Source of the DNA: Desulfovibrionaceae bacterium
GTDB taxonomy: Bacteria; Desulfobacterota; Desulfovibrionia; Desulfovibrionales; Desulfovibrionaceae
DNA length: 53,452 nucleotides
Direction: 5' to 3'
Assembly (NCBI GenBank): GCA_031082225.1
Contig: JAVHLG010000019.1
Coordinates: forward strand, 4,464 to 57,915
The notes under the pieces are model-generated. The model was not told where the DNA came from, made no database searches, and saw only the letters and a list, made by a program, of their open reading frames with translations. The position numbers and the translations under genes were made by a program. Shown one piece after another: positions 1-53,452 of the stretch. Position 1 is the first letter of the stretch. Every line of letters begins with the position of its first letter.

Positions 1-311
1 ATCAATTTGATATCCCTTATGATGCTGAAGTCGAGCATGTGTTGCCAAAGAAATGGAATAATTATGATGGATGGACAGAAATAACACACCAAAAAGATGT
101 AAACAAACTTGGCAATCTGGTCATCCTTGAAAAGAAACTTAATATAAGCGCTAAAAATGAGTTTTTTGAGAGAAAAAAGAAAGAGTATAGAAAGTCATGT
201 GTTCTTGGGGCGAAGAAGCTTTGTAAAATAAAAACCTGGGATGAGAAGGTATTGGCTAGGCGAGATGATCGTGTAATTGAGGAACTTGTTTCGTTTTTTA
301 ATGAAATTTAG
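1..311 (+). CDS. C-terminal part of a DUF262/DUF1524 (GmrSD-like) HNH nuclease, 5' end outside window
   Basis: The frame is open from the left edge (first full codon at position 3) to a TAG at 309-311, so this is the end of a longer gene. The visible part has the DUF1524 signature: VEHVLPKKW (the His of the HNH site), about 20 residues later LGNLVIL, then an Asn and a Lys/Tyr-rich tail. This family forms the nuclease half of GmrSD-type modification-dependent restriction enzymes and related DUF262 proteins. Codon use is strongly A/T-rich, unlike every gene downstream, which suggests recent acquisition. Whether the full gene is intact cannot be seen. The internal GTG at 39 is not a likely start because the HNH motif begins upstream of it. 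Confidence 0.75.
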   Translation, partial: QFDIPYDAEVEHVLPKKWNNYDGWTEITHQKDVNKLGNLVILEKKLNISAKNEFFERKKKEYRKSCVLGAKKLCKIKTWDEKVLARRDDRVIEELVSFFNEI

Positions 312-363
312 AAAGATTAACTACCCGCATTAGGTAACATAAGAAAAGTAGTGTTTCCATGCG

Positions 364-1842
364 TCAGGTGGCGGGCCGGGCCGTCCGTGACGGCCGGGGG
401 GTGGCCTCCGCCGTGGGGGCGGCTGGCGGCAGGGGCTTGCCCGGCGAGGCGAACAGTTCCGCCGGGGACGGGGCCGAGGGCGGCGCAAAGGTGTCCGGGG
501 CCGGCTGCGGACCGGCCTGGGCCATGGATGCGGGGGTCTCCTTGGCCGTAAGCATGGCCAGAAGCGGTCCGACCTTGGCCTTGAAGGCCGCCATATTCCC
601 GGCCGGGACCGGGTCGGCGGCGATCTTCGGATTCTCCAGGACGTTGATGGCCTGGCCGTTTTTGTACATCCGGAAATCCAGGTGCGGCCCTGTGGCGTAG
701 CCCGTGGATCCCACAAAACCGATGACGTCGCCCTGGCGTACGGTCTTGCCCTTCTCGATCCCCTTGGCGAAGCGGCTGAAATGATTGTAGCGGGTGGTGT
801 AGGTTGGGTTGTGCTTGACGGTCACGTAGTTTCCCGCCGCATGGTTGTATCCCTTTTCCACCACCACGCCGTTGCCCACGCTCCATACCGGCGTGCCCTC
901 GGGCGCGGCGTAGTCGATCCCCAGGTGGGGCTTGCGCACGTTGAGGATGGGATGCAGCCTGCTCGTCGTGAATCCCGAGGAGATGCGGCGGAAGGATAGA
1001 GGAGCGCGCAGAAAGGCCTTGCGCAGGGCCTGCCCCTTTTCGTCGAAGTACCCGCCCCGGCCGGACTTCCCGGCGAAATGGAAGGCCCGCAGGACGCGGC
1101 CCTGGTTGGTGAACTCCGCCGCCAGGATGCGGCCGTAGCCCAGGAAGGCGTCCCCGGCGTACCGTTTTTCCACCACCACCGTAAAGGCGTCTCCCTGGCG
1201 CAGATCCTTGCAGAAGTCGATGTCCCAGGCGAAGATGTCGGCCAGGTTCACGGCCAGTTCGGCGTCCTCGCCGCTCTTTTTTACGGCCTCGAAAAGGTTT
1301 TGCTCGATGGTCCCGGAAGCCGTCTCGGTGCGGAAATGCTGTGATTCGGCTTGGATGTCGATGAGGTATTCATCGCGTTCGGCCCGGATGACCAGCCGTT
1401 CCAGGGGGCTTATGACGTATTCGAAGGAGAGGAATTCTCCGTCGCGGGTGGTGATGCGGTAGCTTTGCCCTGCCTGGATGCGCGAAAGGCGGAATTCCCG
1501 GCTTTCCTGGGAAAGGCGGTGGATGTCTGCCGGTGCAATATGCTTTCCCAGGATGGCGGCTATGGTGTCGCCGGGGGCGATGGTGGCCTCCGTGACGTCC
1601 TCCAGCGGACCGCAGGCCGCGTCCGGTTCGAAGAGCCCGGCCGGAGGGGCCATGGCGAAACGACCCTCGGCGGTGAAGGAGACATCCTCCAGATCGCCCC
1701 GGAACAGGACCGAAACGACCAGACAAAAGGCCCCGATCACGCCGAATCCGAAGATCGCCACGCCCAGGCGGGACAGGGAGGAAAATGAGGGAACACGGGG
1801 CCGCGACAGGCGATGGAGCGTTTTTCGTAGGGGTATCCGCAT
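364..1842 (-). CDS. M23 family metallopeptidase (murein endopeptidase-like), membrane anchored
   Basis: Predicted zinc peptidase acting on peptidoglycan cross-links in the periplasm. An N-terminal membrane segment (about residues 25-48) follows a basic stretch and anchors the protein. The C-terminal half has the M23/LytM signatures: HLGIDYAAP (HxxxD zinc site), then NHFSRFA and GPHLDFRMY (HxH-type site). The middle part resembles the non-catalytic domains of MepM/YebA-type enzymes. The tail, after about residue 420, is Pro/Ala-rich and low complexity. I chose the ATG at 1842 because AAGGA lies 4 nt upstream; the frame also allows 1875 but without a well-placed ribosome site. It is probably a monocistronic gene reading leftwards. 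Not distinguishable from other NlpD/MepM-like endopeptidases by sequence alone. Confidence 0.88.
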   Translation of the reverse strand: MRIPLRKTLHRLSRPRVPSFSSLSRLGVAIFGFGVIGAFCLVVSVLFRGDLEDVSFTAEGRFAMAPPAGLFEPDAACGPLEDVTEATIAPGDTIAAILGKHIAPADIHRLSQESREFRLSRIQAGQSYRITTRDGEFLSFEYVISPLERLVIRAERDEYLIDIQAESQHFRTETASGTIEQNLFEAVKKSGEDAELAVNLADIFAWDIDFCKDLRQGDAFTVVVEKRYAGDAFLGYGRILAAEFTNQGRVLRAFHFAGKSGRGGYFDEKGQALRKAFLRAPLSFRRISSGFTTSRLHPILNVRKPHLGIDYAAPEGTPVWSVGNGVVVEKGYNHAAGNYVTVKHNPTYTTRYNHFSRFAKGIEKGKTVRQGDVIGFVGSTGYATGPHLDFRMYKNGQAINVLENPKIAADPVPAGNMAAFKAKVGPLLAMLTAKETPASMAQAGPQPAPDTFAPPSAPSPAELFASPGKPLPPAAPTAEATPRPSRTARPAT

Positions 1843-2219
1843 GACGTCCTTGTCTTTGTTTCCAATGTTGGGCATGGGCTACACGACAAATTCCCTCATG
1901 TCCAGATTCCGAAGAATGGATGCCGGACCTCGCTGATACCGGGACATGATGCCCCTGATCGTCATGGCCAGGGCGGCAGGGGACTTTTCGGGTCGTGTCT
2001 CATGGACCGCAGGATGTCCGTACAGGTTTTCAGACACGGACAACGGACATGCCGTCATGATTTCAAGCGTGTGGGACAACGAATGCCCCATGTAACGTTT
2101 CCCCCATATATTTGCAGTGGGCGCTACAGGACTGCTGCGTCGGGCTGGACAACGCCCTTGACCATGATTGACGGATGCCTGTCGGCCGACCCGGGCTTTG
2201 CGAAGCAAGGGATGGACGG
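1843..2219. other. Intergenic region, no gene seen
   Basis: This 377-base stretch lies between two leftward genes and should carry the promoter of the M23 peptidase. Open frames on both strands have no recognisable domain and no ribosome site. I see no repeat, RNA or clear promoter. Confidence 0.4.
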
Positions 2220-2732
2220 TCATTTGTTGGTCACCCGGCCCTGGAAGCGACCTGAGGCGTCATAGACGCGAAAACCGCCCCGTCCGTCTGGCGTCAGGGT
2301 TTGGGTCGGCCGTCCCATGGCGTCGAACATGCGGAAGCCTCCCCGCCCGTCGGATTGGACGCGGCCGGAGAAGGTCGGGGAGGGGGTTGCCGGGGGCTGC
2401 CCCGCCGGGGCGTCAGGGCGTGTCGGCGTCATGGTTCTGGGCGGCCCGGAAGCGGATTTCGGCATTTCCCGGGGTGGGGCGGCCGTTCCCGGCGTCCCTG
2501 CGGACGGTGCGTCGGTGCGAGGAGGGCGGGTTGCGGAGGGGATGGGCTCGATGCCCTTTTCCCGCATGCGGTCCACAAATCCGTTGGCCGGGGCCTTCCC
2601 CTGGCGACGGGACTTCTCCGGGACGTTGCCTTTTTCCTGAAGCGACCGGTACAGGGAGACGCCCTCCTCGGCGTCTGCCGGAGGGGCTGCGAGCAACAGC
2701 AGGAGGGCGGGAAGGATCAGACGCAGGCGCAT
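2220..2732 (-). CDS. Small secreted protein with a duplicated DGRGGFR motif
   Basis: Product of unknown function, 170 residues. It opens with a clean signal peptide (MRLRLILPALLLLLAAPPADA, cleavage likely after ADA). The middle is rich in Pro, Arg and Ala and probably disordered. The last 45 residues contain two copies of DGRGGFR followed by hydrophobic-Tyr/Phe-Asp-Ala-x-Gly-Arg, spaced about 20 residues apart, which looks like a short beta-hairpin repeat. No Cys and no enzyme motif. The ribosome site at the ATG is weak. Its neighbours give no functional hint. Confidence 0.6.
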   Translation of the reverse strand: MRLRLILPALLLLLAAPPADAEEGVSLYRSLQEKGNVPEKSRRQGKAPANGFVDRMREKGIEPIPSATRPPRTDAPSAGTPGTAAPPREMPKSASGPPRTMTPTRPDAPAGQPPATPSPTFSGRVQSDGRGGFRMFDAMGRPTQTLTPDGRGGFRVYDASGRFQGRVTNK

Positions 2733-2840
2733 GCCTGTGCGCTAGCAATTCGCGTTCCGAAACGAGGTGGCGTCCCAGGGGATTGAAACGCGGCGCAAGC
2801 AGCGCTACACACCGCTCACCGGCGAAGGAGGCCGGCCACC

Positions 2841-3017
2841 ATGATGCGCTACCTGTGCCTGCTGTGCGGTTATACCTACGATCCCGAGAAAGGCGATCCC
2901 CGGGGCGGACTAGCGCCGGGAACGGATCTGGCGACGGCCCCGAAGGAGTGGGTCTGTCCCCGTTGCGGCGCGGACCAGGACAAGTTCGCCATGCGCGACG
3001 ACGATGACGAGGACTGA
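2841..3017 (+). CDS. Rubredoxin
   Basis: A 58-residue electron carrier that binds one iron through four cysteines. The Cys pairs are visible as CLLCG (C6, C9) and CPRCG (C39, C42), with the family's aromatic core YTYDP and EWVCP. The length is normal for rubredoxin (52-60), with an acidic DDDDED tail. AAGGAGG lies about 10 nt upstream of the ATG. In sulfate reducers rubredoxin passes electrons to oxygen- or superoxide-reducing partners such as rubredoxin:oxygen oxidoreductase; no such partner gene is adjacent here, so the gene seems to stand alone. A second ATG follows the first, so the protein may be one residue shorter. Confidence 0.95.
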   Translation: MMRYLCLLCGYTYDPEKGDPRGGLAPGTDLATAPKEWVCPRCGADQDKFAMRDDDDED

Positions 3018-3412
3018 GTTGCGGCCTGGGTCAGCCAAGGATCAGGATGCGCCCCAGTATCGCGACCGTTTTTCCCGCGGCGCCGGATCTTATGATATCT
3101 ATTAATAGAATATTGAGTCTCCACTGCGTTCATCATATAAGGAAGGATGTCATAGGACAGAACTAATATCGACACGCCCTAGAATGTCACCCGCCGGTTC
3201 TGCCGGGGGGGACATGAATTTTTTCCGTGTCTTGATTCGAACAGGAATTCCTAGATTTTCGTCGCGGGTATCATCGGATTTGTATCCCGGCGAATCCATC
3301 CAGGCCGGCTTTCCACTTGAAAGAATTTTGCAACTGAGGCAGGGTGACGCACAAGTGCCTGCTGTTTCGAGGTTGCTGGGTGTGCAGAATACGTTGCAGA
3401 GGAGAGGGATTG
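3018..3412. other. Intergenic region with an AT-rich segment and a perfect palindrome
   Basis: No gene supported in these 395 bases. An AT-rich segment at 3088-3165 contrasts with the flanks and contains the 12-bp perfect palindrome TCTATTAATAGA at 3098-3109, a possible operator. A GC hairpin with one mismatch sits at about 3187-3207, but the T-run follows it only after 8 bases, so I do not call it a terminator. The region must hold the promoter of the NHL protein. Confidence 0.4.
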
Positions 3413-4438
3413 ATGTCCGAAGTGATCTTTACCGCAAGATTTCTCGTGCGTATGGCGTGTTTCCCTCTGGCGTCGATACTTATGCTGATGTGCTTTACGT
3501 TTTCAGTGCACGCCCAGTCTGAAGAACCTCCGGTATTTGGGGGGAAATGGGGAACTAACGGCACGGCTGACGGTCAGTTCTCAAGACCTGAGGCTGTTGC
3601 CGTGGCAGCGGATGGTTCAGTCTATGTGGCTGATTCTGGAAACAATCGCATTCAGAAGTTTAGTGCGGACGGTGTTTTCTTGACAAAGTGGGGTAGTCAG
3701 GGAACGGGTGATGGTCAGTTTGATGTCCCAGTTTCTGTCGCTGTTGCACCCGATGGTTCCCTCTATGTAGGGGAGTCTGGGAATAAACGCATTCAGAAGT
3801 TTTCCTCCGATGGAACTTTCTTGACCAGGTGGGGTCCTGAGGGCGAGTTTGGTCGTTTTTTCACTATTGCTGTGGCTATGGACGGTTCGGTCTACGTGGC
3901 TGACACCTTAAATAACCGCATTAAGAAGTATTCCTCCGACGGTGTTTTTCTGACAGAGTGGGGCCAGGGGTTCGACCCAGAAGGCAATCTTTCCTGCCCA
4001 TTCGGTATCGCGGTGGCAGCCGATGGTTCGGTCTACGTGGCCGACACCTTCAATAGCCGCATCCAGAAGTATTCCTCCAACGGTGTTTTTCTGGCTAGGT
4101 GGGGCAGTCGTGGCGTGGGCGATGGACAGTTTGGCTGGCCTATGGCCGTTGCAGTGGCTGCCGATGGTTCGGTCTATGTGGCAGATCATCAGTTCAATGA
4201 TCAAAAATATGAGAACAATCGCATTCAGAAGTTTTCTGCCAACGGTACGTTCCTGACCAAGTGGGGTGGTTATGGAGCCGGTGATGGGCAGTTTTATATG
4301 CCATATGATGTCGATGTTGCAAGCAGCGGCTTAGTCTATGTGGCGGATTACGGAAATAGTCGCATCCAGTATTTTCAACCGCAATCCCCGAAACCTCGCG
4401 GAGCGTTCCAGCCCGTCCTCTTCATGCTTCTGGAATGA
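3413..4438 (+). CDS. Secreted NHL-repeat beta-propeller protein
   Basis: A 341-residue exported protein made almost entirely of NHL repeats. A signal peptide spans about residues 1-35 and ends in SVHAQ. About six repeats follow, each with the pattern W-G ... DGQF-x-P-x-x-VAVA-x-DGSVYVADSxNNRIQKFS, which closes into a six-bladed propeller. Such domains bind proteins or glycans and are common in surface or periplasmic proteins; the ligand cannot be read from sequence. The protein ends in QPVLFMLLE, similar to the end of the beta-helix protein at 8049-9245. The ATG at 3413 has GGAGAGGG 5 nt upstream and gives the signal peptide directly; an upstream in-frame start at 3344 adds only Cys/Arg-rich sequence. 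AT content is slightly higher than in neighbouring genes. Confidence 0.85.
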   Translation: MSEVIFTARFLVRMACFPLASILMLMCFTFSVHAQSEEPPVFGGKWGTNGTADGQFSRPEAVAVAADGSVYVADSGNNRIQKFSADGVFLTKWGSQGTGDGQFDVPVSVAVAPDGSLYVGESGNKRIQKFSSDGTFLTRWGPEGEFGRFFTIAVAMDGSVYVADTLNNRIKKYSSDGVFLTEWGQGFDPEGNLSCPFGIAVAADGSVYVADTFNSRIQKYSSNGVFLARWGSRGVGDGQFGWPMAVAVAADGSVYVADHQFNDQKYENNRIQKFSANGTFLTKWGGYGAGDGQFYMPYDVDVASSGLVYVADYGNSRIQYFQPQSPKPRGAFQPVLFMLLE

Positions 4439-4742
4439 TTTCACTTTGTTCAGTGCGGGTATTCGCCCGACACTGTCGGCCCGGTGGAGACGTGATCAGG
4501 GTGATTCCATCCTTGGGACGGGCGTTCGTGGCTGCCATGGCGGAAGGAGCCGCCACGGTCTGTTTGCATTTCTTTCTCCGAATCAGATCATTCCCAAATC
4601 GGAATTCGGCCCAACCCGGTCCGCCCGGTCATTTTCCGGAAATGTGGTGGTGTGGTGTTGGGTACGAAAAATCCGGGTAAAAAATAAGTATTTCGGAGGG
4701 TTGTCTTTGAAATCCGGGCATGCCGGGTTCCAGGATACGTCC
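4439..4742. other. Intergenic region between convergent genes
   Basis: 304 bases between the NHL gene and the leftward carboxypeptidase gene. Apart from the hairpin at 4451-4475 I see only AT-rich sequence around 4665-4695. No gene is supported. Confidence 0.4.
4451..4475 (+). terminator. Stem-loop after the NHL gene
   Basis: CAGTGCGGG pairs with CCCG(A)CACTG, nine pairs with one bulged A and a 6-base loop, 13 nt after the stop codon. No T-run follows, so it may be a processing or weak termination signal. Confidence 0.4.
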
Positions 4743-6197
4743 CTAGCCTTCGCGAATGATCAGGTGGGCCAGATCCAATCGGTTGGTGAGCTGCCGCTTG
4801 TACCGCCTGGCCTCCTGCACGGTGGAAAACGAGCCGATCATCACCCGGTACCAGACGCCCTTGTCCCCCAGGTCGGCGGCGACCACCCGGGCGGGGACGC
4901 CTTTTTTCTCCAGATTCCTGGCCCGGGCTCCGGCCTCGGCGGATGTCTGAAAGGAACTTTCCTGCAGGCTCAATTCACCCTGGCCGTGACTGCGCCCTGG
5001 GGCTCTTGCCGTGGCGGGGGCGGCGTCCGGGGGCATGACCAGGCTCGGATCCGTGGGCGCGAAGACCTGGACGGCGGCCGGCTGGAAGGGCTTGGGAGTG
5101 AAATCGGAGACCGTGGACGGCGACGGCCCCGTGGTGTTGTGCCTGGCTGTCGGCGGGGGAGTGGCCTTGGCGCGCACCCGGGGCCCGGCGACCGCAACGA
5201 TGGTGGCCTGGGATTCGTCGATGGCGGCCAGCAGGGGTGTCGGGTTTTCGCGGGAGTCGGAGGTCGGCGCGAAGGCGGCCCCGGTCGGGGGATCGGCCAG
5301 GGTGATCCGGGCCGACGACATCCGGTTGCCGCGTTCGGGCACGGTTCGTGCGGCCAGGTAGGTCTTTTGCCCGGCCGGGGTGAAGCTGGCCTCCAGGATG
5401 GTTTTGGTTTCCCGGTTGCGTACCTGCCAACTTTTTCCTCCCAATACAACGGCAATGATCCTTGTATTTCCGCGTTTTGCCGTAGCCACGATGTTGTATC
5501 CTGATGCAGCAACCCATCCGGTCTTTATGCCGTCCACTCCATTACAGTCTTGCAGCAGCTTGTTGCTGTTTCGGCGTACGCTCCCGCGATGGGTTATGGA
5601 TTTTTTGGAGTGGTGTTCCAAGGAGGATGGAAAACGCCTGAGGTATGACATGGACAACTTCATCATGTCCCGCGCCGTGGTGTATTGACCCGGGGAGGGC
5701 AGTCCGTTGGGGTTTTCAAAGGTGGTGGAGGTCATGCCCAGTTCACGGGCCTTGCGGTTCATGCGGTTGACGAAGTTGGCGACGCCCCCCAGATGCTCGG
5801 CCATGGCGATGCAGGCGTCGTTTCCCGAGGCCACGGCCATGCCGTCCAGGAGTTCCCGCACGGAGACTCTTTCTTTGGCCCGCAGGCGCATGCTCGATCC
5901 GCCTGTGGAAGCGGCCCGGGCGCTGATCGTCACCTGGTCCGTCAGGCGCAGACGCCCGGCCTCGATGTCTTCGAACACCAGGTACATGGTCATGATTTTG
6001 GTGATGGAGGCCGGGGGGATGCGGCTGTCGGGATTCTGCTTGTGCAGCACGGCGCCGGTATTGAAGTCCATGACCAGGGCGGCCCGGACGTCGAGAGCTC
6101 CCGGGGCGGCCTTGGCCTTGGACCTGGCCATGGCCTGGGAGGCCGTGCCGTGGACCAGGATGGCGACGAGAAGAATGACCTGAAACACTTTGCGCAT
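4743..6197 (-). CDS. D-alanyl-D-alanine carboxypeptidase (S11, PBP5-like) with C-terminal SPOR domain
   Basis: Trims the terminal D-Ala from peptidoglycan pentapeptides in the periplasm. A signal peptide (residues 1-24, MRKVFQ...ASQAMA) precedes the penicillin-binding fold. All three active-site motifs are present: SITK (S64-K67), SGN (S124-N126) and KTG (K225-G227). A long Pro/Ala-rich linker leads to a SPOR domain (about 405-484, WYRVMIGSFSTVQEARRYKRQL), which binds denuded glycan at division sites. Full-length PBP5 proteins are about 400 residues; the extra length here is the linker plus SPOR. The ATG at 6197 has a G-rich ribosome site; the frame extends to 6227 but the signal peptide favours 6197. 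Confidence 0.92.
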   Translation of the reverse strand: MRKVFQVILLVAILVHGTASQAMARSKAKAAPGALDVRAALVMDFNTGAVLHKQNPDSRIPPASITKIMTMYLVFEDIEAGRLRLTDQVTISARAASTGGSSMRLRAKERVSVRELLDGMAVASGNDACIAMAEHLGGVANFVNRMNRKARELGMTSTTFENPNGLPSPGQYTTARDMMKLSMSYLRRFPSSLEHHSKKSITHRGSVRRNSNKLLQDCNGVDGIKTGWVAASGYNIVATAKRGNTRIIAVVLGGKSWQVRNRETKTILEASFTPAGQKTYLAARTVPERGNRMSSARITLADPPTGAAFAPTSDSRENPTPLLAAIDESQATIVAVAGPRVRAKATPPPTARHNTTGPSPSTVSDFTPKPFQPAAVQVFAPTDPSLVMPPDAAPATARAPGRSHGQGELSLQESSFQTSAEAGARARNLEKKGVPARVVAADLGDKGVWYRVMIGSFSTVQEARRYKRQLTNRLDLAHLIIREG

Positions 6198-6656
6198 GCG
6201 TTTTCCCCCTTGGCGGTGGCCGGTCAAGCGACGGCATTCGAAAAGAATCCCCCGAAAAACGGCAGCATGATCTGTGCCATCCGTGCAGCGTTCGTCGGCA
6301 GGGGACGGGCCGCAGGCGGTTAGCCGGGCGGCGGGGACCCGCTGGACGGAACGGGCGTGGCGGCGGACTCGTGTCGGGCGGGACGGGGCGGGGGTTGTTT
6401 TTTATGAATGTTAGAAAATGAATCGGAAGCGGCTCCGGAGAGGTACGGATTTCGGGGTCGTTGACATGGCCCAGCCCTGGCCCGGCCCGGTCGGATCGGG
6501 GTCGGGCGGGCCGAAAGACGCGTCCCGCTCAGGGCCTAAGGCGCCCATTGACAGCCTAGGCCCGGAGAAATAGGAAAGAACGTTTTGGGACGCCTGCCTC
6601 ATGCCGCCCGCGACGTCCAGCCACGCCATGAATGTCCCTGGAGCGACCCCTTTCCT
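6198..6656. other. Divergent intergenic region, no gene seen
   Basis: 459 bases between two divergent genes. It is very GC-rich except for an AT patch at about 6390-6425. Apart from the candidate promoter at 6548-6576 no element stands out; open frames here are GC-rich shadows without motifs. Confidence 0.4.
6548..6576 (+). promoter_or_regulatory. Candidate sigma-70 promoter of the SGNH-like gene
   Basis: A perfect -35 box TTGACA (6548-6553) is followed after 17 bases by TAGGAA (6571-6576), a 3-of-6 match to the -10 box. It lies 80 bases before the ATG at 6657. The weak -10 keeps this tentative. Confidence 0.35.
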
Positions 6657-7910
6657 ATGATCAAACGCAAGACAATCTACGTGATCGCCCTGGTGGTTTT
6701 GCCGGTGCTGTTTCTTGAGCTGGCGTCGTATGCCATGCTCGCCGCGTTGTGCGATGGCCCGAAGCGGGTCAGGGAGAACCGAAACGCGCTCATCGCCGTG
6801 GACACCACCCAGGCCGGGCTTATCGGGGCCGGGAGAACCAAGCAGTTCCAGTATATCCTGCATCCCTACCTGGGCTTCGTCTACGACTCCACCTACAACG
6901 CCGCGGTCAGTCCATACGGTTTTCTGGGTGACGACATCCTGTCCGCCGTATCCGACACGGACTACAATGTGGTGGTAGCCGGGGGATCCGTGGCCGGGAA
7001 CTTCTTCGTTCTGGAGCGTCAGGAGCTCAAAAAACGCCTGGAGGCCCTCCCGGCCCTGGCCGGAAAGCGGATCAACACGGCCTGCATCGCCACGGCCGGA
7101 TACAAACAGCCGCAGCAACTTTTGTTCGTGACCTATCTGCTCTCGCTTGGGGCGCGCATCGATCTGCTCATCAATATCGACGGCTTCAACGAGATGGTCA
7201 TCCCCCTGACCGAGAACCGCATCGAGGGCATTTCGGTCCTGTATCCCACCATGTGGAAGGATCTGACCGACGACCTGGGAGATGCCCGGCAACGGACCCT
7301 GATCGGGGAACTCAGCCTGCTGGATGCGGCGCGCACCTCCCTGGCGGGTTGGTTTTCCTGGCCCGGGATCGATTGGTCCATGACCGCGAATCTGACGTGG
7401 TTTCTTGTGGACGGTCTGTTATCCGGCAGGTCTCGGGGCACGGTCAACGAACTGGAACGGACTTCGGGGGTGCTCAAGGGCTTTCAGAAGGGCCCGCCCG
7501 ATTTGGGCGACCGGGATGTGATCCAGGATCGTCTGGCCGACAACTGGGCCGCGTCCAGCCGGATCCTGGGGGATTTGGCCCGGGCCCGGGAATTCGCCTA
7601 CGTGCATGTGCTGCAACCCAATCAGTATGTCCCGGGCTCCAAACCGTTGTCGGAATTCGAACGGCAAAACGCCATCTCGCCCACCCCGGGCATGGCTGCG
7701 TGCACGATCCAGGGCTACGAGCGTTTGGCCCGGCGCATCCCGGACATCGAACAAGGCGGCGTTTCGTTTTTCGACGCCACCATGATCTTCCAGAACGTGA
7801 CCGAGGATCTCTATTTCGATACCTGCTGTCATTTCAACCAGAAGGGAAACGACATCCTCCTGGACGCGGTCATGGGCTTTTTGACCGGCTCCGTCCTTGG
7901 CAGACCCTGA
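6657..7910 (+). CDS. Membrane-anchored SGNH/GDSL hydrolase-like protein
   Basis: A 417-residue protein with one N-terminal membrane segment (about residues 5-27) and an extracytoplasmic domain. Block I of the SGNH fold may be VVVAGGSVAG (S111 as the nucleophile) and block V is FDTCCHFNQKGND (D388, H392), the usual Asp/His pair near the C-terminus. Proteins of this layout remove or add acyl groups on surface polysaccharides or lipids, but the substrate cannot be inferred. The ATG at 6657 is preferred to 6585 because the membrane segment then begins at once; GGAG lies 13 nt upstream, somewhat far. A second SGNH-like membrane protein is at 26924-28156 with a different motif set. Confidence 0.6.
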   Translation: MIKRKTIYVIALVVLPVLFLELASYAMLAALCDGPKRVRENRNALIAVDTTQAGLIGAGRTKQFQYILHPYLGFVYDSTYNAAVSPYGFLGDDILSAVSDTDYNVVVAGGSVAGNFFVLERQELKKRLEALPALAGKRINTACIATAGYKQPQQLLFVTYLLSLGARIDLLINIDGFNEMVIPLTENRIEGISVLYPTMWKDLTDDLGDARQRTLIGELSLLDAARTSLAGWFSWPGIDWSMTANLTWFLVDGLLSGRSRGTVNELERTSGVLKGFQKGPPDLGDRDVIQDRLADNWAASSRILGDLARAREFAYVHVLQPNQYVPGSKPLSEFERQNAISPTPGMAACTIQGYERLARRIPDIEQGGVSFFDATMIFQNVTEDLYFDTCCHFNQKGNDILLDAVMGFLTGSVLGRP

Positions 7911-7971
7911 CGCCGTGTTTCGGATAGCAACGCCGTTGTTTTTGATAATACCGCGCTTTTTTCCTTGTCCT

Positions 7972-7995
7972 CCCCGCCAGGCGCGCCTGACGGGG
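7972..7995. terminator. GC-rich stem-loop between convergent genes
   Basis: CCCCGCCAGGC and GCCTGACGGGG form an almost perfect hairpin (one wobble), midway between the two convergent stops. A T-run lies on its left side in + orientation (7957-7962) and none follows it in either reading direction. Function as a bidirectional barrier is inferred. Confidence 0.35.
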
Positions 7996-8048
7996 ACGCG
8001 CCACCGATCCGGTCCCGCCCGGGCGGCGGCCCGCTGGCCGGGTCTCCG

Positions 8049-9245
8049 CTATTCCAGAAGCAGAAGCGGCAGTTGCGGCTGCCAGACCACGATCTCGTAG
8101 GGGCCCATGTCATAGGCATTGCCCCAGGGGCGGGATATCCCCCGGATGTCCCGGTTCGGGGCGTTGGTCGCGGTACCGGCGTCGATGCAGGGCGAGCTCC
8201 CAGCCAGAAGCGGCATGCCGTCGGCGTTGAAGGCGAAGCGCGGATCCTGGTCGATGTTGCCGGTTCCGGCGAAGCCGCCCTGGACGTCGGAATGCGTCAC
8301 GCTCAGGACGGCGGCGGTGCTTTGCACGATCTGGTCGGTGCTGTTGTCCCAGACGATGAAGTTGCGCAGGGACGCGGTCGAGCCCTCAATGTAGAGGCCC
8401 GCGCCCGTGGAATTCAGGCAGATGTTGCCGACGAGGGCCGCGTTCGCCGCGTCCAGGGAGGCCGCGTCGTACAGGGAGATGCCGCCGCCGTGGCCATTGG
8501 CCACGTTGCCCATGATGATGGTGTTTTGGGCGGTGGCGGAGGAGTGGTAGACGTTTATGCCGCCGCCCCAGTTGATGGCGGTGTTCCCCTGGATGACGTT
8601 GTTTTGGAGCACGGCGTCGGTGGCGTAATGAAGAAAGATGCCGCCGCCGTCGAAGGCGGAGATGTTGGTGCGGATGGCGTTGCCGCGTACCACCGTGCCG
8701 ATGGTGCTGTTGAGGCAGATGCCGCCCCCGCCGCCGCCTTCCGTTCCGGTATAGGCGTTGCCGATGATGAGGTTTCCGGCGATGACTACGCCGGTCCCGT
8801 TGACGGCCAGGACGCCGCCGCCGCAGCCGTCCGCCCGGGAGCCGTTGGTGACGGTGAAGCCGTCCAGGGTGACGTTGTCGGTGCTGACCATCTGCACCGC
8901 GGTTCCGGCCTCGGCGGCGTCCAGGATGGTCTCGTTGGCCGCAGGATCTCGTTGCGCCCCCCCCGCGGCCGGATAGCCGCCCAGAAGGGTCACCTCGCTG
9001 ACCATCTCCACGCGCTCAACATACGTGCCTGCGGCGACGTGGATGGTGTCGGCCCCTGGGGTGACGGCGGCCTTGGCCATGGCCGCTCCCACCGTGGCCA
9101 GGGCTCGGCCGACGCCCCAGGCGTCCCCCGGGTTGGCGTCGTTGCCTGCGGTCGTCTGTACATAATAGGCGGCCGCCACGGCTTGGACGGGGGACGCAAG
9201 GAAAAACGAGATGAAAAACAAAGCGAGCATGTTGCGTGTGTTCAT
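8049..9245 (-). CDS. Secreted right-handed parallel beta-helix protein (DUF1565-type)
   Basis: A 398-residue exported protein. The signal peptide (about residues 1-28, ending PVQAVAA) is followed by a DUF1565-like opening: AYYVQTTAGNDANPG ... DTIHVAAGTYVERV. From about residue 110 to 330 there are repeated coils of the type N-x-I-x-GN ... GGGI-x-L, typical of pectate-lyase-like beta-helices. No catalytic residues can be assigned, so binding or structural roles are as likely as polysaccharide cleavage. The C-terminus reads QPQLPLLLLE, close to the tail of the NHL protein at 3413-4438, which suggests shared sorting. GAGGAGG lies 5 nt before the ATG at 9245; the longer frame to 9341 has no such site. 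Confidence 0.82.
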   Translation of the reverse strand: MNTRNMLALFFISFFLASPVQAVAAAYYVQTTAGNDANPGDAWGVGRALATVGAAMAKAAVTPGADTIHVAAGTYVERVEMVSEVTLLGGYPAAGGAQRDPAANETILDAAEAGTAVQMVSTDNVTLDGFTVTNGSRADGCGGGVLAVNGTGVVIAGNLIIGNAYTGTEGGGGGGICLNSTIGTVVRGNAIRTNISAFDGGGIFLHYATDAVLQNNVIQGNTAINWGGGINVYHSSATAQNTIIMGNVANGHGGGISLYDAASLDAANAALVGNICLNSTGAGLYIEGSTASLRNFIVWDNSTDQIVQSTAAVLSVTHSDVQGGFAGTGNIDQDPRFAFNADGMPLLAGSSPCIDAGTATNAPNRDIRGISRPWGNAYDMGPYEIVVWQPQLPLLLLE

Positions 9246-9457
9246 CGTCGCCTCCTCGTTTCCGGGCTGAGTTTTCGCTGCCAGGATCAGCCCGTGCACG
9301 CTGCTGGGATGGAAGAAACTTATCGTGCCCTTTACCTGCATCGTCCGCTTTCCACAACAAAAAAGGGCGAAAGCGCATCGTCTCCAGGTCTTTGTTCAAG
9401 GAATACGGGTGGGGCGGGCAGCGCTGCCGATGGGTATGAGGCTGCGAAGGGGCGGGA

Positions 9458-9483
9458 GCGGCCCGGACATGAGGCCGGGCCGC
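9458..9483 (-). terminator. Stem-loop downstream of ribB
   Basis: GCGGCCCGG and CCGGGCCGC form a perfect 9-bp stem with an 8-base loop, about 30 bases after the ribB stop. There is no clear T-run on the minus strand, so termination efficiency is uncertain. Confidence 0.4.
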
Positions 9484-9514
9484 GACGGAATATCGGTTTC
9501 CCGGTGAAGCGGCA

Positions 9515-10159
9515 TCAGGCCTCGCGCCGGGTGCGGTAGTGCGCCAGGTCTTCCACGGAGAGCAGTGGGAAGTCATGGCGTCTGGCGAAGGCCGTTATCT
9601 CGGGGAGCCGGGCCATGGAGCCGTCGCTGTTGGTCAGCTCGCACAGCACGCCGCAGGGCAGAAATCCCGCCAGACGGGCCAGATCCACGGTGGCCTCGGT
9701 GTGGCCCCGGCGTTCCAGAACCCCGCCGGGCCTGGCCCGCAGGGGGAAGACGTGTCCGGGACGCACCAGATCCGAGGGTCTGGCGTCGGCGGCGACGGCG
9801 GTTTGCACCGTGGTCAGGCGGTCGGCGGCGGATACGCCGGTGGTGACGCCGTGGGCGGCCTCAATGCTGACGGTGAAGGCCGTGCCGTTTCGGCAGGTGT
9901 TTTGGGCCACCATGGGCGGCAGTTCCAGGGCGTCGGCCTTGTCGTCCGTGAGGCAGAGGCAGACGATGCCGCTGCACTCCCTTATGAGCATGGCCATCTG
10001 TTGCCGGGTGAGGGTCTGGGCGGCGAAGATCAGGTCGCCCTCGTTTTCCCGGGACTCGTCGTCCACGACCAGTACGCCGCGCCCCTGCCGCAGGGCGGCC
10101 AGGGCGCGTTCGACGTTTTGCACCGGGGACGACTCGAAACACATGGGGGACTGATTCAT
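9515..10159 (-). CDS. ribB: 3,4-dihydroxy-2-butanone-4-phosphate synthase
   Basis: Converts ribulose 5-phosphate to 3,4-dihydroxy-2-butanone 4-phosphate and formate, the four-carbon unit of riboflavin. The 214-residue length matches single-domain RibB (E. coli 217); there is no fused GTP cyclohydrolase II domain. Recognisable motifs are [15 protein letters not shown] with the acidic magnesium-binding loop, [31 protein letters not shown] and [17 protein letters not shown] lies 5 nt before the ATG at 10159. An FMN riboswitch precedes it on the same strand, so expression should fall when FMN is plentiful. No other rib gene is in the window. The unusual position as a single gene fits regulation of the first step alone. 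Confidence 0.96.
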
Positions 10160-10331
10160 GGTAATGCTCCCTGCATCGTTTGGAGTACCAGAATCAGGGC
10201 GTAAGGATGGACAGACCCGTGCCGCGCGCCGACGCACCGTGTCCGGACGCGCCACAGCACGCCCGGCGCGGCCCGCGAGCCGGGCGCGACAGGATATGGC
10301 GCGCGGCGCACGGTCCGCGCGCGTGTCGTCT
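10160..10331 (-). promoter_or_regulatory. Structured leader between FMN riboswitch and ribB
   Basis: The expression platform. On the minus strand CGCCCGGC can pair with GCCGGGCG, and outside it GTGCGCCGCGCGC can pair with GCGCGCGGCAC, giving a large GC-rich structure. I see no T-run after these stems, so control of translation is as plausible as termination. Confidence 0.45.
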
Positions 10332-10472
10332 CCTCTTTCATCCGGACTGTCACCGTCGGCTCCGGCCTTGCACCGGATCTGCTGACCCCCCGGCCGGGGA
10401 CGGCCAGGGGCGCTCGCGGGCTCCCCGGTTGATCCGGGATACCGCCGGTGGGGAATTGCACCCCGCCCTGAG
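10332..10472 (-). promoter_or_regulatory. FMN riboswitch (RFN element)
   Basis: Read on the minus strand, the conserved RFN blocks appear in order: AGGGCGGGGTG, AATTCCCCACCGGCGGTA, AGCCCGCGAGCGCC, GGTCAGCAGATCCGGTG, GCCGGAGCCGACGGT and AGTCCGGATGAAAGA. These make the six-helix FMN-binding junction. The element sits in the 5' leader of ribB, the expected place, and is about 140 bases as usual. Confidence 0.96.
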
Positions 10473-10980
10473 GATGGGCTGGTGTAGCGCGGTCGCAACG
10501 GGAGCGCAAGGCGTCGGGATGGTGCGGGGCTGCGCCGGGCCTCTCATCATGCCCCCGCCGCCCCCCCCACAGGGTATGCCGCAGAGTCGCGAGAGGGATG
10601 GTCAAGCATTCCGGAGGGCGGACGCATCATCTGTATGCGCCAGGGGGTGTGGTGCAAATTTAATATGGCAACATATCAGCATATTGAGTGGATTGTGCAA
10701 GGCGGTCAGGTCCGCACGACGAGTTCAGGCTTGAAAATATTGCACATACATGGCAACCTTGCACATATCGCCTGTCACATGACACAGGGCGTGGGTGGCG
10801 GACTCAAGGGGCAGAGAACACCAAACCGGCCACGGCAAACAGGAGCCGCACCGTTTGAAAGCGCCATTCCCTCACCCCGGGCCCGCGCCAATGCGCCTCA
10901 AGGAATGCCGCAATGACCGGCAAGGCGACATCGCTCCCCCTGGAGTCGAACGCATCCCCGGCGTTTCCAGGGGGGGAGTC
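10473..10980. other. Intergenic region with AT-rich part and short direct repeats
   Basis: 508 bases between divergent genes. The left half is GC-rich and should hold the ribB promoter. Bases 10650-10790 are AT-rich and contain TTGCACATA twice (10740-10748, 10759-10767, period 19), ATGGCAAC twice (10665-10672, 10750-10757) and two inverse words GTGCAA (10652-10657, 10695-10700). This looks like a control region for the polysaccharide genes. No gene is supported; upstream in-frame codons of the glycosyltransferase show no domain. Confidence 0.45.
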
Positions 10981-12138
10981 ATGATTTCCCCGGCAGCCAA
11001 AACGATACTGAGCGTTATTGACGCCCTCAATATGGGCGGGGCACAGGAATTGCTCGTCCTGCTGGCCAGGAATTCGCCTCCCGGCGTCCGTTTTGTGGTG
11101 TGCGCCCTGCAGGACGATCAAACCATGGCCGACCGGCTCAGGCAGGCGGGCGCGGAGGTCCATGTGCTGGGCCGGAGACGGCCCTCCCTTCTCCAGTTTT
11201 TTCGTTTTGCGTCCTATATGGCGGGCGGACTTCGCGATCTTGCCCGGCTGTGCGCCAGCATTCGGCCCGATGTCATCCATTGCCACCTCTCGGACGCCGT
11301 GTTTCTGGGATTTGCGGCATCTTTTTTTCACAAAGGGAGCAGGGTGATGCTCACCAAGCACACGCCCGTGCTGTTCCCAAAGCGATCCATCCTTGATCCC
11401 CGCAATCTGTTGCGCAAGGCAGCCCTGTGGCTGATCTACCGCAATATCCGATATATTGCCGCCGTTTCGGAGGAGACCCGGAGAAATCTCCTGCAGGGGC
11501 TGGGCCTTTCCCGGGATCGTGTGGTCACCATTCCCAACGGCGTGGAGATTCCCGCATCTGCCCGGGGGAAATCCGAGGCCGCCCGGGAGGCCCTGGATCT
11601 GGCCCCGGACGAGACGGTCATACTGACTGTCGGACGCCTTGTGCCCGTCAAAGGCCAGACATACTTGGTCGAGGCCATGGCCAGGCTTGTGGACCGGTAT
11701 CCGACGCTGACCCTTTTGATCGCGGGCGAGGGGCCTTGCCGCAAAGAGCTTGAGAAGCGGATCGAGGAGCTGGGGTTGACCGGGAGGGTGCGGCTTCTGG
11801 GATATCGCAAAGAAGTGCTTCGGCTCTACGCCGCTGCGCAGGTGGTGGTTTTTCCCTCGCTCTCGGAGGGGACGTCCCTGGCGATCATTGAGGCCATGGC
11901 GGCGGGACGGCCCATCGTGGCCACATCGGTGGGCGGCAATCTCGATCTGCTGCAGCACCAGAGCACGGCATTGCTCGTGCAGCCCGAGGATGCGGCGTCC
12001 CTGGCCGAGGCAGTGGCGCAATGCATGGAGGATCCGGCATTGGCGACCCGGCTTGGCGCGGCCGCGCGGCGCAAGGCCCTGGCCGAGCATGGCATCGAAC
12101 GGACAGTGGCGGCCTATGCGGCGCTCTGGTCGAACTAA
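10981..12138 (+). CDS. Glycosyltransferase family 4 (GT-B fold)
   Basis: Cytoplasmic sugar transferase, 385 residues, first gene of an overlapping polysaccharide trio. The N-terminal half begins ILSVIDALNMGGAQELL, the acceptor-side loop typical of GT4 enzymes. The C-terminal half has VGRLVPVKGQ, LLIAGEGPCRKEL and the nucleotide-sugar motif SEGTSLAIIEAMAAGRP (EX7E). These enzymes are retaining transferases; donor and acceptor are unknown. The ATG at 10981 is preceded by a G-rich GGGGGAG very close by; the frame is open to 10795 but without family similarity. It overlaps the deacetylase gene by 23 nt. Confidence 0.9.
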   Translation: MISPAAKTILSVIDALNMGGAQELLVLLARNSPPGVRFVVCALQDDQTMADRLRQAGAEVHVLGRRRPSLLQFFRFASYMAGGLRDLARLCASIRPDVIHCHLSDAVFLGFAASFFHKGSRVMLTKHTPVLFPKRSILDPRNLLRKAALWLIYRNIRYIAAVSEETRRNLLQGLGLSRDRVVTIPNGVEIPASARGKSEAAREALDLAPDETVILTVGRLVPVKGQTYLVEAMARLVDRYPTLTLLIAGEGPCRKELEKRIEELGLTGRVRLLGYRKEVLRLYAAAQVVVFPSLSEGTSLAIIEAMAAGRPIVATSVGGNLDLLQHQSTALLVQPEDAASLAEAVAQCMEDPALATRLGAAARRKALAEHGIERTVAAYAALWSN

Positions 12139-12973
12139 CCCCCTGCGCGCCCGTCTGGCGGGCAGCGTGAAGACGCTGCTCGGGAAGCTGGTCTTTGGGC
12201 TGGGTCTTTCCCGATGGCTTTTGTCCGACCGGGCTGTGGTCGTCGCCTTTCACCGGGTTTTGGCGCACGCCGCAAACGACGCCATGACCATGCCCGGGTC
12301 CGCCTTCCGGGAATGGTGCCGGTTTTTCGCCAGGCATTTCCGGGTGGTTCCCCTGGAGACGGTGGTGGCCAAGCTTGAGCGCAAAGAGCCCTTGGACAGG
12401 GAGTTGGCCATCACCTTCGATGACGGGTATCTTGATTTCCAGACCCAGGCCGTACCGATCCTTTCATCCCTTGATCTGACGGGAACGGTCTTTGCGGTTT
12501 CCGACTTTGTGGGCGCCGACGCCACGCCCTGGTGGGACGAGGCGGAGCGTCATCCCTTCATGGGCTGGCAGGAACTTCGCGATGTGGCCGCGCGGGGCTT
12601 CACCGTGGGATCCCATGGCAAGACCCATCGCGGGATGGACCAGCTTGATCCCGACGAGGCCCGGGACGAACTGGCATCCTCCAAGGCAGCCCTTGAAGCG
12701 GGCCTGGGACGTCCGGTGGCGTTTTACGCCTATCCCTACGGGGATCCAGGGCGCATGCCCGAGGTGTACCGTGACCTGGTCAGGCAGTGCGGATATCGGG
12801 CCTGCCTGGGGTATGGCGGCCTGATCGAGGCCGGGACCAGCCCGTTTCATATCGGCCGCATCTGCGTGAACGACTGGTTCGCCTCCCCGGCGCAGTTCGG
12901 GGGCTATCTTGTCGTCCTTGCGCTGCGGCGGATCGTGTCCGGATTTCTCAGAGGCCGTCATGCAACGTCCTGA
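12116..12973 (+). CDS. Polysaccharide deacetylase (NodB homology domain)
   Basis: Predicted metal-dependent N-deacetylase for a glycan or lipid-linked sugar. It has NodB motif 1 ITFDDGYLDF and motif 2 SHGKTHRGM (the SHxxxH metal site), then FYAYPYGDPG (motif 3). Length is 285 residues. The start is uncertain: an ATG at 12116 inside the glycosyltransferase gene gives MRRSGRTN; a GTG at 12167 would give VKTLLGKLVFGLG. Overlaps with both neighbours indicate translational coupling. A hydrophobic N-terminal stretch (about 23-36) could be a membrane anchor rather than a cleaved signal. The enzyme may act on the product of the glycosyltransferase. Confidence 0.85.
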   Translation: MRRSGRTNPLRARLAGSVKTLLGKLVFGLGLSRWLLSDRAVVVAFHRVLAHAANDAMTMPGSAFREWCRFFARHFRVVPLETVVAKLERKEPLDRELAITFDDGYLDFQTQAVPILSSLDLTGTVFAVSDFVGADATPWWDEAERHPFMGWQELRDVAARGFTVGSHGKTHRGMDQLDPDEARDELASSKAALEAGLGRPVAFYAYPYGDPGRMPEVYRDLVRQCGYRACLGYGGLIEAGTSPFHIGRICVNDWFASPAQFGGYLVVLALRRIVSGFLRGRHATS

Positions 12974-13991
12974 AGTGCTGCAAAACATCCTGGGGCCTCG
13001 CCGCGAACGCTGGCTGGTCACCGGAGCGGCCGGATTCATCGGCTCGCACCTGGCGGGCGCTTTGCTGGCGCTTGGCCAGACCGTGCGCGGCCTGGACAAC
13101 CTGTCCACCGGGACGCTGGCCAACCTGGAGGCCGTGCGCCTCCAGGCGGCGCAGGACGGCGTTGGGCGTTTCGACTTTATCAAGGGCGATATTCGCGATC
13201 CGGGCGTTTGCCGCGACGCGATGTCCGGGATCTCGGTAGTGCTGCACCAGGCCGCCCTGCCGAGCGTGCCCGTGTCCCTGAAGGCGCCTCTGGAATGCCA
13301 TGCCGCCAATGTCACGGGGTTTTGCAACATCCTTGAGGCGGCCCGGCTGGCGGGGGTGCGGCGCATTGTCCATGCCTCGTCGAGCGCGGTCTATGGCGAC
13401 GCCGCCTCTCTGCCCAAGGTCGAAACCATGCCCGTTGCGCCGCGTTCCCCCTATGGGCTCGCCAAGAGCGTCAATGAGCAATACGCCTCCCTGTACAGGG
13501 AATGCTTCGGCCTGGAGACGGTGAGTCTGCGCTATTTCAACATCTACGGGCCCCGGCAGAATCCGGCTGGGGATTACGCCGCCGTGATCCCGCTGTGGTT
13601 TGCCGCCCTGGTCCGTGGCCAATCCCCGGTCATCTATGGGGATGGCGGGTCCAGCCGGGATTTTTGCCATGTGGACGACGTGGTTGCGGCCAACGTCCTG
13701 GCTGGGCTTGCTGCACATGCCAGCGGCGTCTACAACATCGGCTCCGGCAAGGCGACAACGCTTGTGGAACTCTTTGCCGCCGTCCGTCAGGCCGCTGCCT
13801 CCGTCTCCCCGGCCTTGGAAACCGTGACGCCGCGCCATCAGCCATCGCGCGCAGGCGACATCCGGCATTCCCTGGCCGATATCACCCGAGCCCGCCAGGA
13901 ACTCGGTTTCGTGCCGACCATTGCGTTGCAGCAGGGGTTGCTTGCCATGGCCGACGCCCTGGGCATCCGCCAAGACCGACCCCGGGCCTGA
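12960..13991 (+). CDS. NAD-dependent UDP-sugar 4-epimerase (extended SDR)
   Basis: Interconverts UDP-hexoses, most likely UDP-GlcNAc/GalNAc or the uronic acids. The NAD-binding motif is VTGAAGFIGSHLAGALL (GxxGxxG). The catalytic site is SSSAVYGD followed by SPYGLAKS (YxxxK). The motif RYFNIYGPRQNPAGDYAAVIP is typical of WbpP/TviC-like epimerases and of GalE-like proteins. Length is 343 residues, normal. GAGG lies 5 nt before the ATG at 12960, which overlaps the deacetylase by 14 nt. Together with the two upstream genes it would supply and modify a sugar for a surface polymer or glycan; that link is inferred from gene order. Confidence 0.9.
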   Translation: MQRPEVLQNILGPRRERWLVTGAAGFIGSHLAGALLALGQTVRGLDNLSTGTLANLEAVRLQAAQDGVGRFDFIKGDIRDPGVCRDAMSGISVVLHQAALPSVPVSLKAPLECHAANVTGFCNILEAARLAGVRRIVHASSSAVYGDAASLPKVETMPVAPRSPYGLAKSVNEQYASLYRECFGLETVSLRYFNIYGPRQNPAGDYAAVIPLWFAALVRGQSPVIYGDGGSSRDFCHVDDVVAANVLAGLAAHASGVYNIGSGKATTLVELFAAVRQAAASVSPALETVTPRHQPSRAGDIRHSLADITRARQELGFVPTIALQQGLLAMADALGIRQDRPRA

Positions 13992-14024
13992 AAAAGGGTC
14001 GCGTCGCGGCGACGACAACGACCC
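13991..14024 (-). terminator. Rho-independent terminator for the leftward GNAT transcript
   Basis: On the minus strand GGGTCG pairs with CGACCC, with an inner GTCG/CGAC pair, followed at once by TTTTT. It lies about 200 bases after the GNAT stop, and its A/T tract abuts the epimerase stop codon, so it also separates the convergent units. Confidence 0.7.
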
Positions 14025-14219
14025 TGTGGCGTGGCGATGGTGCGCACTGGAGGAGTAACAGGCGTGACTTTTTACACGTGCTGCGGTGTGAGGGGGCGGC
14101 GGCGTGAACCCACGGCCCCGGAGCCCGCAAGGGGCAGGGCCCCATCTCTCCGCTTCAGCATTTCCCCGGCCCTTTCGACCTCGCCCCGTCTGACGCGGAC
14201 AGACAGCCATCTCTCCGGT

Positions 14220-14708
14220 TCAGCGTTTCTCCGGGAAAGACCGCAACACCAGGGTAAGCCGCAGCATGTCCGTGAGTTGGACGCCGTCCTCAAAGATGGG
14301 TTCCGGATAGTTCAAAAGAAAAAAATCCGTGTCGATCCCCGTAACCCGGAATCCCTGGCGCTGATAAAACGCCAGTTGATAGCCGAAGGTTCCTGTCCCA
14401 ACCTCAAGACGGCAGGCCCCTTCCTCTCTGAACACGGAAATGACGTGACAAAGAAGCGTGGTCCCGAGTCCTCTCCTGTGCCGGGAAGGCTCCACGACGA
14501 TGTTCATGATTTCATACGCCGCATCCGAAAGAGGCATGACCACGCATACAGCCACAGGCGACGCCCCGGAATATGCCGCGAAGCAGCGTGAGCGCGGCAG
14601 ATATGCCGCAACCTTGGCCTCGGACGGGTCCGCCAGGAGCAACAGTTCCAGCGGAGCGTCCGCCGGGGATATCTCCGCGATGCGAGGCGAAAGGTCACTG
14701 CTTTTCAT
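14220..14708 (-). CDS. GNAT-family N-acetyltransferase
   Basis: A 162-residue protein that would transfer an acetyl group from acetyl-CoA. The acetyl-CoA loop is visible as EPSRHRRGLGTTLL (motif A, RxxGLG) after the strand YEIMNIVV, and motif B as YQRQGFRVTGID. The substrate is not predictable. It starts 27 bases downstream of the stop of the LOG-type gene on the same strand and probably shares its transcript. The product seems full length for a single GNAT domain. Confidence 0.87.
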   Translation of the reverse strand: MKSSDLSPRIAEISPADAPLELLLLADPSEAKVAAYLPRSRCFAAYSGASPVAVCVVMPLSDAAYEIMNIVVEPSRHRRGLGTTLLCHVISVFREEGACRLEVGTGTFGYQLAFYQRQGFRVTGIDTDFFLLNYPEPIFEDGVQLTDMLRLTLVLRSFPEKR

Positions 14709-14735
14709 GCGGCATCCATTGCGTTGCGTATGAAG

Positions 14736-15317
14736 TCAACTCTTGTCCCGATCGATCCACTTGGGCGCCGCGACCGGCCGGTAGGCCCGCATGGCGGCAA
14801 GTAACGCCTCGGACGTGGGCGCGGCCAGCACGATGTCCGCATGGGCGTCGCGCACGAAGCGGTTCTCCACCATGGTCCGCACCAAGGCTAAAAGAGGATC
14901 GTAGAATCCGCCCACGTTGAGCAGGCCGCAGGGCTTGGCGTGCAGCCCGAGCTGGGCCCAGGTCACGATCTCGCAGAACTCCTCCAGCGTCCCCATGCCG
15001 CCGGGCAGGGCGACGAACCCGTCGGACAGCTCGGCCATGAGCGCCTTGCGTTCATGCATGGACGGCACCACATGCAATTCGGTCAAACCCGTATGCGCCA
15101 GCTCCTTTTTCTTCAGAAAATCGGGCAGAACCCCCACCACCTTGCCGCCTGCCGCCAGGCAGGCGTTGGCCGTGGCCCCCATGAGCCCGACGGACGCCCC
15201 GCCGTAGACCACCGTCAGTCCCTGCCGGGCCAGAAACGCCCCCAGGGACTTGGCGGTTTCCAGGAACACAGGGTCGCCGCCGGGATTGGACCCGCAAAAC
15301 ACGCAGACGCTTTTCAT
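14736..15317 (-). CDS. LOG-family nucleoside 5'-monophosphate phosphoribohydrolase (TIGR00730-type)
   Basis: A 193-residue Rossmann protein of the LOG ("lysine decarboxylase-like") family, which removes the base from nucleoside monophosphates, including cytokinin ribotides. The signature is LPGGMGTLEEF (PGGxGTxxE), with the N-terminal VCVFCGSNPGGDP and VVYGGASVGLMG. Older annotations call these lysine decarboxylases, which is wrong. GGAG lies 8 nt before the ATG. Gene context (GNAT downstream, terminator upstream) gives no pathway. A role in nucleotide salvage is most likely in a bacterium. Confidence 0.92.
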   Translation of the reverse strand: MKSVCVFCGSNPGGDPVFLETAKSLGAFLARQGLTVVYGGASVGLMGATANACLAAGGKVVGVLPDFLKKKELAHTGLTELHVVPSMHERKALMAELSDGFVALPGGMGTLEEFCEIVTWAQLGLHAKPCGLLNVGGFYDPLLALVRTMVENRFVRDAHADIVLAAPTSEALLAAMRAYRPVAAPKWIDRDKS

Positions 15318-15328
15318 GCACAGGCTCC

Positions 15329-15362
15329 AAAAAGGGCGGGGAGCCGTGCTGGACGGCTCCCC
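15329..15362 (-). terminator. Rho-independent terminator
   Basis: On the minus strand GGGGAGCCGT and ACGGCTCCCC form a perfect 10-bp stem with a 5-base loop, followed by GCCC and then TTTTT. It ends the transcript of the gene at 15396-15881 just before the LOG-type gene, which must then have its own promoter. Confidence 0.75.
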
Positions 15363-15395
15363 GGTTGGTCGTCAGGGGTGAATCGGGCGCGTGGG

Positions 15396-15881
15396 TTATT
15401 CGACGCCTTCGAGCAGGGGCCGGTGCTGGCTTAGGTCGAAAAAGCCGCGCACGGCAAAGGGCAGGGGAAAATTGGGCACCTTGTCGAAGTTGACGAAGCC
15501 CGAGTCTTTGCCCTCGGTGAGTTCCGACAGGGCCACCAAACCCAGGGGGATGGGGAAGTTGAGGGAACAGGAGCGGATGGCCGCCAGGCGGTCCTGGTAG
15601 CGGTCCTTGAGGTAGGTGATGAGCTGGTCGCGCTCCTGCTCGGTGAAGGCCTCCAAAACCACCCGCCGACAGCTCTCCAGGCTGACCTCCAGGTCCGGCA
15701 CCAGCAGATCGCCCATGAGCGCGTTCCAGTCGTACTGCGCCTCCTCGGCCTTGTTCCATTCGGGCCGGAAGAGGTGGACCTCCACGTCCTTGCGGCCCTT
15801 GAAGCTTTTGATGACGATGGACAGGGTATAGGCCCGGGCAACGGGCAGCCTGTTGTCCGCCGGGACGATGTCGATTTCCAT
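15396..15881 (-). CDS. Conserved-looking protein of unknown function, 161 aa
   Basis: I do not recognise this family. The protein is soluble, with no signal peptide or membrane segment. It opens MEIDIVPADNRLPVARAYTL, then a beta-rich part with basic IKSFKGRKDVEVHLFRPEW, an acidic central helix-rich part (EAFTEQERDQLITYLKDRY), and a Pro/Phe-rich end (FDKVPNFPLPFAVRGFFDL). Codon use is like that of its neighbours, and GGGAGAG lies 6 nt before the ATG, so it is a real gene. It is transcribed away from uvrB and closed by its own terminator. Confidence 0.7.
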   Translation of the reverse strand: MEIDIVPADNRLPVARAYTLSIVIKSFKGRKDVEVHLFRPEWNKAEEAQYDWNALMGDLLVPDLEVSLESCRRVVLEAFTEQERDQLITYLKDRYQDRLAAIRSCSLNFPIPLGLVALSELTEGKDSGFVNFDKVPNFPLPFAVRGFFDLSQHRPLLEGVE

Positions 15882-15993
15882 GGATGCTCTCCCGTGTGCC
15901 GCTGACGGCGAATATGGTCTGGGATTTCCCCGTTGTGTCCGACACGGCTTGGCCGTACATTCACAGGCGCGGCCACGCGGCCGCCCTAACCTC

Positions 15994-16010
15994 GTAAAAC
16001 CGGATTTTAC
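15994..16010. promoter_or_regulatory. Inverted repeat directly before uvrB
   Basis: GTAAAA-CCGGA-TTTTAC, 6-bp arms with a 5-base centre, ends 5 bases before the uvrB ATG and occupies the place where a Shine-Dalgarno would be. It may be an operator or an RNA hairpin. It does not match CTGT-N8-ACAG LexA boxes. Confidence 0.4.
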
Positions 16011-16015
16011 CCGAC

Positions 16016-18037
16016 ATGTCCAGTCTTTTCCAGCTCAAAAGCCCCTTCGAACCCAAGGGGGACCAGCCCCAGGCCATTGAGGAACTGGCGGCCAACCTCA
16101 CGTCCGGGGTGAAAAACCAGGTGCTCCTGGGGGCCACGGGCACCGGAAAGACTTTTACCATGGCCCAGGTGGTGGCCCGCCTGAACTGTCCGGCCCTGGT
16201 CATGGCCCCCAACAAGACCCTGGCCGCACAGCTCTACAACGAGTTCAAGGGCCTTTTCCCGCACAACGCCGTGGAATATTTCGTCAGCTATTACGACTAC
16301 TACCAGCCCGAGGCCTACCTGCCTCGCACGGACACCTACATTGAGAAGGATTCGTCCATCAACGACGACATCGACAAGCTGCGCCACGCCGCCACCCATT
16401 CGCTTCTGACCCGGCGTGACGTGCTCATCGTGGCCTCGGTGTCCTGCATCTACGGCCTGGGTTCGAGGGACTACTACGAAAAGATGGTGCTGCCCCTGGG
16501 CGTGGGCGAAGAGACGGGCATGGACCGGGTGCTGTCGCGGCTGGTGGAGATCCAGTACGAGCGCAACGAAATCGATTTCCACCGGGGCACGTTTCGGGTG
16601 CGCGGCGACGTGGTGGAGCTGATCCCGGCCTACAGCCGGGACACGGCGCTTCGACTGGAATTTTTCGGCGACGAGCTGGAGGCCATCCTGGAGACGGACC
16701 CGCTTACGGGCGAGGTGCTGGGGGCGCTCAAAAGGACCATCATCTTCCCGGCCAGCCACTACGTGTCGGATCGCGAGAATCTCAGCCGGGCCGTGTCGGA
16801 CATCCGGGAGGAACTGCGCCTGCGGCTGGCCGAATACGAGAAGGGCAACCGGCTCCTGGAGGCCCAGCGCCTGGAGCAGCGCACCATGCAGGACTTGGAG
16901 ATGATTGAGGAGCTTGGCTACTGCACGGGCATCGAGAACTATTCGCGGCACCTGGACGGCCGGGCCGCCGGGCAGCCGCCGTATACGCTTCTGGACTATT
17001 TCCCCGAGGATTTCATCACGTTTATCGACGAGTCCCACATCACCGTGCCCCAGATCGGCGGCATGTACAGCGGCGACCGCTCCCGCAAGCAGACGCTTGT
17101 GGATTTCGGGTTCCGGCTGCCCTCGGCCCTGGACAACCGGCCGCTCAACTTCGAGGAGTTCCTGGCCCGGGTGGGACGCATGGTCTTCGTGTCGGCCACG
17201 CCCGGGCCGTGGGAGATCGAACGCTCCCAGGGCCTGGTGGTGGAGCAGATCATCCGGCCCACGGGGCTGGTGGACCCGGTGGTGACGGTGCGGCCCACCA
17301 CGGGCCAGATGGACGACCTGCTGGGCGAGTGCCGCAGGCGCATGCAGGCCGACGAGCGGGTCTTGGTGACCACCCTGACCAAGCGCATGGCCGAGGATCT
17401 GACGGATTATTTCAACGCCATGGGCGTCACCTCCCGCTACCTGCATTCGGACATCGACACCCTGGAGCGGGTGGCCATCATCCAGGCCCTGCGCCAGGGG
17501 GAATTCGCCGTGCTGGTGGGCATCAACCTGCTGCGCGAGGGCCTGGACATCCCCGAGGTGTCCCTGGTGGCCATCCTGGACGCGGACAAGGAAGGCTTCC
17601 TGCGATCCACGCGTTCCCTGGTGCAGACCTTCGGCCGGGCGGCCCGCAACGCCGCCGGGAAGGTGATCCTCTACGCCGACACGGTGACCGGCTCCATGCA
17701 CACGGCCATGGAGGAGACCAATCGCCGCCGGGAGAAGCAGGAGGCCTACAACCGGGAGCGGGGCATCACCCCGGCCACCGTGCGCAAGGATATGGAAAAC
17801 GTCCTGGATTCCCTGTACAGCCAGATTCGCGACGAGACGGCCCAGGCGGCAAGGATCCTGGCCGCCGAGGACACGGGCGAATACGGGGTGACCCCGGCGT
17901 CCATGAAACAGACCATCCGCCGCCTGGAGCGGGAGATGCGCGCGGCGGCCAAGGAACTGGCCTTCGAGCGCGCGGCGGCCCTGCGTGACCGCATCACGGC
18001 CCTGCGCGAAAAGCTTCTAAGCCTGGGAGAGGCATGA
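16016..18037 (+). CDS. uvrB: Excinuclease ABC subunit B
   Basis: DNA-damage recognition helicase of nucleotide excision repair, 673 residues as usual. Visible features: Walker [15 protein letters not shown], the beta-hairpin [20 protein letters not shown] that clamps DNA, DExx-type IDESH, the helicase C-terminal motifs [18 protein letters not shown] and QTFGRAARN, and the C-terminal UVR domain ([31 protein letters not shown]) that contacts UvrC. No Shine-Dalgarno is seen before the ATG; an inverted repeat lies there instead. The gene overlaps the downstream K+ channel gene by 4 nt. No uvrA or uvrC is in the window. Confidence 0.98.
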
Positions 18038-19074
18038 ACTCCATCAAGCTGCGCGGACGCGTGCTGACGATGCAGCACCGTCTGGGAATATTCTGGCCCA
18101 TCGTCATCGGCTGCGTGATCATGACCGCCGTGGTCGCGGCGGGCGTGGCCTCGTACATGGTCATCGAGGGCTGGCCCTTTTTCGACAGCCTGTACCAGGT
18201 CATCATCACCCTTTCCACGGTGGGCTTCCAGGAGGTCAATCCGCTCTCCGAGCAGGGCCGGGTGGCCACCATGCTTTTGATCGTGTGCGGCGTGGGCAGC
18301 TTCGCCTATCTGGTGGGGTCGTTCACCCAGGTGCTCATCGAGGGACGTCTGCAAGAAATTTGGGGGAGGCGGCGGGTGCAAAAAGCCATCGACAAGCTGA
18401 CCGGACATATCATCATCTGCGGCTGCGGCCGGATCGGGGCCATCGTGACCGAGAAGGTCATCAACGAAGGACACGGCGTGGTGGTCATCGAAAAAAATCC
18501 CGAGGTGGTGCGGGAGCTTGAGGAAAAGGGCATCCTGCACCTGTCCGGGGACGCCACGGACGACGATGTGCTCATCGCGGCCGGTATCGACCGGGCCAAG
18601 TCCCTGGTGGCCGCCCTGCACCAGGAGGCGGCCAACGTCTACGTCACCCTCACCGCCCGGCAGATCAACCCCAGGCTGTTTATCGTGGCCCGGGCCGACA
18701 CCCCGCCGCACATCCCCAAGCTCAAGCGGGCCGGGGCGGACCAGGTGCTCATCCCGCACCTGTTCGGCGGCATCCGCATGGCCCAGTCGGTCTTGCGGCC
18801 CACGGTCACCAGCTTTCTGGAACTGGCCCTGGGCGGCGGCGACATCGACCTCCAGATGGAGGAACTCCGGGTGGAGCCCACCTCCGAGGTGGTGAACCAG
18901 AATCTCATCGAGTCCAAGATACGGCCGCGCTTTGACCTCATCGTCATCGGCATCAAGAAGTCCAGCGGGGAGATGGTGTTCAACCCCCAGCCCCAGACCG
19001 TGCTGGAGGCCGGGGACACCATGATCCTGGTGGGCAAGGGCGAGGATCTGGACCGGCTGCGGACCATCCTGTAG
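18034..19074 (+). CDS. Potassium channel with TrkA-N and TrkA-C domains
   Basis: A two-transmembrane ligand-gated K+ channel of the MthK/Kch-like type, 346 residues. TM1 (about 18-45) and TM2 (about 75-100) flank a pore helix with the filter [12 protein letters not shown]. An RCK (TrkA-N) domain follows with the nucleotide motif [14 protein letters not shown], then a TrkA-C domain from about 260. The filter has TVGFQ in place of the usual TVGYG, a variant that may alter selectivity. The ATG overlaps the uvrB stop (ATGA), so the two are translationally coupled, an odd pairing of DNA repair and ion transport. Confidence 0.9.
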
Positions 19075-19110
19075 CCGGACGACGGGCCTGCCGCAGGCGA
19101 TGGCCGGGGG

Positions 19111-19130
19111 AGGCTTCGGCGGCCAAAGGC
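19111..19130 (-). repeat. REP-like short repeat, copy 1
   Basis: On the minus strand GCCTTTGGCCGCCGAAGCCT matches 16 of 20 bases of the segment at 22208-22227. Both copies are intergenic and in opposite orientation, as for dispersed palindromic elements. Confidence 0.4.
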
Positions 19131-19237
19131 CCCGGCACCCAAAGACTCAGGCGGCGGCGGGGGGTCGCCCTTGGGAACGGTGTCCCGGGGACACGGCCCG
19201 GGGTCGGGAAAGCGGATGTGCAGAGCGTTATTTCCCG

Positions 19238-22070
<2,833 letters not shown>

Positions 22071-22194
22071 GGCCGGTCGTTCTTGACGGCAGGGCGCCTT
22101 GCGCCTCATGACAAAACCCGGGCGCTTGCCTACAATCTGAAGGCCGGAAGCAGCCTGGAGCAACGTATCGGCATGTCCAGACCATGACGGGATT

Positions 22195-22215
22195 CCAAAG
22201 GGCAAAGCCCTTTGG
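22195..22215. repeat. Strong hairpin with REP-like repeat, copy 2
   Basis: CCAAAGGGC-AAA-GCCCTTTGG is a perfect 9-bp stem in the ligA-dapB gap, continuing into GCCGCCGGAGGC. The right arm and its extension match the repeat at 19111-19130. No T-run follows. It could be a weak terminator, an mRNA end stabiliser or a REP element. Confidence 0.55.
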
Positions 22216-22300
22216 CCGCCGGAGGCATCCACCCCGGCCTTCCTTTCTGTCGCGGCCGGGCGGTTTTTCATCTGCACCTTTTTTAACGCGGGAGACGGAC

Positions 22301-23086
22301 ATGAGCGTGTGTGACGTGGTCATCATGGGGGCGCGGGGGCGCATGGGGTCCACCCTGATCCAACTGGTCCGGGCCAATCCGGACTACCGGCTGGCGGCCG
22401 TGGTGGAGCGGCCGGGAAACGAGGCCGGGCTTTCGGAGTATGGCTGCGTGGCTGGATCGGACCTGGCCGCGGTGTTGCCCCAGGTTCCCGGGGCGGTGGT
22501 CATCGACTTCACCTCCCCGGCCTGTTCCGTGGCCACGGCCAAGATTGCCGTGGCCGCCGGGAATCCCCTGGTCGTCGGCACCACCGGACTGGACAAGGAC
22601 CAACTCGCCGCCGTGGCCCAGGCCGCCACGGCCGGACGGGTGTTTTTCGCGCCGAACATGAGCGTGGGCATCAACGTGTTGTTGTCCGTGCTGCCCGCCC
22701 TGGTGAAGAGGCTGGGGGACGCCTACAACATGGAGGTCATGGAGATCCACCATAACCGCAAGGCCGACTCCCCCAGCGGCACGGCCATAAAGATCGGGCA
22801 ATGCCTGGCCGAGGCCGCCGGGCGCGACTTCGACGCCGTCAAGACATGCTGCCGGAAGGGTATCATCGGCCCGCGTCCGGCTAAGGAGATCGGCATCCAG
22901 GCCCTGCGCGGCGGGGACGTGGTGGGCGATCATACGGTGTATTTCTTCGGTCCCGGCGAGCGCATCGAGGTCACCCACCGGGCCCATTCCCGCGACACCC
23001 TGGCCCAGGGGGCGCTTCGGGCTGCGGCCTGGCTGCCGGGACAGGCGCCGGGGCGGCTGTATGGAATGCCGGATATGTTGGGCTGA
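22301..23086 (+). CDS. dapB: 4-hydroxy-tetrahydrodipicolinate reductase
   Basis: Reduces 4-hydroxy-tetrahydrodipicolinate with NAD(P)H on the lysine/diaminopimelate pathway. 261 residues. The nucleotide motif is [11 protein letters not shown] and the substrate motif [16 protein letters not shown], with [18 protein letters not shown] lies 7 nt before the ATG. The C-terminus GMPDMLG is encoded by the first unit of an 85-bp tandem array whose later copies repeat this coding end (GLPDMLG-stop). No other dap gene is in the window. Confidence 0.97.
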
Positions 23087-23433
23087 CGCCGGGCAAGAGG
23101 ATTTTCTTCATAAAAAATACATTCGTATTTTTTATGGGGCGGTTTGCGGCCTGCCGGATATGCTGGGCTGACGCCGGGCAAGAGGATTTTCTTCATAAAA
23201 AATACGTTCGTATTTTTTATGGGTCGGCTTGCGGCCTGCCGGACATGTTGGGCTGACGCCGGACAAGAGGATTTTCTTCATAAAAAATACGTGCGTATTT
23301 TTTATGGGGCGGTTTGCGGCCTGCCGGACATGTTGGGCTGACCCCCGGCAAGAGGATTTTCTTCATAAAAAATACATTCGTATTTTTCATGGGGCGGCTT
23401 GCGGCCTGCCGGACATGCTTCGCTGACGCCGGG
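23067..23433. repeat. 85-bp tandem repeat, four units plus a partial fifth, each with an AT hairpin
   Basis: Units begin at 23067, 23152, 23237 and 23322 with a partial one at 23407. Each carries the last codons and stop of dapB (TGCCGGAYATG...GGCTGA), a spacer and the hairpin CATAAAAAATAC-loop-GTATTTTTTATG (first at 23109-23136). The 4-base loops differ (ATTC, GTTC, GTGC, ATTC) while the stems are kept; only the fourth has one stem mismatch. The array fills the space between dapB and the convergent kinase gene. A-tracts and T-tracts on both sides make each unit a possible two-way terminator. It may have arisen by slippage from the dapB 3' end. Confidence 0.95.
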
Positions 23434-23484
23434 CCTCGCGCCCTGGGGGCATGATGGACGACCGGCCGCCTGGTCCCGCCCGGA

Positions 23485-25347
23485 TCAGGCGGCCGGAGCC
23501 GGTTCGGCGTGCTGGGCCATCTTGGCCTTCATGTGCTCCAACACCTGCTCCAGGGCCGCCTCCACATCCACCAGCGCGGCGGCTGCGGACTCCCGATCCC
23601 CGGCCCGGGCCGCCGTGTCCAGGGTCTTGGCCATGGCGCTCAGACGCTTGGCCCCCATGGTGGCGGAGGCCCCCTTGAGGGAATGGGCCAGAAAGCCCAA
23701 TCTCTCCAGGTCCGGGGCTGCCACGGCCTGGCGCATGGCCTCGATCATGCCCGGTTTCTCCTCCACGAAGGCCGTAAACAGCTTCAGCACGAAGGCGGCG
23801 TTGCCCCGGGCTTTCTCCAAAAGCCAGCCGAAATCCAGAATCTCCGGATCGTCGCAGGTCGGCGCGGCGGGCAGGCGTCCCTTGCGGGCCAGCACCCGCA
23901 GAAGGGACGCGGAAATCTCCGGCAGCCCCACGGGTTTGGGCAGATAGTCGTCCATCCCGGCCCGCAGAAAGGTCTCCCTGTCCCCCTTGTGGGCGTGGGC
24001 CGTAAGCGCAATGATGGGCACCTCGGGGTCGATCCGGCCGTCCGTGGCGCTGCGGATGATCCGGGTGGCCTCCATGCCGTCCATCTCGGGCATCTGGATG
24101 TCCATGAGCACGGCGTCTACCCGGCTTTTCTCCAGCACCTTGACCGCCCGCAGGCCGGTGTGGGCGGTGATCACCGCGTGGCCGCTCTGTTCCAAAAGCT
24201 CCCGGATAAACATCTGGTTCACCGGGTTGTCCTCGGCCAGAAGGATGGTCAGGGGCGGCAGGGCGTTTTCCCAGGCCGCGCCGTGATCCCCGCCTGCGGC
24301 CTCGGCCGGGGCCCGCTCCCCGGCCGGACGCAGGGCCACGCGGAAGGAAAAGACGCTGCCTTTGCCCTCCTCGCTGGTCACGTCGATCTCCCCGCCCATC
24401 ATGGTCACGAGTTCCTTGAAGATGGACAGCCCAAGCCCGGCCCCCCGGTATTTCCGGGTGGGGGAGGGGTCGGCCTGGGTGAAACTCTCGAAGATGGCGT
24501 CGAGTTTTCCCGCCGGGATGCCGATGCCGGTGTCGCGCACGGTGAACGCCAGGCGGGGGGCGTCCATCTGTGACGGCGGACTGGAATCCAGGGAGACGTC
24601 CACCTCGACCGACCCTTTTTCGGTGAATTTGACGGCGTTTCCCACCAGATTGATGAGAACCTGGCGCAAACGGATGGGGTCGCCCACGACGATCATGGGG
24701 ACCGTGTCCGCGATGTGGGCTGAAAGCGACAATCCCTTCTGCTCGGCCAGGGGCGCGAAGACCGTGATGGCGCTCTCCACGGTCTCGCGCAGGGCAAAGG
24801 CCGTGGCGGCCAGTTCCAGCTTGCCGGCCGTGATCCGGGCGCTGTCCAGGATGTCGTTGATGATCTCCAGAAGCGACGCCGCCGAGTGGCGGACCATCTC
24901 CAGGTATTCCCGCTGTTTGCGGCTTAATGACGTGGCCAGGGTGAGTTCGGTCATGCCCAGGATGCCGATCATGGGCGTGCGCAGTTCGTGGCTCATGTTG
25001 GTCAAAAAGACGCTCTTGGCCGACTCGGCGGCCTTGGTGGCCGCCCGGGCCCGGTCCATCTCCGCCTCGGCCGCCTTTTCCCGGGCGGGGGGGATCATGG
25101 CCAGAAAGACGTCTTTTCCCTTGGCCTGCAAGGGAAAAATCCGCAGGGGGGCGGTTTGGGGCAGATCAAGGATTGCACCGTCCCGCAAGGGGCCCGGGAA
25201 GGCTTGGCCTGCGCCGCCGCCCAGCAGGGCCCGGGCCCGGGGGCCGGCCTCGAGAATGGTTCCGTCCGGGGCCACGGCGCACAGGGCTGATTCGCACAGG
25301 CGTTCCAGTTCGGGGAGGCTTAGGGGAAATCGTGAATCGCGGGGCAT
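23485..25347 (-). CDS. Soluble hybrid sensor histidine kinase (HisKA-HATPase-REC-HPt)
   Basis: A 620-residue phosphorelay kinase without membrane segments, so it senses a cytoplasmic signal. Order: a PAS-like N-terminal region (1-110), HisKA with [14 protein letters not shown], HATPase_c with [13 protein letters not shown] and [14 protein letters not shown], a receiver domain with [10 protein letters not shown] and the phospho-acceptor [12 protein letters not shown], and an HPt domain with [12 protein letters not shown]. The full relay (His-Asp-His) in one chain resembles BarA/ArcB-type kinases and needs a separate response regulator, not found next to it. GAGGAA lies 5 nt before the ATG. rtcB lies just upstream on the same strand, 19 nt away. 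Confidence 0.93.
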
Positions 25348-25366
25348 GGATTCCTCGTTGGCGTCA

Positions 25367-26794
25367 TCAGCCTTTGATGCAGGCCAGGGGGCGCACCCGG
25401 GCGGTCTTTACGGCCAGTTCCGCCCGGCATGCCGCGTCCACCACGGCCTCGATGTTTTTGTAGGCCCCGGGGGCCTCTTCGGACAGTCCCCGGAAGTCGT
25501 GGGCCCGAACGGCGACACCCATGCGGTCCAGGTCTTCCAGGACCGTGCGGGGTTTGAAATGCCTGACGGCCTGCTTGCGGCTCATGGCCCGGCCAGCGCC
25601 GTGGCAGGCCGAGGCGAAGGCCCGCGTTTCCGCTGCGGCGGTCCCCGAGAGGAGAAACGAGGCCGAACCCATGCTGCCGCCCACCAGAACGGGCTGCCCG
25701 GCGGCGGCAAGCTCGGGCGGCAGGTCCGGATGCCCGGGACCAAGCGACCGGGTGGCCCCCTTGCGATGTACGAAAAGCAGCCGTGGGGCGCCGTCCACCA
25801 TGTGGGACTCGGCCTTGCAGGTGTTGTGGGACACATCGTAGAGCAGCGCCAACCGGGAGCCGGGAAACATCGTTGCAAACACCTCGCGCACCATATGGGT
25901 GATGATCTGGCGGTTGGCCAGGGCGGCGTTGATGCCCGAGCGCATGGCCCCCAGGTAGCGTCGCCCCAGGTCCGAGGCGATGGGCGCATACGCCAGTTCC
26001 CGATCCGGAAAGGACACCCCGGTTTTGGCGGCGTGGGCATGCATGTGCTTGAGATAGTCCGTGCCGATCTGGTGCCCCAGTCCCCGGGAGCCGCAGTGGA
26101 CGCTCACCACCACCCGGCCCGGGCACAGGCCGTACAGGCCCGCGGCCGCGACATCATGGATTTCATCTACGGCTTGCACTTCCAGATAGTGGTTCCCGGC
26201 CCCCAGGGTGCCCATCTGGTCCCTCTGGCGGGCCTTGGCGGCCTCTGAGACCATCTCCGGCATGGCCCCGTCCATGCGGCCCCGCTCCTCGATGCGGTGA
26301 AGGTCGGCCTGGTCGCCGAACCCCCGGGACACCGCCCAGGCCGCGCCCCCGGCCAGCATGGCGTCCAGTTCCCTGGCCGTCAGGCGTACGGCCCCGGTGC
26401 TGCCCACCCCGGCCGGGATGCGGGAGAACAGCGCGTCGGCCAGGGCCGGGACGCCACCGGCCAGGTCGTCGGCACACAGGTTGGTCACCAGGGTGCGCAC
26501 CCCGCAGGCGATGTCGAACCCCACCCCGCCTGCCGACACCACGCCCGCCTCGGGATCGAAGGCCGCCACCCCGCCGATGGGGAAGCCGTAGCCGGAATGG
26601 GCGTCGGGCATGGCGAAGCTGGCCGTGACGATGCCCGGAAGGCTGGCTACGTTTCTGACCTGGGTCAGAACCGTGTCCTCCATGTCCTCGATCAGGCGCT
26701 TGTCCGCGAAAATGCGTCCCGGGACACGCATGGCCCCGGTACGGGGAACCTCCCAGGTCCATCCGTCCGTGCGTCGCAATTCGGAAATCCGCAT
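25367..26794 (-). CDS. rtcB: RNA-splicing ligase RtcB
   Basis: Joins RNA 3'-phosphate (or 2',3'-cyclic phosphate) to 5'-OH ends using GTP and Mn2+. 475 residues. Typical blocks: AMPDAHSGYGFPIGGV, GVGFDIACGVR (metal Cys), GAGNHYLEVQ, HCGSRGLGHQ, and HGAGRAMSRKQA with the His that is guanylylated. The ATG at 26794 gives MRISELRRTDGW, the family start; the open frame extends to 26884 without similarity. In bacteria RtcB is often tied to RNA-damage repair under RtcR control, but no rtcR, rtcA or archease gene is adjacent. The neighbour downstream is a hybrid kinase. Confidence 0.95.
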   Translation of the reverse strand: MRISELRRTDGWTWEVPRTGAMRVPGRIFADKRLIEDMEDTVLTQVRNVASLPGIVTASFAMPDAHSGYGFPIGGVAAFDPEAGVVSAGGVGFDIACGVRTLVTNLCADDLAGGVPALADALFSRIPAGVGSTGAVRLTARELDAMLAGGAAWAVSRGFGDQADLHRIEERGRMDGAMPEMVSEAAKARQRDQMGTLGAGNHYLEVQAVDEIHDVAAAGLYGLCPGRVVVSVHCGSRGLGHQIGTDYLKHMHAHAAKTGVSFPDRELAYAPIASDLGRRYLGAMRSGINAALANRQIITHMVREVFATMFPGSRLALLYDVSHNTCKAESHMVDGAPRLLFVHRKGATRSLGPGHPDLPPELAAAGQPVLVGGSMGSASFLLSGTAAAETRAFASACHGAGRAMSRKQAVRHFKPRTVLEDLDRMGVAVRAHDFRGLSEEAPGAYKNIEAVVDAACRAELAVKTARVRPLACIKG

Positions 26795-26923
26795 ACATAA
26801 CCATCCAGTGGATACGCCGACCATGCACGAACCCGCACATCGCCAGCATAGGCCAACATAGTCCATGCGAACGGATTTTTGCAAGATAATCCTGCGACGG
26901 CGTGAAGGTGCGCGTAATCCGGC

Positions 26924-28156
26924 TCAGTTGGCGGGGAAGGCCTTGAGAATGGCGTCCACGACGACGGCGTTGCCATGGGGGGTGAAGTGGGAATCGGCGG
27001 GCCAATACAGATCCACGGCATCCTCGCGGCCGACCAGGAGCGGCTCCATGTCCAGGACCGGGAATCCGGCCTCTTCGGCCGCCGACACGGCAAAGGCCGT
27101 GAGCTGGTTGCGGCGTTTGACCACGGCGGGGGCCGCCTTGGCGAAGGGGGACGTTTTCTCCAGGCTGTCCAGGTCCAGGCGCGGATAGAGCACCTGCAGG
27201 GCGGTGGGGAGGATGACGAAGCGCACGTTCAGGGTGCGGTCCCTGGCCAGGCGGGCCATGGCCGAAAACACCGCGCGCAGCTCGTCCTCCTGCCCGGGGG
27301 CGGGCCATGCGGCGTCCGGTCCGGACGGGGAAAGGGGCGGGAAGAGGACTGTCCGGGGGCTTGGCCCGCTGCCTTTGAGCGCGACCCGGGTGCAGCCCGG
27401 GGCGGAGGCGTCGGGCCGGGCCGGGCTGTCCGCGTCCGTGGAGAAGGCCCACAGCGTCCGCAGGGATTCGAGCCACAGGTGCCGGGCGTGCCCCACCAGC
27501 TCGTCCATCTGGTGCTGCCGGAAGGCCGCGATGTCCGTGGTCAAATCGTCCCCGACCTGGACAAAAACCGTGACCTCCTTGCCCGCGAAACGGTTCTCCG
27601 GTCCCAGGCCGTCGCCGGTCAGGGCCTCCAGCAGCCTGGCATAGTGGGCCAGGCCAAGCCCGTCGTTGCAGGCGGCGTAGACCGTCTGCCCGGCGGCCTG
27701 CTGGTACAGGGCCGGGATGGATTGGGCCGTGCCCGAGCCTGCCCCCTGGCAGAAGGCATCGCCCAGGAAAAGCGCCTGGGCCCGGGAGGGGGGGGAGTCG
27801 TTGCGAAATCCCAGGCCGTCCACGGCGGCCATGGTCACCGTGGGCAGGGCGTCCCGGGCCTCGCCGCAGGCCAGGGCGCTGTCGCCCACGGTCAGGGCGA
27901 CCGGCCCCAGGCCGGGCTGGCTGACGCATCCCGTCAGCCAGGGGCGGTATTCAGGCTGGCGCACGGCCGCCAGAACCCCGTTGCGGTACAGGAGGCGTTT
28001 TTCAGCCGGGGAAAAAAACGGAAGCCTGTCGCCGTAGTTGTACAGCACGATATCCGCCGTCATCAAGAGGACATAGGCCAAAAGGCCCACGACGGCGGAG
28101 GCGCGCAGGAAGCTGCGCAGACGGGCGTACAGGGGATGGGGGCCGGGTTGGGTCAT
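26924..28156 (-). CDS. Membrane-anchored SGNH-like protein, nucleophile Ser apparently replaced
   Basis: A 410-residue protein with one N-terminal membrane segment (about 18-38) and an extracytoplasmic SGNH-like domain resembling AlgJ/AlgX acyltransferases. The late motif ADSHFTPHGN (D388, H390) is intact, but the block I position reads LFLGDAFCQG (A134) where family members have GDSF. A different GDS (91-93, TVGDSALACG) lies earlier and could be the true block I. It would act on acyl groups of an envelope polysaccharide if active. GGAG lies 4 nt before the ATG. It lies between rtcB and the ACT/paaK pair on the same strand. Confidence 0.6.
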   Translation of the reverse strand: MTQPGPHPLYARLRSFLRASAVVGLLAYVLLMTADIVLYNYGDRLPFFSPAEKRLLYRNGVLAAVRQPEYRPWLTGCVSQPGLGPVALTVGDSALACGEARDALPTVTMAAVDGLGFRNDSPPSRAQALFLGDAFCQGAGSGTAQSIPALYQQAAGQTVYAACNDGLGLAHYARLLEALTGDGLGPENRFAGKEVTVFVQVGDDLTTDIAAFRQHQMDELVGHARHLWLESLRTLWAFSTDADSPARPDASAPGCTRVALKGSGPSPRTVLFPPLSPSGPDAAWPAPGQEDELRAVFSAMARLARDRTLNVRFVILPTALQVLYPRLDLDSLEKTSPFAKAAPAVVKRRNQLTAFAVSAAEEAGFPVLDMEPLLVGREDAVDLYWPADSHFTPHGNAVVVDAILKAFPAN

Positions 28157-28177
28157 GAACTCCGCCTGCCTGCCCGG

Positions 28178-28212
28178 GACGCGCGCCGCTGCCCGCAGGA
28201 TCGGCGCGCGTC
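28178..28212 (-). terminator. Stem-loop between ACT gene and SGNH-like gene
   Basis: GACGCGCGCCG and CGGCGCGCGTC make a perfect 11-bp stem with a 13-base loop, 12 bases after the ACT gene stop. No T-run follows on the minus strand, so it may be a Rho-linked or partial terminator. Confidence 0.45.
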
Positions 28213-28224
28213 GGGGAAAGCCGG

Positions 28225-28656
28225 TTACATGCTGTAGAGGGTGTCGCCGGGGATGATGGTGATGCCGTTTTTGGTGAGCACCTCGATGGCCTGGTCGGTG
28301 CGGTCGAAGCGGAAGATGATGGTGGCGGCTTTGGAGCTTTGCTGCACGAAGGCGTACATGTATTCCACGTTGATGCCCTGGCTGCTCAGCATGTTCAGGA
28401 TGGAGTGCAGGCCGCCGGGCGTGTCCGGCACCTCCACGGCCACCACGGCGTTGCGGCCCACGGTGAAGCCGCCGTCCTTGAGGGTCTTTTTGGCCTTTTC
28501 GTGGTCGTTGACGATCAGCCGCAGGATGCCGAAATCCGAGGTGTCGGCCAAAGACAGGGCCCGGATGTTGATGTTCGCCTCGGCCAGGAGCCTGGCGACT
28601 TCCTCCAGGCGGCCGGCGCGGTTTTCCAGAAAAATGGAAATCTGTTCGGCTTTCAT
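28225..28656 (-). CDS. ACT domain protein, two tandem ACT domains
   Basis: A 143-residue regulatory protein with ACT domains at about 1-70 ([21 protein letters not shown]) and 71-143 ([20 protein letters not shown]). ACT domains bind amino acids or related ligands and change partner activity. AGGGGG lies 6 nt before the ATG at 28656. It follows paaK by about 50 bases on the same strand; pairing of paaK-like ligase and ACT genes is common in Desulfovibrio-like and other anaerobes, so it probably regulates the ligase or aryl-acid metabolism. The partner has not been shown here. Confidence 0.9.
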
Positions 28657-28708
28657 GAATGACCCCCTTGGTCGCATCGGGCGGACGGACCCGGTTTGCT
28701 GCCGTGGC

Positions 28709-30013
28709 TTACGATGAGTTGCGCATGTCCACGATGCGCTTGGCCTTGCCCTCGGAGCGCTGGATGGAACGCGGCTCAACCAGCTTCACTGCTGCCGTGA
28801 CCCCCAGGAACTCCTTGATATGCTTTTGTATCTTGCCGCCCAGGCGTTGTAAATTCTTGATTTCGTCCGAGAAGATCTTTTCGTCCACCTCAACCTGCAC
28901 CTCCAGGGTGTCCAGGTTCCCCTCACGCTTGACTAAAAGCTGGTAGTGCGGAGTAAGCCCTTGGGTTTCCAGGAGAATGCTTTCGATCTGGGAGGGGAAG
29001 ACGTTGACCCCCCGGATGATCAGCATGTCGTCGCTTCGGCCCATGACCCGGTGCATGCGGGCAAAGGTCCGGCCGCAGCGGCAGGGGGTGAAATTCAAGC
29101 TGGTGATGTCCCGGGTGCGGTAGCGGATCAGCGGCTGGGCTTCCTTGCACAGGGTGGTGATGACCAGTTCGCCCGTCTCGCCCGGGGGCAGGGGCTCCTT
29201 GGTCACGGGGTCGATGATCTCCAGGAGGAAATGGTCTTCCTGGAGGTGCGCCCCGGTCTGGGCCTCGATGCATTCGATGCCCACGCCCGGTCCCATGATC
29301 TCGGACAGGCCGTAGATGTCGATGGCCTTGATGCCGAGCTTGGTCTCGATGTCCCGGCGCATCTCCTCGGTCCAGGGCTCGGCCCCGAACACGCCGATGC
29401 GAAGCGGCAGTTCCTTGATGTCGATGCCCGATTCCAGGGCTGTCTCGTACAAAAAGAGGCTGTAGGACGGGGTACAGCAGATTACCGTGGCCCCGAAGTC
29501 GCGCAGAAGGATCACCTGGCGCTTGGTGCTGCCCCCGGACATCGGGATGGTGGTGGCCCCCAGGCGTTCCGCGCCGTAGTGGGCCCCGAGCCCTCCGGTG
29601 AAAAGTCCGTAGCCGTAGGCCACGTGGATGATGTCCCGTTTGGTGGCCCCGGCCGCCACCAGGGAGCGGGCCATGAGCGTGGCCCAGTTCTCCACGTCGC
29701 GTTTGGTGTAGCCCACCACCGTGGCCTTGCCCGTGGTGCCCGAGGAGGCGTGGATGCGCACCACATTGTCCTTGGGCACGGCGAACAGGCCGTAGGGATA
29801 GTGGTTGCGCAGATCCTGCTTCTCGGTGAAGGGCAGATACCTGACGTCGGCCAGGGTTTGGATGTCCGAAGGCCGTATCCCGGCGTCGTCGAAGGATTTC
29901 CGATAGAAGGGCACATTGGCGTACACCCGGTCCACAAGGCCCTTCAGACGCCTGAGCTGCAAGGCTTCAAGCTCTTCCCGGGGCAGCGTTTCCATGTCGT
30001 CGTCGAAAATCAT
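28709..30013 (-). CDS. paaK: Phenylacetate--CoA ligase
   Basis: Activates phenylacetate, or a similar aryl acid, to its CoA thioester through an acyl-adenylate. 434 residues, normal for PaaK. The AMP-binding P-loop is [14 protein letters not shown]; the adenylate motif is [15 protein letters not shown]; the hinge region includes RTRDITSLN and the [21 protein letters not shown] segment. AAGGAGA lies 5 nt before the ATG. With the ACT gene it forms a two-gene unit. In sulfate reducers such ligases serve aromatic amino acid catabolism or synthesis; no matching oxidoreductase gene is next to it. Confidence 0.94.
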
Positions 30014-30234
30014 GGGATTCTCCTTGCGAAAAGGCCATGGCCGTAACCAGCCATTCCTGCCCGAATTTGCGCGGCCGCGTCAAGAAGTGGAAGGGAAAAA
30101 AAGGGCTTGTCCGCAATTTCGCAAGGAACCAGGCCCCGACGGGGTTTGCGGGATCGTTGCGAATCCGGTAGAGCACATCCGGTTGTGGTTGTCAGCATGC
30201 GCAAAACCTTCGCGGCCTCGGGGTGCCGCCACTC

Positions 30235-30666
30235 ATGTCCATGGATACGAACGACGCCAAGCCCGCGCGCGGGAAAAAGAAGCACAAGACCGGATTGACC
30301 ACCCCCCAAAAGGCCGCCCTCGTGGCCTCCTGGCTGCACGAGAAAAAAGGCCGGGACATCGTGGCCCTGGACGTGACGGGCTTAAGCCCCATCTGCGAGG
30401 CCATGGTGGCCGTGTCCGCCGCCAGCGTCCGCCAGGCCAAGGCCCTGGCCGACCATGTGCTGGCCATGTGCGCCGAACGGGGCATCGCCTACCTGGGCAT
30501 GGAAGGCTACCGCACCGGGCAGTGGATTTTGGTCGATATGAACGACGTCTTGGTGCACGTCTTTCTGGAAGAGACCAGGGGGTTCTACAATCTTGAAGGG
30601 CTGTGGTCCGAGGCCAGGCCCATTCCCCTGACGTTTCCCGACGAATCGGGCAAGGGGCCGCAATGA
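30235..30666 (+). CDS. rsfS: Ribosomal silencing factor RsfS
   Basis: Binds ribosomal protein uL14 and blocks joining of the subunits when nutrients are short. 143 residues with the family pattern: DIVALDVTGLSPICEAMVAVSAAS, then GYRTGQWILVDMNDVLVHVFLEETRGFYNLEGLW. A Lys-rich N-terminal extension (KPARGKKKHK) precedes the domain. The ATG at 30235 is one of three close starts, none with a strong ribosome site. It overlaps gpmI by 4 nt, so both are likely made from one mRNA. Confidence 0.95.
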   Translation: MSMDTNDAKPARGKKKHKTGLTTPQKAALVASWLHEKKGRDIVALDVTGLSPICEAMVAVSAASVRQAKALADHVLAMCAERGIAYLGMEGYRTGQWILVDMNDVLVHVFLEETRGFYNLEGLWSEARPIPLTFPDESGKGPQ

Positions 30667-32222
30667 ACCGCGCCGCGCCGCTTCTCCTGCTCATCCTGGA
30701 CGGCTGGGGCCTGGCCCCGGCCGGTCCCGGCAACGCCATCTCCCTGGCCCGCACCCCGAACGTGGACCGGCTGACGCGCGAATTTCCCCATACCCGGCTG
30801 CACTGCTCGGGCCGGGCCGTGGGCCTGCCGGATGGGTTCATGGGCAATTCCGAGGTGGGGCACATGAACATCGGCGCGGGCCGGGTCATCTACCAGGACA
30901 TGACCCGCATCGACATGGCCGTGGAGGACGGGTCGCTTTTCCGCAACCCGGCCCTGGCGGATCTGGCGGCCAGGGTCAAGGCCCGGGGCGGCCGACTGCA
31001 TTTCATGGGCCTTGTGTCCGACGGCGGGGTGCACAGCCATATCCGCCATCTCAAGGCCCTGTCCCTGGCCGCCAAGGCCCTTTCCGTGCCGGTCCTGGTG
31101 CATGCCTTTCTCGACGGCCGGGACACCCCGCCCCAGAGCGGCCGGGGCTTCGTGGCCGATCTCGACGTCTTTTTGCGGGAAAACGCCTGCGGCCGGATCG
31201 CCTCGCTCACCGGCCGGTTTTACGCCATGGACCGGGACAAGCGCTGGGACCGGGTGGGCCGGGCCCATGCCGCCCTGACCTCGGGCCACGGCGCGCCGCT
31301 TCTTGCCATGGACGCGGCCAGCGCCGTGGACGCGGCCTATGCCGCCGGGGAGACGGACGAGTTCGTGACCCCGCGTCGTATCGCCGCGCCAAACGAGACG
31401 GGCGGCGGGCGTCCGGACGGCTCAATCCGCGACGGGGACGGCGTGTTTTTTTTCAATTTCCGGGCCGACCGGGCCAGGGAGATCACCCAGGCCTTCATCC
31501 GGCCGGATTTCGACGGCTTTGTCCGGGAGGCGGTTCCCGATCTGGCCGGATTCGTCTCCATGACCGAATACGAGTCCTCCTTCGGCATTCCCGTGGCGTT
31601 TGCCCCGGAAAGTTATACGGGCGTTCTGGGGCAGGCCGTGTCCGAGGCGGGGCTGGCCCAATTGCGGCTGGCCGAGACGGAAAAATACGCCCATGTCACC
31701 TATTTCTTCAATTGCGGCCGGGAGGAGCCCTTCCCCGGCGAGAACCGTCTCCTGGTTCCGTCCCCGCGCGAGGTGGCCACCTACGACCAAAAGCCCGAGA
31801 TGAGCGCCCGGGAGGTCACCGAGACCTTTTTGCGGGAATGGGAGAAGGGCTACGGCCTGTACGTGGTCAATCTGGCCAATCCGGACATGGTGGGGCACAC
31901 CGGGGATCTGGCCGCCGCGATCACGGCCTGCGGGGTGGTGGACGAATGCGTGGGGCGCATCGCCGATGCGGTCCATGCCTCGGGCGGACGCCTGTGCCTG
32001 ACCGCAGACCACGGCAACGCCGAGGAGATGATCGACGCCCATGGCGGTCCGATGACCGCGCATACCCTCAATGACGTGCCCTTTGTGCTGGCCGACCCGT
32101 CCCGGCGGACGGCCGCGCTGTCCCCGGGGGTTCTCGGGGACATCGCGCCCACGCTTGTGACCTTGCTCGGCCTGGAAAAACCCCGGGAAATGACCGGAAA
32201 ATGCCTCATCGGCGCACTCTAA
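30663..32222 (+). CDS. gpmI: 2,3-bisphosphoglycerate-independent phosphoglycerate mutase
   Basis: Interconverts 3- and 2-phosphoglycerate with two Mn2+ ions. 519 residues, as usual. Features: LLLILDGWGLAP (first metal Asp), MGNSEVGHMNIGAGR with the catalytic Ser, LFDGRDT-like LDGRDTPPQSG, the FNFRADRAREI substrate site, GHTGD and ADHGNAEEMI with the second metal ligands. The start codon overlaps the rsfS stop (ATGA). The downstream zinc-ribbon gene begins 10 bases later, and pgm follows, so a small carbohydrate operon is likely. Confidence 0.97.
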   Translation: MNRAAPLLLLILDGWGLAPAGPGNAISLARTPNVDRLTREFPHTRLHCSGRAVGLPDGFMGNSEVGHMNIGAGRVIYQDMTRIDMAVEDGSLFRNPALADLAARVKARGGRLHFMGLVSDGGVHSHIRHLKALSLAAKALSVPVLVHAFLDGRDTPPQSGRGFVADLDVFLRENACGRIASLTGRFYAMDRDKRWDRVGRAHAALTSGHGAPLLAMDAASAVDAAYAAGETDEFVTPRRIAAPNETGGGRPDGSIRDGDGVFFFNFRADRAREITQAFIRPDFDGFVREAVPDLAGFVSMTEYESSFGIPVAFAPESYTGVLGQAVSEAGLAQLRLAETEKYAHVTYFFNCGREEPFPGENRLLVPSPREVATYDQKPEMSAREVTETFLREWEKGYGLYVVNLANPDMVGHTGDLAAAITACGVVDECVGRIADAVHASGGRLCLTADHGNAEEMIDAHGGPMTAHTLNDVPFVLADPSRRTAALSPGVLGDIAPTLVTLLGLEKPREMTGKCLIGAL

Positions 32223-32232
32223 GGCCCACTCC

Positions 32233-32472
32233 ATGAATCCCAAAAAGCCCCTGACCCCGATCAAGCCGACCGGGATGGAACTGGTCTTCCTCTATGCCTG
32301 CCCCCAGTGCGGCCAGGCCGTGCCCGTGGCCTCCCCGGTGAAACCGGCCCTGGCCCAGTGCGCCTCCTGCCGGACCAGGTTCCCCATCGTGCCCGTGGAC
32401 GAGCGCACGGTGAATTTCGTCAAGCTCATGACCGCAGGCGGCAAGGCCGCCATTGATCCCGACTTCGTCTAG
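32233..32472 (+). CDS. Small zinc-ribbon protein of unknown function
   Basis: A 79-residue protein. Two CxxC pairs (CPQC at about 24-27 and CASC at about 45-48) form a likely zinc ribbon in the middle; the C-terminal end (VNFVKLMTAGGKAAIDPDFV) is a short helix-like tail. It is not a known ribosomal protein. Position 10 bases after gpmI and before pgm suggests co-transcription. The ribosome site is weak. Function unknown; a nucleic-acid or protein contact is the usual role of such ribbons. Confidence 0.7.
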   Translation: MNPKKPLTPIKPTGMELVFLYACPQCGQAVPVASPVKPALAQCASCRTRFPIVPVDERTVNFVKLMTAGGKAAIDPDFV

Positions 32473-32625
32473 GACTGCGCCCGTCCCCCTGGCCAGAACT
32501 CGCGGCAGGGCCCTGTCCCCCATGGACGGCGACGCCCGGCAGCGGGCAGGCGGGCGGGCGGGCGTGGACACCGGGGCGGGAATCGGCGATACCGGGGCTT
32601 GGCTCGTCAATCCCAAGGAGGCTCC

Positions 32626-34278
32626 ATGCCCGTGCATCCCCTGGCCGGAAAACCGGCCCCCAGGTCCATTCTGGTCAACGTCCCCCGGCTCGTGGCGGCC
32701 TATTTCGCCGCCCATCCCGACCCGGACGACCCGGCCCAGCAGGTGGCCTTCGGCACCTCCGGACACCGGGGCAGCTCCCTCGACGCCTCCTTTACCGAGA
32801 CCCACATCCTGGCCGTGGCCCAGGCCATCTGCGAGTATCGCAGGACCGCAGGCATCACCGGGCCGCTTTTTCTGGGCATGGACACCCACGCCCTGTCCGA
32901 GGCGGCCTTTGTCACGGCCCTGGAGGTGCTGGCGGCCAACGGGGTGACGGTCATGATCCAGGCCGGGCGCGGCTACACCCCCACCCCGGTCATCTCCCAC
33001 GCCATCCTTTGCCACAACCGGACGGGCAGGGGCGGCACGGCCGACGGCGTGGTCATCACCCCCTCCCACAACCCTCCCCAGGACGGCGGCATCAAGTACA
33101 ACCCCCCCTCGGGCGGACCGGCCGACACTGGCGTCACGAAAGACATCCAGGACCGGGCCAACGCCCTGATCGCGGCGGGGCTGTCCGGCGTTGTCCGCAT
33201 CCCCTTCGAGAAGGCCCTTTGCGCGGACACCACCATCGAGCACGACTACGTGGCCCCCTACGTGGACGACCTGGAGAACATCGTGAATCTGCGGGCCGTG
33301 TCCGAGGCCGGGGTGAAAATCGGCGTGGATCCCCTGGGCGGCTCGGGGATAGCCTTCTGGGAACCCATCGCGGCCCGCTACGGCCTGGACATCACGGTGG
33401 TCAATCCCGTGGTGGATCCCACGTTTTCGTTCATGACCGTGGACAAGGACGGCAAGATCCGCATGGACTGTTCCTCGCCCTACGCCATGCAGGGCTTGAT
33501 CGCCCTGAAGGACCGCTTCGACGTGGCCTTCGGCAACGATCCCGACTACGACCGCCACGGCATCGTCACCCCGGGCGGCGGGCTCATGAACCCCAACCAC
33601 TACCTGTCCGTGGCCGTGGACTACCTGTTCCGGACCCGCACGGGCTGGCGCGCCGACGCCGCCGTGGGCAAGACCCTGGTCTCCAGCGCCATGCTGGACC
33701 GGGTGGCGGCCTCCCTTGGGCGGCGGCTGTGCGAGGTTCCGGTGGGGTTCAAGTGGTTCGTGGACGGGCTTCTCGACGGTTCTTTCGGATTTGGCGGCGA
33801 GGAGTCGGCCGGGGCCTCGTTTCTGCGGTTCGACGGCATGGCCTGGTCCACGGACAAGGACGGCATCCTGCTCGATCTTCTGGCCGCCGAGATCACGGCC
33901 ACAACCGGCAAAGACCCGGCCGAGCATTACCGGGAACTCACGCAACGCTTCGGCGCGCCGCTCTACGAACGCCTGGACGCCCCGGCCTCCAAGGCCCGCA
34001 AAAAAGCCCTGTCCGGCCTCTCGCCGGAGATGGTCGCGGCGGATACCCTGGCCGGGGAGACGATCACCGCCAAGCTCACGGCCGCGCCCGGCAATGGCGC
34101 GCCCATCGGCGGCCTCAAGGTGACCACGGCAAACGGCTGGTTCGCGGCCCGGCCCTCGGGCACCGAGGATGTCTATAAAATCTACGCCGAGAGCTTCCTT
34201 GGGGAGGAACATCTGAAAAGGCTCCAGGACGAGGCCCGGCAGATCGTGGATGCGGCCTTTGCCGCCGCCGGGGTGTGA
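32626..34278 (+). CDS. pgm: Phosphoglucomutase (alpha-D-glucose phosphate-specific)
   Basis: Interconverts glucose 1- and 6-phosphate, linking glycolysis with glycogen and surface-sugar synthesis. 550 residues (E. coli Pgm 546). Key blocks: [20 protein letters not shown], the phospho-Ser loop [17 protein letters not shown], the metal loop [10 protein letters not shown], the sugar loop [12 protein letters not shown] and the phosphate loop [19 protein letters not shown] lies 5 nt before the ATG at 32626. Confidence 0.97.
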
Positions 34279-34326
34279 TCCCGGGTTCCTTGCGGCTGCA
34301 GGACCACCGGGGTGGGGAGGGGAGGC

Positions 34327-35223
34327 ATGACCGTGTCGCCCGCAGGGGCGGTGAAGCACGATGACCCCGGGCTGGCGCGCTGCGAGGCGGCGGCCCGGCG
34401 GCTGTTGCTGTCCCATGCCTACAAGGGGCGGAAGCGTTTCTGTCCCCGCTGCCGGGGCGGGAAGGTTTACGCCCTGGCCGACGGCAGACTGCGTTGCGCC
34501 GCGTGCCGGTATACCTTTCATGAATTGACCGGCCGGTTCGTCAATGTCGGGGGCCTCAGTTGCCGGGACTGGCTGCGCCTCACCCGGCTTTTTGCCGCGG
34601 AGGCCACCGCCAGCCACATGGCCGAGGAACTGGGGCTGGCCTACAACACCGTCTACCGGGCCGTGACCGTCATCCGGTTCGCCATCGTGGCCAGCGCTCC
34701 GGACGCCGCCCAGATCCTTTTCGGCGAGACGGGACGGGCCATGGGATACGACGACGGCCGCATCGCCATGTCCCGGGGCACGGATGCGGAAGGCCAGATC
34801 CCGGTCTTCGGGATCATTGAGCGGCCGGACTGGACCTTCGTGGACTTGGTGCCGGACATGCGCGTGGAGCATGTCGTCCATTTCAATTTGAATTTTTCCC
34901 TCAAGGTGGCCCGTCTGGGCAAGGTGGTCTACACTGACCGCTACCAGCATTACGACGCGCTCATGTTCTGCGGCGGCGACGACTCCCGGCGCTACGCCGA
35001 CATCCTGGACCGCACGCCTTTTCTGGATAGCCGCACGGGCGGTTTCTGGCGTTTCGCCCAAAGCCGGTTGCGCCGCTATAACGGCGTCAGCGCCCGCAGA
35101 TTTCCCCTGTACCTCAAGGAACTGGAATTCCGCTATAATCATCGGAAAGATGATATCCTGCCGATCTTGCTCGCCTATTTGTGCAATTTGGTGCCAAAAC
35201 GCGAACAAAGCGATTTGTTTTGA
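34327..35223 (+). CDS. IS1595/ISXO2-like transposase relative with altered catalytic triad
   Basis: A 298-residue protein. A zinc ribbon (CPRCRGG ... CAACRYTFHELTGRF) is followed by a helix-turn-helix (TASHMAEELGLAYNTVYRAV) and a DDE-type transposase core. The second Asp (VVYTDRYQHYD, D204) and the Glu (YLKELEFRYNHR, E265) are in place, but the first position, normally VDES, reads FGET (G133), so the protein is probably catalytically dead. No terminal inverted repeats or target duplication are seen around it. A domesticated DNA-binding role is possible, for example at the formate dehydrogenase genes 350 bases downstream. GGGAGG lies just before the ATG. Confidence 0.75.
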   Translation: MTVSPAGAVKHDDPGLARCEAAARRLLLSHAYKGRKRFCPRCRGGKVYALADGRLRCAACRYTFHELTGRFVNVGGLSCRDWLRLTRLFAAEATASHMAEELGLAYNTVYRAVTVIRFAIVASAPDAAQILFGETGRAMGYDDGRIAMSRGTDAEGQIPVFGIIERPDWTFVDLVPDMRVEHVVHFNLNFSLKVARLGKVVYTDRYQHYDALMFCGGDDSRRYADILDRTPFLDSRTGGFWRFAQSRLRRYNGVSARRFPLYLKELEFRYNHRKDDILPILLAYLCNLVPKREQSDLF

Positions 35224-35274
35224 CCACCCCCCGGCCCCAGTCCTACTAGAATGTAACATCTGTGATTTCAACCA

Positions 35275-35296
35275 GTTATGCCTCTTTTGACATAAC
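35275..35296. promoter_or_regulatory. Inverted repeat, candidate operator
   Basis: GTTATG-N10-CATAAC, perfect 6-bp arms, about 280 bases before fdhA. Possible binding site for a dimeric regulator of the fdh genes. It does not match the FNR (TTGAT-N4-ATCAA) or CRP consensus. Confidence 0.4.
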
Positions 35297-35327
35297 GGGA
35301 TCGCGGGTGAGCTGAGTGGAGAGGCCG

Positions 35328-35549
35328 ATGGACGCAAAACGGATCGATGCGGTGCATGCCCGGGATATCCTGCCGTTTGCAGGACTCGGATTCGATCTGG
35401 GCAAGGTTCGGGCGCGGGCCGGACGGGTGTCCTTTTCCGGGCATGAATCGACGGCGTCGGATGCCCCCCGGGCGAAATTTCCCGTGACCTGGCTTGCGGC
35501 GGGCTACGACCTGCATGTCCGCCTGGGCCGGGAGGTACGCGGGTGTTGA
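35328..35549 (+). CDS. Small reading frame resembling the FdhA leader, possible relic or leader peptide
   Basis: 73 codons, with GGAGAGG a few bases before the ATG. The N-terminus MDAKRID...FAGLGFDLGKVRARA aligns with the FdhA leader MKLKRRD...FGGLGFDLTPVHAKA (10 of the last 15 residues identical), as if an earlier fdhA start was duplicated and decayed. After this the two diverge, and no Fe-S Cys follows. It could be a relic, an upstream peptide, or chance. Expression is unproven. Confidence 0.35.
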   Translation: MDAKRIDAVHARDILPFAGLGFDLGKVRARAGRVSFSGHESTASDAPRAKFPVTWLAAGYDLHVRLGREVRGC

Positions 35550-35573
35550 ACACGTAACCGGTTGGAGGAATCA

Positions 35574-38500
35574 ATGAAATTGAAACGCAGGGATTTTCTC
35601 AAGCTGACCGGCGGGGCTGTGGCCGTCACCGCCTTCGGCGGCCTGGGATTCGACCTCACCCCGGTCCATGCCAAGGCCGAGGCGGCGAAACTGGCCGGGA
35701 CCAAGCAGACCACCACAGTGTGCTGCTACTGTTCCGTGGGCTGCGGGCTCATCGTCAGCACCGCTGACGGCGGCAAGGGCCGTGCGGTCAACGTCGACGG
35801 CGACCCGGACCATCCCATCAACGAGGGCGCCCTGTGTCCCAAGGGGGCGTCCATCTACCAACTGTGCGAAAACGACCGGCGCCTTCAGAAGGTGCTCTAC
35901 CGCGCCCCGTATTCCGACAAGTGGGAAGAAAAAAGCTGGGATTTCGCCCTGGAGCGTATCGCCAAGCTGACCAAGGAAGCCCGCGACGCCACCTTTGAGG
36001 TCAAAGACGCCAAGGGCCAGGTGGTCAACCGTTTGAATGGAATCGCCTCCGTGGGCTCGGCAGCCATGGACAACGAGGAGTGTTGGATCTATCAGGCCAT
36101 GCTCCGGGCCATGGGCCTTACGTATATCGAGCATCAGGCCCGTATCTGACACAGCGCTACTGTGGCGGCTCTGGCAGAGTCGTTCGGACGCGGCGCGATG
36201 ACCAATCACTGGATCGACATCGTCAACAGTGATTGCATTTTCATAATCGGCAGCAACCCCGCCGAAAACCATCCGGTCTCCTTCAAATGGGTCATGCGGG
36301 CCAAGGAAAAGGGCGGCAAGGTCATCCACGTCGACCCGCGCTTCACCCGCACCTCCCAGCACGCCGACGTCTTCGCCCGGCTGCGCTCGGGCTCGGACAT
36401 CGCCTTTTTCGGCGGCATGATCAACTACATCCTGAAGAACAACCTGATCTTCAAGGATTACGTGGTCAACTACACCAATGCGGCATTTATCGTCAGCGAC
36501 AAGTACGAATTCAAGGACGGGCTGTTCTCCGGGTTCAACGCGGAAAAACGCAGCTACGACAAGTCCTCCTGGGCCTTCGTCAAGGACGACAAGGGGATTC
36601 CCAAAAAGGATCCCACCCTGGCCAATCCCCGTTGCGTCTATCAGATCATGAAAAAGCACTACGAGCGCTATGACCTGAAGACCGTGTCCAAGATCGCCGG
36701 AACACCGGAAAAGGATCTTGTTGAGGTCTACAAGACCTACACCGAGACGGGCAAGCCCGAGAAGTCCGGCACCATGCTCTACGCCATGGGCCAGACCCAG
36801 CACACCGTGGGCGTGCAGAACATCCGGGCCATGAGCATCATCCAGTTGCTTCTGGGCAACATCGGCGTGGCCGGTGGCGGCATCAACGCCCTGCGCGGCG
36901 AGGCCAACGTCCAGGGCTCCACGGACCAGGGACTGCTGTTCCACATCCTGCCGGGCTATCTGCCGACCCCGACCGCAGCCATGCCCACGCTTGCGGATTA
37001 CAACGCGAAGAACACCCCCAAGTCCTCCGATCCCATGAGCGCCAACTGGTGGGGCAACCGGCCCAAATACGTGGCCAGCCTGCTCAAGGCCATGTATCCC
37101 AAACAGGATCTGGAAACGGCCTATTCCTGGCTGCCCAAGCTCGAACCCGGCAAGGACCAGTCCTGGCTGTCGCTGTTCGACGCCATGCTCAAGGGCGCCT
37201 TCAAGGGCTTCTTCGCCTGGGGCCAGAACCCGGCCGCCAGCACCGCCAACTCCAACAAGACCCGCGAGGCCATGTCCAAGCTGGACTGGATGGTCACGGT
37301 GAACATCTTCGACACCGAGACCGGCTCCTTCTGGCGCGGACCGGGCATGGATCCCAAAAAGATCAAGACCGAGGTCTTTTTCCTGCCCTGCTGCGTGTCC
37401 ATCGAGAAGGAAGGCTCCATCTCCAACTCCGGCCGCTGGATGCAGTGGCGCTACGGCGGCCCCAAGCCCCTGGGCGAGACCAAGCCCGACGGCGACATCA
37501 TCTACGAACTGTTCGAGAAGATTCGCGAACTGTACCAGAAAGAGGGCGGGGCCTTCCCCGATCCCATCCTGAACCTCAACTGGGACGTGGCCACCAACCA
37601 TGTCTTCGACCCGCACAAGGTGGCCAAGCTTATCAACGGCTACTTCCTCACGGAAAAGACCCTGAAGGTGGGCGACGCGGACAAGACCTTCAAGCCCGGA
37701 GACCCGGTGCCGGCCTTCGCCATGCTGCAGGCCGACGGCTCCACCTGCTCCGGAAACTGGATCTACTGCGCCTCCTACACCGACAAGAACATGGCCGCCC
37801 GCCGCGACAAGACCCAGACCGAGATGCAGGCCAAGATCGGCCTGTTCCCGGGATGGACCTGGGCCTGGCCGGTCAATCGCCGCGTCCTGTACAACCGGGC
37901 CTCGGTCGATATGAACGGCAAGCCGTATCAGCCCGAAAAGGCGGTCATCGCCTGGCAGGATGGCAAGTGGGTGGGCGACGTTCCCGATGGTCCCTGGCCG
38001 CCCATGGCCGACAAGGAGAAGGGCCGGTATCCGTTCATCATGACCACCGAGGGATTTGGCCAGATATTCGGCCCGGGCCGCAACGACGGTCCGTTGCCGG
38101 AGTTCTACGAGCCTCTTGAATGCCCGGTGAACGAGCATCCCTTCTCCAAACAGCTGCACAACCCCACGGCCCTGATCTTTGCGGGCGAGGCCGAGAAGCG
38201 CGCCGTGTGCGATCCGCGCTACCCGTTCATCTGCTCCACCTACCGGGTCACGGAACACTGGCAGACGGGCGTCATGACCCGCTGGACGCCGTGGCTGCTT
38301 GAGGCCGAGCCGCAGATGTTCGTGGAGATGAGCCCCGAACTGGCCGAGATGCGCGGCATCAAGGGCGGCGAAAAGGTCATCGTGGAGAACATGCGCGGAC
38401 AGTTGTGGGCCAAGGCCATCATCTCCGAGCGCATCAAGCCCTTCACGGTGATGGGGGAGACCGTCCATCAGGTGGGCATCCCCTGGCACTACGGCTGGGT

Positions 38501-38612
38501 GTACCCCAAGGATGGCGGCGAATCGGCCAACCTGCTCACCCCCTCCGTGGGCGATCCCAATACCGGCATCCCGGAAACCAAGGCCTTCATGGTCAACGTG
38601 CGTAAGGCCTAA
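35574..38612 (+). CDS. fdhA: Formate dehydrogenase catalytic subunit, selenocysteine protein
   Basis: Oxidises formate to CO2 (or the reverse) in the periplasm. 1012 residues if UGA at 36147-36149 (codon 192) is read as selenocysteine. The context EHQARI-U-HSATVAALAESFGRG matches Desulfovibrio tungsten/molybdenum FdhA, where Sec binds the metal, and the frame continues without other breaks. A Tat leader (KRRDFLKLTGG) directs export. One [4Fe-4S] cluster is bound by the cysteines in TVCCYCSVGCG and ALCPKGAS, then the bis-MGD domains follow. GGAGGAA lies 4 nt before the ATG. It is followed by fdhB in 15 nt. Gene finders that ignore Sec would split it in two. Confidence 0.97.
36147..36182 (+). 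promoter_or_regulatory. UGA Sec codon with bacterial SECIS candidate
   Basis: After UGA (36147-36149) a first small stem CACAG-CGCTA-CTGTG (36150-36164) is followed by the stem CGGCTCT-GGC-AGAGTCG (36166-36182), about 7 pairs with one wobble and a short G-rich loop. Position and size fit a bacterial SECIS element bound by SelB. Exact apical pairing is uncertain. Confidence 0.7.
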
Positions 38613-38627
38613 GGAGGGCCGGAAGCC

Positions 38628-39353
38628 ATGAACGGAAAAAGCTTCTTCATCGACCTGTCCAAGTGCACGGCCTGCCGGGGCTGCCAGGTGGCCTGCAAAC
38701 AGTGGAAAAACAAACCCGCCGAAAAGACGGAAAACACCGGCTCGCACCAGAATCCGCCGGATCTGTCCTGGATGACGCTGAAACTGGTGCGGTTCACGGA
38801 AAAGACCATCGACGGCAAGTTCAACTGGCTGTTTTTTCCGGACCAGTGCCGTCACTGTGTGGATGCGCCGTGCAAGATGGTGGCCGACTCCGAAGTGGAA
38901 GGGGCCATCCTGCAGGACGAGGCCACGGGCGCGGTGATCTTCACGGACAAGACCAAGGACATCAGCATCGACAACGTGCGTCCGGCCTGTCCCTACGACA
39001 TCCCCCGGGTCAATCCCGAGACCAAGGTCATGTTCAAGTGTGACATGTGCATCGACCGGGTGCAGGCGGGACTTCTGCCGGCCTGCGTGCAGACCTGTCC
39101 CACGGGGACCATGAACTTCGGGGATAGGGACGAGATGCTGGCTTTGGCTGAAAAGCGGCTGGCCGAGGTGAAAAAGAGGTATCCCCAGGCCATTTTGGCC
39201 GACCCCAAGGACGTGCGGGTGATTTTCCTGTGCCTGTTCCCCGGGGACAACTACTATAAATACGTCACGGCCGAGGCGGGTGCGCCCCGGACCATGACCC
39301 GTCAGGCGATGCTGGCCAGACTGACCAGGCCCTTCGCCCGTATCCTGTCGTAA
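38628..39353 (+). CDS. fdhB: Formate dehydrogenase iron-sulfur subunit
   Basis: The small, electron-transfer subunit. 241 residues with cysteine motifs for several [4Fe-4S] clusters: CTACRGCQVACKQW, CRHCVDAPC, CPYDIPR, CDMCIDR and CVQTCPTGTM. No signal peptide, as expected, since it rides with FdhA through the Tat pathway. AAGGAGG lies about 10 nt before the ATG. A strong terminator follows 30 bases after the stop. No cytochrome or membrane anchor subunit follows, so FdhAB is of the soluble periplasmic type that donates to type I cytochrome c3; that partner is not in the window. Confidence 0.97.
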   Translation: MNGKSFFIDLSKCTACRGCQVACKQWKNKPAEKTENTGSHQNPPDLSWMTLKLVRFTEKTIDGKFNWLFFPDQCRHCVDAPCKMVADSEVEGAILQDEATGAVIFTDKTKDISIDNVRPACPYDIPRVNPETKVMFKCDMCIDRVQAGLLPACVQTCPTGTMNFGDRDEMLALAEKRLAEVKKRYPQAILADPKDVRVIFLCLFPGDNYYKYVTAEAGAPRTMTRQAMLARLTRPFARILS

Positions 39354-39383
39354 TCTGGCTCGCCACCCTCGGGCTGGTTACAT

Positions 39384-39423
39384 GCGGCCGCCGGGTCAAG
39401 ACCCCCGGCGGCCGCTTTTCTTT
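39384..39423 (+). terminator. Rho-independent terminator of the fdh operon
   Basis: GCGGCCGCCGGG and CCCGGCGGCCGC form a perfect 12-bp stem with an 8-base loop, followed by TTTTCTTT. It sits 30 bases after the fdhB stop. Confidence 0.93.
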
Positions 39424-39476
39424 GGTTGTGCCTAAGTATGTCGAACAAATCTGGCGGGGTTGCGAATTGGAAAACC

Positions 39477-39504
39477 TTGACGCCCCGCCCCCGTGTGGTA
39501 CCTT
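39477..39504 (+). promoter_or_regulatory. Candidate sigma-70 promoter of the signalling operon
   Basis: TTGACG (39477-39482), 16 bases, then TACCTT (39499-39504), 60 bases before the GTG start at 39564. The -35 is a 5-of-6 match and the -10 only 3 of 6. It is the best pair between the fdh terminator and the operon. Confidence 0.35.
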
Positions 39505-39563
39505 TGTGAAAAATAACGCGACACCGCCCCGCCTGTTCACGAACCGCCTGCAAGGAGCGCGAG

Positions 39564-40871
39564 GTGAGCCTTTCCCCGAGATGTACCGCCGTCTGGGTTC
39601 TTGTCCTCCTGGCGTTTTCCCTCTTCTCCTGTGAAAAGGACTCCGCCCGGGACGCGTCGGACCTCATCACCCCCGGCGTCACCGATACCACCATCCTCGT
39701 CGGCTCCTCCCTGCCGCTCTCCGGCCACGCCAGCTACCTGGGCCTGCAGACCCTCTACGGGGCCATGAGCTACCTCAATTATGTCAACGCCACGGGCGGC
39801 GTCCACGGCCGCACCATCGAGGTCAAGGCCCTAGACGACCAGTACGACCCGGCCAAGTGCGTCACCAACACCCAGAAGCTCATCGTCGAGGACAACGTCT
39901 TCGCCCTTTTCTGCTACGTGGGCACGCCCACGACGCTCAAAATCCTGCCGCTTGTGGACGAGGCCAAGGTGCCGCTGGTGGGCATCTTCACCGGCGCAAA
40001 CGCGCTTCGCGAACCCTTCAACCGCCAGATCATCAACGTCCGCGCCTCCTATTACCAGGAAACCAAGGCCGCCGTGCAGCATCTTGTGGACGACCTGGGC
40101 ATCAAGCGCATCGCCGTCTTCTACCAGTACGACACCTACGGATTCGACGGCCTCAAGGGCACGGAACTGGCGCTGAAGGAATACGGCCTGGCCCCCGTGG
40201 CCCGGGGCACCTACGCCCGGGGCACCATGGAGGTGGAGGAGGGCTTAAGCCGCATCCTGGAGGCCAACCCCGAGGCCGTGGTCATGATCGGCACCTACGG
40301 TCCCTGCGCCCGGTTCATCAAGCTGGCCGAGGAGCGGGGGGCCAATCCGGTTTTCTACGCCGTCTCGTTCGTGGGCGCGGACGAGATCGCCCGCATCCTG
40401 GGGCCGGGCAACACCAGCGAGGTCATCATGTCCCAGGTGGTGCCGCCGCCGGATCTGCCCGAGACGCGCACGCTTTTGTGGGGCGTGGTGGAATATTCGG
40501 ACATGCTGAGGAAATATTATCCCAAAGAAATGCCCAATACCGTGGGGCTTGAGGCCTACATCAACGCCAAGGTGCTGGTGGAGGGGCTGCGCCGGGCCGG
40601 CCGCAACCTGACCCGGGACCATTTCATCGACGCCATCGAATCCATCCGCGACTATTCCGTGGGCATCGCCAACACCATATCGTTCAGCCCGGAGAAGCAT
40701 CAGGGCCTGGAGCGGGTGTATTTCAACAAGCTTGAGGACGGAAAGTTCGCGCTCATCACCGATTGGACCAAGATACGAATCCATCGACCCGAGGTCGAGG
40801 CCGTGAAGCCCGAGGCCGCCGAGGGATCGCAGCGTGGTGAAAATGAAGCCGTTCCGGCACGTCAGCCTTAA
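39564..40871 (+). CDS. Periplasmic ligand-binding lipoprotein (Leu/Ile/Val-binding type)
   Basis: A 435-residue type I periplasmic binding protein. Lipobox LFSC puts the anchored Cys at position 23. The domain follows: ILVGSSLPLSGHASYLG, GGVHGRTIEVKALDDQYDP, the inter-lobe segments KRIAVFYQYDTYGFDG and NPEAVVMIGTY. No ABC permease or ATPase genes are adjacent; instead the gene overlaps by 38 nt a sensor kinase gene, so the protein probably serves as the ligand sensor of that kinase (as TorT for TorS), not as a transporter part. The GTG start has AAGGAG 8 nt upstream. The ligand is unknown. Confidence 0.88.
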   Translation: MSLSPRCTAVWVLVLLAFSLFSCEKDSARDASDLITPGVTDTTILVGSSLPLSGHASYLGLQTLYGAMSYLNYVNATGGVHGRTIEVKALDDQYDPAKCVTNTQKLIVEDNVFALFCYVGTPTTLKILPLVDEAKVPLVGIFTGANALREPFNRQIINVRASYYQETKAAVQHLVDDLGIKRIAVFYQYDTYGFDGLKGTELALKEYGLAPVARGTYARGTMEVEEGLSRILEANPEAVVMIGTYGPCARFIKLAEERGANPVFYAVSFVGADEIARILGPGNTSEVIMSQVVPPPDLPETRTLLWGVVEYSDMLRKYYPKEMPNTVGLEAYINAKVLVEGLRRAGRNLTRDHFIDAIESIRDYSVGIANTISFSPEKHQGLERVYFNKLEDGKFALITDWTKIRIHRPEVEAVKPEAAEGSQRGENEAVPARQP

Positions 40872-42834
40872 GATCAAGATTTTTTTGAGCACGCTTGGCG
40901 TGGTGCTCCTGATCAGCGTGGCCATCGCCATGCTGGCCAGATGGATATTGGTTTCAAGCCTCACCCGCGAGCTCGAGCTGCGCGGCGTGGCCATCGCCCA
41001 GAGCATCGCCGAGGGCGGCAGCGGCTATGTCCTGGACCAGGACACCCCGAACCTGGTGAGCCTGATCTTCGACGCGGCCCAGCTTGGCGAACGCAAGATC
41101 CTCATCTCCTACATCTACATCGTGGACATGGACGGCAACGTCCTGGCCAACACCTTCATCAAGCCCTTTCCCCGGGAGCTTTTGAGCGTCAACGTCCTGC
41201 CGCCGGACAAGGACCAGTCCGTGACGCTGATCCAGGTGGACGGGGAGCAGGCCTACGACATCGCCGTGCCGCTGAAGGAAGGCATCTACACCCTGGGCGC
41301 GGTGCACGTGGGCCTGAACAAGACCCACATCGACAATCTGGTGGGCAAACTGCGCTTCACCTTTCTGGGATTTATTTCGGCCATCGTGGTCATCATCTTC
41401 CTCATCGCCCTGCGCCTGTCCAACTACATCACCCAGCCCGTCACCCGCCTGACGCGCATCTCCGACGAGATCAGCCGGGGCAACCTGGATTTCCCCATGG
41501 CCCTGCTCGACGCCCAGGGCCGCCAACCCCGGGACTGTCCGGCCTACAACAACACCGATCTGCCGTGCTGGCACTTCGACCAGAACCTCATGGCCGAATC
41601 CGAGGCCACGGCGGAAAACGTGCGCACCTGCAAGGAATGCGTGTTTTATAAAAAGCGCAAGGGCGACGAGGTGGACCAGTTGGCCGACTCCTTCAGCAAC
41701 ATGATCTGGTCCATCAAGCTCTACCGCCGCAGGCTGCGGGAATCCGAGGAGAAGTACCGCTCGCTGTTCGACAGCAACCCCGATCCGGTCTTCGTGGTGG
41801 ATTTGAACAAGAAGCGGATTCTGGACGCCAACCCCCGGGCCGAGGAGGTGTACGGCTACACCAAGCCCGAGCTTTTAGGACGGCCCATCGAGGATCTTGA
41901 GCCCTCGGACGGGTTGGCCGGCGTCTCCCGGTTCATGAGCATGCCCCAGGCGGGCGAGTGCATCCTGTTCACCAAGGTGCGGCACCTCAAGAAGGGCGGC
42001 GTACCGTTTTTCGTGAACCTGCACGCCTGCCGCACCCACTATCGGGGCAAGGAGGCGGTGATCTTTTCCACCACGGACATCACGGACATGGTGGAGAAGG
42101 ACGCCCAGCTCATCCAGGCCAGCAAGATGAAGACCCTGGGCGAGATGAGCGCGGGCATCGCCCACGAGCTCAACCAGCCCCTAAACGCCATCAAGATGGG
42201 CAGCGATTTCTTGAGCCTCATGGTGGGGCAGCGGCGGGACATCCCGAAGGAACACCTGAGCCGGGTGGTGGGGGAGATCAGCGTCCAGGTGGACCGGGCG
42301 GCGGCCATCATCAACCATCTGCGGGAATTCGGCCGCAAGTCGGACCTGAAAAAGGAAAAGGTGGACATCAACGTCCCCATCCGGGGGGTGTTCACCATCA
42401 TCGGCCAGCAGCTGGCCCTGCAAAATATCGACGTGACCCTGGATTTGTGCGATTCTCTCCCCCAGATTCACGCCCACTCCAACCGTCTCGAACAGGTGTT
42501 TTTCAATCTGGTGACCAACGCCCGGGATGCCGTGAACATGCGCGGGAGCATAGCCCAAAGCGAAACCACGCCCAGGGAGATTTCCATCCGATCCTGGCTT
42601 GAAGGGGATCGCGTGGCCGTGACCGTCTCCGATACCGGATGCGGTATTACGCCCCAGGATCTGCAGAAGATTTTCGAGCCGTTTTTCACCACGAAAACCA
42701 TGGGGCACGGCATGGGGCTCGGCCTGTCCATCTCCTACGGCATCGTCAAGGATTACGGCGGCGACATCGAGGTGGGAAGCGAACCCGGGGAGGGCACCAC
42801 CTTCAAACTGACGTTTCCCGTGACGGACAACTGA
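40834..42834 (+). CDS. Sensor histidine kinase with HAMP, four-Cys cluster and PAS domain
   Basis: A 666-residue membrane kinase. TM1 (about 15-38) and TM2 (about 180-203) enclose a periplasmic sensor domain. A HAMP segment follows, then an insertion with C235, C245, C266 and C269 (DCPAYNN..., PCWHF, CKECVFY), which could hold a metal or Fe-S centre. Then PAS (about 305-420, YRSLFDSNPDPVFVV), HisKA with H444 (GIAHELNQPLNAI) and HATPase_c ending GHGMGLGLSISYGIV. The layout is NtrB-like. It starts inside the binding-protein gene and is followed after 17 nt by a REC-STAS regulator. An alternative ATG lies at 40843. Confidence 0.92.
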   Translation: MVKMKPFRHVSLKIKIFLSTLGVVLLISVAIAMLARWILVSSLTRELELRGVAIAQSIAEGGSGYVLDQDTPNLVSLIFDAAQLGERKILISYIYIVDMDGNVLANTFIKPFPRELLSVNVLPPDKDQSVTLIQVDGEQAYDIAVPLKEGIYTLGAVHVGLNKTHIDNLVGKLRFTFLGFISAIVVIIFLIALRLSNYITQPVTRLTRISDEISRGNLDFPMALLDAQGRQPRDCPAYNNTDLPCWHFDQNLMAESEATAENVRTCKECVFYKKRKGDEVDQLADSFSNMIWSIKLYRRRLRESEEKYRSLFDSNPDPVFVVDLNKKRILDANPRAEEVYGYTKPELLGRPIEDLEPSDGLAGVSRFMSMPQAGECILFTKVRHLKKGGVPFFVNLHACRTHYRGKEAVIFSTTDITDMVEKDAQLIQASKMKTLGEMSAGIAHELNQPLNAIKMGSDFLSLMVGQRRDIPKEHLSRVVGEISVQVDRAAAIINHLREFGRKSDLKKEKVDINVPIRGVFTIIGQQLALQNIDVTLDLCDSLPQIHAHSNRLEQVFFNLVTNARDAVNMRGSIAQSETTPREISIRSWLEGDRVAVTVSDTGCGITPQDLQKIFEPFFTTKTMGHGMGLGLSISYGIVKDYGGDIEVGSEPGEGTTFKLTFPVTDN

Positions 42835-42851
42835 AAACAGAGGATGCACAG

Positions 42852-43610
42852 ATGCGACGGATTTTGGTCATCGACGATGAACAACCCACCCTTTCCATGT
42901 TCTCGCTGTATCTGGAGGCCTACGGCTTCACGCCTCTGACCGCCGAGACTGGAGAGAAGGGGCTTGAGATCTTCCGCGAGCATCATCCCTCCATCGTGCT
43001 GACGGATATCAAGATGCCGGGCATGGACGGCCTGACGGTGCTCAAGCGGATCAAGGAGGAAAGCCCGGACACGGAGGTCATCGTCATCACCGGCCATGGC
43101 GACATTGATCTGGCGCTCAAGGCCCTAAACCTCAACGCCACGGATTTCATCGACAAGCCCATCCGCCAGGAGGCCCTGGAGTCGGCCCTGCGGCGGGCCG
43201 AGGAGCGTCTGGCGGCGCTTCGGGACAAGGATGAGGAAATCGCCGTGCGGGACATGCGCGGCGGGGTGGCGGTCATTGACATCCGGGGCAACGTCACCTC
43301 GCGGTCCGAGCCGTATCTCGTCCGGGCCTACGCCGAGGCCTCGGGTCCGGAGGGCACGCGTCCCCTGCTTTTGCATTTCGAGCAGAGCGCCTCCATAAAC
43401 GGCGCGGGCATCGCGGTCCTGACCCAGCTTCTTGTGGAGAGCGACAAACGCGGCCAGCCCGTGGCCATTTCCGGCCCCTCGGAAAATTTCACCAAGGTTT
43501 TCGAGATCGTGGGCATCACCAAGTTCGTGGACATCCATGAGACCGAAGAGGCGGCCGTGGCCGTGCTCCTTGGCAAGGCGGGCGGCGCGTCCGCAAAGGA
43601 GGCGGGATGA
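42852..43610 (+). CDS. Response regulator with receiver and STAS domains
   Basis: A 252-residue cytoplasmic protein. The receiver (1-120) has D8/D9, the phospho-acceptor D52 (LTDIKMPGMDG) and the conserved Lys (DKP, 102). The second domain (about 130-245) is STAS-like, as in SpoIIAA antagonists. At the position of the SpoIIAA motif DSSG it has NGAG (183-186), so the usual phospho-Ser is missing and the switch, if any, must come from the receiver. No DNA-binding domain is present. The output is probably protein-protein contact, for example with an anti-sigma factor. Follows the kinase by 17 nt and overlaps the redoxin gene by 4 nt. Confidence 0.9.
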   Translation: MRRILVIDDEQPTLSMFSLYLEAYGFTPLTAETGEKGLEIFREHHPSIVLTDIKMPGMDGLTVLKRIKEESPDTEVIVITGHGDIDLALKALNLNATDFIDKPIRQEALESALRRAEERLAALRDKDEEIAVRDMRGGVAVIDIRGNVTSRSEPYLVRAYAEASGPEGTRPLLLHFEQSASINGAGIAVLTQLLVESDKRGQPVAISGPSENFTKVFEIVGITKFVDIHETEEAAVAVLLGKAGGASAKEAG

Positions 43611-44185
43611 TGGGACGATGTCGGCGCAGGCGGCCTCGCCGATGGGCGGTGTCGGCCCTTTGGCTCATGATGGCCATGGCCTGGGGAGGACTGGCGGCGG
43701 CAGCGGAACTGCCCGGTGTGGGGGACGCCCTGCCGGACTTCACCCTGCCGACGCCGGGCAAGGCCGAGGACCGGGCCGCCCTGGGCCTGGGTGACGGGGC
43801 GACCTTTGGCTTGGGCGACCTGCATGCCCAGTGCGTCATCTTCGAGGTCATCGGCGTCTATTGCGTGGAATGCCACAAACAGGCCCCCTCGTTCGCCAAA
43901 CTCCATGCCCGTCTGGCCAAGGATGGTACCCTGGCCGGGAAGGTGAAGATGCTGGCCATGGCCGCCGGGGCCACGGAGAAGGAGGTGGAGTATCTGCGCG
44001 CCAAGGGGAATTATCCGTTTGTCGTGGTCAACGATCCGGACTATGTCGCGCACAAGATCCTGGGCGAACCGAAAACCCCCTTCACCATGATCGTGACCGG
44101 TGAGGGCCGGGTGGTTTTCGCCCACCTCGGCGTGATCACGGATATGGGAGGGCTGTACCGCGATATCGAGAAGCTGTGCCGATGA
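43607..44185 (+). CDS. Exported redoxin/TlpA-like thioredoxin-fold protein
   Basis: A 192-residue protein with an Arg-rich start and a signal peptide (about 1-33). The thioredoxin-like domain has the motif VYCVECHKQAP (C86, C89), then KMLAMAAGATEKEVEYL and a cis-Pro-type TPFTMIV loop. Typical AhpC/TlpA-like proteins of this form reduce disulfides or deliver electrons in the periplasm. Its start overlaps the previous stop (ATGA), and its own end overlaps the next start (ATGA), so co-expression with the signalling genes is firm. The partner redox protein is not known; the MauE-like protein two genes downstream is a candidate. Confidence 0.87.
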   Translation: MMGRCRRRRPRRWAVSALWLMMAMAWGGLAAAAELPGVGDALPDFTLPTPGKAEDRAALGLGDGATFGLGDLHAQCVIFEVIGVYCVECHKQAPSFAKLHARLAKDGTLAGKVKMLAMAAGATEKEVEYLRAKGNYPFVVVNDPDYVAHKILGEPKTPFTMIVTGEGRVVFAHLGVITDMGGLYRDIEKLCR

Positions 44186-45945
44186 CCGCCGACATGGAAT
44201 CCGCCGCGCAGCCGCTTTTTTGCCGGGATGCGGATGGCGATCCCTCGGGGGCCCTTGCCCGCCGCCTGTTTCAACTGCAGACCCTCAACGAGGCCTCCTT
44301 TGAACTGAGCCGTCTGGCCTCCGCCCAGGAGATTGCGGATTCCTTCCTTTTGACCGCCATGGGCGCCCTGGGGGCGGTACAGGGATTCGTGCTGGTCATG
44401 ACCGCCGCCGGAGTCAGGCGGGCGCTTTCCATCCGTGGCTTTCCCGAGGCCGAGACGGCCGGGCTGCGGGATGATCCCGGTCGGATCATGCAGACCTACT
44501 GCTCAGGGGTCAAACCGGGGAAGCCTTCCCCTCCCTCGCGTCCCCATATCCTGTTTGCCGGAAAAACCTCCGGCCCCATGCTTTTCCCTTCCGGCACCGT
44601 GATTTTGGTCAAATGGGTCATGGACGACGAATGCGGATTCGTGGGCCTGGGCCCAAAGATCAAGGAAGCCTATTCCGGCGAGGACCGCGATTTTCTGATC
44701 TCGCTTACGGCCACGTTCCAGCATTTTCTGGGACGGGCGTTTTTTATCGAGGAGATACACCGCCTCAACGCCGACCTGCAGTCCGGCTATGCGGAACTGC
44801 AGGACTCCCTGGCCGCATCGCGGCGGCTGGGGAAGGAGCTTGATCGCCGCGTATACCATCTCAGGGCCGTCAACGACACGGTCAACGAACTGAGCGGGCT
44901 GCTGGATTCCGGCGAACTCATGCAGCGTTTTTTGCTTCTGTCCATGGGGGCGGTGAGCGCGGCCCGGGGATATCTGGCGCTTTTTTCGCAGCCCGGGGAG
45001 CAGCGGCGGCTGGTCTGCCGGGGGATGGAGGAGGCGGTTCTGGCCGAGGCCAGCGGGTCGCGGATCAGCCGCCTGGTGACCAGGATGCTTTTTTCCGGCG
45101 GGCAGGGGGGCGGAAGCGGCGGCCTGCGCCGGGGGCTGGCCGTGGATGCGGAGGTCTTGACCCAGGCCGGTCTGCCTGCGGACATGCCGGGGGTCTGGTT
45201 CGTGGTGGACGACTCCCGATTCGGTTTTTTGGGGCTGGGGGATCGGTTGACGCCTGCGGCCTTCGATCCCCTGGAATGCGACTTTCTGCTGACGGCCACC
45301 GGGGCGTTTACGGTTTTTTTGCGCAATGCCGGGCTCTATGAAGAGAAAAACCGCCTGATCGACAATCTGGCCGCGCAAAACCGGGAACTTCAGGAGACCC
45401 TGGACTGCCTGACGCGATCCCGGCAGGAGGTCGATGTTCTCAAGGCCGCCAAGCAGCGGATCACGGAGCTTGTGCGCTGCGAGATGGACCGGGTGGGCCG
45501 GGTTTCGGTCATGGATTTCGTGCTCATCCTGTGCGTGTCCCTGGCAATCGGCATCCTGTTCAACTCCGCCAACCCAAGCGGCGTGGGCCTTTTGCCGTCC
45601 AGTTGGAGCCGACCCGCCATCCAGGCCGTGGATCCCTCCCTGGCCCGGTCCCGGCTCGACCAGGGCGCGGCGGTCGTGGTGGACGCCAGACCCAGGGAAT
45701 TTTTCGAGATGAAACACATTCCAGGGGCGGTGAACCTCCCCCTGTCCCTGTTCGATTTCGTCTATGGCATGGAAATGGCCGACCTGGATCCCGCCCGGGA
45801 GGTCGTGGTGTACGGGGGCAACATCAGCCGCCGCTATGACGACGACGTGGCCGCGCTTCTGATCGAACGGGGCCACAGCGACGTGAAGGTGTTGTCCGGC
45901 GGTCTCGACGCCTGGGAAAAACGCGGATTTCCGGTAACGCCATGA
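44182..45945 (+). CDS. GAF-GAF-membrane-rhodanese protein, rhodanese catalytic Cys missing
   Basis: A 587-residue protein with an unusual order. Two GAF-like domains (about 40-190 and 235-385, both with a FLLT/LLLSMGAL opening) are followed by a coiled coil (about 390-430), one membrane segment (444-463) and a C-terminal rhodanese domain (480-585). The rhodanese loop that normally starts with Cys reads VVVYGGNISRRY, with G545 at the Cys position, so sulfur transfer is unlikely. If the N-terminus is cytoplasmic the rhodanese domain faces the periplasm. It overlaps both neighbours by 4 nt. Its role may be to relay a cytoplasmic signal to periplasmic redox partners; this is inferred. Confidence 0.78.
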   Translation: MTADMESAAQPLFCRDADGDPSGALARRLFQLQTLNEASFELSRLASAQEIADSFLLTAMGALGAVQGFVLVMTAAGVRRALSIRGFPEAETAGLRDDPGRIMQTYCSGVKPGKPSPPSRPHILFAGKTSGPMLFPSGTVILVKWVMDDECGFVGLGPKIKEAYSGEDRDFLISLTATFQHFLGRAFFIEEIHRLNADLQSGYAELQDSLAASRRLGKELDRRVYHLRAVNDTVNELSGLLDSGELMQRFLLLSMGAVSAARGYLALFSQPGEQRRLVCRGMEEAVLAEASGSRISRLVTRMLFSGGQGGGSGGLRRGLAVDAEVLTQAGLPADMPGVWFVVDDSRFGFLGLGDRLTPAAFDPLECDFLLTATGAFTVFLRNAGLYEEKNRLIDNLAAQNRELQETLDCLTRSRQEVDVLKAAKQRITELVRCEMDRVGRVSVMDFVLILCVSLAIGILFNSANPSGVGLLPSSWSRPAIQAVDPSLARSRLDQGAAVVVDARPREFFEMKHIPGAVNLPLSLFDFVYGMEMADLDPAREVVVYGGNISRRYDDDVAALLIERGHSDVKVLSGGLDAWEKRGFPVTP

Positions 45946-46421
45946 ACGCTCCCGACCACAAGACATGGTGCCGCCTGCATGCCTGGCTGGCCCTGGCCTT
46001 CCGGGTCTACATCGGCGGGCTGTTCATCTATGCCAGCATCTACAAGATCAATTATCCCGCCGAATTTGCCGAAACCATCGCCTCCTACCAGGTGGTGCCC
46101 TATTTCCTGGTCAACATCACGGCCGTGGTGCTGCCCTGGATCGAGCTCATCACCGGAACCCTGCTTCTGGCCGGGATCCGTCCCCGGGCCGCCACGGCCA
46201 TCCTGGGCGGGCTGCTGGTCCTTTTCACCCTGGCCATCGCCTGGGTGCTGTTTCAGGGCGTGCCCATCGGGTGCGGCTGCTTCCATACCATCGAGGATCC
46301 CATATCCTGGAAGACCCTGGTGCGGGATCTGGCCTGGCTGGCCATGACCGCCTACATTTTCGCGCATGACCGGCTCTTTCACCTCGAAGAACATTTCATG
46401 ATGAAGCTGAAGGAACTCTGA
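45942..46421 (+). CDS. MauE/DoxX-family membrane protein
   Basis: A 159-residue integral membrane protein with four predicted helices (about 18-35, 55-78, 85-105, 125-142). The pair C111-G-C113 in VPIGCGCFHT lies between helices 3 and 4 and is conserved in MauE-like proteins, which pass electrons across the membrane to periplasmic thioredoxin-like proteins in the manner of DsbD/CcdA. Start overlaps the previous stop (ATGA), and its stop overlaps the next start (TGATG). In this operon it could reduce the redoxin at 43607-44185. Confidence 0.85.
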   Translation: MNAPDHKTWCRLHAWLALAFRVYIGGLFIYASIYKINYPAEFAETIASYQVVPYFLVNITAVVLPWIELITGTLLLAGIRPRAATAILGGLLVLFTLAIAWVLFQGVPIGCGCFHTIEDPISWKTLVRDLAWLAMTAYIFAHDRLFHLEEHFMMKLKEL

Positions 46422-46744
46422 TGCGAGCATTGCGTGTGCCGTGGGTCGTTGTCCTGGTTTTTGTGGTGGTCGCCTGCGGCCGGTCATCGACCGTGTCCGG
46501 AACGTATGAGGCCTCCTACGGGGAGGGTGACCGAGACAAGAGCATCGTTTTGGAACTGCGCGAGGGCGGGCAGGGCTCCTGGACGGCGGACGGGGAGAGC
46601 ATCGCCTTCAAATGGGACGTACGCGACGGAGAGGTCTTGCTGCACACCAAGGCCGGGGGCGTGATCCGGGTCGCGGTCAGGGGGGAGGAGTTGACGACGG
46701 ATCTGCCGGGGGTGGGAAAGCTGGTTTTCCGCCGCCCGGATTAG
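46421..46744 (+). CDS. Small lipoprotein of unknown function
   Basis: 107 residues. Signal peptide II with lipobox VVAC (C19). The mature part is a small beta-rich domain (VSGTYEASYGEGDRDKSIVLEL ... FKWDVRDGEVLLHTKAGG), similar in look to small copper-resistance or META-like folds, but I cannot assign it. Last gene of the operon; it starts on the A of the previous stop. A GC hairpin (46753-46780) without T-run follows. Confidence 0.7.
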   Translation: MRALRVPWVVVLVFVVVACGRSSTVSGTYEASYGEGDRDKSIVLELREGGQGSWTADGESIAFKWDVRDGEVLLHTKAGGVIRVAVRGEELTTDLPGVGKLVFRRPD

Positions 46745-46764
46745 GTCGGCCGCCCCCGGTCCGC

Positions 46765-47304
46765 TTACGGTTCCCGGGGGGCCAGGAAATTCTCGAACAG
46801 GGCCTGGAGTTCCTCCTCGGTGTGCGCTCCCTGCACCCGGTCCACCACTCGTCCGTTTTGAATGAAGACCAGCATGGGGATGGGGTTTAATCCGTAGTGC
46901 CCGACGCCGACCTCTCCGACCCAGTAGACCGGGAACTCCACGCCGAACTTGTTCACCATGGGCTGCATGGCCTGGGCCCCGGCAAAATCCACGCTCACCC
47001 CGTACATCGCCATCCCCTTGCCTTGGTAGTGCTTGTGCAGCCTGACCAGATGGGGCAGCTCAGCCTTGCACGGTCCGCACCAGGAGGCCATGCCCACCAG
47101 CACGCCGCATTCCGTCTGGGCGATGAGCGTGTCCAGGTCGCTTGTGGTCACGGGGGTCACGATGGACGGCGGCCCGGCATGGGCAGGCAGGGCGCAGACG
47201 AAGACGGCGTACACAAGTCCCAGGACGAGAACTCCGGCCGCCACGGCCCGCAAGGTCGCCGGGGCGTTGCGCCCTGGGACGCGACGTTGCATGGATGGGC
47301 TCAT
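46765..47304 (-). CDS. TlpA-family thioredoxin-like protein
   Basis: A 179-residue exported disulfide reductase-like protein. Signal peptide or anchor at about 18-43 (ending PAHAG), then the thioredoxin fold with the motif MASWCGPCKAELP (C76, C79) and cis-Pro NPIPMLVF. It faces the signalling operon convergently with 20 bases between stops, and a hairpin (46753-46780) overlaps its 3' end. It may be functionally linked to the redox proteins there. The start at 47304 has no clear ribosome site; an ATG at 47292 is possible. Confidence 0.87.
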   Translation of the reverse strand: MSPSMQRRVPGRNAPATLRAVAAGVLVLGLVYAVFVCALPAHAGPPSIVTPVTTSDLDTLIAQTECGVLVGMASWCGPCKAELPHLVRLHKHYQGKGMAMYGVSVDFAGAQAMQPMVNKFGVEFPVYWVGEVGVGHYGLNPIPMLVFIQNGRVVDRVQGAHTEEELQALFENFLAPREP

Positions 47305-47678
47305 GGACGTGTCTTCGGCCGTCTGGCTGGGGTCATTGGCGCGGGCTCTCCGGGCGCGTTCTCCCGCACCCCCGACCGGGACTGACGGCGGGGCGGCATC
47401 CGCAACCTGTCATTTCGGCAACATACCATTCTCCACCGGGGCGGGCAACAGGGAACATCAGTGGGAACATCAGCGGGAACATCAGTGGGAACATCTGCGG
47501 CCTGCCTTCATTCGGGAAAAGGGCGTCCTGCCTCGGGGTCGCTTCTGCTTATGTTTCAATGCGTTGCCCATTGGTTGTGAAAGGACGCAACCTCTTGTAG
47601 GATCACATCGCGTCGGATCGGCAGCCCCGCCTCATGCCCGACGCCTTTGCGGAAAGGACCACGTCCGTTTCACCCGTC
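47305..47678. other. Intergenic region with 12-bp tandem repeats
   Basis: 374 bases between divergent genes. It contains the tandem repeat at 47451-47498. The rest is GC-rich with no supported gene. Open frames here read the repeat as Gly-Asn-Ile-Ser, which I take as a shadow. Confidence 0.4.
47451..47498. repeat. Four 12-bp tandem repeats
   Basis: GGGAACATCAGT, GGGAACATCAGC, GGGAACATCAGT and GGGAACATCTGC in a row, 48 bases. Small period and high identity suggest a slippage-prone site or an array of protein-binding sites in the control region of the flanking genes. Confidence 0.9.
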
Positions 47679-47984
47679 ATGAAAATGAAATCATCACGCG
47701 GCATTCTGGGCAACATGTGCCTGTGGGTTTCCATCCTGGCCATTTACGGCCTTTTGGGATACAGGCTGTATGTCCTGTATTCCGAGGGGATCTGGCTGGA
47801 CTGGACTGTCGGCGACATCCTCCCGGACGCCGTGATCTGGACCGTCATCGGCATGCGGGCGTCGATCCTCAAAAGCATGGTGATCTGGCTTTTATCGCAG
47901 GATGTTCTTCTGTACATGGCGGCGTTTCCGATCATTTTGGTCGTCCTGGACCGCTGGCCGGGCGGGAATGGCCGGGAGACGTGA
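47679..47984 (+). CDS. Small membrane protein, two transmembrane segments
   Basis: 101 residues with hydrophobic segments at about 9-32 and 67-88 and a short hydrophilic part between. It begins MKMKSSRGILGNMCLWV, a basic start before TM1. An upstream in-frame ATG at 47634 exists; neither has a good ribosome site. I do not recognise the family. It is probably inner-membrane, of unknown role. Confidence 0.55.
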   Translation: MKMKSSRGILGNMCLWVSILAIYGLLGYRLYVLYSEGIWLDWTVGDILPDAVIWTVIGMRASILKSMVIWLLSQDVLLYMAAFPIILVVLDRWPGGNGRET

Positions 47985-48059
47985 CGGAGGGCGACGCATT
48001 GCGGATCGGCCGTTGCAGGGGGGTTGGCCTGGAGAGCGCTGGCAGCGAGAGGTGGAGTC

Positions 48060-48398
48060 GTGAGTCGCAATTTTTTTGCAGGAATTTTGGGCGTCGTGGG
48101 CGTTTTGTGCAGCAGTCCCGGTTTTTCCGGGGAAAGAATCGAGATGACGGTCACCCCGGTCACCGTCTTTCTGGACCAGGGCAGCCGGGCCTTTTGCGCC
48201 GAGATGCGGTCTGTGCCGGGTGATCGGATGTTTGTGACCTGTGATGACGCCACTGGGAAAAAGGTGATGGAAGAGCTTTTCGCCCTGGGGAAACGGGGCG
48301 AGGCGTGCACGGTGGTCGGCGAGGTGGTGGGACGCTCCGGGGATGTCGACCGTCTGGTGATCAGCGAAATCCGTCCGGCGGCCAAGGGGAGTCCCTAG
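48060..48398 (+). CDS. Secreted small beta-rich protein
   Basis: 112 residues with a signal peptide (about 1-24, ending GFSGE). The mature part is rich in beta strands and has two Cys (about 45 and 60) that could form a disulfide. The pattern TVFLDQGSRAF ... FVTCDDATGKKV ... GEACTVVGEVVGR looks like a small OB-type fold. GTG start with GAGG/GGAG just upstream. Family not recognised. Confidence 0.6.
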   Translation: MSRNFFAGILGVVGVLCSSPGFSGERIEMTVTPVTVFLDQGSRAFCAEMRSVPGDRMFVTCDDATGKKVMEELFALGKRGEACTVVGEVVGRSGDVDRLVISEIRPAAKGSP

Positions 48399-48659
48399 CG
48401 ACGATTAGCGCTTGTCGCGCATCCGGATTTGAAGGCGGACCATCCACCAGGCTTCGCGCCTTCTGTAAATCGTGCCGACGTGTCTTCTCGTGGCGCCGCG
48501 AGAGGGACGCATCCTCGAAATCCTTGTGAGCAACGGCGCTTTCTGCCGGGTGATGGGACCACGGCATGCCTGGGAGTGACGCGTCCTGGGCCGTGTCGCC
48601 CTTTCGGCGGTCCCCCGGGACGTGAACCCGGAGGGAAATCGCGCCAAATGGAGGTGCGT

Positions 48660-48938
48660 ATGGATTCCATGAAGGCCGTTTTGCCGGACGTGGTCAACGC
48701 CCGGGTTGAGGATCTGTACAATGCGCAGCTTTCCGATGAAGAAGTCCTGGCCCACATGGCGGACATGAAACGCAAGGCCGAGCGCCTGCTGGAACTCGCC
48801 GCCGAGGAACACCGGGAGGAGGCGGCCGGTTTGCTGCAGGAGTTGGTCGATCTGTCGCATCGCATCCGGCGAAGCTATGTGGACATGTCGTACCGCCAGG
48901 GGTTGCGCGACGGTTTCCAGTTGCAATCGACCCAGTAG
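48660..48938 (+). CDS. Small helical protein of unknown function
   Basis: 92 residues, almost all helical and highly charged (LSDEEVLAHMADMKRKAERLLELAAEEHREEA). No signal peptide. GGAGG lies 5 nt before the ATG at 48660; an ATG at 48648 is also in frame. Likely a small cytoplasmic protein; family not recognised. It precedes another small gene by about 85 bases. Confidence 0.6.
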   Translation: MDSMKAVLPDVVNARVEDLYNAQLSDEEVLAHMADMKRKAERLLELAAEEHREEAAGLLQELVDLSHRIRRSYVDMSYRQGLRDGFQLQSTQ

Positions 48939-49024
48939 GACGCGCCCTGTCCCGGTGGTGCGGGGGACGCGAGAACCGAAACCACAACCGGAGGGACGCC
49001 CGTTCTCCCCGTTTCGAGAGAGAT

Positions 49025-49228
49025 ATGGCCGCCAAGGATCTGAGTGAGGTCGAACATTGCGTATACATGATTGATCTGGTCATTCGGGAAGTCGTCAATT
49101 CCCCGAAGATCGCGGACAAGCAGTATGCCGTCGACAAGATCGTGGACAGTTTTCGCGACATCTTGCGGCATGAGGGATATGCCGTCACCTCCCCGGCCTT
49201 GAAGAAAAAACTCGTCTATCATAAATAG
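49025..49228 (+). CDS. Small soluble protein of unknown function
   Basis: 67 residues, helical, with a single Cys and no signal peptide. Sequence pattern: EVEHCVYMIDLVIREVVNSP and IVDSFRDILRHEGYAV. A purine-rich GAGAGA precedes the ATG. Its position between another small gene and an acyltransferase gene gives no clear role. Confidence 0.55.
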   Translation: MAAKDLSEVEHCVYMIDLVIREVVNSPKIADKQYAVDKIVDSFRDILRHEGYAVTSPALKKKLVYHK

Positions 49229-49325
49229 CGGCGGCCGGACAGAACACTGCACGGCTTCCGGCCGCTCTCGCGCCGCCCGCCTCGCCCCAGGCCCTGATCC
49301 CTTTTGCGCCAAAGGAGAACACCGT

Positions 49326-50420
49326 TTGAATACGGCTCGACAAACCTCTTGGGTCCTCGGTCCGGCCCACGGTCCCATTGACGCGGACGTTTCCAAACGC
49401 ATCGACGTACTCCGCCTTATCCTCATCGCCCTGGTGGTCATCGGCCATGGCTATCGTGTCGTTTCCGCCATGGTTCCCGACCCTGGGACAGGAATCCGCG
49501 TCGTGGTAGCTATCTTCAACGAGAACATCACCCATGCCGCCATTCCGCTTTTTTTCATCATCTCGGGGTTTTTATTTTTGCGGAAATTCGACCTCTCCGT
49601 CGAAGCCTACGTGACCATGTGCCGCAAGAAGCTGTTCTCCCTTCTTATCCCCTATCTTTTTTTCAATCTGATCTGGATACTGTGGCTGTATTTCGTGGGC
49701 AGCATCGATATGTTCGGCTCCAAGACCTTCCTTTTGCAGGAAGGAATATTTATTAAGCTGTTTGGCATCGGAACCGTTCCGATCAATTATCCCCTGTGGT
49801 TTTTGCGCGATCTGCTTCTCGTGTACCTCATAAGTCCCGTGCTGTTGGTGTATTACAAGGAATCCCCCCTGGTTGGGGTCGTCACCTTTTTCGCCCTGTG
49901 GGTCATCCTGGGCAGTGAAAATTCCTATTCTCTCTACGGGAACATGTTCGCCTTCTACATGGGCGGTCTTCTTTCCCGCTACGAACTCAATATCCGCGAC
50001 TCCGGATCACTGGACAAGTATGTTTTCCCTGGATTTCTGTTGGCAACGGCCATTCTCCTGTTTCATAATGAACTTGGAATGGTGCAGTACATCTACATGT
50101 TTCTTTTCAAATGCAACATGCTTCTCGGTGTCGTCTTTTTCTGGTGCCTTTCCCGGTATTCCTTCGTGAAAAACAGCAAGTTGCTGCACGTCGGCGCCAC
50201 CTACAGCTTTTTTATTTATCTGACCCACGAGCCGACCCTGTCCTGGCTCCAGTCAAGGCTTTTGACCGTCTATCAGCCCCATGGCAGCCTGTCCCGAATC
50301 GCCTATTTTTTCGGGTCCGGCATCGCGCTCATGTTCCTGCTCGGGGCCGTCGGGGCGATCCTGTCCCGGATCGCTCCCGGGGTCTATGCCGTGGCCACGG
50401 GGGCCCGGAAGCGCCGCTGA
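49326..50420 (+). CDS. Acyltransferase 3 family membrane protein
   Basis: A 364-residue integral membrane O-acyltransferase of the OafA/OpgC-like family with about ten helices. The N-terminal RIDVLRLILIALVVIGHGYR carries the conserved Arg and the His of the first helix; FFIISGFLFLRKFD and WFLRDLLLVYLISP are further signatures. Such enzymes acetylate or succinylate surface sugars. The TTG start is supported by AGGAG 8 nt upstream (AAAGGAGAAC) and an N-terminus with no ATG before the first helix. Rather AT-rich compared with neighbours. Confidence 0.88.
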   Translation: MNTARQTSWVLGPAHGPIDADVSKRIDVLRLILIALVVIGHGYRVVSAMVPDPGTGIRVVVAIFNENITHAAIPLFFIISGFLFLRKFDLSVEAYVTMCRKKLFSLLIPYLFFNLIWILWLYFVGSIDMFGSKTFLLQEGIFIKLFGIGTVPINYPLWFLRDLLLVYLISPVLLVYYKESPLVGVVTFFALWVILGSENSYSLYGNMFAFYMGGLLSRYELNIRDSGSLDKYVFPGFLLATAILLFHNELGMVQYIYMFLFKCNMLLGVVFFWCLSRYSFVKNSKLLHVGATYSFFIYLTHEPTLSWLQSRLLTVYQPHGSLSRIAYFFGSGIALMFLLGAVGAILSRIAPGVYAVATGARKRR

Positions 50421-50791
50421 TTGGGCGAACACCCTTGCTGCCCGGGGTGTTGCGGGACGTATCCCGGTTCTCCGGGAACGACGCGGACGGACCCGGCATG
50501 TCGCCTCCCTTGTGCCGGGCCTGCTGCTTTAGAATACCGTCCTGATTTTCCGTAAAAGTGCTCGCTTTTTTCAGGAGAAACCGGAGCATCCCCCGGCGCA
50601 TCGGGCGGGAGGAAATAAATAGGCGCCTCACCACAGCGGTAATGACCCTGTCTTCCGGCGGTTTTCCGTCGTGGTCGGTTCGGTGTTGGCAAGGTGGTAT
50701 TTTTTTTGCATAAATAAGCTTCCTGGAATTGGGCCTGCCCGGACGGTATTTCATGGAGGCCGGGGTGTGATGAACCATCAAGGATGAAGAC
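50421..50791. other. Intergenic region before the receiver-domain gene
   Basis: 371 bases. It holds a stem AACACCC-N10-GGGTGTT (about 50429-50452) after the acyltransferase, AT-rich sequence at 50535-50620, and the sigma-54-like site at 50695-50710. No gene is supported. Confidence 0.4.
50695..50710 (+). promoter_or_regulatory. Candidate sigma-54 promoter (-24/-12)
   Basis: TGGTATTTTTTTTGCA: GG and GC are exactly 10 bases apart, with TGG and TTGCA matching the sigma-54 core. It lies 82 bases before the ATG at 50792. The missing C after TGG weakens it. Confidence 0.4.
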
Positions 50792-51205
50792 ATGTTGACC
50801 TATGTGTCGTGTTCAGAACAGGGTAGCACGCCAATCCTGCGCGTTCTCGTCGTGGAGGACGACCCCAACCATCGCAAGCTGGCCAGGCAGGTTCTTGAGG
50901 ACAACGGGCATGACGTCCTCTCTGCCGATGACGGGGAAGAGGCCCTGGCCCTGCTGAGCCTTCGGGATTTCGACGTGGTGGTCCTGGACATGCGCATGCC
51001 CGGCATGGACGGCCGGGAGTTCATCCGGCGGGTGCGCACCTCGGGACGGGAATTTGCCGACATCCCCATCATCGTCATGACCGGGTATGGCATCAGCCAG
51101 CACCGGGAGCTTTTTCAGCGCTACGCCATCCGCGATTTTCTGGACAAGCCCTACGACTGCGACCATCTCCTGGACCGGGTGCGCAACTATCAGGCCCGGG
51201 CCTGA
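50792..51205 (+). CDS. Single-domain response regulator (receiver only)
   Basis: 137 residues: a receiver domain with acidic E22-D-D24, the phospho-acceptor in VVLDMRMPGMDG and the Lys of LDKPYD. No output domain, so it acts as a phosphate shuttle or by protein contact. AAGGATGA lies just before the ATG. No kinase gene is adjacent; the soluble hybrid kinase at 23485-25347 cannot be linked by position. A SufC gene follows 230 bases later. Confidence 0.9.
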   Translation: MLTYVSCSEQGSTPILRVLVVEDDPNHRKLARQVLEDNGHDVLSADDGEEALALLSLRDFDVVVLDMRMPGMDGREFIRRVRTSGREFADIPIIVMTGYGISQHRELFQRYAIRDFLDKPYDCDHLLDRVRNYQARA

Positions 51206-51435
51206 TTCCGCCGCCGGACGCCGCGCCCTCTGCCCCGGGGGCATTTCCCATCCCAAAGCTCGAGATTTTTTCCGGACAGGATTTCGGCCAGTCAGGCGGG
51301 CTGTCGCCTCTGGCAGGACGTCCCGGCCAGGCAGGGCGTATGGACTTTGCCTGCGAAGTTCCGTAAACATTTCAGTTTGCGCGCCGCACGGACGATACCG
51401 TCCCGGCGGGACATGGAGAGCCAGCGAGGACGCAC

Positions 51436-52203
51436 ATGCTCATCATCGAAGACCTGCACGTGACAATCGGCGAACGCGAGGTGCTCAAGGGCATCAACCT
51501 GGAAATCGCCGACAACGAGACCTTTATTCTGTTCGGCCCCAACGGGTCCGGAAAGACCACCCTGCTCATGACGCTCATGGGCTTCGGCAACTACGAGATC
51601 ACCAAGGGACGCATCCTTTTCCGCGAAAAGGACATCACCCACGCCGCCATCTATGACCGGGCCAGGCTGGGCATCGGCATGTCCTTCCAGCGGCCGCCCA
51701 CCATCCATGGCCTGAAGACCCGCCATCTGGTGTCCATGTGCGGCCAGGGCCGCGAGGTGCCGGTGGAGGAACTGGCCAAACGGGTGAACATGGAGACCTT
51801 TCTCGACCGGGACATCAATTCCGGGTTCTCAGGCGGCGAGATCAAACGCTCGGAGCTGTTGCAGCTCATGGCCCAGCAGCCGCATCTGCTGCTCTTCGAC
51901 GAACCGGAATCGGGCGTGGACCTGGAGAACATGAAGCTGATCGGCAACACCGTGCGCGAACTGCTGACCGGCGCGGCCTCCCCCCAGCCGGACAAGAGCA
52001 TGAAGGAGCTCAAGGAGCTCAAGGCGCGGCGCCGCACCTCGGGGCTGATCATCACCCACACCGGCTACATCCTGGAATACATCAACGCCGACCGGGGCCA
52101 GGTGCTCTACGACGGTCATCTGTGCTGCGAGGCCAACCCCCGGGACATCCTGGACCACATCAGCAAGTACGGCTACCAGGAATGCGTGCGCTGCCTGAAA
52201 TAA
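51436..52203 (+). CDS. sufC: Fe-S assembly ATPase SufC
   Basis: ABC-type ATPase that drives Fe-S cluster assembly on SufB/D. 255 residues. Walker A is GPNGSGKTTL, the Q-loop FQRPPTIHG, the signature SGGEIKRSELL and Walker B LLLFDEPESGVD, with the H-loop IITHTG. SufC has E-rich DEPESGVD as here. GAGG lies 6 nt before the ATG. Only sufC and one SufB/D-like gene are present, as in the minimal two-gene SUF-type (SMS) systems of anaerobes. Confidence 0.94.
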   Translation: MLIIEDLHVTIGEREVLKGINLEIADNETFILFGPNGSGKTTLLMTLMGFGNYEITKGRILFREKDITHAAIYDRARLGIGMSFQRPPTIHGLKTRHLVSMCGQGREVPVEELAKRVNMETFLDRDINSGFSGGEIKRSELLQLMAQQPHLLLFDEPESGVDLENMKLIGNTVRELLTGAASPQPDKSMKELKELKARRRTSGLIITHTGYILEYINADRGQVLYDGHLCCEANPRDILDHISKYGYQECVRCLK

Positions 52204-52219
52204 GACGCGGAGTCAGACC

Positions 52220-53377
52220 ATGAAAGACATCAATCTCGACGCCTTTTCCTTCAGCGGCATGAACCGGGGGGAGATTCCCGATCTGAACTCCCTGGACGCC
52301 GCCGACAAGACCGAGATGCTCATGTCCGGCGTGGACGTGAGCGGCAAGGGCAGAAGCGGCACCTACCTGCAGATCGACCACGGCAAGGTGCACTGCCGGG
52401 CCTCCCAGCCCGGGGTGGAGATCCTGGACATCAAGGAGGCCCTGGCCAAGTACGACGGCCTGCCGGGCTATTTCTGGACCCAGGTGGACCGGGACAAGGA
52501 CGAATACACCCGGGCGGCGGCCGAGAACCTGCATGGCGGCTATTTCATCCGCACCGAGAAAGGGGCCAGGATCGCCGATCCGGTCCAGTCCTGCCTGTTT
52601 CTGAAAAGCGACATGGTGGGCCAAAACGTCCACAACGTGGTCATCGTGGAGGAGGACTCGGAACTGCACATCATCACCGGCTGTTCCGTGGCCCACGGCT
52701 CCAAGGGCGCGGCGCACCTGGGCATCTCCGAATTTTTCGTCAAAAAAAACGCCAAGCTGACCTTCACCATGATCCATAACTGGGCCGAGACCACGGTGGT
52801 GCGGCCGCGCACCGGCGGGATCGTGGAGGAGGGGGGCGTTTTTCTCAACAACTACGTGCTCTTAAAGCCCGTCCACGACCTGCAGAGCTACCCCGCCATC
52901 ACCCTGGCCGGACGCGGTGCCGTGGCCCGGTTCAATTCGGTCATCGTGGCCCCCAAGGGGTCGAAAGTGGATTCCGGCAGCAAGATTCTCTTAAACGCCC
53001 CCGACACCCGGGGGGAGATCATCTCCCGGACCATCGCCTCCGGCGGAACCATCATCGCCCGGGGCTACATCGGCGGGCACAGCGTTCCGGCCAGGGGGCA
53101 TTTGGAATGCAAGGGCCTTATCCTCGGCGGCGGGGTCATCCACGCCATTCCCGAGCTTCTGGGCGCCCGCGACGGCGTGGAATTGTCCCACGAGGCGGCC
53201 GTGGGCAAGATCGCCCAGGAAGAGATCGAATACCTCATGGCCCGGGGCATGGACGAGGAGGAGGCCACCTCCACCATCGTGCGCGGGTTCCTCAATGTGG
53301 ATATCATGGGCCTGCCTGCGGAACTCAAGGAGGTCATCGACCGGACCATCCAGGAGACCGAGAAGGACATGTTCTAG
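52220..53377 (+). CDS. sufB: SufB/SufD-family scaffold protein
   Basis: 385 residues, beta-helix scaffold of Fe-S assembly that pairs with SufC. The C-terminal core is seen as GCSVAHGSKGAAHLGISEFFV, MIHNWAETTVVRPRTG, SRTIASGGTIIARGYIGG, HLECKGLILGGGVIHAIPELLG and the end motif LSHEAAVGKIAQEEIEYLMARGMDEEEA. It is shorter than SufB (about 480) and lacks its long N-terminal part, as in two-gene systems where one protein does both jobs. GGAG lies 7 nt before the ATG, 16 bases after the sufC stop. Confidence 0.93.
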   Translation: MKDINLDAFSFSGMNRGEIPDLNSLDAADKTEMLMSGVDVSGKGRSGTYLQIDHGKVHCRASQPGVEILDIKEALAKYDGLPGYFWTQVDRDKDEYTRAAAENLHGGYFIRTEKGARIADPVQSCLFLKSDMVGQNVHNVVIVEEDSELHIITGCSVAHGSKGAAHLGISEFFVKKNAKLTFTMIHNWAETTVVRPRTGGIVEEGGVFLNNYVLLKPVHDLQSYPAITLAGRGAVARFNSVIVAPKGSKVDSGSKILLNAPDTRGEIISRTIASGGTIIARGYIGGHSVPARGHLECKGLILGGGVIHAIPELLGARDGVELSHEAAVGKIAQEEIEYLMARGMDEEEATSTIVRGFLNVDIMGLPAELKEVIDRTIQETEKDMF

Positions 53378-53452
53378 TGTCGCGTCCACGAAAAGCGCAT
53401 ATGGCGTTCCGTAGATAACAAGCTAAAATTATTGATTTTTCTTAAAAAATAC
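53378..53452. other. Right edge, AT-rich
   Basis: After the SufB/D stop the last 75 bases are AT-rich and end GATTTTTCTTAAAAAATAC, like the left arm of the hairpin in the 85-bp repeat array (GATTTTCTTCATAAAAAATAC). The window ends before a right arm could be seen. Confidence 0.3.

Follow-up and report, generated by a model that had tools for sequence, protein, structure and literature searches.

Described systems resemble the operon reported here in some of its parts. MauD and MauE act in methylamine dehydrogenase maturation, MauD being a CxxC thioredoxin-like protein; ResA, of the DsbD and DsbE/TlpA/ResA reductive pathways, functions in cytochrome c maturation; and TorT/TorS and LuxP/LuxQ are binding-protein-coupled sensor kinases. 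The CO2-reducing enzyme FdhAB of Desulfovibrio has been studied intensively; in D. vulgaris it has an allosteric disulfide switch (Oliveira et al. 2024, as cited in PMC13397495) that sets its active versus its oxygen-safe form (PMC11134731, PMC13397495). The portions of these two papers drawn on here describe the effect of the switch but not how cells set it, and no word beginning 'thioredoxin' occurs in the first 300,000 of the 334,378 characters of PMC13397495. Three further papers were drawn on in part (PMC10102598, PMC10779653, PMC4287179). We propose the unit described below as a candidate for this missing cellular control, because it is conserved and often lies beside a switch-type formate dehydrogenase (FDH), and it supplies named, testable proteins for that role.

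Locus organisation and conservation

The operon lies in a 53,452-nucleotide stretch of a Desulfovibrionaceae contig (JAVHLG010000019.1), here called the window, immediately downstream of FDH genes (35574-39353). These encode, on the forward strand, the periplasmic alpha subunit FdhA (35574..38612), recognised by phmmer matches of the part after an in-frame TGA to 1h0h and 6sdr, and the iron-sulfur subunit FdhB (38628..39353; Fer4_11, 5.2e-40), which scored below the curated cut-off of the FDH-beta profile. The TGA (36147-36149) is predicted to encode selenocysteine, judging from its position in 1h0h and 6sdr. All seven genes of the operon (A to G, forward strand) were found as originally predicted, overlapping or within 17 nt of each other: A and B overlap by 38 nt, the C start codon (ATG, 42852) stands 17 nt past the B stop, and D, E, F and G each overlap the preceding gene by 1 to 10 nt.

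Ten window proteins (38628 to 47981) were scanned with Pfam and NCBIfam profiles. A (39564..40871) is a binding lipoprotein of type I fold (Peripla_BP_6; closest solved structure 4kv7), B (40834..42834) is a sensor histidine kinase (sCache_3_2, HAMP-like, four-Cys stretch, PAS, HisKA and HATPase) and C (42852..43610) is a response regulator composed of Response_reg and STAS domains. D (43607..44185) is a thioredoxin-like redoxin (AhpC-TSA) with a CxxC motif and, by our own reading, a signal-like N-terminus; E (44176..45945) comprises two GAF domains, a coiled coil, a transmembrane (TM) segment and a pseudo-rhodanese; F (45942..46421) is a MauE/DoxX membrane protein with a CxC motif; and G (46421..46744) is a small lipoprotein that belongs to no Pfam family and is conserved alongside D-E-F. 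The convergent gene next to G, termed H (46765..47304, reverse strand), encodes a TlpA-like thioredoxin (WCGPC) whose cluster is present in 6/31 loci. The domain assignments of the original prediction were borne out by Pfam for A to D, the rhodanese of E and F, and by an AlphaFold2 model and PDB matches for the GAF domains; the rhodanese, however, lacks its catalytic Cys.

The E gene was found in 31 of 149 Desulfovibrionaceae genomes, mostly with the same gene order. As the order A-B-C-D-E-F-G or C-D-E-F-G is kept in most of the 30 other neighbourhoods (ORFs from a home-made gene caller), the seven-gene set is no chance grouping, and the conservation that the original prediction had made its own check, on pain of the genes never being found together, is present. 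Of the 31 family E loci, 30 contain C, the other one being truncated at the end of its contig; D and F are each present in 28, and A in 21. G015 and G055 have E but neither D nor F, and G014 has E but no F. An orthologue of A (E below 1e-100) is present in 83/149 genomes, 55 of these without E, a count that omits a fragment in G022 (2.6e-92, short contig) and a weaker match in G024. Rather than the single system first proposed, the operon joins two cassettes, A-B-C and D-E-F-G, either of which also occurs on its own.

Protein E carries an exchangeable receptor and a pseudo-rhodanese

The rhodanese fold of E was recognised by Pfam (6.9e-15) and by structural comparison (Z 17.5 to 3tp9 and 16.5 to GlpE, 1gmx). 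Gly547 stands at what we take to be the position of the rhodanese catalytic Cys, at the start of the active-site loop, in 31/31 GAF-type rows, and paralogous rhodaneses carry Cys at the equivalent position, which fits this assignment. In the short form of E, the active-site loop (YG..) is without Cys in 20/20 rows. Lacking the catalytic Cys, the E rhodanese is unlikely to be a carrier of sulfur or electrons itself; sulfur transfer by E was considered as a function and ruled out by the missing Cys in both types. It is consequently very unlikely that E and F handle sulfane sulfur, removing or delivering periplasmic persulfide with FDH as a sulfur-ligand client, despite the GlpE-like fold and the presence on another host contig (C75) of a set comprising a thioredoxin-like protein, DsbD_TM, a Cys-bearing rhodanese and MauE.

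The GAF domains of E gave no Pfam match; two GAF folds are evident in the AlphaFold2 model (mean pLDDT 84.5) and from PDB matches, the second aligning with 3cit (Z 14.3, rmsd 2.8) and the tandem with 3mf0 and 3ibj (Z 14.4-14.5, 289 residues), at an rmsd of about 24 that probably results from domain orientation. The cytosolic part of E varies, being GAF-GAF accompanied by REC-STAS, a cyclic-nucleotide domain, or absent; a cNMP_binding domain was identified in 3/3 short E proteins scanned, and a cNMP-rhodanese-MauE fusion, in which E is joined to F, occurs in seven loci (Pfam-confirmed in 2/2 scanned). In a second set of 54 E loci, which shares some genomes with the family set and is counted separately, C accompanies all 31 long-E loci with readable upstream sequence and is beside short E in 0/20 called loci. 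A first scoring had given five long-E loci without C, of which L085, L089 and L092 show C abutting or overlapping E; C lies further upstream in L074, separated from the long E by another ORF, and the stretch of L076 begins at E. L101 and L103 fall outside the long/short classing.

The sensory cassette

A is coupled to a kinase and has no transporter partner among the ten proteins from 38628 to 47981 by Pfam, ABC importer permease and ATPase being absent there, as the original prediction held. It adjoins B in 21/21 Desulfovibrionaceae loci with A (one B is cut by the end of the stretch) and in 40/40 further A-linked loci. An ORF that we read as ABC-ATPase-like lies at 51436-52203, more than 10 kb from A. 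Three cysteines of A were almost always kept in the first 21 rows (C99 in 21, C117 in 19, C248 in 21), but all three are kept in only 28/61 homologues, and the idea of A as a redox-sensing binding protein was dropped. The four-Cys stretch of B (C235, C245, C266, C269) reads CCCC in 59/64 readable homologues; its HAMP domain scored below the Pfam cut-off. Together B and C have the features of a two-component system, namely a HisKA and HATPase kinase, a receiver domain and conserved His and Asp. A REC match lies behind the kinase in 33/40 A-linked loci; the seven loci without one are L231, L235, L237 and L260-L263, among which a REC-STAS ORF was found by eye in L235 and L237, and L231 has A-B without a called C. 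C follows A-B also in genomes without E, so that it must act there with some other partner.

FdhA lies within 10 kb of A in at least 57 of the 83 genomes with A, and in at least 34 of the 55 A-bearing genomes without E. This common proximity without E would also suit control by A-B-C of the expression of FDH and downstream genes, with a sigma or anti-sigma factor as the target of the C STAS domain and D-G merely co-regulated, as would the arrangement in the loci read, where B is always behind A and a REC match mostly behind B. STAS domains are well known in anti-anti-sigma factors, where they usually have a phosphorylated Ser; the conserved NGAG stretch of the C STAS domain, however, shows no such residue. 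Further, C accompanies GAF-type E and not short E, and G093, G105, G072 and G004, where an A-B-C set lies elsewhere in the genome, keep another copy of C beside D-E-F-G, leaving expression control an improbable account. A DNA-binding output domain is absent in C and in the scanned homologues, which are all REC-STAS only, and neither an anti-sigma kinase nor a PP2C phosphatase of the SpoIIAA/RsbV type was found among the ten proteins from 38628 to 47981.

Putative thiol-relay components and linkage to formate dehydrogenase

Both cysteine motifs highlighted by the original prediction are invariant, the CxxC of D (C86/C89) in 34/34 clustered redoxins and the CxC of F (C111/C113) in 28/28 MauE rows. 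F passes the MauE profile (97.9 bits against a cut-off of 27; 7.1e-28), and its invariant Cys pair is periplasmic by our own placement. D gave weak matches to solved structures (3kcm, 2.3e-4; ResA chains, 5.8e-4 to 1.8e-3). Because F has one invariant Cys pair, passage of electrons across the membrane would need a quinone or a DsbD-type partner. No VKOR match was found in the host genome and no DsbD gene among the operon genes; two DsbD_TM matches lie elsewhere in the host genome. The proposal that the operon moves electrons or disulfide state across the inner membrane is thus retained as to its thiol-redox part, and weakened by the single Cys pair of F and the missing catalytic Cys of E.

FDH is near the unit in 20/31 family loci, in four arrangements (18 with FdhA in the stretch, one by coordinates and one with an FdhB fragment at a contig end), and mapping these arrangements onto the E tree, with absence as one of the labels, takes a minimum of 8 changes. 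FDH is present in 19/21 loci with A and in 0/8 loci without A-B having readable upstream sequence; A-B-C is the FDH cassette. Two loci from a single genus of a distant family (f18) have the order FdhA(switch)-FdhB-FdhE-like-E-F-D on one strand, with E consisting of TM-rhodanese only. Genes that we read as FdhE-, FdhD- and MoaA-like lie near some unit loci. In the 54-locus set, FDH was found at 13 loci only, nine of them on contigs already in the family set, and one short-E locus (L101) has FDH.

Many relay loci show no FDH, including eight family loci with C-D-E-F-G (in the stretch), most short-E loci and all seven fusion loci (0/7 within about 12-13 kb), and other clients therefore exist. The same loci are in line with a general role of D-E-F-G in periplasmic protein maturation or repair (c-type cytochromes, selenoprotein FDH folding, oxidised thiols), in which FDH adjacency would reflect shared conditions only, as are the weak sequence resemblance of D to ResA and the FdhE-, FdhD- and MoaA-like neighbours. 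We consider this rather unlikely, given that the linkage is to FdhA with the switch pair and not to FdhA at large, and that a separate FDH linkage occurs in the distant family with a minimal E-F-D.

Switch cysteines of FdhA

The FdhA beside the operon has both allosteric-disulfide cysteines (C845/C872 in D. vulgaris) and the Met405 equivalent. Across 21 genomes, both switch cysteines are present in 19/20 unit-linked FdhA and in 3/29 unlinked FdhA, which are not 49 independent cases because the linked FdhA are largely one orthologue group. This tally excludes, from 52 FdhA matches, three that do not cover both cysteines (G027:C222, G027:C70 and G020:C33), and scores G016a and G027a, which are on other contigs, as unlinked, for which an assembly effect could account. 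The switch pair is also present in FDH of genomes without the relay. Of the 40 A-linked loci without D-E-F-G, four (G115, G148, G010, G023) lack an FdhA in the stretch. A CxxC redoxin is encoded in 21 of the 36 that remain, and 13 of these 21 also have an AhpC/TSA-type peroxiredoxin. The FdhA is CC in 20 of these redoxin loci and GA in G021, with a CC copy about 17 kb away (L191). The remaining 15/36 have no redoxin gene nearby, with CC FdhA in ten and CA in five (G057, G079, G107, G119, G141). A rule of redoxin if and only if switch was rejected, as the five CA loci fit it and the ten CC loci do not; since those 10/36 loci have the switch pair with no redoxin nearby, the relay cannot be required everywhere.

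Proposed mechanism

Our preferred reading, to which we assign a probability of roughly 45%, is a periplasmic thiol relay under cytosolic regulation that, where linked to FDH, sets the disulfide switch of FdhAB. The sensory input would be one or two small ligands in the periplasm, recognised by A and by the sCache domain of B, and B would phosphorylate C. D would serve as the soluble CxxC carrier of the relay, F as its membrane partner with the CxC presumably facing the periplasm, and G as an accessory lipoprotein. E would be the regulator, connecting a cytosolic receptor, via the membrane helix, to a periplasmic non-catalytic rhodanese fold that may hold or gate F or D. If C acts on E by a putative direct contact with its GAF part, a cytosolic signal would set thiol chemistry outside the membrane, that is, inside-out control. 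At FDH-linked loci the relay is predicted to act on the allosteric disulfide of FdhAB as its client; reduction of this bond takes the enzyme from its oxygen-safe resting state to the active one.

This reading builds on what was observed: a kept gene order, linkage, conserved cysteines, a rhodanese that has lost its catalytic Cys, an exchangeable receptor and the fusion of E to F. The original idea of ligand sensing joined to thiol redox control keeps the A-B pairing, the gene order and the thiol part, and had missed the link to FDH. A general inside-out redox switch is a possible but doubtful extension, in which an exchangeable cytosolic receptor, either GAF-GAF driven by phosphorylated REC-STAS or a cyclic-nucleotide domain, acts via the membrane helix on a periplasmic pseudo-rhodanese gating a MauE/redoxin relay, so that a signal in the cytosol sets the disulfide state and activity of chosen periplasmic enzymes, for example CO2-reducing FdhAB, the GAF and cyclic-nucleotide classes forming one post-translational controller family across Desulfobacterota. 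If true, pseudo-rhodaneses with an exchangeable cytosolic receptor, one class of them joined to MauE, would offer cells a new means of controlling periplasmic thiol chemistry from the cytosol.

Comparison with known systems

In agreement with the original statement that no such system is described, we found no description of this gene set, and no paper naming both MauE and rhodanese, in the open-licence literature, which does not imply absence from print. The operon's FdhA resembles that of the D. vulgaris FdhAB switch in having both cysteines and the Met405 equivalent, a likeness read from sequence. Like TorT/TorS and LuxP/LuxQ, the locus sets a transporter-less binding protein beside a kinase with a periplasmic sensor domain, but the output is REC-STAS without a DNA-binding domain, and the locus is tied to FDH. 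D weakly matches thioredoxin-family and ResA chains, as in the DsbD and DsbE/TlpA/ResA pathways, whereas the operon differs from these in having no DsbD of its own. The set on host contig C75 likewise has a TM-rhodanese followed by MauE with CxC, but its rhodanese keeps the catalytic Cys (ITYCDGERC) and has no receptor domain, and a DsbD/CcdA-type protein adjoins the pair. As for MauD/MauE, F is MauE by Pfam and D, like MauD, is a CxxC thioredoxin-like protein; no mau structural genes were found among the ten proteins from 38628 to 47981 (Pfam, NCBIfam), and the operon differs in adding a receptor-bearing pseudo-rhodanese, which in one class is fused to MauE itself.

Conservation of the operon

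The original prediction grouped seven genes as one unit: a binding lipoprotein (A), sensor kinase (B), REC-STAS regulator (C), CxxC redoxin (D), GAF-GAF-TM-rhodanese protein (E), MauE protein (F) and small lipoprotein (G). All seven are present in the window (G000:C61:4464-57915) as described, with the ATG of C at 42852, 17 nt past the kinase stop, and all remaining adjacent pairs overlapping. The grouping proved correct and more telling than first stated, with homologues co-occurring in conserved order; formate dehydrogenase (FDH), the missing piece at this locus, had been left out.

Of 149 family genomes searched with the window E, 103 gave matches; by our count 31 of these are full-length or long (E 1.8e-30 or better) and the others are rhodanese-domain matches. 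The 31 loci (30 family neighbourhoods and the window) were read by tblastn and by clustering the genes called with a home-made caller. Clustering placed E in all 31 loci, C in 30, D and F in 28 each, G in 24 and A in 21; B was present in 21, plus one cut copy (L053), after exclusion of a 22nd cluster member that is a different kinase (L043). As E outside the genus is only 29–43% identical to the window E, gene order has survived long divergence. Two genomes have C-E without D and F (G015, which retains A-B, and the contig-cut G055, which retains part of B), and one (G014) has no F after E.

C-D-E-F-G occurs without A-B in eight loci (L041, L042, L043, L049, L050, L051, L052 and L064). Orthologues of A (E below 1e-100) were found in 83 of the 149 genomes, 55 of them without E; in 40 such A loci that were read, the kinase adjoins A in every one and is followed by a REC match in 33, and one additional homologue (L233) is REC-STAS by Pfam. 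A TlpA-like thioredoxin (H, WCGPC; 46765-47304, minus strand) lies convergently behind the operon and recurs in the two genomes of the same genus and in a few more. In four close genomes (L223–L226), the genes after C are homologous to the window ORFs at 47634 and 48024. D-E-F-G-H therefore behaves as one block, either there or missing, with constant flanking genes.

Linkage to formate dehydrogenase

Genes for the periplasmic FDH subunits FdhA, with an in-frame TGA at 36147-36149, and FdhB lie upstream of the operon on the same strand, and the FdhA portion past the TGA has full-length matches to D. gigas 1h0h and D. vulgaris 6sdr. FDH is found near the unit in 20/31 family loci and tracks A-B (19/21 loci with A versus 0/8 without A-B). 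FdhA lies ≤10 kb from the A orthologue in at least 57 of the 83 genomes, including 34 of the 55 without E; as genomes of 2.5–4.5 Mb carry between one and six FdhA matches each, we roughly estimate chance proximity at a few per cent at most. Placement varies: FDH lies upstream in either orientation (same strand or divergent), downstream and convergent, or between G and A. When these arrangements, together with the absence of FDH, are mapped on the E tree, they require at least 8 changes versus a shuffled mean of 16.6; arrangement thus follows descent, yet has changed several times.

Two loci of one genus in a distant family (f18; L296 and L297) present FdhA-FdhB-FdhE-like-E-F-D on a single strand, with E reduced to TM and rhodanese. 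Beyond the family the link is weaker (13 of 54 genome-collection loci, nine of which share their contigs with the family set); among these 54, FDH accompanies an E with a different cytosolic part (short E) at one locus only (L101), and none was seen at the seven cNMP-rhodanese-MauE fusion loci read.

Immediately upstream of fdhA, a gene at 34351-35223 (plus strand) encodes Zn_ribbon_IS1595 and DDE_Tnp_IS1595 domains. Relatives (40–57% identity) occur in 15/20 A-B loci, and the cluster was found in 14/31 E loci. Kept beside FDH, this transposase-like gene looks domesticated and is perhaps an FDH regulator.

The FdhA switch cysteines

According to passages of PMC11134731 and PMC13397495, D. vulgaris FdhAB carries an allosteric surface disulfide (C845/C872), the reduced form being active and the oxidised form resting and oxygen-safe. 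The window FdhA has cysteines aligned at both positions. Both occur in 19/20 FdhA linked to the unit versus 3/29 unlinked copies (21 genomes), counts which show which FDH group the unit accompanies and not an independent correlation, as FdhA copies are related by descent. The sole linked miss is the second of two adjacent FdhA in G044. Met405, conserved in the switch subclass according to passages of PMC11134731, is Met in 19/19 readable linked versus 7/27 readable unlinked FdhA.

FdhA was readable at 36 A-linked FDH loci that lack D-E-F-G. Of these, 21 contain a CxxC redoxin, and 20 of the 21 have a switch FdhA within the locus; of the 15 without redoxin, 10 keep the switch pair and 5 have C872 replaced by Ala. 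This co-occurrence is suggestive and no more. A peroxiredoxin-type protein (WTPVCS.QWPG-like) also adjoins the redoxin in 13 of the 21, judged from sequences and the Pfam match of a relative. These pairs stand beside FdhAB in L227–L230, L234, L241, L242, L268, L269, L274–L276 and L279; L236 has the pair, with no FdhA in the stretch. The pairing at FDH loci suggests peroxide or thiol protection of FDH.

Domain structure and proposed mechanism

An AlphaFold2 model of E from 30 sequences (mean pLDDT 84.5, pTM 0.47) places GAF-like domains at about 23–180 and 215–375, long helices, a TM helix at 445–465 and a rhodanese domain at 480–589. GAF identity comes from Foldseek (GAF-PHY and GAF-A/GAF-B structures) and VIA-align. 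The loop at the rhodanese catalytic-Cys site reads V-Y-G-x-x-x-S, with Gly547 invariant, and charges flanking the TM helix lead us to read the GAF part as probably inside and the rhodanese outside.

E matched 38/395 genomes in a phylum scan (E 1e-30 or better), and the 54 genome-collection loci carry delta-/desulfo-type or plain Proteobacteria titles, except for one Nitrospirae bin. C is upstream of long (GAF-GAF) E in 31/31 loci with readable upstream sequence, with an intervening ORF in L074, and absent from 20/20 short-E loci called, where cNMP_binding replaces GAF-GAF in 3/3 scanned. Seven loci (L290–L295 and L309) encode a single-chain protein of cyclic-nucleotide-binding (cNMP_binding), TM, pseudo-rhodanese and MauE domains (domains confirmed by Pfam in L290 and L294), a fusion which argues that E and F would function jointly.

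Of the other parts, D is ResA-like through a weak sequence match, the CxC of F is placed by us in a periplasmic loop, and the closest structure to A is 4kv7, a Rhodopirellula binding protein whose title names no ligand. Residues 235–269 of B (kinase 40834-42834), between HAMP and PAS, hold four cysteines without a Pfam match; the pattern is CCCC in 59/64 readable homologues and is perhaps a metal or redox sensor within the kinase.

The most likely reading is that phosphorylated C would act on the GAF part of E. C adjoins GAF-type E even without A-B (in G093, G105, G072 and G004, A-B-C lies elsewhere in the genome), and short-E loci lack C. The dead rhodanese of E would then most likely gate transfer between F and D. 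F may use quinone or a DsbD protein; the window's own genome has two DsbD_TM matches and gave no VKOR match. Where the unit is linked to FDH, the FdhAB disulfide would be the client, and the relay would either reduce or oxidise it.

Comparison with known systems

No description of a receptor-bearing pseudo-rhodanese with MauE was found in the open-licence papers searched, and the seven-gene unit combines known families in a new way. L095 additionally has a short Cys-bearing rhodanese adjoining a MauE, and contig C75 of the window's own genome (about 24.9–27.2 kb) encodes consecutively a thioredoxin-like lipoprotein, a DsbD_TM protein, a TM-rhodanese and MauE. Unlike E of the operon, the C75 rhodanese retains its catalytic Cys. 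Such Cys-bearing sets are perhaps the ancestral kind, with the C75 set a possible ancestor of D-E-F.
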